Under the pieces are notes generated by a model. It was given only the letters and a program-made list of their open reading frames with translations, was not told the DNA's origin and ran no database searches. The translations under genes and the position numbers were made by a program. Of a stretch of DNA of 64,000 bases, positions 1-64,000 are shown piece after piece. The stretch covers positions 1 through 64,000 of the forward strand of contig JAEUHE010000136.1 of assembly GCA_016793885.1 (NCBI GenBank), in the 5' to 3' direction. The DNA is from Verrucomicrobiales bacterium. GTDB lineage: Bacteria; Verrucomicrobiota; Verrucomicrobiia; Limisphaerales; UBA11320. Position 1 is the first letter of the stretch. Every line of letters starts with the position of its first letter.

Positions 1-1089
1 TTGATCACAGCGGTGGCCGTGGACTTTGCGACGACCAACGGAACGGCGATCAGCACCAATGACTACCGAGGAACCAACGGCACGTTGGCCTTCGCAGTGG
101 GTGTCGCGTCGCGAACGATCACGATCCCGATCGCCAACGACACGTTGGATGAAGAGGACGAGACCTTTGAAGTGAACCTGTTCAATCCGCAATCGGGAGT
201 GCAGCTGGGCACCATCACGAATACGGTGGTGACCATCGTGGATAATGATGCGGGTGGGACCATCAAGTTGTCGGCCGCGACCTATTCCGGAACCGAGGGA
301 ACCAATGCCATCATCAAGGTATTCCGCAGCGGTGGACTGGCGAGCGGCGTCACGGTGCACCTCGGTAGCTCCGCGGGGACAGCCACGGCGGGAACTGATT
401 ACACCGAAGTCTCGACCAATCTGGTGTTCGCGGCCGGAGAAACCAACAAAACCGTAAATCTGGCGGTTGCCATGGATGCTCTGGTCGATTCGAGCGAGAC
501 CGTCAACTTGACTCTGACGGAGGCGACCGGCGGGGCGAGCCTGGGTGAACCAAACACGGCAGTGCTAACCCTGACTGACAAGCCGGACCCGAACGCCATT
601 CCGGCATCCGGTCCAGTCTTCCTCAAGTATACTATGGGCAGCACCTTGATCAATGTGCCGACGAATCTGCTTCAGGGAGCCGGCTATGACGCGGGAAGCG
701 AGGATGGTTCAGTAGCTCCCACCTTGTCATTCGGCGGGTCGATCTTTGCCAATACGTTGACCTCGATCGACACCAAGCAACTCATCTTCACCCGAATCGT
801 GGCGCGGACGCTGGGTGCTGTGACGATTTCAGGCAGCTCCGCCAACGGACTCGTGAATCTGACTCACACCCATGGTTCCCTGTTCTCGCCGACCACCGAC
901 AGTTATTCGGCTTACAACGGCAATGGGAGTGGGCCGGGTGGCACTTTCACTATCGATGTGCTCGACCCGGTTAACAAGCTTGCCACGGGCCGGTTTGATT
1001 TCATCCTGAGAAACGATGAGGACACCGAGTCCACGAACCCGCATCGCGATGTTCGTGTCGTCGGGAGCTTCCGCTTCCGCTGGCTCTGA
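1..1089 (+). CDS. C-terminal part of a Calx-beta repeat surface protein (cut by window edge)
   Basis: The reading frame is already open at base 1, so only the last 362 residues are visible. Two Calx-beta type modules can be read. The first is roughly residues 1-82 and ends in the typical VVTIVDNDAGG hinge; the second is about 90-195 and carries the A-G-x-D-Y and E-T-V-N-L features of the fold. The remaining 165 residues form an unrecognised C-terminal domain. Calx-beta modules are calcium-binding beta sandwiches common in large exported adhesin-like proteins; an extracellular or surface role is inferred from this. No membrane anchor is visible at the C-terminus. The gene ends just before a strong terminator, so it is the last gene of its transcript. 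Confidence 0.85.
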   Translation: MITAVAVDFATTNGTAISTNDYRGTNGTLAFAVGVASRTITIPIANDTLDEEDETFEVNLFNPQSGVQLGTITNTVVTIVDNDAGGTIKLSAATYSGTEGTNAIIKVFRSGGLASGVTVHLGSSAGTATAGTDYTEVSTNLVFAAGETNKTVNLAVAMDALVDSSETVNLTLTEATGGASLGEPNTAVLTLTDKPDPNAIPASGPVFLKYTMGSTLINVPTNLLQGAGYDAGSEDGSVAPTLSFGGSIFANTLTSIDTKQLIFTRIVARTLGAVTISGSSANGLVNLTHTHGSLFSPTTDSYSAYNGNGSGPGGTFTIDVLDPVNKLATGRFDFILRNDEDTESTNPHRDVRVVGSFRFRWL

Positions 1090-1114
1090 TTCCAATTTCA
1101 TCCTCCGCATCTGG

Positions 1115-1150
1115 GAGCGGGAGGGGTTTTCCCCCCGCTCTCTTTTTTTT
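1115..1150 (+). terminator. Rho-independent terminator after the Calx-beta gene
   Basis: A GC-rich stem (GAGCGGG at 1115-1121 pairing with CCCGCTC at 1134-1140, extended inward by GGGG/CCC around a TTTT loop) is followed at once by an almost pure T run (1141-1150). It lies 26 bases after the stop codon. Confidence 0.85.
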
Positions 1151-1160
1151 GTGTGTAGCG

Positions 1161-1376
1161 TGGGCCGTCTCGGCCCAGGAGGCGTGGGAAGAGGGAAGGG
1201 TGAAGGAACTTCCGCTGCGCTGGGGACCGGGGGAACGTCCAGCATGGACGACTCTAGTGACGTGTCGTTGGCGATGACGCGGGCCTCCTCAGCACCAACG
1301 GTGCGTCCCATCCCAGCCTGGGGTGAAGAACCCCAGGTAACTATCGTTCCCGCCATCGAGGGCTGAAAGCCCGGCG
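1161..1376. repeat. Cluster of small palindromes (REP-like intergenic repeat)
   Basis: Five short inverted repeats follow one another in about 215 bases: TGGGCCG/CGGCCCA (1161-1177), CGTCCA/TGGACG (1236-1250), GCACC/GGTGC (1292-1304), CCTGGGG/CCCCAGG (1317-1337) and GGGCT/AGCCC (1360-1372). Both strands happen to stay open for over 100 codons here, but the readings look like translated repeats rather than proteins. The rest of the 1090-1596 gap holds the terminator before it and the glnK leader after it. Confidence 0.55.
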
Positions 1377-1522
1377 TAGGGCCGTCGGTTCCGTCTCAAC
1401 CACTGTATAACCACGGATCTCCCAGATGACACGGAAGGGACCCCAAGGGGGAGCCGCTCTCCCGAGACCTTCCCCTTGAATTCACATCATTCATCGAAAT
1501 CAATTGCAGCTTTCATTCTGAC

Positions 1523-1537
1523 TGGGCAATCTGTCGC
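1523..1537 (+). promoter_or_regulatory. Candidate sigma-54 (-24/-12) promoter of glnK-amtB
   Basis: TGG at 1523-1525 and GC at 1536-1537 have the required ten-base gap between the GG and GC pairs, and the -12 part (TCGCA) is one base from TTGCA. The -24 part (TGGGCAA) is a poor match to TGGCACG. Transcription would start near 1549, giving a leader of about 48 bases before glnK. glnK-amtB operons are commonly sigma-54/NtrC controlled, which makes the position plausible. No clear NtrC enhancer palindrome was found upstream. Confidence 0.3.
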
Positions 1538-1551
1538 AAACCCGACCCTAA

Positions 1552-1935
<384 letters not shown>

Positions 1936-2008
1936 TTTCCACGTGTGATCCGCTGCGCCCTTGACCGTTGACCCTTGACCCTGACGCGAATCCCCAACCC
2001 CTCTCCCC

Positions 2009-3424
2009 ATGACTCAACTTCGCCTCGCCTATTGGTTGCTCAGCTTGTGTTTCATGCTCTCTTCGCCGGTTACTGTGACGGCGGCCGAGCCCCCGCCCGC
2101 CCAGCGTATCGCTGACACGGAAGCGTATCTACGGAACGGCCCCCGCAGTGAGAACACAGCGGTCAATGTGGCCGGACCCGGGCACAACGCGTGGATGATG
2201 ATGTCCTCGGCCCTCGTGCTGTTCATGACCTTGCCGGGGTTGGCGCTGTTCTATGGCGGCCTGGTTCGTCGCAAGAACGTGCTGTCGGTGGTGGCTCAGT
2301 GCCTGGGACTGGCTTGTCTCGTTCCGCTCCTGTGGTGGGCGGTGGGCTACAGCCTGTGCTTCTCGAAGGGTAACGCCCTTTTGGGAGGGTTGGATTTTGC
2401 GTTTTTTCGCGGGGTCGATGCCACGCCCAACGCCGACTACGGCGTCTGGGTCTCGCATAACATCTACGCCATCTACCAGATGATGTTCGCCATTATCACC
2501 CCGGCGTTGATTGTGGGAGCGATTGCTGAGCGCATGAAGTTTTCCGCCGTGATCCTTTTTTGCGTCCTGTGGATGTTTATCGTTTATTTTCCCACGGCCC
2601 ACATGCTGTGGGGGGTGGGGGGCTGGATGAACGGGCTCTGGAATCCATCGGCGGCGATCAAAGGCATCGATTTCGCGGGTGGCATTGTGGTCCACATGAC
2701 CTCCGGGTGGTCCGCGTTGGTCCTGTGCATCCTGCTGGGCAAGCGGCTGGGACATGGCCGGGAGCCGATGCCTCCACACAGCATGGTGCTGTGCGCCATC
2801 GGCACCGGAATGCTGTGGGTGGGATGGTATGGCTTTAACGCCGGCAGCGCGGTTGCTGCCGATGCTATCGCGGCCAATGCGTTTGTGGCCACGACACTCT
2901 CGGCCGCTGCGGGCGGGGTGACCTGGGCGGTGATTGAGTATGCACTTCGTGGCAAGCCCAGCATCCTGGGTCTTTGTTCCGGAGCGGTCGCAGGGCTGGC
3001 GACCATCACCCCGGCGAGCGGCTTCGTGACCGCCAACAGTGCTGTCTTGATAGGTGTTCTGGCTGGCGTGGCGACCTTCTTGGCGTGCAGCAAGCTTAAG
3101 GCGCGGTTGGGTTACGATGATTCCCTGGACACCTTCGGAGTTCATGCGGTCGGCGGTACTTTGGGAACGCTCCTCGCCGGGGTGTTCGCCACGCCAGCGG
3201 CCAATGCCAACCTGGATGCCCCTTATCTGAAGGAATTTGTCGGAAAAACTCTATGGCTCGAGCAGGTCAAGGCCGGAAGTATCGTGCTGCTGCTCTCCGT
3301 GGTAGGCACGGTGGTGATCTTCTATCTCGTGGGAGCGGTGGTTGGGAGCCTGCGGGTCGATCCCGAGACCGAAACGGTGGGTCTGGATCTGGCTGAACAT
3401 GGCGAAGAAGGATACAACGACTAG
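2009..3424 (+). CDS. amtB: Ammonium transporter (AmtB)
   Basis: A 471-residue Amt/Rh channel with a cleavable signal peptide (about residues 1-25, ending VTAAE) followed by eleven hydrophobic segments. Family marks include LPGLALFYGGLVRRKN in the first helices and the twin pore histidines: His229 in VVHMTSGW and His379 in TFGVHAVGG. It conducts ammonium/ammonia across the cytoplasmic membrane and is gated by GlnK, whose gene lies directly upstream. The C-terminal tail (about 30 residues after the last helix, ending AEHGEEGYND) is the part that normally contacts PII. The two genes look like one transcription unit. Confidence 0.95.
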   Translation: MTQLRLAYWLLSLCFMLSSPVTVTAAEPPPAQRIADTEAYLRNGPRSENTAVNVAGPGHNAWMMMSSALVLFMTLPGLALFYGGLVRRKNVLSVVAQCLGLACLVPLLWWAVGYSLCFSKGNALLGGLDFAFFRGVDATPNADYGVWVSHNIYAIYQMMFAIITPALIVGAIAERMKFSAVILFCVLWMFIVYFPTAHMLWGVGGWMNGLWNPSAAIKGIDFAGGIVVHMTSGWSALVLCILLGKRLGHGREPMPPHSMVLCAIGTGMLWVGWYGFNAGSAVAADAIAANAFVATTLSAAAGGVTWAVIEYALRGKPSILGLCSGAVAGLATITPASGFVTANSAVLIGVLAGVATFLACSKLKARLGYDDSLDTFGVHAVGGTLGTLLAGVFATPAANANLDAPYLKEFVGKTLWLEQVKAGSIVLLLSVVGTVVIFYLVGAVVGSLRVDPETETVGLDLAEHGEEGYND

Positions 3425-3735
3425 GTCGTTCATCAACAACCCGCTTTCAGTGCATCTATCTTTTGGATTCATGGCTTCAATTGGACAACTTGAATAAAGT
3501 TCACCAAGAACAGGCAGCAATTCCGGCTGAAGAGATTTTTCACATGAGTGCTCGGAGGCCCCTCTGACCCTTTTTTGGCCTCCGGTTTTCCTCCAATCAT
3601 TCTTGGTCTCACTCGGCGATCCTCTCGTGTACACGCGGCAATGGTGCTGAGTTCACAAATCATTCATTCATAGAATAGATAGATTTCATTAACGTCTGGC
3701 AGGTTCCGGCATGGCAACTGTTCTAGCCCCGGCGC
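3425..3735. other. Intergenic gap between amtB and the urea operon
   Basis: No gene is seen in these 311 bases. A 7-bp inverted repeat, GGAGGCC (3554-3560) / GGCCTCC (3577-3583), with a pyrimidine- and T-rich loop could act as a weak terminator after amtB. The AT-rich stretch around 3655-3700 is a reasonable place for the promoter of the downstream run, but no convincing promoter was found. Confidence 0.4.
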
Positions 3736-5001
3736 ATGAACAAAAAACCATTTCGTAACCGACCCAAACATCGAACCCTTTTGCTCGGGACACTGCTGGC
3801 CAGCGGAGCTTCCCTTGCGATGGGGCAAGAAACCGGAAAACTCGACCAGCTCGAGAAAGAGAACGTGGATCTTCGCAAGCGTCTAGAAGCCTTGGAGGCG
3901 ATGGCGCAAAAAGAGGGCATCATGCCCAGCGGCGACGCTTCCCCAGCGATGCCCATCAAGGCGATGTCCGAGATGATGATCAGCGGCTTCGTCACCGCGT
4001 CCTATTTCTACGACACCCGGACTCCCAAGGACAATGTCTCCGACGGCTATCTCTGGAACCAGCGCCACAATTCCTTCTCGATCAACAAGGTTAAGCTCAC
4101 CATCGCCAGTCCGGCGGTCGAGCGTAGCGGCTCCGATTGGGATGCGGGTTACCGGGCTTCTTTGATCTTCGGTGAGAATGCCAATGCTGTGAACACCGGC
4201 GGCGAGCTTCAGGGTCTCGAGGCCTTGCGCGAAGCCTACGTGGAAGTGAATGCCCCGCTGGGCACCGGATTGAACATCAAGGCCGGTCAGCTGATCTCGC
4301 TGCTCAACTATGAGTCGGGCGATGGTGGTGCGGCGAACGCGAATTTCTCCCAAGGCTATCAGTGGTACTACACGGGCAACGGCCCCTCCGCTGGTGTTCA
4401 ACTGGGTTATACCTTCACCGATTGGATGGATCTCAAGGTTCGCGTGCAGAACGGCATGTATGCCGGAGCCGTGGACGGCAACAATGGCAAGACCGCGATG
4501 GCGAGCCTGGGGCTCAAGCCTGACAGCAAGACGTGGATCAACCTGATTGGCTTCGGCGGCGACGAGAGCAGCTCGCAGACCGTCAAAGGCGGATCGATCC
4601 TCGCAGGCCGTCAGATGACCGAGAAGTTCGGCCTCGGGCTCGAGCTCGACTACTTCCACTTCAACCCGCCCGGCGCCTCATCTGAACTGATGTCCGCAGG
4701 CGCATGGGTCACCTATGACTTCACTCCGAAGTTCGGAATCGCTCTGCGCGGCGAGTATCTGTCTGATCCCGATGGCGGCGGTCTGAAAGGCATCTTGGTC
4801 GGCGGACGCGCGGGCAGCGCGATCACGTCCACCGAGGCGGACGGCAACCTTGCCAGCTTGACACTCACCTTCAACTGGCGCCCGACTCCGAACATCAAGG
4901 TTCAGCCTGAAGTTCGCTACGACACCACCTCCTATGATGGTGGATTCGATGGCAAGACGGATCGTGTGATCGTGGGCGCCGGCGTGTCCTACCTGTTCTA
5001 A
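3736..5001 (+). CDS. Outer-membrane porin, BBP2/OmpL-like, of the urea operon
   Basis: A 421-residue exported protein. A basic N-terminus and hydrophobic core ending at AMGQE (about residue 33) form the signal peptide. Residues 35-60 (KLDQLEKENVDLRKRLEALEA) form a short coiled coil, as in trimeric porins. The rest alternates polar and aromatic residues in beta-strand fashion and ends in an aromatic residue (VSYLF), the usual outer-membrane insertion signal. It resembles the putative beta-barrel porin-2 family. It lies 48 bases before urtA on the same strand, so it probably lets urea or short amides through the outer membrane. That substrate is inferred from context only. Confidence 0.8.
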   Translation: MNKKPFRNRPKHRTLLLGTLLASGASLAMGQETGKLDQLEKENVDLRKRLEALEAMAQKEGIMPSGDASPAMPIKAMSEMMISGFVTASYFYDTRTPKDNVSDGYLWNQRHNSFSINKVKLTIASPAVERSGSDWDAGYRASLIFGENANAVNTGGELQGLEALREAYVEVNAPLGTGLNIKAGQLISLLNYESGDGGAANANFSQGYQWYYTGNGPSAGVQLGYTFTDWMDLKVRVQNGMYAGAVDGNNGKTAMASLGLKPDSKTWINLIGFGGDESSSQTVKGGSILAGRQMTEKFGLGLELDYFHFNPPGASSELMSAGAWVTYDFTPKFGIALRGEYLSDPDGGGLKGILVGGRAGSAITSTEADGNLASLTLTFNWRPTPNIKVQPEVRYDTTSYDGGFDGKTDRVIVGAGVSYLF

Positions 5002-5049
5002 TCTCGACTCCCAAGTCCTCTGACAAACAACCAATTAGTCCTCTCTATC

Positions 5050-6279
5050 ATGAAACCTACCCTCTGGAAATTGTTCGCCTCCGCCGTGCTGGCGATGGTG
5101 GTCTCCAAAGCTTCGGCCGCGGAAACCGTCAAAGTCGGCGTGCTTCACTCGTTGAGCGGCACGATGGCCATCAGCGAAACATCCCTCAAGGATGTTCTGC
5201 TCTTCACCTTTGACGAGATCAACAAATCGGGCGGCGTGCTCGGCAAGATGATCGAACCTGTGGTCGTTGACCCGGCTTCGAACTGGCCTTTGTTCGCTGA
5301 GAAGGCCCGACAGCTTCTCGAAAAGGACAAAGTCTCGGCCGTGTTCGGCTGCTGGACCTCCGTCAGCCGCAAGTCTGTGTTGCCGGTCTTCGAACAGGCC
5401 AACGGGCTGCTGTTCTACCCGGTGCAATACGAGGGCGAAGAGCTGTCGAAGAACATCTTCTACACCGCTGAAGCCGTGAATCAGCAGGCCGTGCCTTCGG
5501 TCGACTACATGCTCGGTGAAGGCAAGAAGAAGTTCTACTTGCTTGGCTCCGACTACGTCTATCCCCGGACTACGAACAAGATCCTGAAGCAGTATCTGAA
5601 AGCCAAGGGAATTCCCGACGCTGACATCATCGAGATCTACACTCCCTTCGGCCATACCGACTACCAGACGATCGTGGCGGCCATCAAGAAGTTCTCTGCA
5701 GGCGGCGGCGCCTGCGTGATCAGCACCCTGAACGGGGATACCAACATTCCCTTCTTCAAGGAGTTTGCCAACGCCGGCCTGACCTCCGAAAACTGCCCGG
5801 TAGTGTCCTTCTCCATCTCTGAAGACGAGTTCCGCGGCCTGCCGGCCAAGGACCTGGTTGGACACTTCGGCTGCTGGACCTACTTCATGTCTCTGAAGAC
5901 TCCCGAGAATCAAAAGTTCGTGGGTGACTTCATGAAGTGGATCAAGAAGCCGGTCGTGACCGGTGTGGACTACAAGGTCAGCGGCGTCGACCCCAAGGGC
6001 CGCGTCACCTGCAGCCCGATGAACCTCTCGCGCATGGGAGTTTATCTGTGGAAGCAAGCGGTCGAGAAGGCTGGCACGTTCGAAGTGGATGCGGTCCGGA
6101 CCGCTCTCATCGGCCAGAAGTTCAAGGGACCTGCCGGCGAAGTCACGATGCAGGAGAATCATCACCTGATCAACCCGGTCTTCATCGGGGAAACCTTGGC
6201 CACGGGTCAGTTCAAGATCATCAAATCTCTCGGAGCGGTAGCTGGCGAGCCGTTCAGCGAGAAGTTCCTCCCGAAGTAA
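5050..6279 (+). CDS. urtA: Urea ABC transporter, substrate-binding protein UrtA
   Basis: A 409-residue periplasmic binding protein with a signal peptide (residues 1-23, KASA before AETVKVG). The mature start [17 protein letters not shown] and motifs such as [31 protein letters not shown] and [13 protein letters not shown] are typical of the UrtA/AmiC-like branch of type I binding proteins, which bind urea or short-chain amides. It heads a complete urtABCDE set, which settles the assignment. It is separated from urtB by a strong hairpin, probably allowing more UrtA than membrane subunits to be made. Confidence 0.95.
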
Positions 6280-6351
6280 GAATAGACTGCTTCCGCCAAG
6301 ACAGACCAGTTAGCTAGGTTCGAATTGGATAACCATAGTGTTGGTGCATTT

Positions 6352-6389
6352 GCGGGAGTGGACTCTGCCGGTAGCAGGGCCACTCCCGC
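6352..6389 (+). promoter_or_regulatory. Hairpin between urtA and urtB
   Basis: A perfect 10-bp inverted repeat, GCGGGAGTGG (6352-6361) and CCACTCCCGC (6380-6389), with an 18-base loop that has its own short complementarity (CTGCC/GGTAG-like). No T run follows. Such structures after binding-protein genes usually stabilise the upstream mRNA or partly stop transcription. urtB starts ten bases downstream. Confidence 0.6.
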
Positions 6390-6398
6390 CTCTCTCGG

Positions 6399-8207
6399 AT
6401 GATAAATTTTCCACGAATTTTGCGGAGCGTCGGGTCTCCCATCTTGCAGGCCGTTGCGATGGGGTGGCTCGGGGCTCTGCCTTTTGTTCCTCGCCGGGTG
6501 GGACCGCTCGCCCCCTCGCGATTGTTGGCGCTTGGCCTTCTCATGTGCGCCTCGCTGATTGGGTCCTCGGTCCCGTTGGTGGGTCAGGCGGCTAGCCCAC
6601 CCTCCAGCGTCCGGAAGGATCTGGTTTCGGCAATCCTCTCGGAGGATGTCGCCGAGCAAACTCAGAAGATCAAAGCCTTGGCTGAGTCGACGGACCCCGT
6701 TGTAGGTGTCGTGTTGGCCGCCTGGAGGCAGGGTGGCATCTTCATCCTCGAGACCAACGACACGAAAATCCCCTTTCTTCTGGATGCCCAGGTCGATGCC
6801 GATGGCCAGGCCAAGGGGCTTCGGGTGGAGGATGGTGCCGCGATCTCGGGCGCTAACGGCCAGCCGCTGGCGTTTCTCGCTTCCGACTGGACCGCGGTCG
6901 ATACCACTTCCAAGCTGCGCAAGGCCATCAAGACAACCCTCGATCTGCTGGCGGTTGTGAACCCCGACGCGAAGATGCGTCGGGATGCCATCACGAAGCT
7001 AGGCCAGGAACAGAATCTCGAATACCTCCCCTACTTTCAGAGCCGCTTCGAAAAGGAGACTGACTCCGATGTGAAGCGAGCGCTGACGGAGGCGATACAC
7101 TTGACCCGGATAGTCAGCACCAACGAGGCGGACCGGGTGGAGTCGCTGAACAAGCTGGGCGAGATGCGCAGCATCGCTTCCCTGGCCTTTCTTCAGAAGG
7201 TGGAGACTGAAGCCAAACAGGATCCCGCCCGTTGGGGGACGGCGACGCCGCAAGCGGCCCGCGAATCGATAGTTCTGATTAACTATTACGTGGCTTGGGG
7301 AAACCTGGTTGGAACCGCGTTTCGCGGCCTCAGCCTTTCGGCGGTTCTATTGGTGGCCGCCCTTGGTTTGGCGATCACGTTCGGCCTGATGGGCATCATC
7401 AACATGGCCCACGGTGAGGTCATGATGATCGGGGCCTACACTGCTTATGTCAGTCAGAACCTGTTTCGCAAATGGTTCGACGTGGGGACGACCGGATTCG
7501 ACTTCTACTTTCTCGCGGCCCTGGTGCTCTCATTTCTGGTCGCTGCTGCGCTGGGGCTCTTTCTGGAACGCTCGATCATCCGGTTTCTCTACAAACGCCC
7601 ATTGGAATCGTTGCTGGCGACCTGGGGTGTGAGTTTGGTGTTGCAACAGTTGATTCGTCATTTGTTCGGAGCCGCCAATGTGCAGATGAATTCGCCGCGC
7701 TGGCTCAGCGGCAGCTTTGTGGTGCAGGACGTGTTGTTTGCCTACAATCGTCTGTTCGTGATCGGATTTGCGGTTTTTGTCGTGCTGCTGACGTATTTGC
7801 TTCTCACCCGGACTTCCCTGGGGCTCCAGATTCGAGCGGTGATGCAGAACCGGGCCATGGCCTCGGCCTTGGGAGTGCGGACCGCTCGGGTCAACATGAT
7901 GACTTTTGCTTTCGGCTCTGGACTTGCCGGGATGGCGGGGGCCTGCCTTTCCCAGATTAGCAATGTCGGCCCCAGTCTGGGTCAGAGCTACATTGTCGAT
8001 TGTTTCATGGTCGTCGTTCTCGGCGGCGTGGGCAATCTTGTGGGCACCGTCTCCGCCGCCCTCGGAGTGGGTGTTACCGATCAGATCTTGCAACCGTGGC
8101 TTGGTGCCGTGATGGGCAAGATTACCGTGCTGGCCGCCATTATCCTGTTCCTCCAATGGCGGCCAGCCGGTCTTTTTGTAACCCGCTCTCGGAGTTTGGA
8201 GGGTTAA
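6399..8207 (+). CDS. urtB: Urea ABC transporter, permease UrtB
   Basis: A 602-residue permease. Residues 1-65 hold a signal-like segment (LLALGLLMCASLIGSSVPLV). Residues about 70-290 form a long soluble region with helical, HEAT-like repeats, a known feature of UrtB that separates it from LivH. Residues 300-595 form the membrane domain with the LivH/UrtB motif GLAITFGLMGIINMAHGE and the late motif FMVVVLGGVGNLVGT. It pairs with UrtC to make the urea channel. The first in-frame ATG was taken; internal ATGs at about residues 21 and 50 are possible starts. The downstream gene begins three bases after the stop. Confidence 0.93.
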   Translation: MINFPRILRSVGSPILQAVAMGWLGALPFVPRRVGPLAPSRLLALGLLMCASLIGSSVPLVGQAASPPSSVRKDLVSAILSEDVAEQTQKIKALAESTDPVVGVVLAAWRQGGIFILETNDTKIPFLLDAQVDADGQAKGLRVEDGAAISGANGQPLAFLASDWTAVDTTSKLRKAIKTTLDLLAVVNPDAKMRRDAITKLGQEQNLEYLPYFQSRFEKETDSDVKRALTEAIHLTRIVSTNEADRVESLNKLGEMRSIASLAFLQKVETEAKQDPARWGTATPQAARESIVLINYYVAWGNLVGTAFRGLSLSAVLLVAALGLAITFGLMGIINMAHGEVMMIGAYTAYVSQNLFRKWFDVGTTGFDFYFLAALVLSFLVAAALGLFLERSIIRFLYKRPLESLLATWGVSLVLQQLIRHLFGAANVQMNSPRWLSGSFVVQDVLFAYNRLFVIGFAVFVVLLTYLLLTRTSLGLQIRAVMQNRAMASALGVRTARVNMMTFAFGSGLAGMAGACLSQISNVGPSLGQSYIVDCFMVVVLGGVGNLVGTVSAALGVGVTDQILQPWLGAVMGKITVLAAIILFLQWRPAGLFVTRSRSLEG

Positions 8208-8210
8208 CAC

Positions 8211-9401
8211 ATGAACTCCACCTTCAAACCTCGCGAGTGTTTCTGGATCGCGCTGTGCGCGGTGATTGGGTTGGTAGTCGTGCCCTGCCTGAATCTATTC
8301 CCCGCTCCGGACAGCTTCTTCCACATCAGCAATTTTTCGATCAACCTTTATGGCAAGTACCTCTGCTACGCGGTGCTCGCCATCGGGGTCAATCTGCTGT
8401 GGGGCTACACGGGCTTGCTGAGCCTCGGCCAGTGCCTGTTTTTCTCTCTGGGCGGCTACGCGCTGGGCATGCATCTCATGCTCATGATCGGGAAGTTGGG
8501 ACAATACAAGGCCGACATCCCGGACTTCATGGTGTTCCTCGAGTTTCCGGCTCGGTTTCCAGAGACGGGCGGGCTGCCCCCGCATTGGATTCCCTTCAAG
8601 AGCTTCTGGTTCGCCGCCGCGGCGGTCATCTGGGTGCCGGCCTTGGTGGCCTTGATCTTCGGCTTCCTCGCCTTCCGTTCCCGTATCAAGGGCGTGTATT
8701 TCTCCATACTGAGCCAGGCGCTCACCTATGCGGCGACACTGATGTTCTTTCGGAACGACTTTACGTTTGGCGGAAACAACGGCCTCACGGATTTCAAGAC
8801 CATTCTCGGCTACGACATCCACTCGGCTTCCACTCAGCGATGGCTTTATATCGCCTCCGGCCTGCTGCTGTTGGGCGTGTACCTGCTGTGCCGGTGGCTC
8901 ACCTCTACCCAGTTCGGCTTGATTCAGCGGGCGGTGCGCGACAGCGAGAATCGAGTGCTGTTCTCAGGTTATGCCACCGCCCATTTTAAGCTCTTCGTTT
9001 TCGTTCTGGCTGCCGTCATCGCTGGGCTTGGCGGGGCGCTCTATGTTCCTCAGGTAGGCATCATCAACCCCAGCGACATGGCGCCTGAAAAGTCTCTGGA
9101 GACTGTCGTGTGGTGCGCGGTCGGTGGCCGAGGCAATCTGCTGGGCCCGATCCTGGGTGCCATTGGGGTCAACGCCTTGAAGAGCTATGCCACGCGGGCC
9201 TTCGCGGAGCAGTGGCTCTATGTTCTCGGCGGACTGTTTATCTTCTCCACGCTGTTCATGCCGAAGGGGATTATCGGGATTCCGGAGCAGCTGGCCGCTT
9301 TGAAGAAGCGATTCTGGGACCGCTCCGCCACCGCCACCCCCGGCTCGCCCGGAGTCGGCTCCACCAAAACCGTCGGCCTGGAGGCGGCGCCCAAGAAATG
9401 A
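8211..9401 (+). CDS. urtC: Urea ABC transporter, permease UrtC
   Basis: A 396-residue LivM-type permease with about eight to ten hydrophobic segments. Recognisable stretches are [26 protein letters not shown] and, later, [19 protein letters not shown], the cytoplasmic loop that contacts the ATPases. Its stop codon overlaps the urtD start in an ATGA junction, so translation of the two is probably coupled. Confidence 0.94.
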
Positions 9402-10159
9402 AAAAGGAATTCATCCTGTCCCTCGAGGGCGTCAACAAGACCTTCGATGGTTTCAAGGCCATCAACGACCTCAACTTTTACATGGATGAGGGCGAGCTCC
9501 GGGTGATTATCGGACCCAACGGGGCCGGCAAAAGCACCATGCTGGATCTGATCACGGGGCGGACGCAGCCGGACACAGGCACGCTCGAGTACGAGCGCAA
9601 CATTGACCTGACGGCGCTCAATGAATACCAGATCAACCGCCTCGGCATCGGCCGCAAATTCCAAACTCCGTCCGTCTATGTGGATCACACGGTGTTCGAA
9701 AACCTGTGGTTGTCGCTGGCGGGGACTCGCAGTGTTTGGAGCACCCTTTTCTCGCGGATCACTCCCGCCAAACGGGACAGAATTCAGGAAGTCCTCGAGA
9801 TCGTGGGTTTGACCTCGCGCCAGCATGACCAGGCCGGATCACTCTCCCATGGGCAGAAGCAGTGGCTCGAGATCGGTATGTTGCTGGCCCAGGAACCCAA
9901 ACTGCTCCTGGTGGACGAGCCGGCTGCCGGGATGACGGATGAGGAAACCGCCAAGACTGGCGAGTTGCTGCTTTCTCTGGCGGGCAAGCATAGCGTGATT
10001 GTCATCGAACACGACATGGTGTTCGTCCGTCAAATCGCCCGCAAAGTGACCGTCCTTCACCAAGGCTCCGTGCTCTGTGAGGGAACCGTCGACCAGGTGC
10101 AGAATGACGAGCGGGTGATCGAAGTGTATCTGGGTCGCAAGAAGAAGGATCGGAATTAG
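9398..10159 (+). CDS. urtD: Urea ABC transporter, ATPase UrtD
   Basis: A 253-residue LivG-type ATPase. Walker A is GPNGAGKST (about residues 39-47), the signature is [12 protein letters not shown], Walker B is KLLLVDEP with the following D-loop, and the switch histidine lies in IVIEHDM. The open frame extends far upstream, but the ATG overlapping the urtC stop codon gives the family start [16 protein letters not shown]. It energises urea import together with UrtE. Confidence 0.95.
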
Positions 10160-10163
10160 CCGC

Positions 10164-10859
10164 ATGTTGACACTCCAAGACATCCATGTTTCGTACGATG
10201 GCAGCCGGATCCTTCGAGGGGTGAATCTGACCGTTCCCGAGAAGAGCCTGGTCTGCCTGATGGGCCGGAATGGTGTCGGGAAGACCACGACTCTGAAGAG
10301 CATCATCGGCCTGGTTCGTCCCGAAAGCGGCTCCGTGCGTTTGGCGGGACAGGAGATTGGGGGGCTGAAGCCCGAGGAATGTTCGCGCCTAGGAATTGGT
10401 TACGTCCCCCAGGGACGGGACATCTTTCCGCAGCTTACGGTTTGGGAGAATCTCAAGTTGAGTCTCGTTGTTCGGGGCAGCAAGCCCAATGGTCAGGTGG
10501 ATCGCGTGCTGGAGCTATTTCCCGTTCTGAAGGAGATGCTGCAAAGGAAGGGCGGTGTCCTGAGCGGCGGTCAGCAGCAGCAGCTCGCCATCGCCCGCGC
10601 CCTGCTGACCGACCCCAAGGTGCTCATTCTGGACGAGCCGACCGAGGGAATCCAACCGAACATCATTGACCAGATCGGTGAGACCCTGATCAAAATCAAA
10701 CGTGAGGGTCGGATGAGCATCTTGCTGGTCGAGCAATATCTGGATTTCTGCGTGAGCGTGGGGGATGCCTTCTGCATCATGGACAGGGGCTCAGTGGTCG
10801 CCGACGGCCCGATCTCGGCCCTGAATGACACCATTGTAAAGGAACACCTGACGGTATGA
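10164..10859 (+). CDS. urtE: Urea ABC transporter, ATPase UrtE
   Basis: A 231-residue LivF-type ATPase with Walker A GRNGVGKTT, signature LSGGQQQQLAIARAL and Walker B KVLILDEPTEGIQPNI. The ATG lies five bases after the urtD stop. Its own end overlaps the ureD start by 4 bp (ATGA), physically joining the transporter and urease parts of the operon. Confidence 0.95.
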   Translation: MLTLQDIHVSYDGSRILRGVNLTVPEKSLVCLMGRNGVGKTTTLKSIIGLVRPESGSVRLAGQEIGGLKPEECSRLGIGYVPQGRDIFPQLTVWENLKLSLVVRGSKPNGQVDRVLELFPVLKEMLQRKGGVLSGGQQQQLAIARALLTDPKVLILDEPTEGIQPNIIDQIGETLIKIKREGRMSILLVEQYLDFCVSVGDAFCIMDRGSVVADGPISALNDTIVKEHLTV

Positions 10860-11707
10860 GCCTGGCACCTGACCTCTTGAGAACGCGCCCGCTGGATGCA
10901 GGGGAAGGCGGGCTTGAGGTGGATCTGGTGTTTGGGCAGAGCGCGGCAACTTCGGTATGGGCGGTGAATCCTCTCAAAGTTCTGGTGGCGCGCCCCCGCG
11001 GACCCAGCGTGTGGGCCTACCTGAGCAGTTTTGGGGGCGGGTTGGTGGCCGGGGACCAGACGCGCATGAAACTTCGCGTGGGGCAGCGGTCCCGATGCTT
11101 CCTCAGCACCCAGTCTTCAACCAAGGTCTATCGGAATCCGCTGGATCGACCCTGCAGCTGCGAAATTCAAGCCCAGCTCGAAGAGAACTCCCTGCTCGTG
11201 ATGGTTCCGGACCCGGTGCAGGCTTTCGCTGATTCCTTGTACAGCCAGCGTCAGGACTTTCATTTGCATCCGACCGCCGGGCTGGTGCTCGTGGATTGGT
11301 TCTCGGCCGGTCGTTCCGCCTGCGGCGAACGATGGGAATTTACTCGCTACGAGAGCCGAAACGAGGTTTGGATCGGGGATGAACGTGTGTTCACCGATGC
11401 CCTGCGACTCTCGGATGAGGATGGTCTCATGCCCGGAGACCATCGGCTCGGCCGTTATAACTGCTTTGCTATGGTAACCCTGCTCGGCGTCCCCTTGGCG
11501 GAGACCAGCGCGCGGCTGTTGAAAGCGGCCGCAGCGAGTCCCGTGGTGGCGCGACCATCCTTGTTGTCGGGGGCGAGTCCTCTGCCTCACGGGTCGATCT
11601 TTCGTTTTGCTGGAGAGCGAACGGAGGATGTGGGGCGGGAGATTCACCAGTTGCTGAGCTTTCTTCCCTCCCTGCTGGACGGCGATCCTCTGAGCCGCAA
11701 GTGGTAA
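10856..11707 (+). CDS. ureD: Urease accessory protein UreD
   Basis: A 283-residue UreD/UreH-type chaperone. Family features are the N-terminal segment [42 protein letters not shown] and [19 protein letters not shown]. UreD binds apo-urease and, with UreF and UreG, forms the complex that delivers nickel and CO2 to the active site. The residues [12 protein letters not shown] match the family's Y-L-x-N-P-G-G-G-x-x-G-D region, though without the NP. It is translationally coupled to urtE. Confidence 0.92.
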
Positions 11708-11717
11708 TTCTTCTCCT

Positions 11718-12476
11718 ATGCACCTCTCTCCTCGTGATCTCGACAAGCTCATTCTGCACCAGGCGGGCTCTCTCGCCCAGAAGCGCCTGGCGCGTGGCCT
11801 TCGGCTTAATTATCCCGAATCGGTGGCCTTGATTGCCAGCCAGCTCCTGGAATTTATCCGGGAAGACCGAACTGTGGCCGAGCTGATGAGCCTAGGAAGG
11901 CGGTTTCTGGGGCGCAATCAGGTATTGGCCGGGGTTCCGGAGATGGTCGCGGAGGTGCAGGTCGAAGGAACGTTTCCGGATGGCACCAAGCTGGTCACGG
12001 TGCATCATCCGATCGCCAGCGAGAACGGCGATCTCTCCTTGGCCCTCTATGGCAGTTTTCTGCCCGTCCCTCCGCTCACCGCCTTCGAGGCGGTGCCGCT
12101 CGAGGTGGCTGGCGAGCCAGGCGAGGTGGTGGCCGAGGAAGGGGAGGTCACCCTCAATGAGGGTCGGGGCACGATTTCGGTGGCCGTGACCAATTTGGGC
12201 GATCGACCGATTCAGGTGGGCAGCCACTATCATTTTATTGAGACCAATGCCTCGCTGCGGTTTGATCGGACCGCCTCCTATGGCAAGCGACTCGACATTC
12301 CGGCTGGCACTGCGGTCCGGTTCGAGCCGGGTGAGACCAAGACAGTTCGCCTGGTGGAGATCGCCGGAGGCCGCGTCATTCGCGGCGGGAACGGACTGGC
12401 CTCAGGACCAGTGTCGGAGGAGAATCTGAGGGCTGCGCTTGGCCGCGTGACCGCCCAGGGCTTTGGCAACGAATAA
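11718..12476 (+). CDS. ureAB: Fused urease gamma-beta subunit (UreA-UreB)
   Basis: One 252-residue chain holds both small urease subunits. Residues 1-100 are the gamma subunit ([27 protein letters not shown]; then [24 protein letters not shown]). Residues about 125-235 are the beta subunit ([32 protein letters not shown] and [16 protein letters not shown]). Most bacteria keep these as separate genes; a fusion is well known in Helicobacter. The linker (about residues 101-124) is short and rich in E, A, P and V. The alpha subunit follows 11 bases downstream. Confidence 0.94.
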
Positions 12477-12487
12477 GGGAGGCTAGC

Positions 12488-14203
12488 ATGGCGCATGTAA
12501 TGAAACGTTCGAACTACGCCGAGATGTTCGGTCCCACCACTGGGGATCGTGTTCGGTTGGGGGATACTCAGCTGTTCGCGCGCGTGGAGCGGGATGCCAC
12601 CGTCTACGGCGACGAGTGCAAGTTCGGCGGAGGGAAAACGATTCGCGAAGGCATGGGACAGGCGGTGGGGGTATCCCAGGCCGAAGCTCTGGATTGTGTT
12701 CTCACGAATGCGCTGATCCTGGATTATACCGGGATCTACAAGGCTGACATTGGCATCAAGAATGGTCGGATTGTGGGCTTGGGCAAGGCGGGCAATCCGG
12801 ATGTCATGGCCGGCGTGGCCAAGAACATGATCATTGGCGTCACGACCGAGGTGATCGCCGCCGAGGGGCTCCTGGTGACGGCCGGGGGCATTGACACCCA
12901 CATTCATTACATCTGTCCCCAACAGGCTTACGAGGCGGTGGCCGCCGGAGTCACCACGATGATCGGCGGGGGCACTGGACCCGCCACCGGGACGTGCGCG
13001 ACCACGTGCACTCCAGGCGCGTTCCATCTTCGGCTGATGCTCGAAGCGACCGATGGTCTCCCTCTCAACTTTGGGTTCACTGGAAAAGGAAACACATCTC
13101 TTCCAGCGGGGCTTCCGGAGCAGATTCTAGGAGGGGCGATCGGCCTCAAGCTGCACGAGGATTGGGGAACCTCGCCGGCTGCGATTGACTGCTGCTTGAC
13201 CGTAGCGGACCAGCACGATGTTCAGGTCACCATCCATACCGACACGTTGAATGAGTCGGGGTTCGTGGAGGCCACCATTGGGGCGATTCGGGGCCGGACC
13301 ATCCACACCTACCACACTGAGGGTGCGGGCGGGGGTCATGCTCCTGACATCATTCGCATCTGTGGCGAACTCAATGTCCTGCCGAGCTCGACCAACCCCA
13401 CCCGTCCCTACACGGTCAACACCATTGATGAGCACCTCGACATGCTCATGGTCTGCCATCATCTGGATCCTTCGCTTCCGGAGGACGTGGCGTTCGCCGA
13501 GAGCCGGATACGAGGGGAGACCATTGCCGCGGAGGACATCCTGCACGATCTCGGCGCCATCAGCATGATGAGCAGTGATTCACAGGCGATGGGGCGGATC
13601 GGCGAAGTGATTGCTCGCACCTGGCAAACGGCTGACAAGATGCGCCAGCAGAGAGGGATCCTGCCGGGGGATTCCGGCGGCTCGGACAACGCCCGGATCA
13701 AGCGCTACCTGTCCAAGTACACCATCAATCCGGCCATCGCCCATGGGGTCGGCCACCTGGTGGGTTCCATCGAGGTGGGCAAGTTGGCGGATTTGGTGCT
13801 GTGGAAGCCTGCCTTCTTCGGGATCAAGCCGGAGATGGTGGTGAAGGGCGGTTTGGTTGCCTGGGCGCAGATGGGGGATCCAAACGCGTCCATCCCTACG
13901 CCTCAGCCGGTGTACATGCGGCCGATGTTCGGCGGCTTTGGCATCGCTCCGGGCCGCACTTCACTGGCGTTTGTGAGCCAGGCTTGCGCGGATCAGGGCA
14001 TCGCTGCCGGCTACGGTCTCACCAAACAAATCGAGGCGGTGCGTGGGTGTCGGAAACTCACTAAGCGAGACATGAAGTGGAACGATGCGATGCCGAAGAT
14101 CTCCGTCGAGCCGGAAACGTACCGGGTTCTGGCTGATGGTGAGGCGTTGGTCTGTGCTCCGGCAAAGGTGGTCCCGCTGGGCCGTCGCTATAGCTTGTTC
14201 TGA
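12488..14203 (+). CDS. ureC: Urease alpha subunit (UreC)
   Basis: A 571-residue catalytic subunit. All key residues are visible: nickel ligands His138 and His140 ([10 protein letters not shown]), carbamylated Lys221 with His223 (GLKLHEDWG), His250 ([10 protein letters not shown]), the His in GGGHAPDI, the mobile-flap CHHLD (Cys323/His324) and Asp364 in SSDSQAMG. It hydrolyses urea to ammonia and carbamate in the cytoplasm. A good ribosome-binding site (GGGAGG) lies just before the ATG. Nothing suggests inactivation. Confidence 0.97.
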
Positions 14204-14206
14204 TCG

Positions 14207-14908
14207 ATGCTGATCCCGCTTCAGACGGGGCTTGACCCCAGTGTCCAGCCGCTATCGATGTCGTTGCCGGTGAGTGAGGAATGGCTTGTTTGGCAGCTGG
14301 CTGATTCCGCCTTTCCTTCCGGAGGCTTCGCTCATTCGGCTGGGTTGGAAGCGGCCTGGCACTATGGTGAAGTGCGGGATCGTCATGAATTTCAGTCGTT
14401 CCTCGAGTCGAGCCTTCATCAGGCCGGACAGAGCTTGCTTCCCTGGGTGGCGGCGGCCCACACGGCCCCGGACCGGCTGGGGGAGTGGGATCGGCGCTTG
14501 GATGCTGCGACGCTCAATCACGTGGCGAATCGCGCCAGTCGCCTTCAAGGGCGGGCTTTTCTGGCCTCCAGCGCGCGGATTTTCTCGCTTCCGATCAAGA
14601 GGCCGTCTTGCGGACACCTCGCGCCGCTCTTTGGAGCGGTGCTTCGGGCATTGGAAGTGGATTCGATGAGAACGCTCCGTCTCTTTCTTTTCGGCCACTC
14701 CCGGGGCATTATTGCCAGCGCTGTTCGGCTGGGTGTCCTCGGACCCATGGAGGGACAGGCCATTCAATATCGGCTGACCGATCTATCCGAGCGAGTCATC
14801 CTGCGCGCCTCGCTCAGGACGGTTGATGATGCCGCCATGACCTCGCCGCTCATTGAGCTCTGGCAATCCGCCCAAGATCGCCTCTACTCACGATTGTTTC
14901 AAAGCTGA
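14207..14908 (+). CDS. ureF: Urease accessory protein UreF
   Basis: A 233-residue all-helical protein with the UreF marks [20 protein letters not shown] (about residues 32-51) and [23 protein letters not shown]. It bridges UreD and UreG in the activation complex. The start is only three bases after the ureC stop; an internal ATG ([10 protein letters not shown], about residue 18) is nearer to the usual UreF start and may be the true one. Confidence 0.92.
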
Positions 14909-14928
14909 ACCGAATCGAAACTGCATTT

Positions 14929-15726
14929 ATGAGTCAACCTCACTCCCACCCGTCTCCGGATGGCTCTGCGCCGGATCACTCCCCCATGCACTCCCATGAG
15001 CACGGTCACAGTCATGGTCCTCACGGGCATACGCATGAACCGATGGACAGTCCGGGTCATTTCCATGAGCGGGATCGCCCGCTGGATCGTGACTACTCTC
15101 AGCGGGCGTTCACGGTCGGGGTGGGCGGGCCAGTGGGAAGTGGCAAGACAGCTCTGATGCTCCAGCTTTGTCGCCGGTTGCGGGAGAGGACCAACATCGC
15201 TGCGGTAACCAACGACATTTTCACCCGGGAGGATGGAGAATTCCTCATCCGGAACCAGGCGCTTGAGGCAGAACGAATTCGAGCGGTTGAGACCGGGGGA
15301 TGTCCTCACGCCGCGATTCGGGAGGATATCTCCGCCAATCTCCTCGCGTTGGAGGAATTGCAGGAGATCTTCCATCCCGAAATCCTGCTTCTGGAGTCGG
15401 GAGGCGACAACTTGGCGGCGCACTTCAGTCGGGAGCTGGCGGACTACACCATCTATGTCATCGATGTCGCCGGCGGCGACAAGGTTCCCCGCAAGGGTGG
15501 TCCTGGCATCACCCAAAGCGATCTCCTGGTGATCAACAAGACCGACCTGGCCGTGGCCGTGGGAGCTGACCTGGAGGTCATGGCGCGGGATGCCAAGCGC
15601 ATGCGGGCGGGCGGTCCATTTGTGTTCGCCCAGGTGAAACATGGAGAGGGCGTCGAGGAGATTATCGGACACATCCTGCATGCCTGGCAACACGCGCGGG
15701 GTGTGGCCCATCAGCATCATCATTGA
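14929..15726 (+). CDS. ureG: Urease accessory GTPase UreG with histidine-rich extensions
   Basis: A 265-residue SIMIBI GTPase. The P-loop GPVGSGKT is at residues 67-74, the metal-binding CPH motif is in [14 protein letters not shown], and the guanine-specific NKTDL is present. The N-terminal 46 residues hold 13 histidines in H-x-H runs, and the protein ends in AHQHHH. The family core is about 200 residues, so the extra 60 at the start are an added metal-binding tail. UreG delivers nickel to urease. No ureE gene is present here, and the tail probably takes over nickel storage or presentation. It is the last gene of the urea operon. Confidence 0.95.
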
Positions 15727-15785
15727 GTGATGATCGTCCGCTTAGGCTGGACTGAGGCGGCATTTTCGGTCACTGAAGGTGGCCT

Positions 15786-16673
15786 ATGAAGTCACTTAAC
15801 CTTGGAATGGCATCGGCCGCCCTGATACTGGCTACTGCCGGATTGGCCGCTCAGCCCGCTTCCGAATCGCCCTTCTCGTCCGCGGTCACGCTCGAAGGTT
15901 CATACTCTGCCGCTTCCGACGTGGTGGCCGGCTCGGCTGTCGTGGGAGAGGTGGAGACCGTTCACTCCAAGCTGGATTGGCTCGGCACCTGGCGATCCTC
16001 CGAATCCTTCTCCTGGCTGACCGGCGCCAAGTGGGGCCGTTTTGGCTTCGATGCTCCTGCGGGGGCCTTGATCCCCGACGATGTTCATTCGATCGCCTTG
16101 CTGGTAGGGGCTGAATGGAAGTTCCGCGAAGGTTGGTTTACTCGGCTGGAGGTGGAGCCTGGAGTCTATACCGATGGTGAGGACTTCAGCTCGGATGACC
16201 TCAATGCGCCCGTCGCTCTGCGCCTGGGATACTCTCCCCATGAGAGGCTGACTTGGGTGGTGGCGGTTCGAGTGGACCCTCGTTCGGATATACCCGTGAT
16301 AGGGGGGCCGGGCATTCGCTGGAAATTTCATCCCGACTGGACTTTAAATCTGCTGTTGCCTCGGCCACGCATCGAGTATGCGATCAGTGAATCGGTGACC
16401 CTTTTTGCCGGCGGCGAAATCACGGGGGGCACGTGGCGGGTGGCGGAGGATTTCGGGACGCGCCGGTCAGACACCCGTTTTGATAATGATGTGCTCGACT
16501 ACCGGGAGATTCGGGTCGGGGTCGGGGCGCGTTGGAAGGTCGCGCCGGGATGGCGTCTCACGGCGGATGCGGGGTGGGCTGTCGACCGGCGGTTTACCTT
16601 TGACCGCGAGCGACTGCTGTTGAACGGCGACGGAGCGCCTTACCTGCAGGCCGGGATTGTAGCCAGCTTCTAG
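15786..16673 (+). CDS. Predicted outer-membrane beta-barrel protein
   Basis: A 295-residue exported protein. A signal peptide (residues 1-22, ending GLAAQP) is followed by repeated amphipathic beta strands with aromatic belts (SFSWLTGAKWGRF, HSIALLVGAEWKF, YREIRVGVGARWKV) and a C-terminal phenylalanine (IVASF). This is the pattern of an outer-membrane barrel and resembles the DUF6268-type proteins of PVC bacteria; the family name is uncertain. It lies 59 bases after ureG on the same strand and could be read from the same transcript, but no functional link to urea is evident. Confidence 0.7.
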   Translation: MKSLNLGMASAALILATAGLAAQPASESPFSSAVTLEGSYSAASDVVAGSAVVGEVETVHSKLDWLGTWRSSESFSWLTGAKWGRFGFDAPAGALIPDDVHSIALLVGAEWKFREGWFTRLEVEPGVYTDGEDFSSDDLNAPVALRLGYSPHERLTWVVAVRVDPRSDIPVIGGPGIRWKFHPDWTLNLLLPRPRIEYAISESVTLFAGGEITGGTWRVAEDFGTRRSDTRFDNDVLDYREIRVGVGARWKVAPGWRLTADAGWAVDRRFTFDRERLLLNGDGAPYLQAGIVASF

Positions 16674-16706
16674 ACAGCGATGCCAGCCAGCCGATCCTGA
16701 CCGACC

Positions 16707-17648
16707 ATGCAAGCGACTCTGAAGAGTCCCGCTGGGCCGAGGCGAAGGTGGAATTGGCGTTTGCCGGTGGCCGCCATCATTGGGTTCTGGGCGATCTGCC
16801 AAGTATTGCCACCCCGAGGGGTGGTGGAGGGTCAGAATCCTTGGCGTCGTTCCTCCGGAGGTCGCCCTCTGGTGATCGCCCATGGAGGCGGGCAGGGGTT
16901 GAACCCTCCGAACACCCTGGCAGCGTTCGAGGCGAGCGTTCGCTTGGGGTGTGATGTGCTGGAGACTGACTTGCGGCTGACACGTGACGGTGTGCTCGTC
17001 ACCCTGCACGACGAGACCATTGACCGGACCAGCGATGGCACGGGGCGGGCCATTGACTTCAGTCTGGCCGAGCTTAAGCAGCGCAATTTTGGAGCCAAGT
17101 TCAAGGATCCGACCGGAGCCCAACCCTTTAACGAGCATCCCGCTCGCTTGGCGACCCTGGAGGAACTGTTCCAGGCCTTCTCCCAGGTACCGATGGTTCT
17201 GGAGATCAAGGACCGTGGGCCCAACGGCATCAAGGCTGCGGAGACGTTAGTTCGGCTGATTCGGGACTATCGGCGTGAGAAAAGCGTGATCGTAGCTAGC
17301 TTTGACGATGCAACCCTCGCCGCCTTTCGAGAACGTTCGGGTGGGACGGTATTCACGGCGACTCCCATGGGGGTCACGCAGTCGCACGTGATTCTGGCGC
17401 GACTTGGATTGAGTTGGTTTGCGCCGGTGGGTCAGCAGGCCATGCAGATCCCGGTCAGCAAGCTCGGCTATCGGCTGGACTTTCCGGCTTTGATTCGGGG
17501 GGCGCATCGTCGCAACATGGCGGTGCACTATTGGACTATCAATCTTCCGGACGAGATGAAACGGCTCATCGAGCTGGGGGCGGATGGGATCATGACCGAT
17601 CGGCCTGATCTTCTGAAGTCGGTCCTCCGTGAGCTGGGGTACCACTAA
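16707..17648 (+). CDS. Glycerophosphodiester phosphodiesterase family protein
   Basis: A 313-residue GDPD-family enzyme with one N-terminal membrane segment (about residues 16-33), which puts the catalytic domain outside the cytoplasmic membrane. Motifs are VIAHGGGQGLNPPNTLAAF (HRGxxxxxPENT-like, with Gly-Gly replacing Arg-Gly), VLETDLRLTRDG with the metal-binding E and D, LVTLHDETIDRT with the second catalytic His, and VLEIKDRG. The C-terminal GADGIMTDRPDLL is also typical. It would hydrolyse glycerophosphodiesters to glycerol-3-phosphate and an alcohol. Confidence 0.88.
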   Translation: MQATLKSPAGPRRRWNWRLPVAAIIGFWAICQVLPPRGVVEGQNPWRRSSGGRPLVIAHGGGQGLNPPNTLAAFEASVRLGCDVLETDLRLTRDGVLVTLHDETIDRTSDGTGRAIDFSLAELKQRNFGAKFKDPTGAQPFNEHPARLATLEELFQAFSQVPMVLEIKDRGPNGIKAAETLVRLIRDYRREKSVIVASFDDATLAAFRERSGGTVFTATPMGVTQSHVILARLGLSWFAPVGQQAMQIPVSKLGYRLDFPALIRGAHRRNMAVHYWTINLPDEMKRLIELGADGIMTDRPDLLKSVLRELGYH

Positions 17649-17762
17649 GCTACGTCGGGCCCTCGGGTTCGCATCTGAGTGAGATTTTACACACCTTTCT
17701 GCTTTTTCCCTTGTCTTGCCCGGAACTCTTCTTACGTTACGCCTTCACACTGTGGAGATACT

Positions 17763-18938
17763 ATGTCTCGTCGCACGCCAACACGTTCCACGTATGCTGC
17801 CCTGATTGCCGGCATGTTGATTGGATCTGCTCTCTCGCCGCTCGCCGCACCCGGGGAACCCCCCTTGGCTTCTGCCTTGGCGGCTTCGGCGGGGGATCTT
17901 ACCTCGGGCACGACTTCGCCTCGGACCGCGGAGCAGCTCGAAAAGACGGTTCGAGAACTTCAGGCGGAATGGAGTACGACACGGGCCGCGGTGGAGCAAC
18001 TCCATCGGGCGACCGAGAGTGAAGCCCGCCATCAGGCGGAGCAGCTGAGCCAGCAGCTGACCAAGTTGGAAAAGGACCTGGAAACGCAGAAACAGGAAAA
18101 GGAGCAAGTTCTCAAGATGGTGGAAGCCGCGAACCAGCAGACTCTGATCTATGCCGTGTTGTTCATCGGGATAGCCCTCATCGCGATCTTGGTGATTTCG
18201 TTGTTTCAGATCAAAGCCACCACCAAGCTGACCGCGTTGGCGGTGAACTACGCCGATCGTCTGAATCTTCAGCCGCCGGCCTCCGTTCCCAACCAGATCG
18301 CCGCGACCTCGGAATCCGAGCATCTCCTCAGATCTCTGGACCGGCTGCAACAGAGGATTGAGGAACTGGAGACCTCGGCTTCTCGGAACCTGCTCGGGCC
18401 GCCGGAGAAATCCGCCCCCACTCGCACGCTTCCTGAGGTGTCGAGTTATGCCGCCGCGGGCACTCCTCAGCTCAAGCCAGAATCAGGCAAAGTTCAGGTT
18501 TCAACCTCCGCCCTCGCCGTTTCTTCGCCTCCGTCCAACGGGCACAGTCACGAAGAGACGCGCGCGATCCTGCCAGAGGAAGGCAGATCGGACCCTCAGT
18601 CAATGGTCTCCGGAATTCTTGGGAAGGGGGAATCTCTGCTGAAGATGGGGCAAGCGAAGTCCGCTTTGATCGCCTTCGAGGAGGCGCTGCGGATCGATTC
18701 CCGGCATGTCGAGGCTTGGGTCAAAAAGGGTAGCGCGCTCGAGAAGCTCGATCGAATGGAGGAAGCCCTCTCCTGTTACGATCGAGCCATCGCCCTGGAC
18801 CGGACCTCCACGCTCGCCTACCTCTACAAGGGCGGAGTTTGCAACCGGCTCGAGCGGTTCGACGAGGCTCTTGCCTGCTATGAGCAGGCCCTCAAGAGCC
18901 ATGACCATGACGGCGTGCAGGGTTCCACCCAGATCTGA
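17763..18938 (+). CDS. Membrane-anchored coiled-coil protein with TPR repeats
   Basis: The ATG at 17763 was chosen because GGAG lies six bases upstream; the frame is open 84 bases further but without a site. The 391-residue product has a signal-like N-terminus, a long coiled coil (about residues 55-115), one strong membrane helix (about 118-140, TLIYAVLFIGIALIAILVIS), a Pro/Ser-rich linker and at least two or three TPR units at the end (about 280-380; VEAWVKKGSALEKLDRMEEALSCYDRAIALD and the next repeat). TPR units suggest a protein-protein scaffold. The specific role is unknown. Confidence 0.8.
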   Translation: MSRRTPTRSTYAALIAGMLIGSALSPLAAPGEPPLASALAASAGDLTSGTTSPRTAEQLEKTVRELQAEWSTTRAAVEQLHRATESEARHQAEQLSQQLTKLEKDLETQKQEKEQVLKMVEAANQQTLIYAVLFIGIALIAILVISLFQIKATTKLTALAVNYADRLNLQPPASVPNQIAATSESEHLLRSLDRLQQRIEELETSASRNLLGPPEKSAPTRTLPEVSSYAAAGTPQLKPESGKVQVSTSALAVSSPPSNGHSHEETRAILPEEGRSDPQSMVSGILGKGESLLKMGQAKSALIAFEEALRIDSRHVEAWVKKGSALEKLDRMEEALSCYDRAIALDRTSTLAYLYKGGVCNRLERFDEALACYEQALKSHDHDGVQGSTQI

Positions 18939-18956
18939 TTGATCTAGGGGGCGCCA

Positions 18957-18987
18957 GGCCGCTTTCCCGCTTATTCGAAAAGCGGCC
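18957..18987. terminator. Possible bidirectional terminator between convergent genes
   Basis: A perfect 9-bp inverted repeat, GGCCGCTTT (18957-18965) and AAAGCGGCC (18979-18987), lies between and partly inside the ends of two convergent genes. There is only a short T/A run, so function is uncertain. Confidence 0.35.
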
Positions 18988-21900
18988 CGCTGGGCCGTGC
19001 CATCTTGCCCCAGGCTTCCCAGCCTGGAATCGGATGCTCTTGCATGAGCTCTTCCACCATGTAGAAGTCCGTGCGTCCTTGGGTTGCCGCCCTGATGCGC
19101 GCCACCCGGTCGGCGCTCACGGCCGGATAGTCATTTCCAAATGACTGTCGAACATAGCTTGCCACGGCGGCGATCTCCTCGTTGCTCAGCAGGCCGGCGA
19201 AGCCCATCATCGGGGGCACGCCGCGGTTCGGATCTAAGCGCTGCCCGTTCACTTCCATCGGGCCCCAAAGCCCCTTCAGAATCAACTTGATGACGCGATC
19301 TTCGTTGTCCAGCCAAGGGCTCTTGACGAGCGAAGGATAAATCCCGGGCAGTCCATCTCCGTGGTGCTGGTGGCAAGTCGCGCAATGAGCGTCCCGCCCA
19401 AAAACCTCCTTCCCCAGAGCATACATCTTGAGCTCTTCGGCGTTGAGCGCTCGCGTTGGACCGTAGGACTTGTTTTCGGGCTGGGTGACCGCTCCCTGGA
19501 TCTTGAACTTGCCGGCCAGGTAGTCGCGGGCGTTGGCGTTCTGGGTGACGGCTGGATCTCCTGCTTTCTGCAGCGCTTCGACATCATCCTTCAACGTGTG
19601 TTCCAAAATCTGTCGGGTGACGGTCGCCATCCAGCGATCCAGTGGCATTTTCAGAGCCTCCAGAACGATGCGTGCGCCGACCGCGTTGTCTAGCCACGAA
19701 GCGGCTACAATAGCTTCCAGCCGCACGCGCCCGTGCGCATCCCGAACGGCTTGCATGAACAGGCGCTCCGCATCCGGCACCTGATGCGCGGTGTAGCGGA
19801 GCACGCCGACGGCGGCAGCGCGCGCCTGATGCGACTGCGCGGAGAGGCATTGGTGCAAGAGGGCCACATCAGGCTTGTTCTGTGCCCACGTGGCCCACAG
19901 CGCTTCACAGAGGTGGCGCTCATACTTGCTGTCCGATTTGTCCAGCTTGGCCGCCCATTCCTTGACCGCCGGCAGAACTTCCTTGGCGGGGCGGGACCGA
20001 AGTTCGCGGCGAGTGCGATAGCGGGTGCGATACTCCGGCAGCTTTAGATTCTCAAGCAGCTCCGGGATGCTGGCGCCTGCAACCTTCGCTGGCGTTACCA
20101 GCGGACGGGAAGGATACGTGATCCGGTACACTCGCCCATGATCGTGGTCGCGGTTGGGATCTCGAGCGTTGTGCTGCATGTGGCCGATCAACGCGTTGTG
20201 CCAATCGATGAAGTAAAGGGAGCCATCGGGCGCGAACTCCAGATCCACCGGACGAAAATTCGGATCGCTGGAAGAGAGTAGATCCCCGGCGAGCTTTCCC
20301 GTGAAACCCGATCCGTCCTCGGCCACCGAACTGAAGTTGATTCCCAAGAACCCGATGCTGTTGCAGGTCATGAAGTGGCCTTGGACATCGTCTGGGAAGT
20401 GTCGCGATGAAACAAACTCGGAGCCTGAGGTGGGGCGCGATCGTTTGGGCACGAAGGTGCCTACTTTGTCGATCTCCACGCCATAGGGCATCTTAGCCGA
20501 CACCGGCAACCCCCAATAATTCTCGCCGCTGGAAGCATCGGAAATGAAGCCTTGTTCCCAGGAGTCAAACGCGAACCCCCACGGATTGTTGATGTCGAGT
20601 TGGCTGTAACGCTCGAGCCTGAAATTCTTTGGGTCAAAACGCCAAACACCCCCGTCGTTGACCCGCCGCGGACCGTAGGGCGTCTCCACCTGGCTGTGCA
20701 GGAACCGGCCCTCGAGCAGGTAAAAGGCGCCTGAAGCATCGGCGCAATAGGCGGAGATGGCGTGGTGAGTGTCATGGGTGTCAAAGCCATGCATGAGAAT
20801 CTCCATGCGGTCGGCCCGGTCGTCTTGGTTCTCGTCCACCAACAGGCAGAGGTTCGGCTCCTGGGAAAGATAGACGCCTTCGGGAGCTAGCTCGAAGCCG
20901 ATCGGCAGATGAAGCCCCTGAGCGAACACTGTCTGCTTGTCCGCGCGTCCATCGTGATCTGTGTCTTCCAAGATGAGCAGCTTGTCATTGGGTTTGGGAT
21001 CGCCTGGCTTCCAATGCGGGTAGCTGGGCATGACGGCCACCCACAGCCTTCCCCGGTTGTCGAAGGACATCTGCACCGGATTCCGCATGTCAGGAAACTC
21101 CTTCTCCGAAGCGAACAGCTCGGCCTTGTAACCCGCTGCCATGGTGAAGCTCTCGATGGCTTTTTGGCCGTCGAGATAGGTGATGGGCCGCTTGAAGTTG
21201 GTGGGTACGGGCGGAAGCGGGTGTGTCAGGGCGTCATCGACCTTCAGGTCCTTGGCGCGACCTGCCGAAACCTCGTGGATCAGGCTGTCCCGCAGTCCCA
21301 TCATCTCCCGCGTCTTCTTGATCTCGTCGGGATAGTTTTGAGGTCCGTATGGATTGTAGCGTTGGCCGTGCGTGTGAACGCCATTCACCAAATTATAGTC
21401 GTTGTTCCACAGGAAGTCCTTCTCCTTGACCGCTTCAAGGACCAGAGCGGGGTCAGTCGGGGACCGGCGGGACTGATAGCCAAACAGGCCGTTCGCCAGG
21501 AGCGAGGCCAGCGTTTCGTAGCCTGCTTGCGTAGGGGCAAAGCCGTTGATGGTCAGAGGGGGCAGAGTAGCATCGCTGGCCCGCTGGAGCGTCGGTCGGA
21601 AAAGGTCGATGAAGGTGAGTCCGTTCTTCTCTGCGACACGTTGGATAGCCCCGGTGTAGAGAGCGAGGTTCTGGTTCTCCGTGACGCCATTGGGGAGGTC
21701 TTGTCGGGCGGAGAGATTCTCAAAGGCGATCGGTGAAACCAGGACTAGGCGTGGGGCTTGCGAGCCATTGTAGGCTTTGCTGAGGGTGTGTTTCACAAAG
21801 GCCTCCATCTCTGCCTCGAAGTTGGCCAGGCCCGCCGGCCCGTCAAAGGACTCATTGTAGCCGAAAAATGCGACAATGGTATCGGCCTTCAGATGGGTCA

Positions 21901-22333
21901 ACCATTGGTCGGGCGTGGGATAAAATCCTTTGCCGAAGTGAGATTTGAGATGGGGGTGAAACGTTTCGGCGCCAGGGAAAGCCCATTGGGAAACACGCGA
22001 CGGATGAGGGCGGAAGCCCGGAGTATCTCCGGGCCGACCCATGTTGCGCACAATCAGTTTGAGCTCGGGGTAGCGAAGGTGAAGCTCCGTTTCCAACCGA
22101 CTGAAGTAGACATCGCGTTCAGCCAAGCCGTTGCCCAAAAAGACCACCCGTTCGCCGGGTGCGGGAGAGGGGGGTTTCTGGGGGCGTGAGGTCGTGGCTT
22201 GGGCGGGTTCCTCGTGCGGCGCGTGAGGAGTGGGGAACGCCTCCTTTTTGGCGTCCGCCGCCCGCGCCGGCACCGCAGCAATCAAGGTGAAAGCGCTGAC
22301 GCTGATCGAGAGTATCGAGAGTAATGATTTCAT
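18971..22333 (-). CDS. SGNH hydrolase - PVC-type dehydrogenase propeller - HEAT - cytochrome c fusion
   Basis: A very large exported protein (1120 residues from the ATG at 22333; the signal peptide MKSLLSILSISVSAFT supports this start). Domains in order: an SGNH/GDSL-like hydrolase (about 55-320; FLGNGLAERD, NMGRPGDTPG, FFGYNES); a membrane-bound-dehydrogenase-type beta-propeller (about 400-780; MSFDNRGRLWVAVMPSYP, LEFAPDGSLYFIDWHN); a HEAT-like helical region (about 790-980); and a C-terminal cytochrome c with one CATCH haem site and Met in GVPPMMGF (about 1010-1105). Similar chains are typical of PVC genomes and are thought to oxidise sugars or carry out coupled ester cleavage in the periplasm. 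The substrate is unknown. Confidence 0.88.
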   Translation of the reverse strand: MKSLLSILSISVSAFTLIAAVPARAADAKKEAFPTPHAPHEEPAQATTSRPQKPPSPAPGERVVFLGNGLAERDVYFSRLETELHLRYPELKLIVRNMGRPGDTPGFRPHPSRVSQWAFPGAETFHPHLKSHFGKGFYPTPDQWLTHLKADTIVAFFGYNESFDGPAGLANFEAEMEAFVKHTLSKAYNGSQAPRLVLVSPIAFENLSARQDLPNGVTENQNLALYTGAIQRVAEKNGLTFIDLFRPTLQRASDATLPPLTINGFAPTQAGYETLASLLANGLFGYQSRRSPTDPALVLEAVKEKDFLWNNDYNLVNGVHTHGQRYNPYGPQNYPDEIKKTREMMGLRDSLIHEVSAGRAKDLKVDDALTHPLPPVPTNFKRPITYLDGQKAIESFTMAAGYKAELFASEKEFPDMRNPVQMSFDNRGRLWVAVMPSYPHWKPGDPKPNDKLLILEDTDHDGRADKQTVFAQGLHLPIGFELAPEGVYLSQEPNLCLLVDENQDDRADRMEILMHGFDTHDTHHAISAYCADASGAFYLLEGRFLHSQVETPYGPRRVNDGGVWRFDPKNFRLERYSQLDINNPWGFAFDSWEQGFISDASSGENYWGLPVSAKMPYGVEIDKVGTFVPKRSRPTSGSEFVSSRHFPDDVQGHFMTCNSIGFLGINFSSVAEDGSGFTGKLAGDLLSSSDPNFRPVDLEFAPDGSLYFIDWHNALIGHMQHNARDPNRDHDHGRVYRITYPSRPLVTPAKVAGASIPELLENLKLPEYRTRYRTRRELRSRPAKEVLPAVKEWAAKLDKSDSKYERHLCEALWATWAQNKPDVALLHQCLSAQSHQARAAAVGVLRYTAHQVPDAERLFMQAVRDAHGRVRLEAIVAASWLDNAVGARIVLEALKMPLDRWMATVTRQILEHTLKDDVEALQKAGDPAVTQNANARDYLAGKFKIQGAVTQPENKSYGPTRALNAEELKMYALGKEVFGRDAHCATCHQHHGDGLPGIYPSLVKSPWLDNEDRVIKLILKGLWGPMEVNGQRLDPNRGVPPMMGFAGLLSNEEIAAVASYVRQSFGNDYPAVSADRVARIRAATQGRTDFYMVEELMQEHPIPGWEAWGKMARPSGPLFE

Positions 22334-22362
22334 AGCGTAGAAAAACAAGCGGACGTAACGAT

Positions 22363-22397
22363 GGGGACCGGGAAGCCTACCAATGCTTCCGGCCCCC
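22363..22397 (-). terminator. Hairpin between the epimerase and the cytochrome fusion
   Basis: An imperfect GC-rich inverted repeat, arms at 22363-22376 and 22385-22397 (GGGGACCGGGAAGC against GCTTCCGGCCCCC), lies downstream of the minus-strand epimerase gene and 30 bases before the next minus-strand ATG. No U run follows, so it may be an attenuator or mRNA-stabilising element rather than a full terminator. Confidence 0.4.
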
Positions 22398-22406
22398 TTT
22401 CCTGGC

Positions 22407-23822
22407 CTAGCCGATGAACAGAGGTTGCATGTGACGCTGATAAAGGTTTTCGGTGACATTCTTGGCCACGATAGCCGCATTGGCTTCCAGCAGTCGGCTG
22501 TAGCGGTCGCCGGTCTTGGCAGCCAACTTGAACGACACATGAAGCAACTGCCTCACGTGAGGGTTGAACTCGGGATGGCCCGGGATGTGTCGGAGGGCAT
22601 TCGCCATCTGCGAGCCTGACCACGCTCGGACCGTGGACATGGGCGGGAGCTGGCGGCGGTCGATGTCGATCACGCTCGCGTAGGGCGCACATAGCTCCTC
22701 CACGTGGTCGAGCGCGGTTGCGTAGATTTCCTTGGCCAGCGCCAGGCCGTCCCCACCGGCCTCTGCCAGGCCGATGAGTTCCTCGAGCCAGGTGGTGCCC
22801 GCCGTCTTGATGTGCACTCCCGCTCCTGTCGCCTTCAGGGCGCGACGGATAATGGGATAAAGGCTGAACTTATCGCTGCCGCTGTGGACGCTGAGCTTCA
22901 GGTTTCCCGGGAGGCCATAGCGGGCGACCGCGTGACGGATCACCGCCAGGTCGTCGTTGAATTCGCGCTCAAACTGGGAAAGGTTTCCCACGTAGTCCAC
23001 GCCCTTGTTGAAGCGTCCGGTGAATTTTGGCGCCACCGTTTGAACGCGGATCTTCTCGTCCGCCAGGGCGGCCAGGATGATCAGGAGCTCTGGCGGGGTC
23101 TGGGGTGCGTCGGTTTCATCCATCGAGACCTCGGCAATGAAACCAGCCTCCCCCTTCTTCGCCGCGATGTGCCGATAGATTCGGCCGGCCTCCTTCACCG
23201 CGAGCAAGTACTTTGCCGCGACCTGCTCGACATCGGATCGGGTAGTGGTGAACGGCTGCTGAACTCCCGGGAGGGAGATGGAGCCAACCAATTCCGGATG
23301 GCGCGCCAAGAAGGCGGCGACATCGGCGCTTTCCGCTGGCCGGCCGATAGAGTCGGCGACATCGATGGTGAAGAAGTCTGAGCAGCTCAGGAAGCGGTCC
23401 ACTGTCTCGAGTCGGATATGGTCTGCATCCACATGCCACGGGCCATTCCAATCCAGGGACCTGACAGCCGCTTGGGCGGCGTCGAAGACGCTTTGGGGTT
23501 CGGACCCAATGAAAGTGTGTTCGCGGTTGGACTTGTTCCAAACCGGAACCACCTGAACACCAGCTTGGGCTAGGAGTTGAAAGGCCTGGAGCTGCGCGCT
23601 TGCCTGGTGGGCGAAGCGATCCCCGACACCGAAGGAAAATCGATCAAGAGTCAGCATTGCTGAAAAAGCATGCCTAAGCAGTCGTTCCAGGGCAATCGTG
23701 GAAAGTGGCATGAGCGCGTGGGCGTGATTCGAAGTGGGTGACGATTCTCTTTCAAGTCTCACCCGGAATTGATCAGACCCCGGCGTTTCCGGAGCGTCGC
23801 TTGTCGCTTGATTGACCTTCAT
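22407..23822 (-). CDS. uxaE: UxaE-like tagaturonate epimerase family protein
   Basis: A 471-residue protein resembling the tagaturonate (uronate) epimerase UxaE family. Recognisable parts are TLDRFSFGVGDRFAHQASAQLQAF, FTIDVADSIGRPA, LKLSVHSGSDKFSLYPII and AGTTWLEELIGLAE. UxaE converts D-tagaturonate to D-fructuronate in galacturonate catabolism. The family domain starts at Met56 (codon at 23657), so the first 55 residues may be untranslated. The longer start at 23822 was kept because GAAGG lies four bases before it. No other galacturonate gene is visible nearby, so the assignment rests on sequence alone. Confidence 0.75.
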   Translation of the reverse strand: MKVNQATSDAPETPGSDQFRVRLERESSPTSNHAHALMPLSTIALERLLRHAFSAMLTLDRFSFGVGDRFAHQASAQLQAFQLLAQAGVQVVPVWNKSNREHTFIGSEPQSVFDAAQAAVRSLDWNGPWHVDADHIRLETVDRFLSCSDFFTIDVADSIGRPAESADVAAFLARHPELVGSISLPGVQQPFTTTRSDVEQVAAKYLLAVKEAGRIYRHIAAKKGEAGFIAEVSMDETDAPQTPPELLIILAALADEKIRVQTVAPKFTGRFNKGVDYVGNLSQFEREFNDDLAVIRHAVARYGLPGNLKLSVHSGSDKFSLYPIIRRALKATGAGVHIKTAGTTWLEELIGLAEAGGDGLALAKEIYATALDHVEELCAPYASVIDIDRRQLPPMSTVRAWSGSQMANALRHIPGHPEFNPHVRQLLHVSFKLAAKTGDRYSRLLEANAAIVAKNVTENLYQRHMQPLFIG

Positions 23823-23893
23823 CCAACCTTCACGATGCGCTTTAAGCCCTTCCGATACCCGAGGGTGTGCAGGTCCAGGCTGATCGATTTTCT

Positions 23894-24727
23894 ATGCTAG
23901 ACACCAGTGCCAGTCTCAGGGGGAAAACGCTGTTCATTACCGGTGCCAGCCGGGGTATCGGACTCGCGATAGCGCTTCGTGCGGCCCGTGATGGCGCGAA
24001 CATCGCTGTCGTTGCCAAGGCAGCGGAGCCTCATGCCAAGCTGCCGGGTACGGTTTACACGGCATGCCAGGAAATCGAGAAGGCGGGTGGCCGGGCTATT
24101 GCCTGCGTGACCGATATCCGATCTGAGGAGCAGGTTGCCGATGCAGTCGCTAAGACCGTTCAAACCTTTGGCGGCATCGATGTGTTGATCAATAACGCGA
24201 GTGCGATCCATCTGAGCCAGACTCCGGCGACCCCGATGAAGCGTTTCGACCTGATGCACCAGGTCAACACTCGAGGGACGTTCGTCTGCTCTCAGGCCTG
24301 CCACTCTCATCTGTTGCGATCCAGCAATCCCCATATCTTAAACATCGCCCCGCCCCTGACTCTGCAGCCTAGATGGTTCGCGCCACATCTGGCCTACAGC
24401 CTGGCTAAGTATGGGATGAGCCTCTGCGTCTTGGGCATGGCGGAGGAGTTTCGCGAAGCGGGCATCGCTGTGAACGCACTTTGGCCTCGGACCATTATCG
24501 CTACTGCTGCGTTGAATCTGTTGGGCGGAGAGGCTGCCGTGCGTCTCGCGCGCAAAGTTGAGATCATGGGAGACGCTGCCCACGCGGTTCTCATCCAGCC
24601 CAGCCGAAGCCTCACCGGTCGATTTTTGATCGATGAGGAGGTTTTGGCCCAAGCTGGCGTTACCGACTTCTCCCCCTATTTAGTGGTTCCGGGAGCGGAA
24701 CCGTTGCCTGATTTTTTCCTGCCATGA
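23894..24727 (+). CDS. Short-chain dehydrogenase/reductase (HSDL2-like)
   Basis: A 277-residue SDR. The NAD(P)-binding motif TGASRGIG is at the N-terminus, followed by DVLINNAS and the catalytic YSLAK (Y-x-x-x-K). The end (SLTGRFLIDEEVLAQAGVTDFSPY) resembles the hydroxysteroid-dehydrogenase-like-2 branch. The ATG at 23894 matches the usual start (SLRGKTLFITGAS); a GTG 27 bases earlier is possible. The catalytic serine region reads NIAPPLTL, with proline where many SDRs have serine, as in HSDL2-type proteins. It overlaps the sulfatase start by 4 bp (ATGA), so the two are co-translated. A decayed copy of its 3' end lies at 26511-26650. Confidence 0.88.
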   Translation: MLDTSASLRGKTLFITGASRGIGLAIALRAARDGANIAVVAKAAEPHAKLPGTVYTACQEIEKAGGRAIACVTDIRSEEQVADAVAKTVQTFGGIDVLINNASAIHLSQTPATPMKRFDLMHQVNTRGTFVCSQACHSHLLRSSNPHILNIAPPLTLQPRWFAPHLAYSLAKYGMSLCVLGMAEEFREAGIAVNALWPRTIIATAALNLLGGEAAVRLARKVEIMGDAAHAVLIQPSRSLTGRFLIDEEVLAQAGVTDFSPYLVVPGAEPLPDFFLP

Positions 24728-26505
24728 ATACCCAGACTCCCTGCCTCATCCGCGTTGGTCATTTCTCGCATCGAAGGACCGCTCTCTGGAATCGATGCTG
24801 GGTGTTGTGTTGGGCCGTTCTCATCCTGAATGTCAACTTGGCGCAGGCTGCCTCCCCTCTGCGCCCCAACATCATTCTCATGCTGTCGGATGACATGGGA
24901 TACTCCGATCTCGGCTGTTATGGAGGCGAGATTGCTACGCCGCACTTGGACTCTTTGGCGCGGGGTGGCCTAAGGTTCACCCAGTTTTACAATACCGCTC
25001 GGTGCTGTCCGACCCGCGCTTCCTTGCTGACCGGCCTGCATCCGCATCAGGCCGGAGTGGGGCATATGATGGAGGATCGCGGATATGACGGGTATCGAGG
25101 TCGGCTGAATCGCCAATGCCTGACCATCGCCGAGGCCTTGGCGCCTGCGGGCTACCGCAGTTACGCGGTTGGGAAGTGGCACGTGACTCCCGGGCAAAAC
25201 CAGCAGGTGCTGGCGGACCGAAGCAATTGGCCGCTCCAGCGCGGATTCACCCGCCACTATGGAACGATTCATGGCGCGGGCAGCTATTTTGATCCCAGTT
25301 CTTTGGTGCGGGACAACCAATTGATTACCGTGGCCAACGATCCGGAGTATCGGCCGACGGAGTATTACTACACCGACGCAATTGCAGAGCATGCGGTTCG
25401 GTTCATTCGTGAACACGCGCGCGACCATTCGGATCAGCCATTTTTTCTATACACCGCCTTCACTGCCGCCCACTGGCCTTTGCATGCGAAGGCGGCGGAC
25501 ATCCAGAAGTATCGCGGGCGATACGATGGCGGTTATGAGCCGGTTCGACTGGCCCGACGGGCCAAGCTCAAGTCGTTGGGAATGCTTAATGACCGATGGG
25601 GGATGGTGACCCCTGCGGAGGAATGGGAGCAGGTGAAGGACAAAGCCTTTGAAAGTCGTTGCATGGAAGTCTATGCGGCGCAGGTGGATTCGATGGATCA
25701 GGGCATCGGTCGTATTCTGGAGGAACTGCGTTTGCGCGGTCAGTGGGAGAACACCTTGATTCTCTATTTGCAGGACAACGGCGGCTGCGCGGAGGGAATT
25801 GGACGCGGGACCAATGTGGTTCAGCGTCTACACGCGCCTAGCCTTTCGCCGCTGTCTCCGGAAACTCAGCAGTACGACAGTGTCCCGAAGCAGACACGGG
25901 ACGGCTGGCCCGTGCGACAGGGTCGCGGCGTGATGCCGGGTGCACCGGATACCTACATCGCCTACGGACGCGGCTGGGCTCAGGTGAGCAACACCCCTTT
26001 CCGAGAGTATAAGCATTGGACTCACGAAGGCGGGATCAGCACCCCCCTGATCGCCCATTGGCCGCGAGTCATTAGAGGCTCCAACCGGGGGAGGCTGCGA
26101 TCAGACCCAGGTCAACTCATCGATATCATGGCCACTTGCCTGGATGTGGGCGGGGCTAGTTATCCGAAATCCTATGCAGGGAATGCGCTCAAATCTTTGG
26201 AAGGCGTGAGTTTGCGGCCCGCTTTCACCGGGCGTTCTCTCCATCGGGCTCGGCCCTTGGTTTGGGAGCATGAGGGAAACCGGGCCCTTCGCGAGGGTCG
26301 TTGGAAGCTGGTTTCGCGAGAAAATCAACCCTGGGAGCTTTACGATTTGGGCGTGGATCGTACCGAGCAGCTCGATCTTGCCGGGGGGTTTCCCCAGCGG
26401 GTCACCTCCATGGCTGCTCAATGGGATGCTTGGGCGAAGCGGGCCAATGTTCTTCCCTTAAGTGCCTGGCGAGGATCGGCAGGCAGACCACGCCCAGCCC
26501 CCTAG
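24724..26505 (+). CDS. Sulfatase (formylglycine-type arylsulfatase family)
   Basis: A 593-residue exported sulfatase. A hydrophobic segment (about residues 27-42) is followed by the metal-binding start RPNIILMLSDDMGYSDLGCYG. The signature CCPTRASLLTG begins at Cys94, the residue normally converted to formylglycine (C-x-P-x-R). Further conserved pieces are VGKWHVTPGQ and LILYLQDNGG, the latter carrying the Asp-Asn metal ligands. The C-terminal part (EGRWKLVSRENQPWELYDLG) is the usual sulfatase tail. It would remove sulfate esters from sulfated polysaccharides or aryl compounds; the substrate cannot be told. The gene is coupled to the SDR, and a decayed second copy of its 3' end lies near 27915-28093. 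Confidence 0.93.
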   Translation: MNTQTPCLIRVGHFSHRRTALWNRCWVLCWAVLILNVNLAQAASPLRPNIILMLSDDMGYSDLGCYGGEIATPHLDSLARGGLRFTQFYNTARCCPTRASLLTGLHPHQAGVGHMMEDRGYDGYRGRLNRQCLTIAEALAPAGYRSYAVGKWHVTPGQNQQVLADRSNWPLQRGFTRHYGTIHGAGSYFDPSSLVRDNQLITVANDPEYRPTEYYYTDAIAEHAVRFIREHARDHSDQPFFLYTAFTAAHWPLHAKAADIQKYRGRYDGGYEPVRLARRAKLKSLGMLNDRWGMVTPAEEWEQVKDKAFESRCMEVYAAQVDSMDQGIGRILEELRLRGQWENTLILYLQDNGGCAEGIGRGTNVVQRLHAPSLSPLSPETQQYDSVPKQTRDGWPVRQGRGVMPGAPDTYIAYGRGWAQVSNTPFREYKHWTHEGGISTPLIAHWPRVIRGSNRGRLRSDPGQLIDIMATCLDVGGASYPKSYAGNALKSLEGVSLRPAFTGRSLHRARPLVWEHEGNRALREGRWKLVSRENQPWELYDLGVDRTEQLDLAGGFPQRVTSMAAQWDAWAKRANVLPLSAWRGSAGRPRPAP

Positions 26506-26510
26506 GTTTG

Positions 26511-26650
26511 ATCCAGCCCAGCCTAAGCCTCACCGGTCGATTCTTGATCGACGAGGAGGTGTTGGCTGCAGCCGGCGTTTCCGACTTTTCTACATAGGGT
26601 TAATCATCCCAGGAGCGGAGCCTTTGCCTGACTTTTTCTGCCATATGAAT
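26511..26650 (+). pseudogene. Remnant of a second SDR gene (3' end only)
   Basis: About 140 bases align closely with the 3' end of the SDR gene (24593-24727), including a long near-identical stretch coding SLTGRFLIDEEVLA. The reading frame is broken by a stop (TAG at 26595-26597) and small indels, yet the matching continues through the old stop region. The upstream three quarters of the gene are absent. It directly follows the sulfatase, as expected if an SDR-sulfatase pair had been tandemly duplicated and then lost. Confidence 0.8.
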
Positions 26651-26656
26651 GAGGGT

Positions 26657-27907
26657 TCAACTGAACCGCTCGAGCAGAACATCCGCAGCGCGCGCCGCGC
26701 CGCCCTCCTCTCGAACCCAGCGGCCTTCCTTGGCTGCGATTCCGGTCATCTGCTGATCGGCCAGCAAACCTTCCAGTTCTCGCGCGAGCGACCGTTGCGA
26801 GAAGCGTGACCGCCGCAGGATTCGTCCAACGCCGAGCCGGCCAACCCGGTCGGCGTTGTCAAACTGGTCGTGCGCGAACGGCACGACGAGCTGTGGTGCC
26901 CCAGCTCGAAGCGCCTGCGCGGTGGTGCCCACGCCGCCCTGATGCACGACCGCGGATGCCCGAGAGAAGAGACCGGGATAACTTGCCCATTCCACAGCCG
27001 TCATACTGGGCGGAAGGTCGGCGCGCAGAGCTGCAGCCGCAGAACCCGCCACGAGCACAGCTCGCCGATTCAGGCACCGCGCCACTTGTGCCGCTACGGA
27101 ATAGAAGTCGCCCGCCACTCGCACTGCCGCGCTCCCCAGTGTGAAGACAATGGGGGGGGCGCCTTCGCTGACAAAGCGTTCCAATCCCTCATCCAACGGT
27201 TCGTCAGGTGCGTCGAGGAACGGAAACCCAGTGACGTGGACGTTCGGCGGCCAGTCCGGTTGCGGCGGTCCGAAACGACCTGAGAACATCGCCAGCACCA
27301 AATGAGGCGAATGCTGCCCCTCCCAAAGCGGATCGCCTCCCGGAGGAAGCTGCAGCTCACGACGCAGTTCGCGCACAGGTCGGCTCCACGAATGAGAAAC
27401 CCGCTTGAGCTGGCGAATTAGCCAACGGTTGATCCTCGGCCCCAAGACCCGCAGCTTCGCCAGCATGGGGAGTGGCGCTAGTGTTGGCACATCGTGCGCT
27501 GAAAAGAAGATCATGGGGGAAAGAACCGTCGATGCCCACGGTTTGCAGAGCTTTTCCGCCAGCATCGGAACCGCGTAGGTGAGCACATGGGAAACCAGCA
27601 AGTCGGCCTGCGTGGCTGGCTTGAGCAGATCTTGGTAGGTGTCGCGGAGCGCCGGCATCACATGCTCTTTGATCACGTTCTCCGGTCCTCGACGCGCGTC
27701 CATGATCCTCGCCATGATCGCCGGGTCGTCCAGCGGGGCCTCGGGTCGGATGGATGTGAACCTGATGCCCTGGCGCTCGACCAATGCCTGGTAGAAGGAC
27801 GAAGTGGCGAAAGCGACGGTATGGCCTCGTCGCACCAATTCCCGACCCAAGGCCAAGTAGGGGTGAATATCGCCGTGCGAGCCGAGGCTGCAGAGGAGAA
27901 TTCTCAT
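26657..27907 (-). CDS. Glycosyltransferase, GT1 family (UGT/sterol glucosyltransferase-like)
   Basis: A 416-residue GT-B enzyme. The N-terminal MRILLCSLGSHGDIHPYLALGRELVRRGH is the acceptor-side nucleotide-fold start and fixes the ATG at 27907 (an earlier one would add seven residues). The donor-binding signature VVHQGGVGTTAQALRAGAPQLVVPFAHDQFDNA lies near residues 330-362. Family members move UDP- or dTDP-sugars onto lipids, sterols or natural products. It lies opposite to its neighbours and exactly fills the gap between two decayed gene ends, which suggests it arrived after the local duplication. Confidence 0.88.
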   Translation of the reverse strand: MRILLCSLGSHGDIHPYLALGRELVRRGHTVAFATSSFYQALVERQGIRFTSIRPEAPLDDPAIMARIMDARRGPENVIKEHVMPALRDTYQDLLKPATQADLLVSHVLTYAVPMLAEKLCKPWASTVLSPMIFFSAHDVPTLAPLPMLAKLRVLGPRINRWLIRQLKRVSHSWSRPVRELRRELQLPPGGDPLWEGQHSPHLVLAMFSGRFGPPQPDWPPNVHVTGFPFLDAPDEPLDEGLERFVSEGAPPIVFTLGSAAVRVAGDFYSVAAQVARCLNRRAVLVAGSAAAALRADLPPSMTAVEWASYPGLFSRASAVVHQGGVGTTAQALRAGAPQLVVPFAHDQFDNADRVGRLGVGRILRRSRFSQRSLARELEGLLADQQMTGIAAKEGRWVREEGGAARAADVLLERFS

Positions 27908-27914
27908 GTCGTGT

Positions 27915-28093
27915 TCAGTGAGCCCCACCGGATTCGCTTTTCATGGTCGAAACCTCGAACAAAATCAACCACTGGTATTTTACGGGGATTGCCGCAGGGT
28001 CTTTGGCCGTAGACAGCCGCTTCCTAGACTACCCAATAGGATGCTTCGGAGAAGCGGGCCAAGTTTTTTCCCTTAATGCCTGGCATGGATCGG
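27915..28093 (+). pseudogene. Remnant of a second sulfatase gene (3' end only)
   Basis: The last 60 bases (28034-28093) match the sulfatase 3' end (26419-26479) with about eight mismatches and one gap. Further upstream the 10-mer AAAATCAACC (27961-27970) and its flanks match 26321-26330 and around. Net spacing is about 25 bases shorter, showing an internal deletion, and no frame remains open. The first 1.5 kb of the gene is missing and the glycosyltransferase gene stands in its place. Confidence 0.7.
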
Positions 28094-28161
28094 GCTGAGT
28101 TGCGACGTCGCTGCCACCCTCTTGGCCTCCTTGCATCATCCTTACAACGAGGCATCCCAAA

Positions 28162-28400
28162 GAGGGACAGACCTCTCCAAGTCGCGCCTGCCTCCTCCGT
28201 TTCAACCAGGGACAGGCCTCATCCGATCGGCCGGTTAAGGCTGAGCTACGAAGAGGGACAGACCTCATCGGATTCCCGCTCCTCGCCTGGTTGTATTTGC
28301 AAACTTCTTAATGAAAGTGGGTTGGGTAGATTTGAGTGAGGCCTGTCCCCACTTGGACTGGTCGGCTTTTGTCATGCTGGGTGAGGTCTGTCCCTTCTTT
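28162..28400. repeat. Cluster of REP-like short repeats (RGGGACAGRCCTCAYC)
   Basis: Five copies of a 14-16 base word occur in 240 bases: forward at 28162-28175, 28208-28223 and 28253-28269, inverted at 28336-28350 and 28381-28395. Spacing is irregular. A sixth, partial copy (28586-28599) lies inside the start of the next gene. The rest of the 28094-28489 gap holds no gene. Confidence 0.7.
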
Positions 28401-28489
28401 TGTGGCTCGTTCGGTTGGCGGCTCGACGGGGGGAGGGAGGGCAGGGTTCGGACTTCCGATGCCAGGGCGGTTGATTTAAGGTGTTCTCT

Positions 28490-30682
28490 ATGCCGCGATA
28501 CCGATGGGTGATTGCTTGGGGTCGGTCTTGGATCCGTTGCCTCACTGTGGTGCCTGTGATCGCATTGATGGGGGGGGGCTCGGTCGAGGGACAGACCTGG
28601 GACGTCGCCCCAGATACGTGGGTGGCGACCGACGGCTTAGGACGAAACGTGCCTGTCTTCCCGGAAGTCTCGACGCCTCGGGCCGATCGCACGGTTGGCA
28701 TGTTCTATTTTCTCTGGCATGGAGCGCATATTCAGGGAGGGCCTTTTGACGTGACGCGGATTCTCGCAGCGGATCCGGCCGCGATGCAGAAGGCGGACAG
28801 CTCGCTGTGGGGCCCCCTCCATGCTCCCCACCATTGGGGAGAATCGCTCTTTGGCTACTACCTTACGGCTGATGAAGGGGTGCTCCGCAAACACGCTCAG
28901 ATGTTGGCCGATGCCGGGGTGGACGTGGTGATTTTCGATGTCACGAATCAAGTGACCTACCGTGACGAGTATCGAGCATTGCTGAAGGTCTGGTCGGAGA
29001 TGCGGCGACTTGGAAACCAAACTCCGCAAGTTGCCTTCCTAACTCCATTTTGGGACCCCGCTAAGGTCACTCGTGAATTGTGGCGTGATCTTTATTCCAC
29101 CGGCTGGGCGCAGGATCTCTGGTTTCGATGGGACGGCAAGCCGCTGATACTGGCTGACTCGGAGCTGCTTTTTGAGGGCGAGGAAAATAAAGCGCAGAAC
29201 ACGCCAGCGGAGCTGCAGCCAGGACACACCTTAGGACAAACCTTCTCCACTCGCCGGACGTTGCTCTCCGTGGGGGGACGGTTTCCAACCTGGGGAACTC
29301 GGGGCAGCGCGGTGACGTTGACGCTGTTCCGGGACCGTCCTGGCGGTGAGAGGATCATTGCCCAGCGTTTTCACGATGTGGCAGACAACGGCTGGTTGCG
29401 GTTGTCGCTCGACCCGCCGCTACCGCCGGGAAACTACTACCTTGAAGCTTCCGAACCAGGAGAGCGGGTGGGCTGGTGGAGCCATACCAGTGATATGTCG
29501 CCGGGGGGTGAGGCCCTCGCCGACGCGCTTCCAGCCGGGGGTGATCGAACTCTACGTCTTCAGTTCGCTGATGGGGACACCCGCGAGATACTGGACTTCT
29601 TCACGTTCAGGAAACCCCAGCCAGACTACTTTCAAGGGCCCACGAAGGCCAATATGTGGAGTTGGTTGGAAGTTTATCCACAGCATGTCTTCACTAACGT
29701 CGCCGGGCAAAAAGAGCAGATGTCGGTCGGTGTCGGACAGAATGCCGTCAACGGCCGGCTGGGCTCGATGAGCGAGCCCGGCTCTCGCGGGCGTAGCTTT
29801 CATGCTGGATCGGTGGATGTCCGTCCCGACTCGGTTCGGCAAGGGTTGAACGCGGCAGAGCAATGGGCTCGGGTGTTGAAGGAAGATCCGCGGTTCGTCT
29901 TTATCACGGGATGGAACGAATGGATCGCGGGACGTTTCGCTGAGTTCAATCGGATTCGCCTCCCGGTTATGTTCGTGGACCAGTACGACCAAGAGCATAG
30001 CCGTGACATCGAGCCGATGCGCGGAGGACATGGAGATGACTACTATTATCAGTTGGTCAGCCAGGTTCGAAGATACAAAGGGGCACGTCCTCTGCCGGAG
30101 TTGAGTTCTCGGCCGATTCGGGTGGATGGACGATTTGAGGACTGGGCGGGGGTGTCTCCAGAATATCGGGATACGGTGGGTGACCCGGCTCGGCGAAATC
30201 ATCGGGGATGGGATCCGAAAGTGACCTATCGCAATGGGACGGGTCGGAACGACATTATCGTCACTAAAACAAGCTGGGATTCGACAACAGCCTGGTTTTA
30301 TGCCCGTACCCGACAGACGCTCACGGCGTCGGGAGGCACGAACTGGATGCTGCTCTTCCTCGATGTCGATGCCACACCAGCGACCGGTTGGCTCGGTTAT
30401 GATTTTGTCGTTGGGCGCGCTGGAACGGGATCGCTGGAGCGCCGCACTGGAAGCGGTTTTCTTTGGACCGAGGCCGGAGCCCTGGAGGTTCGGGTTGACG
30501 GCAACGAGCTCGAGTTGGCGATACCCTGGAAATCGCTTGGCCTCACAGGACCGCCACTCAAGCTTGATTTCAAGTGGGCCGACAACTGCATCCAGTCTGG
30601 AGACTGGACCGATCTGACCCTCAACGGGGATACCGCTCCCAACGACCGGTTTAACTACCGCGCCACCCGACGCGCCGAGTGA
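28490..30682 (+). CDS. Secreted GH99/GH71-like glycoside hydrolase with C-terminal carbohydrate-binding-like domain
   Basis: A 730-residue exported protein; the ATG at 28490 has AAGG eight bases upstream. After the signal segment (about residues 8-30) a TIM-barrel-like domain begins (RTVGMFYFLWHGAHIQGGPFD; AGVDVVIFDVTNQ; TPQVAFLTPFWDP) and ends near residue 490 with FITGWNEWIAGRF, a motif seen in GH99/GH71-like and related uncharacterised families. An insert of about 120 residues (about 240-360) looks like a beta-sandwich. The last 190 residues (IRVDGRFEDWAGV onwards) resemble a CBM9/DOMON-type sugar-binding domain. The substrate is unknown. The signal-peptide end is encoded by a copy of the nearby short repeat. 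Confidence 0.72.
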   Translation: MPRYRWVIAWGRSWIRCLTVVPVIALMGGGSVEGQTWDVAPDTWVATDGLGRNVPVFPEVSTPRADRTVGMFYFLWHGAHIQGGPFDVTRILAADPAAMQKADSSLWGPLHAPHHWGESLFGYYLTADEGVLRKHAQMLADAGVDVVIFDVTNQVTYRDEYRALLKVWSEMRRLGNQTPQVAFLTPFWDPAKVTRELWRDLYSTGWAQDLWFRWDGKPLILADSELLFEGEENKAQNTPAELQPGHTLGQTFSTRRTLLSVGGRFPTWGTRGSAVTLTLFRDRPGGERIIAQRFHDVADNGWLRLSLDPPLPPGNYYLEASEPGERVGWWSHTSDMSPGGEALADALPAGGDRTLRLQFADGDTREILDFFTFRKPQPDYFQGPTKANMWSWLEVYPQHVFTNVAGQKEQMSVGVGQNAVNGRLGSMSEPGSRGRSFHAGSVDVRPDSVRQGLNAAEQWARVLKEDPRFVFITGWNEWIAGRFAEFNRIRLPVMFVDQYDQEHSRDIEPMRGGHGDDYYYQLVSQVRRYKGARPLPELSSRPIRVDGRFEDWAGVSPEYRDTVGDPARRNHRGWDPKVTYRNGTGRNDIIVTKTSWDSTTAWFYARTRQTLTASGGTNWMLLFLDVDATPATGWLGYDFVVGRAGTGSLERRTGSGFLWTEAGALEVRVDGNELELAIPWKSLGLTGPPLKLDFKWADNCIQSGDWTDLTLNGDTAPNDRFNYRATRRAE

Positions 30683-30698
30683 TTGAAAGCTAAGAAGA

Positions 30699-30783
30699 TG
30701 GTGGGCACGACAGGGGTCGAACCTGCACGGATTTCTCCATTGGATCCTAAGTCCAACGCGTCTGCCAATTCCGCCACGCGCCC
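30699..30783 (-). tRNA. tRNA-Leu (anticodon UAG)
   Basis: Read on the minus strand, a full class II tRNA folds: acceptor GGGCGCG pairs with CGTGCCC, the anticodon stem TTGGA/TCCAA encloses the loop CTTAGGA with anticodon TAG, a short variable arm follows, and the T arm is GCAGGTTCGACCCCTGT-like. The discriminator is A and CCA is encoded (30699-30701). Confidence 0.95.
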
Positions 30784-30829
30784 ATCCTTACTGCGGCCAT
30801 CATTGCCGGGTTCAGTCAGGCTGTAAATC

Positions 30830-31447
30830 TCATTTCGCTGAGGTTTTGGGTGGGATGATCCGAGCAGGGTTGCCCACGGCAAGGTGCCTGGCGGGCACAT
30901 CTTTGGTCACCACCGCACCGGCACCTACGATCGCACGATCTCCCAGGGTTACGCCTTTGAGAATGATGGCCCGGGCTCCGATGAAACATCCGCGCCCGAT
31001 GTGGATCGGCTTGGCCTCCCGAACGCAGTCGAATCCCCAAGCCCACTCTCCTTCAGGAAAATGGAAATCGTTGTCGGCTACCACCGCACCCGATCCGAAG
31101 ATCGTTCCTTCGCCCACACGGATCTCCTTTCCTGCGACGAGCACGGTTCCGCTCAACCCGACGCCGCGACCTAGTTCGAGTACCGCGTTTGGTCCCATGG
31201 TGCGGAGTACACAGGGTTGGAAGCATCCCATGGGATTGGACCGGACAGCGCTGTTGAGCTGCAGATCGGGGCCCAGAATCATCCTGGATCCCGGAAAAAC
31301 GCTGATCAAAGGCCGGCCGGCAAAGCGGCTGCCATCGGCGAGAATCGCCCCTTTCCAGGCCGCTTCCCAGCGCCACAAGATGCCTCCAGCTCCCCGAACA
31401 TGACTGAGCAGGAGGCCGATCCGTTGTGAGAAACTCAAATTCGCCAC
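30830..31447 (-). CDS. Acyltransferase with left-handed beta-helix (hexapeptide repeats)
   Basis: A 205-residue protein whose second half is a run of hexapeptide repeats (IRVGEGTIFGSGAVVADN, IHIGRGCFIGARAIILKG, IVGAGAVVTKDVPARHLAVGNPARII). The ending is the standard one for sugar O-acetyltransferases of the WbbJ/NodL/LacA type. The N-terminal 45 residues contain FSQRIGLLLSHVRGAGGILWRWEAAWKG, seen in cell-surface polysaccharide acetyltransferases. Such enzymes are active as trimers and use acetyl-CoA. The lone position after a tRNA gives no substrate clue. Confidence 0.85.
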   Translation of the reverse strand: MANLSFSQRIGLLLSHVRGAGGILWRWEAAWKGAILADGSRFAGRPLISVFPGSRMILGPDLQLNSAVRSNPMGCFQPCVLRTMGPNAVLELGRGVGLSGTVLVAGKEIRVGEGTIFGSGAVVADNDFHFPEGEWAWGFDCVREAKPIHIGRGCFIGARAIILKGVTLGDRAIVGAGAVVTKDVPARHLAVGNPARIIPPKTSAK

Positions 31448-31534
31448 CCCCGCTAGCTAGCGAAAACCGAGCCGATCGCCCAGCACGATTTTCGAATTCT
31501 CCATTTCCGTCAGCTCGATTCTAGGTCTGCTGCC

Positions 31535-33394
31535 TCAAGGTGATACTTCTTCTGGCGGGGACAGATCGATGATCACGCCTTCGCCAATGTTGATCGTCGG
31601 TACGATATCCCAATTGTGGCCGTCGTAGCGCGAAGTCTCGTAGGTTCCGGTGTCGACTCTCAATCGCCGTACCTGATCCCCTTCCTGAAAACGGAAGCCA
31701 GGAAGCACAGACGTGAGCAAGCCGGAGTAGGGGCCGGGCACTCCCAGAAAACGAAGGCCTCCCTGTGCGGTGCGCTCGGGCGTTGAGGCGGAGGAAAGCG
31801 GTCGGACTGTTCCGGACAAGGTCCAGGGGTAGGGCAGGCCTGGATTGTAGAGGTAGCCTCCCTCACCCGCCTGGAGAGGCATCGTGACATCCAGCCACTG
31901 TCCCCCGCTGAAATAGTTGGTGGCGGTGGCATCGGCAGCTGCATCCCATTTCAGAAGGTAGGTTCCGTCGGGAGGGTTGGGCAGAAGGTCGGAGAGGACT
32001 GGGACCTGAGCCGTGACGGGACAGCTGATGAGATTCCATCCGGTCCTGAGCATGAGGGTGATTCGCAGGTCCGAAGCGGGATCCTCATCTCCTGGTCGAA
32101 GGCCTTCATCCACGTTCTTGAGGGTCGACTCACGATCGGTCGTGCTTCGTTGCTCGCTGGTCCGAACCGGGGATGTGACCAGCACTTCACTCAGTGTTCG
32201 AACAATCAGCGGATCGGAGAATGACTGGTTTGCGCTGGAGTCTCTGGATCTTCCAATCAGGGTGTATGACGTGTCGGAATTCAGGTTGGTGAGTATAACC
32301 AGGTGATTGGTCCGTGGAGTTGGGTTGAGCCAGCTAAACTTCGGCAGAGCGTCGCCAATGGTAAACTTTAGCTGGTCATCGGCTGGTTCATCCGTACTCC
32401 AGGAGACCGATATCGAGCTGGAGGTGACCTCGACCACGGTGAAGTTTGCAATGACGGGAGGGGTGGTGTCCGAGAGTAGGAGTGCTCGGATGATGGTGTC
32501 GCTCGAAGAGGTCAACTCCCCATCGAAGGCCGTTAACCTCAGGCGATAGAGCCCTGGGGACCCCAGTCGAACGGAAGTAACCGCGAAGTTTGAATTCCCA
32601 AAAGTGACAGTGCCGGGTCCGCTGACCTTGGACCACCGCATGGCCAGGCGGCCGGGCGTTCGCGGCAGGCTATCGTCGGTGGCACGGCCGCGCAGCATGT
32701 AGTTGAGATTGGTTCGCACCGTCGTCCCTGCTCCCGCATCGACCACCGGCGCCAGGTTGGGCGGCGTGACCTCGGCCTGAAAGCTTGTCGAGTTGGTGAG
32801 AATGAAGTCCGTCGCGAGCAGGGTGATGACCGAGGTTCCTCGTTGGTCGGGCTGTGGGGTCAGGCGGACGAAGCGATTGGATCCGGTCCCGCTCAGCGCG
32901 ATGTTCGCGGGGGCGATCAAGTCCGGATTCGAGCTTTGGGCGAGCAGCACCCAGTTAGTGGACCCGTTGAGTCCAGAGAGCCAGAAGGGATAGGCTGGAC
33001 TGGTGGTATTCTGCGCCATGTAAACGTTGGCGGCCCCGGGGGGTTGGGGGGGAGGGCCGGGGACTTCGACCGAGACCTCGTTGGAGGACACACTTTCTTC
33101 GCCCGAGGCGGACACCGAGCTGGCCGTAAAGTAGTAGGTCATCCCTCCTTGGAGGTTTCTCAAGATAGCGCTGGTTCGAACGCCCACGTTGGTGCTGGCC
33201 ACGTAGTGCCCGCTGGCTGTCCCATACCGGACCACATAGCTCGCCACCTCGGAGGCGTCTTGGGGTGGATCCCAGGCCACGGCCACTTCGCCTGCCCACG
33301 TCTGGGGGAGCAGTGCGAACAGCATTGCGATCCAACAAGCTAGCGGCGCCATGAGGCGCGAGACTTGGGTTCGAATGTAGGGGCTCAATTCCAT
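31535..33394 (-). CDS. Secreted fibronectin type III / Ig-like domain protein
   Basis: The ATG at 33394 was chosen: it starts a clean signal peptide (MELSPYIRTQVSRL, hydrophobic to QTWAGE), and a GGAA sits a few bases upstream; the frame is open 228 bases further without a signal. The 619-residue product has an N-terminal FN3 domain (about 35-120; VAVAWDPPQDASEVASYVVRYG), a beta-sandwich region, a PKD-like segment (about 210-310; ATDDSLPRTPGRLAMRWSKVSGPG), a second FN3 domain (about 315-410) and an unrecognised C-terminal domain of about 150 residues (starting LRTGWNLISCPV) that is common at the ends of PVC secreted proteins. It is probably surface-exposed. Confidence 0.78.
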   Translation of the reverse strand: MELSPYIRTQVSRLMAPLACWIAMLFALLPQTWAGEVAVAWDPPQDASEVASYVVRYGTASGHYVASTNVGVRTSAILRNLQGGMTYYFTASSVSASGEESVSSNEVSVEVPGPPPQPPGAANVYMAQNTTSPAYPFWLSGLNGSTNWVLLAQSSNPDLIAPANIALSGTGSNRFVRLTPQPDQRGTSVITLLATDFILTNSTSFQAEVTPPNLAPVVDAGAGTTVRTNLNYMLRGRATDDSLPRTPGRLAMRWSKVSGPGTVTFGNSNFAVTSVRLGSPGLYRLRLTAFDGELTSSSDTIIRALLLSDTTPPVIANFTVVEVTSSSISVSWSTDEPADDQLKFTIGDALPKFSWLNPTPRTNHLVILTNLNSDTSYTLIGRSRDSSANQSFSDPLIVRTLSEVLVTSPVRTSEQRSTTDRESTLKNVDEGLRPGDEDPASDLRITLMLRTGWNLISCPVTAQVPVLSDLLPNPPDGTYLLKWDAAADATATNYFSGGQWLDVTMPLQAGEGGYLYNPGLPYPWTLSGTVRPLSSASTPERTAQGGLRFLGVPGPYSGLLTSVLPGFRFQEGDQVRRLRVDTGTYETSRYDGHNWDIVPTINIGEGVIIDLSPPEEVSP

Positions 33395-33633
33395 GGTTTC
33401 CGGTGCTTTGCTGGTTGAGCCAGCAAGAGTCTGCAGGACCCAAAAGCAACCCCTCTGCCAAGCTGCCTTTGGTGGAAATGGAGCGTCCGGTCGGCGGTTA
33501 ACCCTTCCCACTAAAGGACAGAGGCATCTCAATTCTTGACGGTTCATCAAGGTTGCATTAGCGGTCCGCTGGGCCCAGGCTCCAACAGTCCCGTGGCCTT
33601 CTTCTTGCTCAGAGCGAATCAAGTTTACGATCG

Positions 33634-36600
33634 ATGCATGCCGTTTTAACCAGTTTCTCCAGAGTTCTCATAAACATCTTACAGAAAGATGTTTGTGTGT
33701 GCTCGGTTGGTTCGTTCGGCGGGAAGACGAACCGGTGGCTCCTAGGCATCCTTGTCCGGGTGAGGGTCTGCTTGGTTGGAATGGTGCTGGTCTGGTTCGG
33801 CCTGGCATCTCCGGGTTGGGCGGCCGTGAACTCGCCGCCGGAGGCCCCTTCGCAACTGACCGTCTTGCCGGAGGCTGAATGGGATCGGCCGGTTCTTCGG
33901 CGCGTGCCGTTCTCCTCGGAGGCGGTAGCGGCTGGCGGCAACGTCGCCATTCCGGTCTCCTTGCGTGTGGCCGGTCTGTCGGGAGTGGTGTCGGCGAACA
34001 TCGTGCTCACCAATCGGCTCGCGGGAGGGGGGGGATCGGTGTTACGTCAGGGCTCCAACGTGTTGTCGGGAGACTTGAGGGGGATGGTCGATTTCAGCGA
34101 GATAGTGGCTGTGCCGCCGGGTGCCAGGGCGGGCTGGTATGAGGTGTGGATTTCGCTGAGCGATCAGGGCGGCCTGCTCGACACGATTCCGAGCGCGGGT
34201 GTCACCCAGGTTGCTCCGGGCACTTTCGCTGTCGGCGAGGTCCTGGTTGAGCATGTCTTGCAGCGGAGAGGGGTTAGCATCTGGGGTTTCAATGAGCCCG
34301 CTGGCAGTTCGGAGTTTGTCGACATCTTTGCCCAGCGATGGCCCCTCTTTTTGACAGCGTCCACGCTCCCTGTGAGCGGTGTGGCTAGTCCATTCGGTCG
34401 GGCCTTGCGCTTTCCATCCACCACGCTGAGCCCACCCAGTGTCATCATTCCTTGGCAGAGCACTCCTGCTCCCCCCTTCACTCTTGGCTTTTGGTTTAAT
34501 CTCGAAAAGGGGGCCAACCTAACCACGATTCTAGGCAGCGGGGTTTACGCGCGCAATGGGCTGAGGATGGGCCTTGTCACTCGCGGTTCCAATAAGCTCG
34601 CGGCCGCCTGGGCGAACCAGAGCGGTGGGACCTTGGAGCTCATCAGCACCAATAAGATCAAGACCAACGAGTGGCATCACCTGGCGCTCACCTTTGACGG
34701 CAGCGTGGGCGTTCTCTATGTCGATGGAGTTGCGGCTGCGCGGCAGACGGGCGCCGTCGTGGTTCCCGCGACAAAGCCTCTGATGTTCCAGGGCGGCGCG
34801 ATTACGAATGAGATGTCTTTTTCCGGCCTCGTGGACGAGCTTCTGGTGGCGTCGAGCGCGCTTTCAGGAACGGAGATCTCCGAACTCGTTTCCAACTATC
34901 GGTCCTCTGGTTCGTTGCTTCCGAGTTCCCTCGGCGCGGCTCCGATCTTGCTGCCGATTCCCGATCAACGCGTGAGGGCGGGGCGGTTGCTCAGTCTGCG
35001 TATCCCGGTGTTTGACGGGGATTATGATTTGGGGCCGATTGCTTCCCCCGATCTGCCTGCGGGGGCTTTGATTGATTCCGCCAAGCGGACCTTCCATTGG
35101 ACCCCGGCGTTCACTCAGACCGGACTGCATCTGGTGACCATCCGAGCCACGGATCTGGCCGGGCGAGCCAGCGAGAGTCTGTTTGCGATCGATGTGCTTC
35201 CGGCCCCGGTGCCAGCAACCACCAATCTCTTTCTCTATTCTGTCCGTTCCACCAATTACCCGTCCCAGCAGCCACAGCTTACCCTCATCACGTCGGCCAA
35301 CCTGGATGGCCTGCTCAAGGAAGGGGAACGGCTCGTTCTGGAACACGCCACCAATCCGGCGGCGCGCCTCCGGATCGTCTCGTCGCGTGGGGAGGAGATG
35401 TATCGCGGCGGCTACGGGCTGATGCCCCCGCTCCCCGCCGGCCACTATTTCATCGAAACCGAGGGCGACCGTCGTCACCTGATGGTCCTGCCGCGGGACT
35501 ATCAGGGCTCGTCCTTCTTGGGGATCATGGCGGATCGGCCAGGCAGTCCGGAGCCGTTGGCACGAGCCGCGATTCTGCGGCCGGGGTGGCGGCGGCTAGG
35601 CACGGCTGTGAGTTGGGCGGACATTGAGCCCACCAAGGGCACCTATAACTGGACCGGATATGATCAATGGATCGCCATCAATCGCACCAACGGCAGCAAG
35701 ATTCTGATCATGCTGGTCGATGCGTTGCCGGTGTGGCTGAGGGGAGCGACGGAGGCCACCGTGATCACCGAGCTCAAGCGATACACGCGCGATTATGTGA
35801 GGCGCAACAAGACCAAGTTTGACGTGCTGGAGCCCTTCAACGAGCCATCGATGAGCCCCATCAAGCTGGGATCGATTCGGGGCCTCACCAATGATTATCT
35901 TCTGGGCGCGCAGTTCCTGGCGCGAGCGTATGCGGAGGTCGCCACGGTGGTGAGGGCGGAGATGGGAACCAATGTTCAGTTGGCCGGCCCAACTTGGGAG
36001 AACATCGTGATGCCGTTTGACCGAATGCAGGCGGTCATGGGTGCGGCGGGGTTTGGAGGATCGGTGACCGCGGGTGATTTTCACGATTACGTGATGGGAC
36101 GGCGCGCGCCGGATGGGAAGGAGCCGGGGTTCTACAATGTGCGGCAGTCGTCGGAAATCATGCGTCGGAACAGTGGCGGGGCGCCGTTCTTTGTTTCCGA
36201 GATTGGATTACACGGCAAGTCAGCGCTGGGTTATCTGTCAGACCCGGTCGCGGTGGCGAACGAGCCTTACGGGGAAACCGGCATTGGGTGGTATCTCGGG
36301 TTTCGGCGAACCCTGGTGTCGATGATCATGTATCACGGCGCTGGCGCGACCGCCGTGTCGGCTCACGATTTCAACATCGGCGCCGCTTTGGAGATGGGCG
36401 GCCTGGAACAGGCCCCCGGAGGAAAGACCCGTGGGTTTAAACCGCAGGCGACCGCCCATGTGATGATCAGCTACTGGCTGAACCAGAGTGTTCCGGTGGT
36501 GCAAGGATCCAAGGAAGATCGGCTGTTTGTGTATTCGATTCAGCGTCCCGGGGGTGAAAGCTTGGTGTTTGCCTGGACCCCGGAATCTACCACGATGCCC

Positions 36601-37581
36601 ATGGATCCGGTCAGGACTGATAGTTTGATCCAGTCGGGAGCGGTTCAAGTTCACGATATTTTTGGGCGAGGTTTTGTGCCATCGTCCTTCGGAGAGGAGC
36701 CGATTCTGTTTCGGTCGTCGACGCTTAGTCCGACGGCGTTGGCTGGGGCGGTTTTGGGGTTGGAGACCGCATCCTGCGATGAGGTAATCGATCGGCCCGC
36801 TGAGGAGTGTGATTGCAACAATTTGGACAATCAGACCTGCGGCTCGCTTGGGTATGGGACGGGGACCCTTGGTTGTGTGAGCAATCGCTTCGATTTTGCC
36901 GGCTGCCAGTTCTCGCATCCGCAGACGCTGCTGACGGCGCATTTCCCTCTCAACGAGCTGTCGGGCACCGCCATTCAGGACCTCTCTTCGCGTCAGGCGG
37001 TGGCCAGGCTTTACACACCGAATGTGTCCAAGAGCTGGGTGAACTCCTCCCGGGGTCGGGTGCTGCATCTGGATGGGTTTGTGACGAACGTGCCCGTCGA
37101 GTTTCTAGTGATCTCCAATCGGAGCTACCAGGTGCTCCCGGGTTCTGGGGCGCCCTTCACGATCTCGATGTGGGTGAACGTGAGATCCAGGCCGTCCACC
37201 AACTGGGTCAGCATCATGGGTTGTGACCGCTACGACATTAGTGGGTTTCGGATGTGTGTGTTGAACACGGGGCAGGTGGGGTGGTGGACATCGCAGGGGC
37301 AGGGAAACATCGACCTGATCTCTCCCTCGGTCCTGTCCACGAATGCCTGGCATCATTTGGCAGTGACCTATCACACCGGGGGCGCCAAGCTTTACGTGGA
37401 TGGCGCGTTAGCAGCCGAGACAGTGAACAACGTCTATTTGCCCTCGGGCACGGACATCTTTGTGGGGCATGGCATGACCGGGTCAAACATCTATCCGTTG
37501 AACGGAGAGGTGGACGACATCCGGTTTTATTCGCGCGTGTTGAGTGCGCTTGAGATTGCTCGCCTCGCGGCCGGCCCCTGA
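33634..37581 (+). CDS. Secreted multidomain protein: LamG - cadherin-like - GH39-like barrel - LamG
   Basis: A 1315-residue exported protein. The real start may be GTG 33760 or ATG 33781, which give a normal signal peptide (VLVWFGLASPGWAA). Domains: an N-terminal beta region; LamG/ConA-like domain (about 210-425; NEWHHLALTFDGSVGVLYVDG); a putative-Ig/cadherin-like domain (about 440-525); a TIM-barrel glycoside hydrolase-like domain (about 640-1010) with candidate acid/base Glu in VLEPFNEP and candidate nucleophile Glu in FFVSEIGLHG, like clan GH-A families such as GH39; a short Cys-rich stretch (about 1045-1090; six Cys); and a second LamG domain (about 1100-1312; NAWHHLAVTYHTGGAKLYVDG). It is likely a carbohydrate-active surface or secreted enzyme. 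Confidence 0.78.
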   Translation: MHAVLTSFSRVLINILQKDVCVCSVGSFGGKTNRWLLGILVRVRVCLVGMVLVWFGLASPGWAAVNSPPEAPSQLTVLPEAEWDRPVLRRVPFSSEAVAAGGNVAIPVSLRVAGLSGVVSANIVLTNRLAGGGGSVLRQGSNVLSGDLRGMVDFSEIVAVPPGARAGWYEVWISLSDQGGLLDTIPSAGVTQVAPGTFAVGEVLVEHVLQRRGVSIWGFNEPAGSSEFVDIFAQRWPLFLTASTLPVSGVASPFGRALRFPSTTLSPPSVIIPWQSTPAPPFTLGFWFNLEKGANLTTILGSGVYARNGLRMGLVTRGSNKLAAAWANQSGGTLELISTNKIKTNEWHHLALTFDGSVGVLYVDGVAAARQTGAVVVPATKPLMFQGGAITNEMSFSGLVDELLVASSALSGTEISELVSNYRSSGSLLPSSLGAAPILLPIPDQRVRAGRLLSLRIPVFDGDYDLGPIASPDLPAGALIDSAKRTFHWTPAFTQTGLHLVTIRATDLAGRASESLFAIDVLPAPVPATTNLFLYSVRSTNYPSQQPQLTLITSANLDGLLKEGERLVLEHATNPAARLRIVSSRGEEMYRGGYGLMPPLPAGHYFIETEGDRRHLMVLPRDYQGSSFLGIMADRPGSPEPLARAAILRPGWRRLGTAVSWADIEPTKGTYNWTGYDQWIAINRTNGSKILIMLVDALPVWLRGATEATVITELKRYTRDYVRRNKTKFDVLEPFNEPSMSPIKLGSIRGLTNDYLLGAQFLARAYAEVATVVRAEMGTNVQLAGPTWENIVMPFDRMQAVMGAAGFGGSVTAGDFHDYVMGRRAPDGKEPGFYNVRQSSEIMRRNSGGAPFFVSEIGLHGKSALGYLSDPVAVANEPYGETGIGWYLGFRRTLVSMIMYHGAGATAVSAHDFNIGAALEMGGLEQAPGGKTRGFKPQATAHVMISYWLNQSVPVVQGSKEDRLFVYSIQRPGGESLVFAWTPESTTMPMDPVRTDSLIQSGAVQVHDIFGRGFVPSSFGEEPILFRSSTLSPTALAGAVLGLETASCDEVIDRPAEECDCNNLDNQTCGSLGYGTGTLGCVSNRFDFAGCQFSHPQTLLTAHFPLNELSGTAIQDLSSRQAVARLYTPNVSKSWVNSSRGRVLHLDGFVTNVPVEFLVISNRSYQVLPGSGAPFTISMWVNVRSRPSTNWVSIMGCDRYDISGFRMCVLNTGQVGWWTSQGQGNIDLISPSVLSTNAWHHLAVTYHTGGAKLYVDGALAAETVNNVYLPSGTDIFVGHGMTGSNIYPLNGEVDDIRFYSRVLSALEIARLAAGP

Positions 37582-37702
37582 GGGACCTTCCGAGTCACTT
37601 CGCCATCGGGGGGAAATTCGTCATCGCGTTTCCTACAGGAGCAAGGCTCCGGTTCTCCTCATTTCCCTTTTCTCCGCGCGATGAAACCCTAGACTCCCGC
37701 CC

Positions 37703-40099
37703 GTGAATCTCATTCGTCCTTTGATTTGGCTCGGGGTTGCGGGCCTGGGTGCCTTTGGCTACTGGATGATCGCCTCGCAACGAGGGGAGCAGACCAACTC
37801 GGCCTACCTGCTCATTGCCGCCCTCTGCACCTATGCGTTGGGATACCGATTCTATTCCAAGTGGATTGCTGCGCAGGTTCTGACCTTGAACAACCGCCGG
37901 GCTACGCCCTGTGAAGTTCACGAGGACGGCAAAGATTTTGTCAGGACGAACAAGTGGATCGTCTTCGGGCATCATTTTGCCGCGATTTCGGGTCCCGGCC
38001 CGTTGGTGGGGCCGGTGTTGGCCGCTCAGTTTGGGTATCTGCCCGGGACCCTTTGGATTTTGATCGGCGTGGTGCTGGGAGGCGCGGTTCAGGACTTTGT
38101 CATTCTGTTCGGGTCGATGCGCCGCGATGGCAAGTCTCTGGCTCAGATGGTGCGAGAGGAATTGAATCCGACGGCGGGAACCATCGGATTGGTGGCGATC
38201 GTCTCGATCATGATCATCCTGCTGGCGGTGCTGGCGCTGGTGGTGGTGAATGCGCTGGCCGAGTCGCCCTGGGGGGTATTTACGGTGGGAGCCACGATTC
38301 CGATTGCGCTGTTCATGGGTGGATACCTGCGCTTTTGGCGTGTCGGGAAAGTTTTGGAAATCTCAGTCATCGGTGTTCTGCTGCTGTTGGTGGCGGTTTG
38401 GGGGGGGCAGTTTGTCCATGAGCATCCGGACTGGGCCAAGCTATTCACCCTAACTCGCGAGAAGTTGGCGTGGTCGATCATTCTCTATGGGTTAGCGGCC
38501 AGCGTTCTGCCGGTTTGGCTCCTGCTGGCACCGCGGGACTACCTGAGCACGTTCATGAAGCTCGGAACCATCGTCGCCTTGGCGCTGGGCGTGCTGCTGG
38601 TACTTCCGGATCTCCAAATGCCGGCTGTCAGCAAGTTCGTTGACGGATCGGGTTTGGTTGTTCCCGGGGCCCTCTTTCCTTTCTGTTTTATTACGATCGC
38701 GTGTGGAGCGATCAGCGGCTTCCACACCCTGATTTCCAGCGGTATCACTCCCAAGATCATTACTCGAGAAAACTACACTCGGCCCATCGGTTATGGGGCG
38801 ATGCTGCTCGAGTCGCTCGTGGCGATCATGGCCATGATCGCGGCCTGCACGCTCGACCCCGGAGTCTACCTGAGCATGAACGTCACGGGCTCTAAGGCCG
38901 AGGTGGTGCAGAAGGTTGAAGCCTCGGGGCTGAAGTGGTGGGCGCCCGATCCCGCGGCTCCCGGCAAGTTCACGCAATCCGACGTGAAGGTATCCATTGA
39001 GTCGATGGACTCTTTGGCGAAAGAGATGGGAGAAACGACCCTGTTTGGGCGGACGGGTGGGGCGGCGACCCTGGCGGTGGGCATGGCCAATATTTTCTCC
39101 AAGGTGACCCAGGGGCGTTGGCTGGACCTGTGGTATCATTTTGCGCTGATGTTCGAGGCCCTCTTTATCCTCACCACTCTCGACGCCGGGACTCGGGTTG
39201 GGCGGTATCTCCTTCAGGACTCGCTGGGTCATCTGTGGAAGCCTTTGGGTGACATGAGAAGCATCTTTGCGAATGTGGTGGCCAGCTTATTGGTGGTGAG
39301 CGGGTGGGGCTTTTTTCTGATCGCGGGCGTGCGGGATCCTGATGGCGGGGTGAAGGCTCTGTGGCCGATCTTTGGAATCGCGAACCAGCTCCTGGCGAGC
39401 ATCGCGCTCTGCCTGGCGACCACCATTCTGTTGAAGATGCAGCTTTCGGCCGGTGCGGGCTCCGGACGTCCCCGGTTGGCGCTGGTGACCCTGATTCCCT
39501 TGGTTTGGCTGCTGTCGGTCACCATGACCGCCGGCTATCAGAAGATTTTCCACGACAGTCCCCGTATCGGGTTCCTGGCTGCGATCCGAGCTCAGGATGT
39601 CAAAATCGCGGCTTTGGAGCAGCAGCTGTCCGCGATGCCGTCGGGCGCGGAGGGGGCGGGGTTGGCCCCGCTGACCAAGTCCTTAAAAGACGCCCGGACG
39701 GTTCGGTTTAACAATCGCATCGACACCGTGGTGACTGCGACCTTCCTGCTTTTGGTGGTGGCGATCGTGGTGATCAGCGTGCGTGAATGGGTATTGTTGC
39801 TGGCGCGCCGTCGATCGGCGGTGCTGCGTGAGACCGAGCCGGTCTGGCTTTCGGACTCGGCCTTGGTGGAGCCACGGGCTCCGAGTGTGTTGGGCGTTGT
39901 GGCTCTGGGTTGTTCCTTGGCGAAGGAGCTTTCAGGTGAGGCGGCGATCGATCGCGCGGAGACTCGGCTGGTGAGTTGCTGCGTGGAGCCCCGGAAAGCC
40001 GGCCAACCGGCGGAGGTAGCAGAATCAGAATCCGCCCGCTCTCAGGCTTACCGTCAAGCCCTGGAGGAGAAGTATCGTAAAATCAACCGCTGCTGCTAG
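37703..40099 (+). CDS. cstA: Carbon starvation protein CstA (peptide/pyruvate transporter family)
   Basis: A 798-residue membrane protein with about 16-18 hydrophobic segments. Marks of the family are FVRTNKWIVFGHHFAAISGPGPLVGPVLAAQFGYLPG near the N-terminus, VQDFVILFGSMRRDGKSL, and ITIACGAISGFHTLISSGITPK. CstA proteins take up peptides or pyruvate when carbon is short. The start is a GTG at 37703. The extended C-terminus (about 60 residues after the last helix, ending RKINRCC) is cytoplasmic. A nadD gene follows 13 bases downstream. Confidence 0.93.
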   Translation: MNLIRPLIWLGVAGLGAFGYWMIASQRGEQTNSAYLLIAALCTYALGYRFYSKWIAAQVLTLNNRRATPCEVHEDGKDFVRTNKWIVFGHHFAAISGPGPLVGPVLAAQFGYLPGTLWILIGVVLGGAVQDFVILFGSMRRDGKSLAQMVREELNPTAGTIGLVAIVSIMIILLAVLALVVVNALAESPWGVFTVGATIPIALFMGGYLRFWRVGKVLEISVIGVLLLLVAVWGGQFVHEHPDWAKLFTLTREKLAWSIILYGLAASVLPVWLLLAPRDYLSTFMKLGTIVALALGVLLVLPDLQMPAVSKFVDGSGLVVPGALFPFCFITIACGAISGFHTLISSGITPKIITRENYTRPIGYGAMLLESLVAIMAMIAACTLDPGVYLSMNVTGSKAEVVQKVEASGLKWWAPDPAAPGKFTQSDVKVSIESMDSLAKEMGETTLFGRTGGAATLAVGMANIFSKVTQGRWLDLWYHFALMFEALFILTTLDAGTRVGRYLLQDSLGHLWKPLGDMRSIFANVVASLLVVSGWGFFLIAGVRDPDGGVKALWPIFGIANQLLASIALCLATTILLKMQLSAGAGSGRPRLALVTLIPLVWLLSVTMTAGYQKIFHDSPRIGFLAAIRAQDVKIAALEQQLSAMPSGAEGAGLAPLTKSLKDARTVRFNNRIDTVVTATFLLLVVAIVVISVREWVLLLARRRSAVLRETEPVWLSDSALVEPRAPSVLGVVALGCSLAKELSGEAAIDRAETRLVSCCVEPRKAGQPAEVAESESARSQAYRQALEEKYRKINRCC

Positions 40100-40112
40100 C
40101 GAGTGCCGACTG

Positions 40113-40736
40113 ATGAACGAAGGCCCCTCAGATATACCCAACCCACCGTCGTCCCAGTCCACACCGGGGATCGGCCTTTATGGTGGGTCCTTTGATCCGA
40201 TTCACCTGGGTCATCTTTTGGTGGCGCAGGCCGCCTGGGAGGAGCTACGGCTGTCACGGTTGTTCTTCATTCCGGCCGCGCAGTCTCCCTTCAAGCCGAT
40301 GCAGCCTCCCACTCCAGCCTCGGAGCGCCTGCGCTTGCTGCGGCTGGCTTTGGCGGGAGGAACAGGCTACGAAATTGATGATCAGGAGACGCGCCGAGGA
40401 GGGATTTCCTACACCATCGATACCGTTCGTGACTATGGTCGGCGGTTTCCCGGCCACCTCCTGTATTACCTGATTGGGGCGGATCATGTCTCGACCCTGC
40501 CCAAATGGCGGGAAGCGGGGGCGTTGGCGGAGGCGGTGACTTTTGTCGTGATCCCCCGGCCTGGTGAGCCGCCGCATGTGCCGCCGTCGCCCTTCCGGTT
40601 TCACTCCCTGGCCGGGTTCCCTTTGGGAGTCTCTTCCTCCCAAATCCGCGAGCGTGTCCGGACCGGCAAGTCCATCCGCCATCTGGTCCCTGAGACCGTG
40701 GCGGAAGCGATTCGCAACAATCGTCTTTATCTTTAG
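40113..40736 (+). CDS. nadD: Nicotinate-nucleotide adenylyltransferase (NadD)
   Basis: A 207-residue enzyme of NAD synthesis. The nucleotidyltransferase motif GLYGGSFDPIHLGHL is near residues 24-38, with the catalytic (H/T)xGH as HLGH, and the C-terminal SSSQIRERVRTGKSIRHLVPETV contains the ISSTxIR-like motif. It makes NaAD from nicotinate mononucleotide and ATP. It is followed by rsfS, the common bacterial pairing. Confidence 0.95.
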   Translation: MNEGPSDIPNPPSSQSTPGIGLYGGSFDPIHLGHLLVAQAAWEELRLSRLFFIPAAQSPFKPMQPPTPASERLRLLRLALAGGTGYEIDDQETRRGGISYTIDTVRDYGRRFPGHLLYYLIGADHVSTLPKWREAGALAEAVTFVVIPRPGEPPHVPPSPFRFHSLAGFPLGVSSSQIRERVRTGKSIRHLVPETVAEAIRNNRLYL

Positions 40737-40762
40737 CCGAGAACCGGGCAAGCATTGGGTCG

Positions 40763-41128
40763 ATGGATGCAAAGAAACTGGCCCTGCTGTGCCGCGACCT
40801 GGCAGATAATAAAAAGGCCGAAGATATCGTGATTTTGAACGTTCGGGAGTTGTCCTCGATCGCCGACTATTTTGTGATCTGCTCGGGGACGAGTGAGCCG
40901 CATTTGCGTGCGATCGTGGAAGAGATCAGCTCGGGACTGGAGGCGGGGCATGGTGTGGAGCCTCGCGCCAAGGACGGCAGCCTATCCAGCGGCTGGCTGG
41001 TGCTGGACCTTTTCGACGTCATTGTTCATGTCATGCACCGGGATTCCCGGTTGCGTTTTGACCTGGAAAACTTGTGGGGAGACGCTCCCCGTCTGAAGGT
41101 GAAAAAGCCCCGCAAGAAGGCGGATTAG
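40763..41128 (+). CDS. rsfS: Ribosomal silencing factor RsfS
   Basis: A 121-residue RsfS/Iojap protein. Recognisable segments are NKKAEDIVILNVRELSSIADYFVICSG and GWLVLDLFDVIVHVM. It binds ribosomal protein uL14 and blocks joining of the ribosomal subunits in stationary phase. It lies 26 bases after nadD. Its last four bases overlap the end of the convergent gene on the other strand. Confidence 0.95.
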   Translation: MDAKKLALLCRDLADNKKAEDIVILNVRELSSIADYFVICSGTSEPHLRAIVEEISSGLEAGHGVEPRAKDGSLSSGWLVLDLFDVIVHVMHRDSRLRFDLENLWGDAPRLKVKKPRKKAD

Positions 41129-41391
41129 CCGTTAGCTTTCACCATTTCATCGACCAGCTTCTTGAACTCGGCCAGGCCGGTCGCCGGGACGATGATGGTA
41201 TCCCTGCGGCCGTTGACGTCCTCGGTGATTCGGAGGAATCGTCCGCGGGGATTTTGCTTCAAGGACAGGACGAACGTCTTCCGCTCGATCTGTACCTTTT
41301 CCGTCTTTAGCGTTTCCTCATTGGCAGGGGGACGGGGTCCCGCGTTGCCGTAGGAAGACTGCCCATAGGAACTAGCAGCGTCATTAGCCAT
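41125..41391 (-). CDS. DUF3276 / PUR-alpha-like nucleic-acid-binding protein
   Basis: An 88-residue protein. After a Ser/Tyr/Gly/Gln-rich, disordered N-terminus (about 25 residues) comes a single PUR-type domain: KTFVLSLKQNPRGRFLRITEDVNGRRDTIIVPATGLAEFKKLVDEMV. Bacterial members form a Whirly-like fold and bind single-stranded DNA or RNA. The convergent end overlaps rsfS by four bases. AAGGTG lies four bases before the ATG, with a hairpin just beyond it. Confidence 0.88.
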   Translation of the reverse strand: MANDAASSYGQSSYGNAGPRPPANEETLKTEKVQIERKTFVLSLKQNPRGRFLRITEDVNGRRDTIIVPATGLAEFKKLVDEMVKANG

Positions 41392-41403
41392 CTTTCACCT
41401 TCC

Positions 41404-41427
41404 CGCAGGAGTAGATGCTTACTCCTG
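41404..41427 (-). promoter_or_regulatory. Leader hairpin before the DUF3276 gene
   Basis: A perfect 9-bp inverted repeat, GCAGGAGTA (41404-41412) and TACTCCTGC (41419-41427), with a 6-base loop, sits 13 bases before the start codon, directly upstream of the ribosome-binding site. It contains an AGGAG itself. The rest of the 41392-41669 gap shows nothing convincing. Confidence 0.5.
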
Positions 41428-41669
41428 CAACACCACCCATACTATCAAGGTTGATTATTAATCTGAAATGTCAACCCCGGGAATGTCGTAGAAGGGGGTG
41501 AAGAGTGGGATCGGTTGGAAACGGGACACCCGGGCGGGACCTGGCGGCAGAGGCCAGGCTTCCCGCGCCGGCCATTCTAGCGGGCGGTGTCGCCCGGCAG
41601 GACGCCCTTGCTCCAGTTTAGGGCAACCCTCTTATGGCCAAGCCAATGCCGACAATTGTGCGCTCGAGT

Positions 41670-42308
41670 TTACGGCTCCAAGGAGTCGGGCGTGCGGAAT
41701 TTGGTCTGGGTAGTAAACCGGGGGCCCTGAACCAATGTCAGGGTGCGAATGCTGAAGATCAGGATGCCGAGTTCCAGCAAGGCTGTGGAGGTATTCCAAA
41801 TCGTCGACCACAGGGGATACGTGCGTTCGGCGCGGGCTCGTTCCTCGGCGGATACCTTCTGACTCGTGCGGTTGTAGTAGGCGGGGGCCACCACCTTGTC
41901 CATCTGGTAATTGCCCAGGAGGGTGAGGGTCAGCAGCAGGCACAGAAGTCCTCCGTTAAACCGGGAGATTCCTCGGCCGAGATACACCCATTCCGCAACC
42001 AGATGCAGCAGGGCGACGCTGATGCAGAGGTAGCTCAGCGCGTAGAACCGCTGCCAGGCCATCAGACCTACGCCACCGGCGTAAAAATCTCCGATCAGCC
42101 ACTTGATGCCGGCGGAAGAAAAGAAAGGTCCCACCGCCAGAAGGTGGTAAAGCGAACCGCCAAGCCAGACTGCGGCATTCATCAAACCGACGACGCGCAG
42201 GAAAGAGATCACCGGAGGACAATAAGTGGCGTCGATTCCAGTGCCAAGCTTCGTTTGTGTGGGGTTGATCCTTTGCTTGAGAAGCCAGGTCGGCTTTCCT
42301 ATGGTCAA
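41670..42308 (-). CDS. Small integral membrane protein, four helices (DUF4149-like?)
   Basis: A 212-residue frame (TTG start; GTG at 42212 or ATG at 42182 are alternative starts). The core has four hydrophobic helices (about residues 33-62, 76-95, 98-135 and 170-190). MNAAVWLGGSLYHLLAVGPFF and the later WSTIWNTSTALLELG fit the DUF4149/TMEM205-like membrane proteins loosely; I am not sure of the family. It starts 33 bases from the divergent FecR-TPR gene. No function is proposed. Confidence 0.6.
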   Translation of the reverse strand: MTIGKPTWLLKQRINPTQTKLGTGIDATYCPPVISFLRVVGLMNAAVWLGGSLYHLLAVGPFFSSAGIKWLIGDFYAGGVGLMAWQRFYALSYLCISVALLHLVAEWVYLGRGISRFNGGLLCLLLTLTLLGNYQMDKVVAPAYYNRTSQKVSAEERARAERTYPLWSTIWNTSTALLELGILIFSIRTLTLVQGPRFTTQTKFRTPDSLEP

Positions 42309-42341
42309 GTCATCAAAGCGACTCTGGCATCTCGGAACGCA

Positions 42342-45300
42342 ATGAGCCTTGTCCTGGTGGCGAGCCTTTGGCTCACCGGGGCGTGGCCCCGCTCCGTCTG
42401 GGCAGCGCCATCCGGCCCTGGCCCCGGAGCTGGATCTCCAACCAACGGGGTCGTGGTCTTATCCATCGAGGGCGAGAAGGCGCAGGTCGCGATTTCGCGC
42501 TCGGGCTCATCTTCCTGGGACCCGGCGTATGTGGGGCAGGTGCTCCAACCGGGCGATCGCGGACGCACAGGCCCGGACAGCCGTCTCTCGCTTCGTCTCT
42601 CGGACTTGAGCTTTCTCCGGATCAGTGAGCGCAGCGAGTTCACCATCAAGCAGCCACCTTCCTCGGACCAGACGTATGGAATGGCGCTCTGGAAAGGGCT
42701 TCTCTATCTGTTTCATCGCGACAAACCAGGCTCCACCCGAATCGATTCTCGCACCGCGTCGGCCGCCACCCGGGGAACGGAGTTCGTGGTGGCGGTGGAT
42801 GAGGCCAGCCAGCAAATGACCCTGACGGTCTTGGCCGGCGCAGGGGAGCTGACCAATGATCAGGGGTCGGTAGAGGTTCCGGCTGGAGAACGCGGAGGAG
42901 CTGCCTTGGGTGGCAAGCCTGAGCGACTTCCGCGCGTGGAGGCCAACAACGTGATTCAGTGGGTGTTGTATTATCCCGGCATCCTGGATGTTGGAGAACT
43001 CCCGCTGGCCCCTGAAGAGGCCCGCCTCCTGCAAGGCTCGTTGGAAGCGTATCGAAAGGGTGATCTTTCCGAAGCGTTCCGCGCTTATCCCAAGGGGGCG
43101 GCGCTGGCAAGCGAGGCCTCACGAGTGTATCGGGCGGCGCTCCATCTGTCCCTGGGCCAGGTGGACGCGGCCGAAGCCGCGCTCCGGGACATCGGCCGGG
43201 AGGGCGGCTCCAGCGTCGGAGCGGTTGAGTCGAAGCTGGCTGAGGCGCTGCGACGGGTGGTGGTGGCAGTTCGTAATCCGGCCAAGATCGAATCGCGCGG
43301 GGATGAGCAGTCGGAGTCGGCGACCGTCGCCATGGCGCTGTCGTATGAGCAGCAAGCTTTGCGCGACCTGCCCGCAGCGTTGAAAGCGGCGAGGAAAGCC
43401 GTCGAAAGGCGGCCGGAGTTCGGGTTCGGGTGGGCTCGCGTGGCGGAGTTGGAATTCGGGTTCGCCCGAGCTTCCGCGGCCAGGGAAGCCCTGGAACAGG
43501 CTTTGAGGTTGAGCCCTCAGAATGCTCAGGCGGTAGCGTTGAGCGGATTTGTGGCGATGGCCGAGTACCGTTGGAGTGCGGCGCGCGCGCAGTTCGAGCG
43601 GGCCATCTCCCTGGACGGCGGACTGGCCAACGCCTGGCTCGGGCGCGGATTGCTTCGAATTCAGGCGGGTGACGTGGCGGCGGGGCGTGAGGATCTACAG
43701 ATGGCGGCATCCCTGGAACCGCAGCGAGGAATTCTGCGGAGCTACCTGGCCAAGGCATGGCAGGAATCAAACGACCTGCCGCATGCGCGGGAGGAGCTGG
43801 CGTTGGCCAAGGCGCTGGATCCCCGGGACCCGACGGCGTGGCTGTATTCCGCGCTGTTGAATCAATCCCACCATCGCTTGAACGAGGCCGTCCGCGATTT
43901 GGAGCAGTCCCAGGTTCTGAACGACAACCGGGCTGTCTACCGTTCGGAGCTGCTCCTGGATCGGGACCGGGCGGTGCGGAGTGCCAACCTAGCGGCCCTC
44001 TACGCGGACACGGGGCTCTTCGACGTCGGTCTGGCGGAGGCATCGAGGGCCATTTCGAGCGATTACGCGGACTACTCCGCACATCTCTTTCTCGCCAACT
44101 CCTACAATCGCCTGCGGGATCCCCACCAGATCAACACGCGCTTGGAAAGCCCCTGGCTCAGCGAATATCTCATCGCTAACCTGCTCGCTCCAGCGGGCGC
44201 GGGAACGCTCTCTCAGACAGTTTCCGATCAGGAGTATTCCCGGTTCTTTGAGCGAGATGGCTTCGGCTTGGTGTCCAAAACGGATTATCTGAGTCGGGGC
44301 GATTGGCTGGAGAGCGCGGCGCATTATGGACGTTTCGCGCGAATGAGCTACGCGATTGAGACCAGCTACCGGTCCGAGCGGGGGCAAAGACCGAACGAGG
44401 ACTTTACCAGCCATTTGGTCGATGTGCAGTTCAAGCAGGACTTCTCTGCGCGGGACAGCCTCTACGTTCAGGCCCTCTATTATGACGCGGAGTCGGGGGA
44501 CCTTACCCCTTACTACAACCCGGCCCAATCCTTCAGCAAACTGCGGGTGCAGGAGAAGCAGGAGCCTATCGTGTTGGCGGGATATCGTCACGAATGGGCT
44601 CCGGGCGTTCAGACGCTATTTCTCGCGGGGCGGCTCCATGACCATCGCAGTTTCGATCTTCCCGATGCGCCCAGCTACGTGCTGCTGGAGAGCGGTCTGG
44701 GAACTCCGGTGGGCCTGCCGGTGGTCCTGGACCAGAGCTATCAGAGTCGAGCGGTGATCTACACCGCCGAGCTGCAGCAGATCGTTCAGAAAGCTGATCA
44801 CACCTATGTTTTCGGCGGGCGGGCTCAGTTGGGCGGATTCGATTCGGAGAACCGTTACTCCGGGTTGACCGCCGGCTCGGGTTTTCCGCAGCTGCCAGTG
44901 GAGCCATCGACGCGTTCGGATGCCGATTTCGAGCGCTTCAGCACCTACGTTTACGATCACTGGCAATGGAGTCCAAGGTGGTTGGCGGTGGCCGGACTGA
45001 CCTATGACCACATTCGATACCCTTTGAATCATCGATTCGCGCCGTTGGCGGCCGGCGAGCAGACTCAGGACCAGGTTTCGCCGAAGCTGGGCCTGATTTG
45101 GACGCCGCGCTCGGACACGACCCTGCGGGCTGCGTTTTCGCGATCGTTGGGTGGAGTGGCATTTGACCAGAGCTTTCAGTTGGAGCCGTCGCAAATCGTC
45201 GGCTTCAATCAAGTTTTTCGCAGTCTGATGCCTGAGTCGGTGGCGGATGCCAACAGCGCCTCGGAGTTTCAGATCGGTGCCTTGGCGATTGAACATCGGG

Positions 45301-45893
45301 TCAGCTCGAATACCTGGGTGGGACTGATTGGTGAGTGGCTCACCTCGGAGGTGGATCGCACCACGGGCGCGTGGAACTTTTTCGACGTCACCGCGAGCCC
45401 GCTGCCGTCCATGCGCGTTCGGGAGCACTTGAACTATGAGGAGCGATCCCTCACCGCCTACGCCTATCAGCTGCTAGGTCAGGAGTGGTCCTTGGGAGGG
45501 CGGTATCGGTTGAGCCATGCGGAGTTGGATCTCGCCCATCCGGATTTGCCTTCCACCGCGTTTCCGGTCCCTCCCTTCGGATCGCCGGCGACGTCTGCGC
45601 TCCTTCATCAGTTGCGCCTGTTTCTTCAGTTTCAGCATCCGGGAGGATTCTTCTCGTCGGTGGAGGCTCTCTGGCATCGGCAACAGAATTTCGATTACAC
45701 CCCAGACTTGCCCGGGGATCAGTTCTGGCAACTCAACGTCTATGCGGGGTATCGATGGCCTAACCGGCGGGCGGAGGTTCGGCTGGGGCTGCTGAATGTT
45801 ACCGGTCAGGACTATCGGTTGAACTCGTTGAACCTGACGGACACCCTTCCTCGCGAACGCACGCTGGCGCTCACCTTAAAGCTGAACTTCTGA
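42342..45893 (+). CDS. FecR domain - TPR repeats - outer-membrane beta-barrel fusion protein
   Basis: The frame is open 708 bases upstream, but the ATG at 42342 begins a proper signal peptide (MSLVLVASLWLTGAWPRSVWA) and the earlier part overlaps another gene. The 1183-residue product has a FecR-type domain (about 28-175; VGQVLQPGDRGRTGPDSRLSLRLSD, SRTASAATRGTEFVVAVDE), then helical TPR-like repeats (about 215-570; EALEQALRLSPQNAQAVALSGF), then a long beta-barrel resembling a TonB-dependent receptor (about 640-1183) ending in LALTLKLNF. No plug domain or TonB box was recognised. It is probably an outer-membrane protein with a large periplasmic part. Its partner and ligand are unknown. Confidence 0.78.
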   Translation: MSLVLVASLWLTGAWPRSVWAAPSGPGPGAGSPTNGVVVLSIEGEKAQVAISRSGSSSWDPAYVGQVLQPGDRGRTGPDSRLSLRLSDLSFLRISERSEFTIKQPPSSDQTYGMALWKGLLYLFHRDKPGSTRIDSRTASAATRGTEFVVAVDEASQQMTLTVLAGAGELTNDQGSVEVPAGERGGAALGGKPERLPRVEANNVIQWVLYYPGILDVGELPLAPEEARLLQGSLEAYRKGDLSEAFRAYPKGAALASEASRVYRAALHLSLGQVDAAEAALRDIGREGGSSVGAVESKLAEALRRVVVAVRNPAKIESRGDEQSESATVAMALSYEQQALRDLPAALKAARKAVERRPEFGFGWARVAELEFGFARASAAREALEQALRLSPQNAQAVALSGFVAMAEYRWSAARAQFERAISLDGGLANAWLGRGLLRIQAGDVAAGREDLQMAASLEPQRGILRSYLAKAWQESNDLPHAREELALAKALDPRDPTAWLYSALLNQSHHRLNEAVRDLEQSQVLNDNRAVYRSELLLDRDRAVRSANLAALYADTGLFDVGLAEASRAISSDYADYSAHLFLANSYNRLRDPHQINTRLESPWLSEYLIANLLAPAGAGTLSQTVSDQEYSRFFERDGFGLVSKTDYLSRGDWLESAAHYGRFARMSYAIETSYRSERGQRPNEDFTSHLVDVQFKQDFSARDSLYVQALYYDAESGDLTPYYNPAQSFSKLRVQEKQEPIVLAGYRHEWAPGVQTLFLAGRLHDHRSFDLPDAPSYVLLESGLGTPVGLPVVLDQSYQSRAVIYTAELQQIVQKADHTYVFGGRAQLGGFDSENRYSGLTAGSGFPQLPVEPSTRSDADFERFSTYVYDHWQWSPRWLAVAGLTYDHIRYPLNHRFAPLAAGEQTQDQVSPKLGLIWTPRSDTTLRAAFSRSLGGVAFDQSFQLEPSQIVGFNQVFRSLMPESVADANSASEFQIGALAIEHRVSSNTWVGLIGEWLTSEVDRTTGAWNFFDVTASPLPSMRVREHLNYEERSLTAYAYQLLGQEWSLGGRYRLSHAELDLAHPDLPSTAFPVPPFGSPATSALLHQLRLFLQFQHPGGFFSSVEALWHRQQNFDYTPDLPGDQFWQLNVYAGYRWPNRRAEVRLGLLNVTGQDYRLNSLNLTDTLPRERTLALTLKLNF

Positions 45894-45898
45894 GTTGG

Positions 45899-48496
45899 CT
45901 ACTTCTCCAAGAACATTCGGCTCTGAGTGACGGCGTGGATCAGGTCCTTAAACCGATAGCCCTGGGTGCGCAGCTCGCGAAGCATCGCTTCGACCACTTC
46001 TCGATCGGCAAACTGAATCTCGGTCCCGGTGGCGTAGGCGATTAGCTTATAGATCAGACTGCGGGCGATCTGATCCCGATCTTCCAGGAGCAGCGATCGG
46101 TAGTCATCGATGTTGGTGAAGGGTTTGCCTGCGGCTGTCCGGTAGCCTTGCTCAACCAAAGGACCTTTCCAAACCTTGAGATGAGGATAATTCGGGAGGG
46201 CCGCCCGGCCGTTCACTTCCGACTTCACGCGGTACCATTCGCGCCAACCGCCGATCACATCGAAGGTCTCCAACGCGAACCCGGGAGGATCGATCCATCG
46301 GTGGCAACGGGTGCAGCTGGCCAGCTGACGATGCTTTTCAAGTTGCTCGCGAATGGTGGAAGCTCCTCGAATGTCGGGCTCGATTGCCGGAGTGTCGGCC
46401 GGGGGAGGGGAAGGGGGTTGACCTAGAATTCGATCGAGAATCCATTTCCCTCGCAGCACTGGCGATGTGCTGGTTCCGTTGGCGGTGACCTTGAGGATGG
46501 AGGCGTGGGTGATGACCCCTCCGCGATGCGCCTGGGCCGGCAGGTTAGCCTTCCGGAGTTCCCATCCGGCGACGCCTTGGATTCCGTAGTGTCTCGCCAG
46601 CCGTTCGTTGAGATAACTCCAATCGGAACGGACCAGCTCATCGATGGATCGGTTCTCTGACAAGAGGGTGAGCAGGAATCCGTAGGTCTCCTGCGGCATG
46701 GACCAGAGCAGGGCGGAATCGAACTCGCCGTACATCAAGTCGGGAGTGGTGGCATGGATGTTTCTCAAGTCCAGCCATTGGTGAGCGAAGTCGGTAATGA
46801 AGCGCCACGATCGCGGGTCGTTCAGCATCCGTTCGACCTCCGTGCGGAGTTGGGCTGGTTCCGTGAGCTGACCCAGTTTCGCTCGGGTCCGCAGGGACGC
46901 GTCCGGCACGGAGTTCCACAGGAAGGCCGCCAATCGGGCGGCGACAGCCGGACCATCCAGACGGCCCGGGTTCTCTACTCGGAAGAGGAAGTGGGGAGAG
47001 GAGAGCATAGCCTGACCGGTCGCTTTCAGGGCCTGACTCAGATCGTCTCCCTGCTCCAGTCGGCGGCGAGCATAGAGGCGGTACGCGGCGAGAGCTTCCC
47101 CGGGCAAAGGTTGCGGCAGGATTTCAGAAGCCAGCCGATCGACCAGACGGTCCGCGTCCGATGCGACGGGATCCGGGGTCGCTGGGCGCTGCGGATCCGA
47201 TTGCTGGTCGGCACTTGTTCTCTCGGCCGGCTCAGGTCGGGTGGCGGGACTGGGCTTGAGATTCCATCGTGGCTCCAGTCGCCGGTTCGTGAGCGGCTGA
47301 TCTCCCAGCACCCGCCGATGTGCGAGGGTAGGAAAGGGGTCCAAAGGTCCTTCGAACTCCACCCAATTTAGGGTGAGTCCGGGTCCTGTCAGTCCGGGCT
47401 TTTCGTTGAGCGCCGCTTCCGCTTCGAGGGCGCCTGGTTGCCGTTGCTGCGCAAGTGACCAGCCGACCAGAGCGATCGATTGGTTTTTCCAGCGGTCCGA
47501 ATAATGAGGGACCTGGATCTCGAGATCCACCGTGCGAGCGGTTGTCTCCGGAATATCCTTCACGTCGATGATGCGTTGGAGCGTGGGGTCGGCATCGGGT
47601 TGGTATCCGGAAAGGAAGACGAGCACGGGCAGAGGGTTGCCGCTGTTGCCTCGGGCTTGCAGCGAGGCGCGCAATCGGTAGCGACCTGGCGCTTGGGGGA
47701 GCCCGGCCACGATTTGCAAATGGGGATGGAAGGCCGACTGGGCATAGAGGGTTGCCGAGTTGCCCTCCACTCGCACCGAGGCTCTGAGGGCGAGTTCGGC
47801 TAGACGCCCTCCGACACGCAGTTGCTGGTCAAACCACTCGCGGCCCGTGAATCGGCTCTGCTGAGACCGCGGTGGGCTTGAAGGAAGCGCGGCGTCCATC
47901 GCTCGTTGGGCGGCCTGTTGGTATCGCAGCCAATGCTGGGCTGACATGTCGATCCCACGGCTGACCTTGTCGAACCCGCCGACACGATTGTCTTCCGGCA
48001 AGAGATCGAGCACCTCCACTTGGATTCCCAGCAGATCGTTGACGGAATGAGAGTACTCGGTTCGAGTCAAGCGACGCAGCGGGGACCTGCCTTCTCGGAG
48101 TTGGCGTTCGCGCGAGGCTTTGGCGAGATTTTGGCCGAGCCCGGAGAGCAGGGTCGTCCGTTCAGCAAGCGTCGGTTGAGGCCGGTCGGGTGGCGGCATC
48201 TCGAGCTGGGCGACCTTGTCGAAGACTCGAGTCCAGCGGTCCAGCAGCCCAGGATCCTCGAATCTTGCCGGTGTGTCCTCCAGGGAAAGGCGGGCTTTGG
48301 CGGTATCGCGGTCATGACATTCCCAGCAGTACCTTTGCAGCAGTGGCTGGAAATCGGCGGGCATGTCTGAGGCCAAGCCGGCGGAGTTTTGACCGAAGCC
48401 AAACTGGCTGCCGCTCTTCAAGAGAACCGCTAACAGACCGACCAGTAGCGCCCTTCTGCTGAGACGCTGGCGAACGGTCTTCTTAACGGGTATCAC
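45899..48496 (-). CDS. Planctomycete-type cytochrome c protein (DUF1587/1592/1588/1585)
   Basis: An 865-residue exported protein. An N-terminal signal segment (about 15-36) is followed by a cytochrome-like site, Cys57-W-E-Cys60-His61. Then come DUF1587 (LRRLTRTEYSHSVNDLLG), a carbohydrate-binding-like region, DUF1592 (SPHFLFRVENPGRLDG), DUF1588 (GVITHASILKVTANGTSTSPVLRG; SCTRCHRWIDPPGFALE with a second CxxCH) and DUF1585 at the C-terminus (SLIYKLIAYATGTEIQF). This order is characteristic of a protein family expanded in Planctomycetes and Verrucomicrobia. Family members often sit beside a DUF1552 gene, which is absent here. A redox role in the periplasm is assumed. Confidence 0.9.
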   Translation of the reverse strand: MIPVKKTVRQRLSRRALLVGLLAVLLKSGSQFGFGQNSAGLASDMPADFQPLLQRYCWECHDRDTAKARLSLEDTPARFEDPGLLDRWTRVFDKVAQLEMPPPDRPQPTLAERTTLLSGLGQNLAKASRERQLREGRSPLRRLTRTEYSHSVNDLLGIQVEVLDLLPEDNRVGGFDKVSRGIDMSAQHWLRYQQAAQRAMDAALPSSPPRSQQSRFTGREWFDQQLRVGGRLAELALRASVRVEGNSATLYAQSAFHPHLQIVAGLPQAPGRYRLRASLQARGNSGNPLPVLVFLSGYQPDADPTLQRIIDVKDIPETTARTVDLEIQVPHYSDRWKNQSIALVGWSLAQQRQPGALEAEAALNEKPGLTGPGLTLNWVEFEGPLDPFPTLAHRRVLGDQPLTNRRLEPRWNLKPSPATRPEPAERTSADQQSDPQRPATPDPVASDADRLVDRLASEILPQPLPGEALAAYRLYARRRLEQGDDLSQALKATGQAMLSSPHFLFRVENPGRLDGPAVAARLAAFLWNSVPDASLRTRAKLGQLTEPAQLRTEVERMLNDPRSWRFITDFAHQWLDLRNIHATTPDLMYGEFDSALLWSMPQETYGFLLTLLSENRSIDELVRSDWSYLNERLARHYGIQGVAGWELRKANLPAQAHRGGVITHASILKVTANGTSTSPVLRGKWILDRILGQPPSPPPADTPAIEPDIRGASTIREQLEKHRQLASCTRCHRWIDPPGFALETFDVIGGWREWYRVKSEVNGRAALPNYPHLKVWKGPLVEQGYRTAAGKPFTNIDDYRSLLLEDRDQIARSLIYKLIAYATGTEIQFADREVVEAMLRELRTQGYRFKDLIHAVTQSRMFLEK

Positions 48497-48940
48497 GATG
48501 TGTCATTACCCTATCCGCCGATCTAGGTAAACCCCCCTTGTGTGAGCTCAGCTGGGTTCCGTGGAGCCTGGGGGCTAATCCCCACCCGCCTGGGGGCTGT
48601 TTCCCACATCGCGAAGGCGTGGAAGGCTTTGCTTGAGCTTCGACTCGATCTACCGAGGGTGGATGGCGACGGAGAGCGCAGGTGACTCACGACTTCTGGT
48701 TGGCCCAACGGGAGCGGCTTAAGTTGTTCTAGCGCCTAATGGGTTGGTGATAAATTGGATGTGGAGCGAGGATGCGCGGGCCTGAGAGTTCTTGGCTGGC
48801 TTGTGAGGCGGCGGATTCGAGGGGAAGGATTTTCAAGTTGTTGGATTGTTTGGCCGCCGATCCCATGGCATGATTCTAGCAATCAGCCTGATCAGAACTC
48901 CGGACAAGCGACTAATAACCTCAATCCATCCTTGTAAGCC
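48497..48940. other. Divergent intergenic region
   Basis: The 444 bases between two divergent genes hold no convincing gene. CCTGGGGGCT occurs twice within 30 bases (about 48568-48600), the first as part of a TGGGG/CCCCA hairpin. A candidate sigma-54 promoter lies at 48866-48881. Confidence 0.5.
48866..48881 (+). promoter_or_regulatory. Candidate sigma-54 promoter of the Calx-beta/Ig gene
   Basis: TGGCATG-ATTC-TAGCA fits the -24/-12 consensus TGGCAYR-N4-TTGCW with correct spacing and one clear mismatch (TAGC for TTGC). The start site would be near 48892, leaving a leader of about 49 bases before the ATG at 48941. Confidence 0.45.
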
Positions 48941-51900
48941 ATGAATCGCATTTACCTCAAACTCGCCCAACTCTGGTCCTGGGCCTGTGTGGCCCTGGCG
49001 GCTGCTGGTCTGTTCTCTTCGGGAACGGTAAGAGTCTTCGCTCAGGATTCGGATCCAGCCTTGCTGCCGGTCGTCTCGCTGGTCCCGGTGGCCGCAGAAA
49101 CGACGGAGCCGTCGATCACGAGCAAGATAGCCCCGGCGCGGTTCCTGATCCGACGGGAGGGTGATCTCTCCCAGACCCTGCATCTCTTCCTGCAGTACGC
49201 GGGGACGGCCACTCCTGGAAAGGACTATGTGGAGCCTGATTCGGTGGTTGAGTTGGCTGCGGGAGCCGCTTCTCTGGAAGTGATTGTATCGCCTTTGGAC
49301 GACGACTTGGTGGAGGGGCCGGAGACGGTACTGGTTCGTTTGATTGACCCTCTGACGGACAGTATTCCCAATTACAGGATCGACCGTACTGCGGACACCG
49401 TGCGTCTGTTGATTCGCGACAACGAGGACCCGGGAACGCTGAGACCGCCGGTGGTGGGCTTAGAGACGCTGGTGGCCACGACCTCCGAGCCCAACCCGCT
49501 CGCCCTGATTGCCCCGGGGACGGTGAAGCTGAATCGTGCCGGTTCAACTGTGGACGCACTTCGAGTCGGTTTGCTCGCCCAGGGAACAGCCACGCCGGGC
49601 AAGGACTACGAGATCCGGATTCGTGGTTTGGAAAAACCTCTGGAATTCAGCGCTAACGGTACGACCATCGTGCCGGTGCCAGCGGGTGAGACGTCGGTGA
49701 CGCTGCTTATCCTGGGTCTGGCGGACGAATGGGTCGAGGGAAATGAGACCATCGGCCTGACCTTGTTGCCCAGCCTGGACATGACTCCTACCGGGGCCTA
49801 TTTGATCGATGCGCAGGCCTCGGCAGCGCGATTGATCCTGAGGGACCAGGATGTCGGCCTGAGCCCCTCGCTGGAGATCACTCAGCCCAAGGAGGGCCAA
49901 AGTTTTGCTGAGGGGACTCCCATCGAGATTAAAGCCACGGCTGTCGATCCGCGCGGGTATATCGCTCACCTTGATTTCTACGCTGATGGGCGGAAAATTG
50001 GGGAGTCCACCCTGAATTTTCTAGTGGCTCCCGCACCTGGGACGCCGATTCATCACGCATTCACTTGGATGAAGGTACCCGCGGGCACCCACGTGCTCAC
50101 CGTCCAGGCCCCGCTGCCCGAGGGGGGCGTGATTGAGTCCAAGCCAGTGGCGATTGTGGTGGTTCCTGAGCCCATCCTGCCGGTCGTCAGCATTTCGCAC
50201 ATCCAGACGCGCGAGGCGATTCCGGACGCGGACTACGCACCCGGTCATTTCCTCATCGAGCGAACCGGGCCGACAGAACAGCTGCTGGGAGTCTACGTTA
50301 GAAAAGGTGGCACCGCGATTGCGGGAGTGGATTATCGTGATTTTTCGGAGCTGATTTGGATCTCGCCGGGAGAGCAGTCCGTGGCGATCAAGATTGAGGC
50401 CATCGATGACAAGCTTCCCGAAGGCCAGGAAACGGTGACGTTGACGCTGGTCCAGCCTTCGTCCGACGCGACGGGGCCCGTGCTGCCGAGGTATCGTATT
50501 AATCCGGACCAAGCATCGGCTCGGCAGTTGATGTACGATAACGATCGTGCGAGCACGATCGCTTCCTTGAAGCTGATGAGCCCGGCGGACGGGGAGCAGT
50601 TCGGGTTGGGCAGTGAGATCCGGATCGTGGTGGTCGCGATCGATTCGCAGGCTGACATTCGCAAGGTGGAGTTTTTCGATGGGAATACCTCCATCGGCAT
50701 CTCGGAGCATCTGACCAAGGATGCGATCATCCCGGGACGGCCCCGGGAGCACGTCTTTATCTGGAAGGACGCATCGGTGGGGAGCCATGAGATCTGGGCG
50801 TGCGCGTTGGATTCGGAAGGGGCGACTGTGCTATCGAATTCGGTGAAGATCCGGGTGACCGAACTGCCGCCGCGGGTGTCGTTGGCCGTGGTGGCCAAGG
50901 ATCCGGTTGCGGCGGAGAATGGGGTGGGCGGCGAGGCGCCCGATCCCGCCGTTTTCAGCATCCGTCGAGTATCTGGCCCACGCGACGTCGAAGTCTTGGT
51001 TCACTACGCGCTGGGAGGCGTGGCCGAGAATGGAGTCGATTATGAGCGTCTCTCGGGTCGCGTGTTGCTGCCGAGCGGCGCCGAGAGCGTAGATGTCGTG
51101 TTGACTCCCATCCCGGACAAAGCGATTGAAGGGGATGAAGGCGTGGTCATGGAGTTGATGCCCCCTGCATGCATCGCGATCTTTCCGCCTCCGCCACAGT
51201 GCTACCTGATCGCCGGTGACGGGGCGGCCAGAGCCGTGATTCAGGACAGCAAAACGTCGGAGAATCTGCCGCCCAGGATTGCCATCACCAAGCCTGCGAC
51301 CGGGGACTCCTTCGAATTCGATCAGAACATTCAGCTGGTAGCTGAGGGGCAGGACCCGGACGGCTTTATTCGGCGGGTGGAGTTTTATTCGGGTCGGGTG
51401 AAGATTGGGGAGGTCGGGGTGGATCGGCCAAATCCGAGCAACCAGCCGCGCGTGCAGGTCTTTCGCTTGGTCTGGAAGGATGCCGAGCCGGGCAAGCATT
51501 CGCTCACCGCGAGGGCCACCGACAACCAGGGAGCCATTTCGATGTCGGCGACCGTTGAGATCTCGGTCTCGGCTGATCATCCACGTCCGATTGTGACGGT
51601 GGTCGAGTGGGATCCTCACGCGGTGGAGCCCCGGCATCCCGGCGAGCTGAATACCGCCTCCTTCCAAGTCCGGCGCTCGGGATCCACTGCTGACCCGCTG
51701 TTAGTCTTCTACGCACTGGAGGGGACTGCCACCGAGGGCAAGGACTACGAGGCTCTCCCGCGTCAGGTCGTCATTCCGTCCGGACGGAGTTCTGTGTTCG
51801 TGACGATCACACCCGTGGATGATTCCGAGCGCGAGCGAACCGAGTCGGTGGTGTTTCGAGTCGTTGACTCTCCGGTGGCTGGGCCGGTGCCCCCCTACAC

Positions 51901-52198
51901 CGTGGGGCGTCCAGCGACCGCGCGGGCGGTGATCGCGGATTCAGGTTGGATCCTGCCGCTGGGTGATGCTCATTGTGTGGAGTTGCCCGGAGGCTTGACC
52001 CATCTCTGTTTTGCGGGAGCGGATGGCAGCCGGTTTCGCGTGGAAGCGAGCGACGATCTCCTGACTTGGGAAACCGTTCTTCATGCCACCGCGATCGATG
52101 GGGCCTGCCATTTCGTGGATGAGACAATCCCAGGCCGCAGCCGTCGATTCTACCGGGCCGTGCCTCTACCTGCTTCCGAGGATCCGTCCGCTCCCTGA
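48941..52198 (+). CDS. Large exported Calx-beta / bacterial Ig repeat protein
   Basis: A 1085-residue protein with a signal peptide (about residues 1-34, ending VFAQD). Calx-beta units (about 45-165, 175-300, 410-530, 640-770 and 870-985; typically GTATPGKDY and DDLVEGPETVLVRL) alternate with Ig-like units (about 305-405, 540-635 and 775-865; LDFYADGRKIGE, VEFFDGNTSIGI, VEFYSGRVKIGE). The last 65 residues (FRVEASDDLLTWE to RRFYRAVPLP) form a C-terminal module also present in the LamG-repeat protein at 53645-56500. A surface or matrix adhesion role is likely, by analogy only. Confidence 0.85.
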   Translation: MNRIYLKLAQLWSWACVALAAAGLFSSGTVRVFAQDSDPALLPVVSLVPVAAETTEPSITSKIAPARFLIRREGDLSQTLHLFLQYAGTATPGKDYVEPDSVVELAAGAASLEVIVSPLDDDLVEGPETVLVRLIDPLTDSIPNYRIDRTADTVRLLIRDNEDPGTLRPPVVGLETLVATTSEPNPLALIAPGTVKLNRAGSTVDALRVGLLAQGTATPGKDYEIRIRGLEKPLEFSANGTTIVPVPAGETSVTLLILGLADEWVEGNETIGLTLLPSLDMTPTGAYLIDAQASAARLILRDQDVGLSPSLEITQPKEGQSFAEGTPIEIKATAVDPRGYIAHLDFYADGRKIGESTLNFLVAPAPGTPIHHAFTWMKVPAGTHVLTVQAPLPEGGVIESKPVAIVVVPEPILPVVSISHIQTREAIPDADYAPGHFLIERTGPTEQLLGVYVRKGGTAIAGVDYRDFSELIWISPGEQSVAIKIEAIDDKLPEGQETVTLTLVQPSSDATGPVLPRYRINPDQASARQLMYDNDRASTIASLKLMSPADGEQFGLGSEIRIVVVAIDSQADIRKVEFFDGNTSIGISEHLTKDAIIPGRPREHVFIWKDASVGSHEIWACALDSEGATVLSNSVKIRVTELPPRVSLAVVAKDPVAAENGVGGEAPDPAVFSIRRVSGPRDVEVLVHYALGGVAENGVDYERLSGRVLLPSGAESVDVVLTPIPDKAIEGDEGVVMELMPPACIAIFPPPPQCYLIAGDGAARAVIQDSKTSENLPPRIAITKPATGDSFEFDQNIQLVAEGQDPDGFIRRVEFYSGRVKIGEVGVDRPNPSNQPRVQVFRLVWKDAEPGKHSLTARATDNQGAISMSATVEISVSADHPRPIVTVVEWDPHAVEPRHPGELNTASFQVRRSGSTADPLLVFYALEGTATEGKDYEALPRQVVIPSGRSSVFVTITPVDDSERERTESVVFRVVDSPVAGPVPPYTVGRPATARAVIADSGWILPLGDAHCVELPGGLTHLCFAGADGSRFRVEASDDLLTWETVLHATAIDGACHFVDETIPGRSRRFYRAVPLPASEDPSAP

Positions 52199-52223
52199 TT
52201 CAACTTACCGGAGCCGATACGAG

Positions 52224-52259
52224 CCCTCTCCACTTTCGAGTGGGGAGGGTTTTACTTTT
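52224..52259 (+). terminator. Rho-independent terminator with UUCG loop
   Basis: CCCTCTCCACT (52224-52234) pairs with AGTGGGGAGGG (52239-52249) around a TTCG tetraloop, followed by TTTTACTTTT. It lies 26 bases after the Calx-beta/Ig gene stop and abuts the convergent gene's stop. Confidence 0.9.
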
Positions 52260-53259
52260 GGCAGGCGAACACGCCTTCTTCTCCGGATGGATTGGTCCAG
52301 TACGCTGCCACTTGGATGCGATACCCGGCTAAGAGGGTTCGGAGCCGCTCGGGAGTGTGGCGGTAGGAGAAGAACAGTCGAAACGCTTCTCCCGTTGCAT
52401 AATCGTATTGTCTTCCTGCAAAGGCGATGTGGCAGTCGCGGAGGAATGTGACCCTCGACTCGACCCGCAGCAGAGTGGAGGTTTCGGTGGGTTGGGCGAT
52501 GGAAAAATCCATTCTTCCGTCCGCGCGTTCGATCCCGAGGTCCTGAAGCACTGACCATAGCCAATCGCGAGTGGGGAGGTTGTCGTAGAGCGGCATGATT
52601 TGCTGGACGCCGGTAGCGTAATCAGTACCCGGGGCGAGGTTCGCGCTCAGCAGCAGCAGGTCGTCTGGACGAAGCAAGCTCGCCAGACTGGGCAGTACGG
52701 ACTCGGGCACGAAGTTGGGCAGCATTCCGAAAAAGCAGACAGCGCGTCGTGACCCAGGATCCAGGGCCGTTCCCAAGGATGTCATCCAGTCTCCGGCTTC
52801 CGCCAAATCGATGACGACTGGAGTCGTATCCTCTGCTGCCAGGCCGGCCTCAATCGCCGCGGCTCGAGCTGTGAGTGCCAGTCCTGAGCTGACATCGACG
52901 GGAACGTAACGCAATCGGGCTTCGGGGAATGACGCGGCGAGCTGACGTAAGAATTGGGCGTCCTTTTGTCCGCCTCCACAACCCAGGCTGACAATTTCAA
53001 TCGCGCGCGCGCCCTGGAGTCGAGCTGCGGTGTCGGCGAAGGCCTGCTCGTAGATCTGTAGGCAGGCAGGATCCGTGCGGGCGGGCGAAAAGGCTTCGTG
53101 GATTCTCAGCCAGCTCTGGGTCTGTTTGGGAGTATCGTAGTGAAACTTGTGGTTCATCTCCCGAGTGCGCAGGGATTCGCGGAGCGAGGCTTCGATCGCT
53201 CCAGGGAACTGACTGGGATGGATCAAAACACTGACTGGAGAGTGGTGGGGCGACGACAT
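52252..53259 (-). CDS. EgtD-like (Methyltransf_33) SAM-dependent methyltransferase
   Basis: A 335-residue protein. The SAM-binding motif I is IVSLGCGGGQKDAQFL (about residues 88-103), followed by YVPVDVSSGLALTA (motif II region) and a post-motif VCFFGMLPNF. The C-terminal FRLFFSYRHTPERLRTLLAGYRIQVAAYWTNPSGEEGVFAC strongly recalls the end of EgtD, the histidine trimethylase of ergothioneine synthesis. The N-terminal region lacks the standard EgtD LPEYYPTR motif, and no EgtB gene is nearby, so the substrate may differ. Met36 is a possible later start. Confidence 0.72.
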   Translation of the reverse strand: MSSPHHSPVSVLIHPSQFPGAIEASLRESLRTREMNHKFHYDTPKQTQSWLRIHEAFSPARTDPACLQIYEQAFADTAARLQGARAIEIVSLGCGGGQKDAQFLRQLAASFPEARLRYVPVDVSSGLALTARAAAIEAGLAAEDTTPVVIDLAEAGDWMTSLGTALDPGSRRAVCFFGMLPNFVPESVLPSLASLLRPDDLLLLSANLAPGTDYATGVQQIMPLYDNLPTRDWLWSVLQDLGIERADGRMDFSIAQPTETSTLLRVESRVTFLRDCHIAFAGRQYDYATGEAFRLFFSYRHTPERLRTLLAGYRIQVAAYWTNPSGEEGVFACQK

Positions 53260-53334
53260 GATTCAAAGGTGAGTGTCGGTCGGTTGTTGACCGAATGCAA
53301 CCTGCGATCCGGGGAGGGGTGGCAACCGTAAAAT

Positions 53335-53506
53335 GGTAGGGAGAGACTCCGTCGAGCCCATGAAGGCTCCAGGCTCCGCTGCACACGAAAGGGCACCCCC
53401 GATAAGGACCTCTCGACGTAGGTTATCTCTGAGCGCTCCTCGCCGTGGCTCCATCAAGCCTTTCGAGCCTTGGGCATTCATGGGCTCGACGGAGTTTCTC
53501 CCTACC
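53335..53506. mobile_element. MITE-like element with 30-bp terminal inverted repeats
   Basis: The 30 bases at 53335-53364 and the reverse complement of 53477-53506 differ at only one position; the similarity extends inward more weakly for another 13 bases. The enclosed 110 bases hold no gene. Total length is 172 bases. No clear target-site duplication was seen. Both ends can be read as short peptides (RDSVEP / GSTES), which makes spurious frames in this region. Confidence 0.65.
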
Positions 53507-53575
53507 TCGTCACGAGGAGCACAACCCGAATCTCACCCGGCTTTAGTCACATCTGTAGCGCAGGCGGCCCCGCCG

Positions 53576-53613
53576 AAAATAAAAAGGCCAGCCCAGGCGA
53601 ACCCGGGCTGGCC
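53576..53613 (-). terminator. Rho-independent terminator of the LamG-repeat gene
   Basis: On the minus strand, GGCCAGCCC and GGGCTGGCC (53605-53613 and 53586-53594) form a 9-bp perfect stem, followed by TTTTTATTTT (53585-53576). It is 32 bases past the stop of the minus-strand gene. Confidence 0.9.
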
Positions 53614-53644
53614 AGTGTGGCGATCGGGAGATCGCGTGCGGATG

Positions 53645-56500
53645 CTATTGCACCTTCACGGCGCGATAGTAGCGCTGAGTCTTGCCGGCGGTGGAGGTTG
53701 GATCGGCCACCTGGATACTAGTCCCGTTGAGCGAAGGGATGTCGATCAGGGTAGTCCATGCACCGGCGGCTGCCAGTGTTTCGCGGTACTCCAGCCGGTA
53801 GTGCTGTCCCGAAACACCCTGGGCCAGCAGCACGGTCGGCGAGCCTTGGGTGACGGTGATGGTCAGAACGGGTCCGGTCTGGGTTCCGAGGAAGGCTTGG
53901 GCGTGGCCCAACAAAACCTCGGCGCTCAGGACTTCATCATAAACCGTCACGCGGTGAATCGTGCCGGTCATGGCTTCACTGCCACCGCTGGTTGCCCCTA
54001 GAGCTCCGAGGCCGGCGGGCATCTGGAACTCGGCGCTCACACCGGTCGTGGCGCCCACCAGGGCGCCATTGAGGAAGAGCTGCATGGAGGCGGTGCCAGG
54101 CTGCCACACATAGGCGACATGGGTGGCGGTTCTGGGCGAAGGAACACCCGGCGTGAACTGGTAGTCGGCAACACCGCCTTGGGTGAAGCCCAGCTCTCCG
54201 GTGTTCTCCCAGACTTCATAGCGCAGGCTGCTGACGCTATTGGCGCCGACTCCCAGGAACCCGCTGATGCTGGCGTCGGGATTGCCCTCCACGATGAACT
54301 CGAGGGTGGCATCGTCGGCTGCGGTGCCGAAGTCAAACGGAAATCCGTTGATGCCCTTGAGGACCACGGGTGCCAGCAGACGGGTGACCGGCGGTGTGGC
54401 TGCTTCGGAGATGACGGCGTCGTAGGCGCTGAGCTTCGGGCGGGCCTGAGTCAGGAAGGCGTCGGCGTGGCGTTTGATGGTCTCCGGGCTGGGGGGATCG
54501 TCATACACGGTCACGCGATGGATCGTTCCCACCAAGGCTTCGCTGCCTGCTGGGTTCGCTCCCAGCCATCCCGGGCCGGTGGGCAGTCCGAACTCGGCGC
54601 TGACATTGGCCGCCGTGCTCGCCAGAGTGCCGTTCACATAGACCGACATGGTGAGCCCCACCGAGTCCCACACATAGGTAAGGTGGGTAGGCCAGGCCGA
54701 GGAGGGCACGGGCGGCGTGAAGAGGTAATCGGCGACTCCTAGCAACGTGAAGCCGTTCTGTTTGGTTTCGGCCCATTGTTCGAACCGAAGATTGCTCCGG
54801 ACGTTTTCGCCCACGGCGAGGTAGGAGTTGACGGTGGCATCGGGATCACCTTCGACGATGAACTCAATGGCTGCATCCTCCGAGACCGTCCCGAAATCAA
54901 ACGCCGCGCCACCGAAACCGGTGAGGCTGACTGCCGAGGTGAGTTGAGCTGTGGGTGTGATCCCCGCCGCGGCGTCGGCCGTGATGGCCGCGTCATAGGC
55001 GTCCAGCTGGGGATCAACATACACCGTTACCTTGGACTCGGCGGTGCCCTGATCGTTCACCGCGGTGAGCACGTAGGTGGTGGTCACTTCGGGCGAGACG
55101 TCGATGGTGGTCACGGTGGTGCGGTCAACGCCGTCGATCAGCACTTGCTTGGTGTTGGAGGCGCTCCATTCCAGTTTGGCGGGCTGTCCGGCAGCGATCC
55201 GAGCCGGGGTGGAGGTGAAGGAGGCGATCAGCGGAGGTTGGAGAACATCGGTGAAGCCGCGGGCATGACGGAGGATGGTCGCGTCCTCGAGCAGATCGTC
55301 ATAGACGGTCACGCGGTAAATGATCCCGACCATGCGTTCGCCTCCACTGGTGTTCGCTCCAAGAAAGCCGGGGCCGTGAGGCATGGCGAAGGCCGGATCG
55401 ACACCGGTGGTGGTTCCGGCGAGAGCACCGTTAATGTAGAGCTTCATGGTCTGGCTGGCCGCCACATAGGCATAGGTGACGTGGGTCGGCTGGACCGGCG
55501 AGGGGGTGCCAGGGGTGAACGAATAGTCCGCGACGGCACCGCGGGTGAAGCCGAGTTGGCCCGTATTGTTCCAGAGCTCGTAGCGAAGGCTGTCGCGGGT
55601 GTTTTCCCCAACGGCCAGGAACGCGCTGTTGTTGATGCTGGGGTCGCCCTTGAGAACGAACTCCATGGTGACATCATCCGCACTCGCACCGAAGTCAAAC
55701 GGGGTCTGTCCGCTGGCCGGCAGCACGATGGCCGAGGCTTGTTGGACTAGGGGAGACAGTCCGGTTCCTGCGTCGGCCGCGATGACGGTATCGTAGCCGG
55801 TGAGCGCTGGGAGCACATCGCCACCGAACGCGTCGGAATGGCGGCGGATGGTGGCGGCGTCGAGAATGCTGTCATAGGCCGTGACTCGGTAGATGGTTCC
55901 CAGCAGAGTCTCGGTGCCCGCCCCGTTCGCGCCCAGCCAGCCGGCTCCGGTGGGCAGGCCGAAATTGGCGTCCACTCCGGTAGTGGTGCCCGCCACCTTT
56001 CCGTTCACGTAGACGGTCATCGTGGCTGCCGCTGGGTCCCACACATAGGCGAGGTGCGTGGGCTTCTTGGGTGAAGACACCCCGGGGGTGAATTGGTAGT
56101 CTGCCACACCGCCTTGAGTGAATCCGAGCTCACCGGTGTTATTCCACACTTCATACCGCAGGCTGCTGACGCTGTTGTTTCCCACCGCTAGAAAAGCGCT
56201 GTTATTAAAGGCGGGATCACCCTCGACGATAAATTCGATGGATCCGTCTCCGGAGATGACGCCGAAGTCGAAAGCGGATCCACCCGCACCTGTTAGGGTG
56301 ACGGGGGCTGCGAGTGTCGCGGCTGGGGATAGTCCGGCAGCGTTGTCGTTATTGATCTCCGCATCGTAGTTGTCGAGCGGAACATCCGACCAAGCGGTGC
56401 TGCAGAGCGCGGCGGAGACTGCCAAGGTTCCCAACCAGGTTGGAAAGCGTGGAGGGTTGTAGTACGTGGATCCGAAGAACCGGGGTTTTGTTGGTTTCAT
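53645..56500 (-). CDS. Exported protein with four LamG/ConA-like repeats
   Basis: A 951-residue protein with an N-terminal signal segment (about 20-38, ending AWSDVP). Four copies of a ConA/LamG-like unit of about 170-190 residues follow (about 42-225, 235-420, 505-685 and 695-870). Each has FDFG, SLRYEVWNNTGELGFTQGGVADYQFTP, a TMTVYVNG strand and GTIYRVTVYDD. An Ig-like domain (about 425-500) divides copies two and three. The last 75 residues are the C-terminal module (HYRLEYRETLAAAGAW to QRYYRAVKVQ) shared with the Calx-beta/Ig protein. Carbohydrate binding at the surface is a reasonable guess. A leading terminator-free 389-base region lies upstream. Confidence 0.82.
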   Translation of the reverse strand: MKPTKPRFFGSTYYNPPRFPTWLGTLAVSAALCSTAWSDVPLDNYDAEINNDNAAGLSPAATLAAPVTLTGAGGSAFDFGVISGDGSIEFIVEGDPAFNNSAFLAVGNNSVSSLRYEVWNNTGELGFTQGGVADYQFTPGVSSPKKPTHLAYVWDPAAATMTVYVNGKVAGTTTGVDANFGLPTGAGWLGANGAGTETLLGTIYRVTAYDSILDAATIRRHSDAFGGDVLPALTGYDTVIAADAGTGLSPLVQQASAIVLPASGQTPFDFGASADDVTMEFVLKGDPSINNSAFLAVGENTRDSLRYELWNNTGQLGFTRGAVADYSFTPGTPSPVQPTHVTYAYVAASQTMKLYINGALAGTTTGVDPAFAMPHGPGFLGANTSGGERMVGIIYRVTVYDDLLEDATILRHARGFTDVLQPPLIASFTSTPARIAAGQPAKLEWSASNTKQVLIDGVDRTTVTTIDVSPEVTTTYVLTAVNDQGTAESKVTVYVDPQLDAYDAAITADAAAGITPTAQLTSAVSLTGFGGAAFDFGTVSEDAAIEFIVEGDPDATVNSYLAVGENVRSNLRFEQWAETKQNGFTLLGVADYLFTPPVPSSAWPTHLTYVWDSVGLTMSVYVNGTLASTAANVSAEFGLPTGPGWLGANPAGSEALVGTIHRVTVYDDPPSPETIKRHADAFLTQARPKLSAYDAVISEAATPPVTRLLAPVVLKGINGFPFDFGTAADDATLEFIVEGNPDASISGFLGVGANSVSSLRYEVWENTGELGFTQGGVADYQFTPGVPSPRTATHVAYVWQPGTASMQLFLNGALVGATTGVSAEFQMPAGLGALGATSGGSEAMTGTIHRVTVYDEVLSAEVLLGHAQAFLGTQTGPVLTITVTQGSPTVLLAQGVSGQHYRLEYRETLAAAGAWTTLIDIPSLNGTSIQVADPTSTAGKTQRYYRAVKVQ
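53937..56375 (-). repeat. Four tandem intragenic repeats (LamG units)
   Basis: DNA-level similarity is clear between the units: for example the 75 bases around 54160-54240 and around 56095-56175 are nearly identical in most codons. The period is about 570 bases, with an extra 230 bases (the Ig-like domain) between units two and three. Confidence 0.7.
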
Positions 56501-56889
56501 AATGATTTACTCATGGACAAGGAATGGATAGGACACGGGGTTTCGAGATGGGCAAGTTCAGCCGGAGGGGATTCACAGCCGAGGTCGAACCAAACAGGAA
56601 ACGGTTAACACGGAGGCCAAACTTTAGATCGCACCTTTGAAAAGTCCAGAGTCATCTGCCCGCGATGGCGAACTCACCTGATCTTGCGGGCCGGACAACA
56701 AGTCTGATCTCAAATGGTCAGTTTGCACAAAACGCACCACTTCCTCGCCGAGGAAATGTGGTCGGGTCCAATCGCTCTTTCCTCAAACAAGGTTTTAGCT
56801 GATGGCCGAGATGTTGTGGTGGAAGTCTTTGAGTCGGCCCGTGGCCAGAAAGAGCGCGGGATCCTTAAGGTCGGCAAACTTACTGCTCT
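56501..56889. other. Divergent intergenic region before the histidine kinase
   Basis: No supported gene in these 389 bases; short frames on both strands show no recognisable features. A perfect palindrome, TTCCTCG-C-CGAGGAA, lies at 56741-56755 and could be an operator. Confidence 0.4.
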
Positions 56890-59430
56890 ATGTCTCAGGC
56901 TTTGCGCCAAACCGCCACCAGCTCTGGCTCGCGTCTACACCCGGTTCGGGTGGGTGCCGCCTTGGCTTTGGGCGTGTTGCTTTCCCTGGCTTTGTTCTTC
57001 GCGTATCGCGCTCGCGAAGCGCGGGAAGAGGAGATGGCGACCACCGAGGTGGTGCATCGACATCTGGAGCAACTGCAGGTGAGCATTCTCAGGTCGATGG
57101 AGGTGCTGTATTCCTTGGCCGCCCTGCATCGGGTTCATGGCGGAATGAAGCCACCCGAGTTTGCGCTGTTTGTGCAGCAGGCCCTGGCCCGACAGCCTGA
57201 GCTGCAGGCTTTGTCGTGGAATCCCTATCTCGCAGACGCGGAGCGGGACGGCTTCGAGCGGCAGGCGGAGCTCGAGGGAGCCGAGGGATTTGTGATCCAG
57301 GAAGAGGTGTCGAGAGGCGTCCTTCGGAGGGCGGCGCGAAGATCCGACTACGTGCCCGTCTATCTCATTGAGCCCTTGAGTCGAAACCTCAAGGCGTTGG
57401 GTTACGATCTGAACTCGGATCCCGTGCGGCGGCGGAGCATCGAACAGGCGTGCGTCACCGGGAAGGCAGCGGCGACCGCGCCCATCCATCTGGCGCAAGA
57501 GTCAGGGGAGGCTCCAGGGGTGCTCGTTCTTCTGCCGGTGTATGAGCACTTGCGGGCGGAGGCAGAGACAGCATCCGGGCGGCGTCCGGCGGGATTCGTT
57601 GTCGCAGTTTTTCGCGTTGGAGATTTGGTCGGCACGGTTTTCCGTCAGCTGGGGGAGGCGGGAATCACCGCCGATCTCTTCGATCTTTCCACGCAGGGAT
57701 CCCGGTTGCACTCGAATGCCTCGAACCTCGGATGGGCCGACCCGGCATCCTCGACCAAGATCGCCAGGCTGGAGGTGGCGGGCCGTCCCTGGGTGGTCGT
57801 TCATTCCGCCACCGGACAATGGAAACGCGGGCGTGAAGGATCCTGGTGGGTGCTGTGCGGCGGAATGGCGTTCACCTTGCTGACGAGCGCTTATTTGTAC
57901 AGCGGTGCGCGCCGCGCCCAGGAGGTCGCGCTCGTGAACGCGGCGCTGCAGCAGGAGGTGGTGGTGCGGCAGGGTGCGGAGGCGGCCGCGGCTGAAGCCA
58001 ACCGCTCCAAATCCGAGTTTCTGGCGAGCATGAGCCATGAGATCCGGACTCCACTGAACGCGGTTCTTGGCTACGCCCAGCTGCTGCAACGGGATCCTGA
58101 GCTGAGCGCGGAGCAGCAGGACGGGGTGCGTGGCATCACGACCAGCGGTCAACATCTGCTGGGACTCATCAACGAGATTCTGGACCTTTCAAAGATCGAG
58201 GCGGGCCGCATGGAGCTGAACCCGGTGGCCTTTGATCTGGAGGCGCTCGGGCGAAGCCTGGGAGCGACTTTTGTCCCACTGTGCGCCCAGAAGAGGATCG
58301 GGTTTCGGCTGGCGCTGGCCTTGGGTCCGCTGAAGGTGGTTCGGGGCGACGAGGGCAAGCTCCGCCAAGTGCTCATCAATCTGCTGGGCAACGCCGTCAA
58401 GTTCACGCAATCCGGCGAGGTCTGCCTCACGGTTGAACCAGCGGATGGCGGCGGCGACCGCTGGCATTTCGTGGTAACCGACACCGGGTTGGGAATTCCG
58501 GAGTCCGAGCAGGAGGACATCTTCAAGCCCTTTCACCAGGGAAGTGGGGCGGGGCATCAGGGCGGGACAGGCCTGGGGCTGGCGATCGCTCAGCGGCAGG
58601 TCGAGCTGCTGGGCGGGCGGCTGACCCTGCAATCGGATCGCGGGGCGGGTTCTCGGTTTGAGTTTAGCGTGCCACTGCCGGTCGCGGAGACCCCGGGGCC
58701 CTTGCGACCCGCGCGAATTCGTCGGCTGCTTCCCGGCCAGCGAGTGAGGGCTTTGGTGGTCGATGATCGGCAGGAGAACTGTGCGGTTTTAGGCGGGATG
58801 CTCGGACTGATTGGCTGCGAGGTGGCTGTCTCGGCCACGGTTGAGGACATGCTGCTGAAGCTGCAAACCTCCGAGTTCGACATCCTGTTTTTGGACTTTT
58901 TTCTACCAGGGGCTGACCCTGGAGAAACGGTCAGACAGGCTTTGGCCGGCTCTCGTCACGCGGATCTTAAAGTGGTCATGCACACGGCTTCGCCGCTGAC
59001 CCGCCACCGGGAGCAGTCCTTGGCGGCTGGCTGCGTGGATTTTCTGGCCAAGCCGCTGCAGGAAGCTCAGGTCTTTGATTGTCTCCATCGTCATCTGGGA
59101 GTGCTGTTTGAGCAGGAGCCAGCGGTTCCGGAGCCAGAGACCGCCGTGGCTTCCGGTCCCATTCGAGTGGTGTTGCCGGAGGACTTGTGCGCCCGCCTCA
59201 TGGTGGCCGCCGAGCTTCACAGCACGACTGCGATGAAATCCGCGCTGGCCGAGCTGCGCGGGTATGGGGTCGAGGCGGTTCAGCTCGCTGACCGAATTCG
59301 GCTGCTGATGCGCAGCTACGACATGGATGGCATCCAGCGGATGCTGTCGGCCTCGGTGGTGGCAGAGGGTCCCGCCTCGCGGGCCCTGCCCGCAGCCGGC
59401 GATTCGGACGGAGGACGCGATGGTTCCTGA
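56890..59430 (+). CDS. CHASE-domain hybrid sensor histidine kinase
   Basis: An 846-residue kinase. Two membrane segments (about 20-41 and 318-338) enclose a periplasmic CHASE domain (about 75-270), which binds small ligands in other kinases. Then follow HisKA with phospho-acceptor His383 (SMSHEIRTPLNA), the HATPase domain (NLLGNAVKFT, DTGLGIPE, GTGLGLAI), a receiver domain (about 620-740; VVDD, Asp669 in FLDFFLPG, and the Lys in LAKPLQ) and a 100-residue C-terminal tail that may be a degenerate Hpt-like or output region. The end overlaps the next gene, a sigma-54 response regulator, by 11 bases, so the two form a two-component system. Confidence 0.9.
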   Translation: MSQALRQTATSSGSRLHPVRVGAALALGVLLSLALFFAYRAREAREEEMATTEVVHRHLEQLQVSILRSMEVLYSLAALHRVHGGMKPPEFALFVQQALARQPELQALSWNPYLADAERDGFERQAELEGAEGFVIQEEVSRGVLRRAARRSDYVPVYLIEPLSRNLKALGYDLNSDPVRRRSIEQACVTGKAAATAPIHLAQESGEAPGVLVLLPVYEHLRAEAETASGRRPAGFVVAVFRVGDLVGTVFRQLGEAGITADLFDLSTQGSRLHSNASNLGWADPASSTKIARLEVAGRPWVVVHSATGQWKRGREGSWWVLCGGMAFTLLTSAYLYSGARRAQEVALVNAALQQEVVVRQGAEAAAAEANRSKSEFLASMSHEIRTPLNAVLGYAQLLQRDPELSAEQQDGVRGITTSGQHLLGLINEILDLSKIEAGRMELNPVAFDLEALGRSLGATFVPLCAQKRIGFRLALALGPLKVVRGDEGKLRQVLINLLGNAVKFTQSGEVCLTVEPADGGGDRWHFVVTDTGLGIPESEQEDIFKPFHQGSGAGHQGGTGLGLAIAQRQVELLGGRLTLQSDRGAGSRFEFSVPLPVAETPGPLRPARIRRLLPGQRVRALVVDDRQENCAVLGGMLGLIGCEVAVSATVEDMLLKLQTSEFDILFLDFFLPGADPGETVRQALAGSRHADLKVVMHTASPLTRHREQSLAAGCVDFLAKPLQEAQVFDCLHRHLGVLFEQEPAVPEPETAVASGPIRVVLPEDLCARLMVAAELHSTTAMKSALAELRGYGVEAVQLADRIRLLMRSYDMDGIQRMLSASVVAEGPASRALPAAGDSDGGRDGS

Positions 59431-60946
59431 GCGCATCCTCTTAGTGGACGATGTCGCGGCGAATCTGGCGGTGCTTACGGGAGTCTTGGAGCCCGCCGGC
59501 TATGAGGTCTTGGTGGCGCCGAGCGGGGCGACCGGGCTCAGGCTTGCCGTCAAGGCGCAGCCGGATTTGATCCTGCTTGATGTGATGATGCCTGAGCTGG
59601 GAGGGATCGAGACCTGCCGGCAGCTCAAGCAAAACGAGGTTACGCGCGATATTCCGGTCCTGTTCATCACGGCGCGCAGCGAAACGGCCAGCATGGTTGA
59701 GGGATTTGGCGCCGGCGGCGTTGATTACATCGTGAAGCCTTTCCAGGCCGAGGAAGTGCTGAGTCGGGTGGCGACCCATCTTCGGCTTTCACGACTGAAC
59801 CGGGAGCTGGCGGAGAAGAACCGTTCGTTGGAACTCCGCACGGCCGAGCTGAGCGCGGAGATGACGCGCCGTCGGGGCGCGGAGCACGCTCTGCATGACG
59901 CCGGAGCGCAGCTGGACGTGCTGGCTGAGCTGGAGGCCAGCCGCGGCAGCCTCGATGGATTGATTGGGATCAGCGAGCCGCTCCGCCGGATGGTGGACGA
60001 TATTCGCCGGGTCAGCGCTTTCGCGTCCACCAGCGTGCTGATCACCGGCGAGAGCGGGACCGGCAAGGAGCTGATTGCTCGGGCGGTGCACTTTGGCAGT
60101 TCCCGGGCCAGGGCGCCTTTTGTTCCACTCAACTGCGTGGCGATCCCCGCCGAGCTGGCGGAGTCGATGCTTTTCGGGCACGTGAAAGGCGCTTTCACAG
60201 GCGCGGCGGCCGATCGCAAAGGCCTCTTTGAGATGGCTCATGGCGGAACCCTGTTTCTGGACGAGATCGGGGATATGCCCTTGTTTTTGCAGGCGAAGCT
60301 GCTGCGGGTTTTGGAGGACGGCCGGCTCACCCCCGTGGGGGCATCGGAACCGCGCGCGGTGAATGTGCGCATTATTGCAGCCACCAATGCGGAGTTGGAG
60401 CACAGGATTCGGGAGGGGACCTTTCGTCAGGATCTCTATTTCCGCCTGGCCCACTACGTCATCGCCAGCTCCCCGCTTCGGGAGCGGCCTGAGGATGTTC
60501 CCATTCTCGCGCAGCATTTCCTCAAAACCTTGGCTCCGGAGCTGGGGATCCGCGCTCCACGGCTTAGCGATTCAGCATTGGCGATGCTGCAGTCGTATCC
60601 GTTCCCTGGCAATGTTCGGGAGCTAAAGAATATCATCGAGCGAGCGCTGATTCAGAGCGGTGGGGAGTCGATCCAGCCCGAGCATCTCCGTTTGCCGCAG
60701 CGAAGCCCGGGCGAGAGAGTTCGGCCCCCGAGTCTGGAGGCGACGGCGACGGCGACGGCACCCGCCACGTCTGCCGTCGCCGGTTTGCCTCTGAACTTGG
60801 CCGAGGCGGAGGATCTCCTTATCGCGCGCGCGCTGCAGCAGACTCAGGGAAATATCGCCGATGCCGCCCGCTTATTAGGCGTTCACCGAACCCGCATCTA
60901 CCGCAAGTTAGCGAAGGACGGCGGCGTCATTCCGGACGAGGCTTGA
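59420..60946 (+). CDS. Sigma-54-dependent response regulator (NtrC family)
   Basis: A 508-residue regulator. The ATG at 59420 has a strong GGAGG at 59410-59414. Domains: receiver (1-120; LLVDDVAAN, Asp54 in LLDVMMPE, VKPF), a coiled-coil linker (about 125-180), the AAA+ domain (about 185-415; Walker A GESGTGKE 210-217, GAFTGA 257-262 which contacts sigma-54, Walker B LFLDEIGDM), and a Fis-type helix-turn-helix at the end (NIADAARLLGVHRTRIYRKL). It activates sigma-54 promoters when phosphorylated, presumably by the kinase just upstream. An inverted repeat and a candidate sigma-54 promoter follow immediately. Confidence 0.95.
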   Translation: MVPERILLVDDVAANLAVLTGVLEPAGYEVLVAPSGATGLRLAVKAQPDLILLDVMMPELGGIETCRQLKQNEVTRDIPVLFITARSETASMVEGFGAGGVDYIVKPFQAEEVLSRVATHLRLSRLNRELAEKNRSLELRTAELSAEMTRRRGAEHALHDAGAQLDVLAELEASRGSLDGLIGISEPLRRMVDDIRRVSAFASTSVLITGESGTGKELIARAVHFGSSRARAPFVPLNCVAIPAELAESMLFGHVKGAFTGAAADRKGLFEMAHGGTLFLDEIGDMPLFLQAKLLRVLEDGRLTPVGASEPRAVNVRIIAATNAELEHRIREGTFRQDLYFRLAHYVIASSPLRERPEDVPILAQHFLKTLAPELGIRAPRLSDSALAMLQSYPFPGNVRELKNIIERALIQSGGESIQPEHLRLPQRSPGERVRPPSLEATATATAPATSAVAGLPLNLAEAEDLLIARALQQTQGNIADAARLLGVHRTRIYRKLAKDGGVIPDEA

Positions 60947-60947
60947 G

Positions 60948-60981
60948 TGTTTCAACTGTTTCACTGGCGACACTTGAAACA
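60948..60981. promoter_or_regulatory. Inverted-repeat candidate enhancer site (TGTTTCA/TGAAACA)
   Basis: TGTTTCAA (60948-60955) and TTGAAACA (60974-60981) are perfect complements; a second TGTTTCA (60957-60963) pairs equally well with the right arm. This lies directly after the response-regulator gene and about 77-110 bases before the -24/-12-like site, a usual distance for an enhancer-binding protein. Confidence 0.5.
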
Positions 60982-61057
60982 GGACGGCCGGAGGGCGACG
61001 GGCTCTCGGAGCGACTGGAGGGCCTGAAAATGGGGGAATACCGCCATGTTTCCTGGT

Positions 61058-61072
61058 TGGCATGCCAGTCGC
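61058..61072 (+). promoter_or_regulatory. Candidate sigma-54 (-24/-12) promoter
   Basis: TGGCATG-CCAG-TCGC has correct GG-N10-GC spacing and a good -24 half. The predicted start (about 61084) would fall at the start codon of the next gene, downstream of its good AGGAGAG ribosome site, which speaks against it unless translation is leaderless or starts later (GTG at 61124). Confidence 0.3.
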
Positions 61073-61084
61073 TAGGAGAGCGGT

Positions 61085-62131
61085 ATGAGCAACCGACAAT
61101 CCTCGACTCTCCATCTTCGATCTGTGAAACAGCCTATTGAACCTTCATCCGCGCTTGCGCCCAGGATCCTGGACGCCCCGTGGGCTGCAACGCGCCTGGC
61201 TCTGCTTACCTCTGCGGCCTTGAGTGCGGCCGCCCTGAGTTCGGCTCGAGCTGAGGAGCCCGCCGTAGCTCCGCCGCCATCCCGGTTTCATGCCCTGTCC
61301 AATTTTGAGTTTTCCGACAAGTACCTGACCCCTCGGGGAATGATCGTTCACAACGACGGGCTCACCTTCCAGTGGCTCATGCTGGGGTTGATGAACGTAT
61401 ATCAGGGCGACACCTTTGTTAAAGATGTGACCTTGGTGGGCGGGGTGTGGAATGACTTCGCGAGCGATCCCGTATCGATTCACGCTCCCTTTGGCAGCAA
61501 GCCCAAGACGAGCTGGGTGGAGATCGATCCGATCGCCGGAATCTCCACGGCCTTTGGCAAGGGATTCAAGTTGGATGTGACCTACACGGCGTTCAACATG
61601 CAGATCCTCGACATCGGCACATCTCATCACCTGGAGACCAAGTTGAGTTATGACGACACCCCTTATCTCCACGCCTTTGCGCTGCATCCTTATTTTCTCT
61701 ACTGGCAGGAGCTCAACGGCAAGGCCACTGCGGCCCAGGTTCCGTACGTGGTGGATCCGCTAGGAAAGAATCCGGGCCCGGCGCCGGATTCCAGCCACTA
61801 TTTTGAAGTGGGGATCACTCCCGGCTACACCTTCAAAAGCCTGGGCGGCCTCAAACTCGAGCTTCCCTGCCGAGTGTTGCTCCCGAGCGGCGACTTCTAC
61901 GGCGAGTATTATGATGACAGCTCCTTGGTGGGCCTCTTCGAGACGGGGGTGAAAGGGACCATACCTCTGAATTTCGTCAAGCCTGGCTTCGGAAACTGGA
62001 GTTTCCACGCTGGGTTTCGTTACATGAACCTGGTGGATGACAACCTGAGCGGCATGCAGCAGTTCAACGCGCCGGGCCAGGAAGTGAAGGAAACCGTGCA
62101 GTTCTACGCCGGACTCACCGCGTTCTTTTGA
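61085..62131 (+). CDS. Predicted outer-membrane beta-barrel protein
   Basis: A 348-residue protein. AGGAGAG at 61074-61080 supports the ATG. The first 35 residues are unusual for a signal peptide; the hydrophobic core is at about 36-52 ([22 protein letters not shown]). The rest is beta-strand rich with aromatic girdles ([29 protein letters not shown]) and ends AGLTAFF, an outer-membrane insertion signal. No precise family was recognised. Its location between a sigma-54 two-component system and two amidohydrolases suggests a channel for their substrate, but this is inference. Confidence 0.72.
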
Positions 62132-62148
62132 ACTCAAGACTGGATGGT

Positions 62149-62859
62149 ATGAACCAGCGTTTCGTTGAGTCGGATCCTTACCCTTGGCCGTACGATGGCG
62201 ATCTTCGGCCGGAGAATACCGCGATCATTGTGATCGATATGCAGACGGACTTCTGCGGCTCGGGAGGATATGTCGACCGTATGGGTTATGATCTCTCCCT
62301 AACCCGCGCACCCATCGAGCCAATCCGAAGAGTTCTGGCCGCGGTCCGGCCTCTGGGGTACCAGGTGATCCATACCCGCGAAGGGCATCGGCCCGACCTC
62401 TCCGACCTCCCGGAGAACAAGCGGTGGCGGAGCCGACGCATCGGCGCCGGAATCGGTGATGCGGGTCCGTGCGGGAAGATTCTGGTGCGAGGCGAGCCCG
62501 GGTGGGAGCTGATACCTGAGCTGGCCCCGCTGCCTGGGGAGCCGATCATCGACAAACCGGGCAAGGGATCTTTCTATGCCACGGACCTTGACCTGCTGTT
62601 GACGCGCAATCGGATTCGAAATCTCGTGCTGGCTGGAATCACCACTGACGTCTGTGTGCATACCACCATGCGCGAGGCGAACGATCGCGGCTACGAGTGC
62701 CTGATTCTCTCTGACGGGACGGGCGCCACGGATCGCGGAAATCATTTGGCGGCATTGCATATGGTGAAGATGCAGGGGGGGGTATTTGGCGCGGTGGCGG
62801 ATTCATCCGCCTTGATCCGTGCCATCGGCTGCCCGTCCGAGGTCGCTTCCCGTTCTTAA
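62149..62859 (+). CDS. Isochorismatase-type cysteine amidohydrolase, biuret hydrolase-like (copy 1)
   Basis: A 236-residue member of the isochorismatase-like hydrolases (MNQRF start; a TTG at 62128 would add seven residues). The catalytic triad is visible: Asp30 in VIDMQTDF, Lys in IDKPGKGSF and Cys169 in [24 protein letters not shown] and KILVRGEPG are typical of biuret amidohydrolases and close relatives. Compared with the next gene it lacks the SYFPEF stretch (here GATDRGNHL), so substrate choice may have changed. It may hydrolyse a ureide or carbamoyl amide. Confidence 0.85.
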
Positions 62860-62864
62860 GAGTA

Positions 62865-63542
62865 ATGAGCACCACCAGACCCATTCAAATCGAAGCAGAG
62901 CCCTACTCCTTCGAGTTTTCTCCACACACGTGTGCCCTCCTGATCATCGATATGCAGCGAGACTTTCTGGAGCCGGGCGGCTTTGGGGAGATGCTGGGCA
63001 ACGATGTCTCGCAACTGCGGCGCACGATCGAGCCCAACCGCCGGTTGCTCTCGGTTTGGCGTCGCTGCGGCTGGATGGTGATTCACACGCGGGAGGGGCA
63101 TCGTCCGGACCTCAGTGATCTGGCGCCTTCGAAGCGGGTTCGTGGGCGGTCCATGACCTGCATCGGCGATACGGGGCCGATGGGAAGGATCCTGGTTCGA
63201 GGGGAGGCGGGCCACGACATCATCCCCGAACTCTATCCCCTCCCTGACGAGCCGGTGATCGACAAGCCCGGGAAGGGTGCCTTTTACGCGACTGATCTTG
63301 GTTCACTGCTTCACCATCGGGGGATCCGGCAGCTGATCGTCACGGGCGTGACGACCGAGGTGTGCGTCAACACCACCGTTCGCGAGGCGAACGACCGGGG
63401 CTATGAGTGTCTGGTCCCGGAGGATTGCGTGGGTTCCTATTTTCCGGAGTTTCAAGCCGCCGGATTGCGGATGATCAAGGCCCAGGGGGGCATCTTCGGA
63501 TGGGTAACCCACTCGGACAAAATTTTGGCGGCCTTGCCCTGA
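62865..63542 (+). CDS. Isochorismatase-type cysteine amidohydrolase, biuret hydrolase-like (copy 2)
   Basis: A 225-residue paralogue starting five bases after copy 1. The triad is Asp29 (IIDMQRDF), Lys134 (IDKPGKGAF) and Cys167 (TTEVCVNTTVREAND). It keeps the stretch VGSYFPEF and the end MIKAQGGIFGWVTHS, found in biuret hydrolases and ureide-processing relatives. It would release ammonia or a carbamoyl fragment from the substrate in the cytoplasm. A transporter gene follows 66 bases downstream on the same strand. Confidence 0.88.
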   Translation: MSTTRPIQIEAEPYSFEFSPHTCALLIIDMQRDFLEPGGFGEMLGNDVSQLRRTIEPNRRLLSVWRRCGWMVIHTREGHRPDLSDLAPSKRVRGRSMTCIGDTGPMGRILVRGEAGHDIIPELYPLPDEPVIDKPGKGAFYATDLGSLLHHRGIRQLIVTGVTTEVCVNTTVREANDRGYECLVPEDCVGSYFPEFQAAGLRMIKAQGGIFGWVTHSDKILAALP

Positions 63543-63608
63543 TCAACCGGGCGATTCGGCCTCCGCTCCCCAACCCCAACTCTCAACAACCTCACCTGCC
63601 ACCAAACT

Positions 63609-64000
63609 ATGAACGCTACCAAACCTAAACTCTGGGTGCCCGGCGATTGGAACGCCTTTTTCGGATTTGGCACCAACATCCTGGTGAACCTGCTGACGCT
63701 CACGGCCCTGCTGCGCTTCGTGCTGAAGATGCCGGATGAGCTGGTGTTCGGCCGAATCCTGCCCGCGACGGGGCTGATGCTTTTCCTGTCGACGGTGTAT
63801 TACGCTTGGCTGGCCTACCGGCTGGCGAAGACCACGGGACGTGACGACGTGTGCGCCCTGCCATCGGGTATCAGCGTGCCGCACATGTTTGTGGTGACCT
63901 TTGTCATCATGCTTCCGATCACCTTGAAGACGGGTGACCCGGTCAAGGGCTGGGAGGCCGGGCTCACCTGGGTGTTTATCCAAAGTTTTGTGCTTATGAT
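63609..64000 (+). CDS. Membrane permease, NCS2/xanthine-uracil-like (cut by window edge)
   Basis: Translation from the ATG at 63609 stays open to the window end (130 codons). The start KLWVPGDWNAFFGFGTNILVN and the following helices (about 20-40, 48-68 and 90-108), with DDVCALPSGISVPHMF between the second and third, resemble NCS2-like nucleobase permeases. In such proteins this loop is near the substrate site. Position after two biuret-hydrolase-like genes suggests uptake of their substrate. The family assignment is tentative because only the N-terminal part is visible. Confidence 0.7.
   Translation, partial: MNATKPKLWVPGDWNAFFGFGTNILVNLLTLTALLRFVLKMPDELVFGRILPATGLMLFLSTVYYAWLAYRLAKTTGRDDVCALPSGISVPHMFVVTFVIMLPITLKTGDPVKGWEAGLTWVFIQSFVLM

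Follow-up and report, generated by a model that had tools for sequence, protein, structure and literature searches.

The window (the whole stretch of 64,000 nucleotides that was analysed) contains a gene whose product is probably an NsrA-type signal receptor of the outer membrane, working via an enzyme with a CHASE2 sensor domain. NsrA of Sinorhizobium meliloti is an outer-membrane receptor needed for the activation of the CHASE2 cyclase CyaK, and of CyaD1 and CyaD2, by a plant protein signal (PMC7529298, PMC13001267); the NsrA–CyaK system serves the autoregulation of infection (PMC7529298, PMC13001267). The receptor role upstream of CHASE2 cyclases comes from these papers and for NsrA only, and we would extend it to the window protein by analogy. 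The features of the gene are as follows.

42342..45893, + strand: whole gene for the FecR-TPR-22-strand barrel protein (NsrA-like), 1183 amino acids (translation, Pfam, structure model)
42342..42407, + strand: signal peptide region, residues 1-22, a hydrophobic stretch ending in SVWA and followed by APS (predicted from the sequence)
42450..42929, + strand: FecR domain, residues 37-196 (Pfam core 74-167), predicted to be periplasmic (Pfam, structure model)
42942..44186, + strand: TPR superhelix, residues 201-615 (Pfam, structure model)
44259..45890, + strand: 22-stranded outer-membrane barrel without a plug, residues 640-1183 (Pfam, structure model, PDB matches)
45150..45263, + strand: extracellular loop L7, residues 937-974, between strands 13 and 14 (structure model, conservation)

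The open reading frame is free of stops over its 1183 codons; the start codon is uncertain, being either ATG at 42342 or TTG at 42273, the latter giving the more usual charged n-region of a signal peptide. Pfam recognizes FecR at residues 74-167 (40 bits, cut-off 24), TPR_19 and TPR_14 (matches over or near the cut-offs) and TonB_dep_Rec_b-barrel at residues 778-941 (49 bits, cut-off 27), and finds neither Plug (PF07715) nor STN anywhere in the protein. An earlier, sequence-only reading had placed FecR, TPRs and a barrel in one exported chain, and this is borne out by Pfam, by an AlphaFold2 model and by the fact that the domains share a single frame in this genome's four full-length paralogs as well as in dozens of further genomes. 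The gene is real and, because the frame is shared in this way, the product neither of chance nor of an assembly fusion. A chimaeric assembly joining three genes was rejected, given the identical domain order in many genomes.

The structure of the full chain, which the same reading had proposed to predict, was modelled with AlphaFold2 on a 62-sequence alignment (pLDDT 87.4, pTM 0.85). In the model, residues 37-196 adopt a FecR beta fold, residues 201-615 form a TPR superhelix and residues 640-1182 contain exactly 22 long strands; the barrel is present. This strand number is that of TonB-dependent receptors, and the PDB matches of the barrel are such receptors, including FecA, OprC, FhuA and BtuB (Z ~20; Foldseek, VIA-align). 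The N-terminal plug of these receptors is missing, as had been remarked from the sequence: there is no Plug or STN match, and in the model it is TPR helices that precede the barrel. Structure matches to the TPR proteins APC and Rap were set aside as general TPR resemblance. Phenylalanine is the usual C-terminal residue of outer-membrane proteins and is found at this position in 60 of the 62 aligned members. Conservation across the family alignment peaks in the TPRs (residues 325-615) and is lowest in the extracellular loops L4, L5, L8 and L9, the sidedness of loops being deduced from the alternation of long and short strand connections; conservation is strong in loops L7 and L11. This pattern, with an outer face that varies and a relay that stays constant, is what would be expected of a receptor. 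L7, the longest loop of the barrel model, may be a lid or lumen plug.

The nsrA gene lies on pSymB directly upstream of cyaK, which it overlaps, and encodes 1197 amino acids. By Pfam, NsrA has a FecR domain at residues 66-160 and then TPRs; its barrel, residues 600-1200 (PMC7529298), has no PF00593 match. The window protein has the same architecture, an exported chain running from FecR through TPRs to a C-terminal barrel. With BLASTP the two proteins align over FecR and TPRs (E=2e-20), and tblastn of the plasmid with the window protein shows similarity at the TPR level only. FecR and TPR are common domains, and part of the similarity to NsrA is generic. Profile–profile comparison of the two proteins reached 99.8% over residues 25-1143 and 25-1178, respectively. 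Against an alignment of six NsrA-like proteins from Rhizobiaceae and Methylocystis, the full-length window profile gave a probability of 100% (E=3.5e-40) and the barrels alone gave 97% (E=9.7e-11), with reversed and column-shuffled controls at or below 1.1%. The homology covers the whole chain, barrel included. In Methylocystis, a cyclase gene follows the NsrA-like gene. The sequence-only reading had depended on the domain order not being common with a known role; the order is in fact common in Limisphaerales-type Verrucomicrobiota, and a receptor role is known for NsrA (PMC7529298, PMC13001267), so that its interpretation survives in part.

The first clue to CHASE2 was that two of the three other paralogs in the window genome adjoin CHASE2 genes. 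A CHASE2 gene lies within the available flanks at 55 of 89 distinct loci, and at 30 of the 41 loci whose flanks reach 3 kb or more on each side; these loci were chosen via the receptor and their flank lengths vary, and a whole-genome test is less biased. In such a test of 20 of the member-carrying genomes of the order, 24 of 41 members (among the matches listed, with at least 41 members in all) lay within 10 kb of a CHASE2 gene, when 0.59 would be expected from gene density, and for 17 of the 41 the distance was within 2 kb. The earlier suggestion of a 'self-contained envelope sensor' can be kept as far as the envelope sensor, which is probable, but not as self-contained, given relatives linked to CHASE2 genes far above chance.

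It has also been suggested that the protein is a secretion pore or exporter-like barrel. The corresponding transport role, be it as a TonB-type uptake receptor or as an exporter built of TPRs and a barrel, as are PgaA and BcsC for exopolysaccharide, with FecR as an accessory, would suit a barrel of the TonB-dependent-receptor type, and polysaccharide export porins do carry TPRs and a barrel in one chain. Export porins of the PgaA/BcsC type, however, have 16 strands, as opposed to the 22 seen here, and a plug is missing from both the Pfam matches and the model, which argues against TonB coupling of the usual kind. CHASE2 signalling genes recur beside members, whereas synthase, transporter and other biosynthetic or secretion genes do not, and the homology to NsrA extends over the whole chain. 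That the barrel resembles TonB receptors also tells against a secretion pore or exporter, and we consider transport as a whole improbable.

The linked CHASE2 proteins carry Pkinase, Guanylate_cyc (class III nucleotide cyclase) or PAS-HisKA-HATPase-REC outputs; assigned by motif and by eye, they comprise approximately 18 kinases, 22 cyclases, seven histidine kinases and one TIR protein, the rest ending at contig ends. On a tree of 72 members (FastTree, local support), the cyclase label requires seven changes, compared with 16.9 after shuffling (0 of 500 shuffles being as low), and the kinase label seven compared with 16.2; receptor clades track the output class of the linked CHASE2 enzyme. The TIR protein (L124:7665-9341) is CHASE2 fused to TIR_2, an unusual kind of membrane sensor whose output is TIR, and is encoded directly upstream of a family member. 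Directly upstream of each of two receptor members that lack a CHASE2 neighbour lies a Ser/Thr-kinase-like gene (L032:4570-7179 and L033:4535-7039); the first product is Pkinase plus WD40 repeats, the second matches the kinase part alone of the CHASE2-protein profile, and the two are perhaps another output type.

Of the three receptor parts, FecR is the one whose divergence most closely follows that of CHASE2, and it may be the part that faces the enzyme. Among 48 linked receptor–CHASE2 pairs, the domain distances of FecR and CHASE2 correlate with r 0.80, or 0.65 as a partial correlation given TPR and barrel, a value reached by none of 500 within-class permutations; the partial correlations of TPR and barrel with CHASE2 are 0.07 and 0.18. 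Inside the kinases the FecR–CHASE2 correlation is 0.54 and inside the cyclases 0.44. This co-divergence agrees with, although it does not prove, a direct contact between FecR and CHASE2; co-divergence of linked genes can also stem from joint transfer or from unequal domain rates.

Other genes recur at some of the loci. Secreted Ig-type proteins are encoded near 26 of the 89 but are heterogeneous, and the idea of a universal conserved third gene was dropped on both counts. Some of them, beside the receptor gene, carry a repeated 'EPxHxGxxGGxSxW' domain that is unnamed in Pfam:

L008:14301-16034, Ig / 'EPxHxGxxGGxSxW' protein
L010:7006-9042, Ig / 'EPxHxGxxGGxSxW' protein
L026:1063-3129, Ig / 'EPxHxGxxGGxSxW' protein
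L030:11451-13214, Ig / 'EPxHxGxxGGxSxW' protein
L031:10664-12406, Ig / 'EPxHxGxxGGxSxW' protein

It is possible that these are extracellular partners of the receptor; the structure model of one Ig-type neighbour protein was poor (pLDDT 61). Between receptor and CHASE2-kinase genes, on the opposite strand, there are small exported proteins that form a family of their own, with no Pfam match in the one member checked:

L083:13689-14303, small exported protein
L084:13560-14054, small exported protein
L090:13565-14050, small exported protein
L099:13463-13894, small exported protein
L111:5097-5723, small exported protein
L106:13539-13970, small exported protein

In the kinase clade, an ECF sigma gene is found upstream of the receptor gene, on the opposite strand, at 12 loci (L083, L084, L090, L054, L106, L063, L102, L065, L068, L112, L092 and L115); it is directly divergent in nine and further upstream in three, and ECF sigma genes also occur near several members from the genus of the window genome. 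ECF factors activated by Ser/Thr kinases are known (PMC13147305, PMC8999054), and for this reason a path from receptor to CHASE2 kinase to ECF sigma factor is plausible in this clade. Alternatively, these sigma genes and the FecR domain itself might point to a FecA/FecR-like scheme, in which the receptor-fused FecR would regulate an ECF sigma factor in a more or less direct way. This is unlikely on several grounds. The FecR domain of the window protein starts approximately 15 residues past the signal peptide, on an outer-membrane protein, and the cytoplasmic anti-sigma part that, with one transmembrane helix, precedes FecR in the layout of a FecR anti-sigma factor is absent; the linked partner that spans the membrane is the CHASE2 enzyme; and it may instead be the kinase that acts on the sigma genes. 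Nor is there a Sigma70_r2 domain on the window's contig, in line with the earlier observation that no sigma factor gene lies nearby.

The window copy differs from many of its relatives in that its contig carries no CHASE2 gene, nor a second FecR gene; all five of the genome's CHASE2 genes lie on other contigs. This is a feature of genomic context and not a property of the protein, and the orthologues of the gene (L024 and L025) have no CHASE2 neighbour either. The neighbours are instead nadD, rsfS, an uncharacterized membrane protein gene on the opposite strand and a gene for a planctomycete-type cytochrome protein. The divergent gene just upstream (41670-42308, − strand) encodes a hydrophobic protein of 212 amino acids with no Pfam match. 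The clade that unites the window protein with its two orthologues is fully supported and lies within a supported clade of 24 rows, and because all linked members of the latter have kinases, the partner of the window copy is probably a CHASE2-Ser/Thr kinase encoded elsewhere. Which kinase this might be was approached by comparing distance profiles. The test pairs paralog C67 with the kinase C257 (0.81), and C257 is 60% identical to the kinase linked to the sister of C67; for the window protein it gave 0.28 for C257 and 0.21 for C92, and was unable to separate them. On 48 known pairs, the true partner ranked first in four and among the first three in 17, and naming the partner of the window protein by this ranking was rejected as too imprecise. 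By elimination, the C92 kinase (G000:C92, about 16.4-18.5 kb) is tentatively the best candidate; unlinked CHASE2-kinase orthologues of the C92 group are present in all five genomes of the genus. That the window copy is an orphan which has lost its signalling role although its family may signal (being a decoy, an adhesin or a relic) would fit the missing CHASE2 neighbours here and at the orthologues, but is very unlikely in view of intact orthologues (59-63% identical) in two other species of the genus and fragments (53-57% identical) in a third, of the unlinked kinases in the same genomes, and of NsrA, which likewise serves CyaD1/D2 as well as its neighbour CyaK (PMC7529298).

For a receptor of the NsrA type, we infer the following sequence of events. 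The barrel would display the variable loops L4, L5, L8 and L9 outside, and the conserved L7 may shut the lumen in the plug's stead. A ligand, possibly a protein as with NsrA, would bind the barrel loops and change the barrel; the change would pass along the TPR superhelix, which is rigid and highly conserved, to FecR in the periplasm. FecR would then touch the CHASE2 sensor domain of the inner-membrane enzyme and so switch its cytoplasmic output; the outputs seen in relatives are Ser/Thr kinases, nucleotide cyclases and hybrid histidine kinases.

Counting the window gene, its genome has four full-length family members, the remaining three being 42-48% identical to the window protein, and other genomes of its genus have two to seven matches each, some of them fragments. 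The family is present in 75 of 146 sampled genomes of the order and in 52 of 93 genera; among the matches listed for 287 genomes sampled elsewhere in the phylum, three are whole-chain. An alignment-based search of named genome contigs found 186 relatives, where a single-protein search with the window protein found none. Of the 186, 80 were retained, and nearly all of these come from Verrucomicrobiota, mostly Limisphaerales or 'subdivision 3', by the names with which the metagenome-assembled genomes are labelled (some say Akkermansia). A search of the open-access literature turned up no paper joining FecR, tetratricopeptide and Verrucomicrobia, although one may still exist. What is new is a large Verrucomicrobiota family with swapped outputs, of a kind already represented by one rhizobial system; NsrA, until now an oddity confined to rhizobia, becomes one branch of a receptor build that is widespread, and the Verrucomicrobiota, many of them known from metagenomes only, gain a candidate system for sensing at the cell surface. 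The signal sensed by CHASE2 domains has been described as unknown (PMC5192318). A concrete hypothesis is now available, with FecR as the partner, drawn from dozens of naturally linked receptor–enzyme pairs with three main output types, and these pairs together with the pointer to FecR make the question directly testable. As a tentative generalization, which could well prove wrong, CHASE2 domains in general might read the FecR domains of outer-membrane receptors and not small ligands; the family would carry signals from surface to cytoplasm without TonB or a plug, its outputs being exchangeable (cyclase, Ser/Thr kinase, histidine kinase, TIR), and the kinase clade would control the neighbouring ECF sigma factor by phosphorylation.

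Several known systems may be compared with this arrangement. The closest is NsrA–CyaK, which has the same order of FecR, TPR and barrel, a similar length (1197 as against 1183 amino acids) and homology over the whole chain; the Verrucomicrobiota family taken as a whole likewise has the CHASE2 enzyme gene directly downstream. The identity between NsrA and the window protein is ~21-24%, the partner in Verrucomicrobiota is in many cases a Ser/Thr kinase or hybrid histidine kinase rather than a cyclase, and the window copy, unlike NsrA, is without a linked CHASE2 gene. A cluster in Campylobacterota, compared by description only, shares the set of parts (a CHASE2 adenylate cyclase, a phosphodiesterase, a FecR-domain outer-membrane protein and a TPR protein) but has the TPR protein as a separate gene (PMC9239204). 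The BiofilmReg operon of Burkholderia (a response regulator, a LysM-FecR protein and a CHASE2 histidine kinase) shares the pairing of FecR with CHASE2; there, FecR is on a peptidoglycan-binding LysM protein without a barrel (PMC5192318). Finally, FecA–FecR–FecI has in common with the window protein a 22-strand receptor barrel and a FecR domain between outer membrane and cytoplasm, whereas the window protein has no plug or STN domain and no inner-membrane anti-sigma protein, and carries FecR inside the receptor chain itself.
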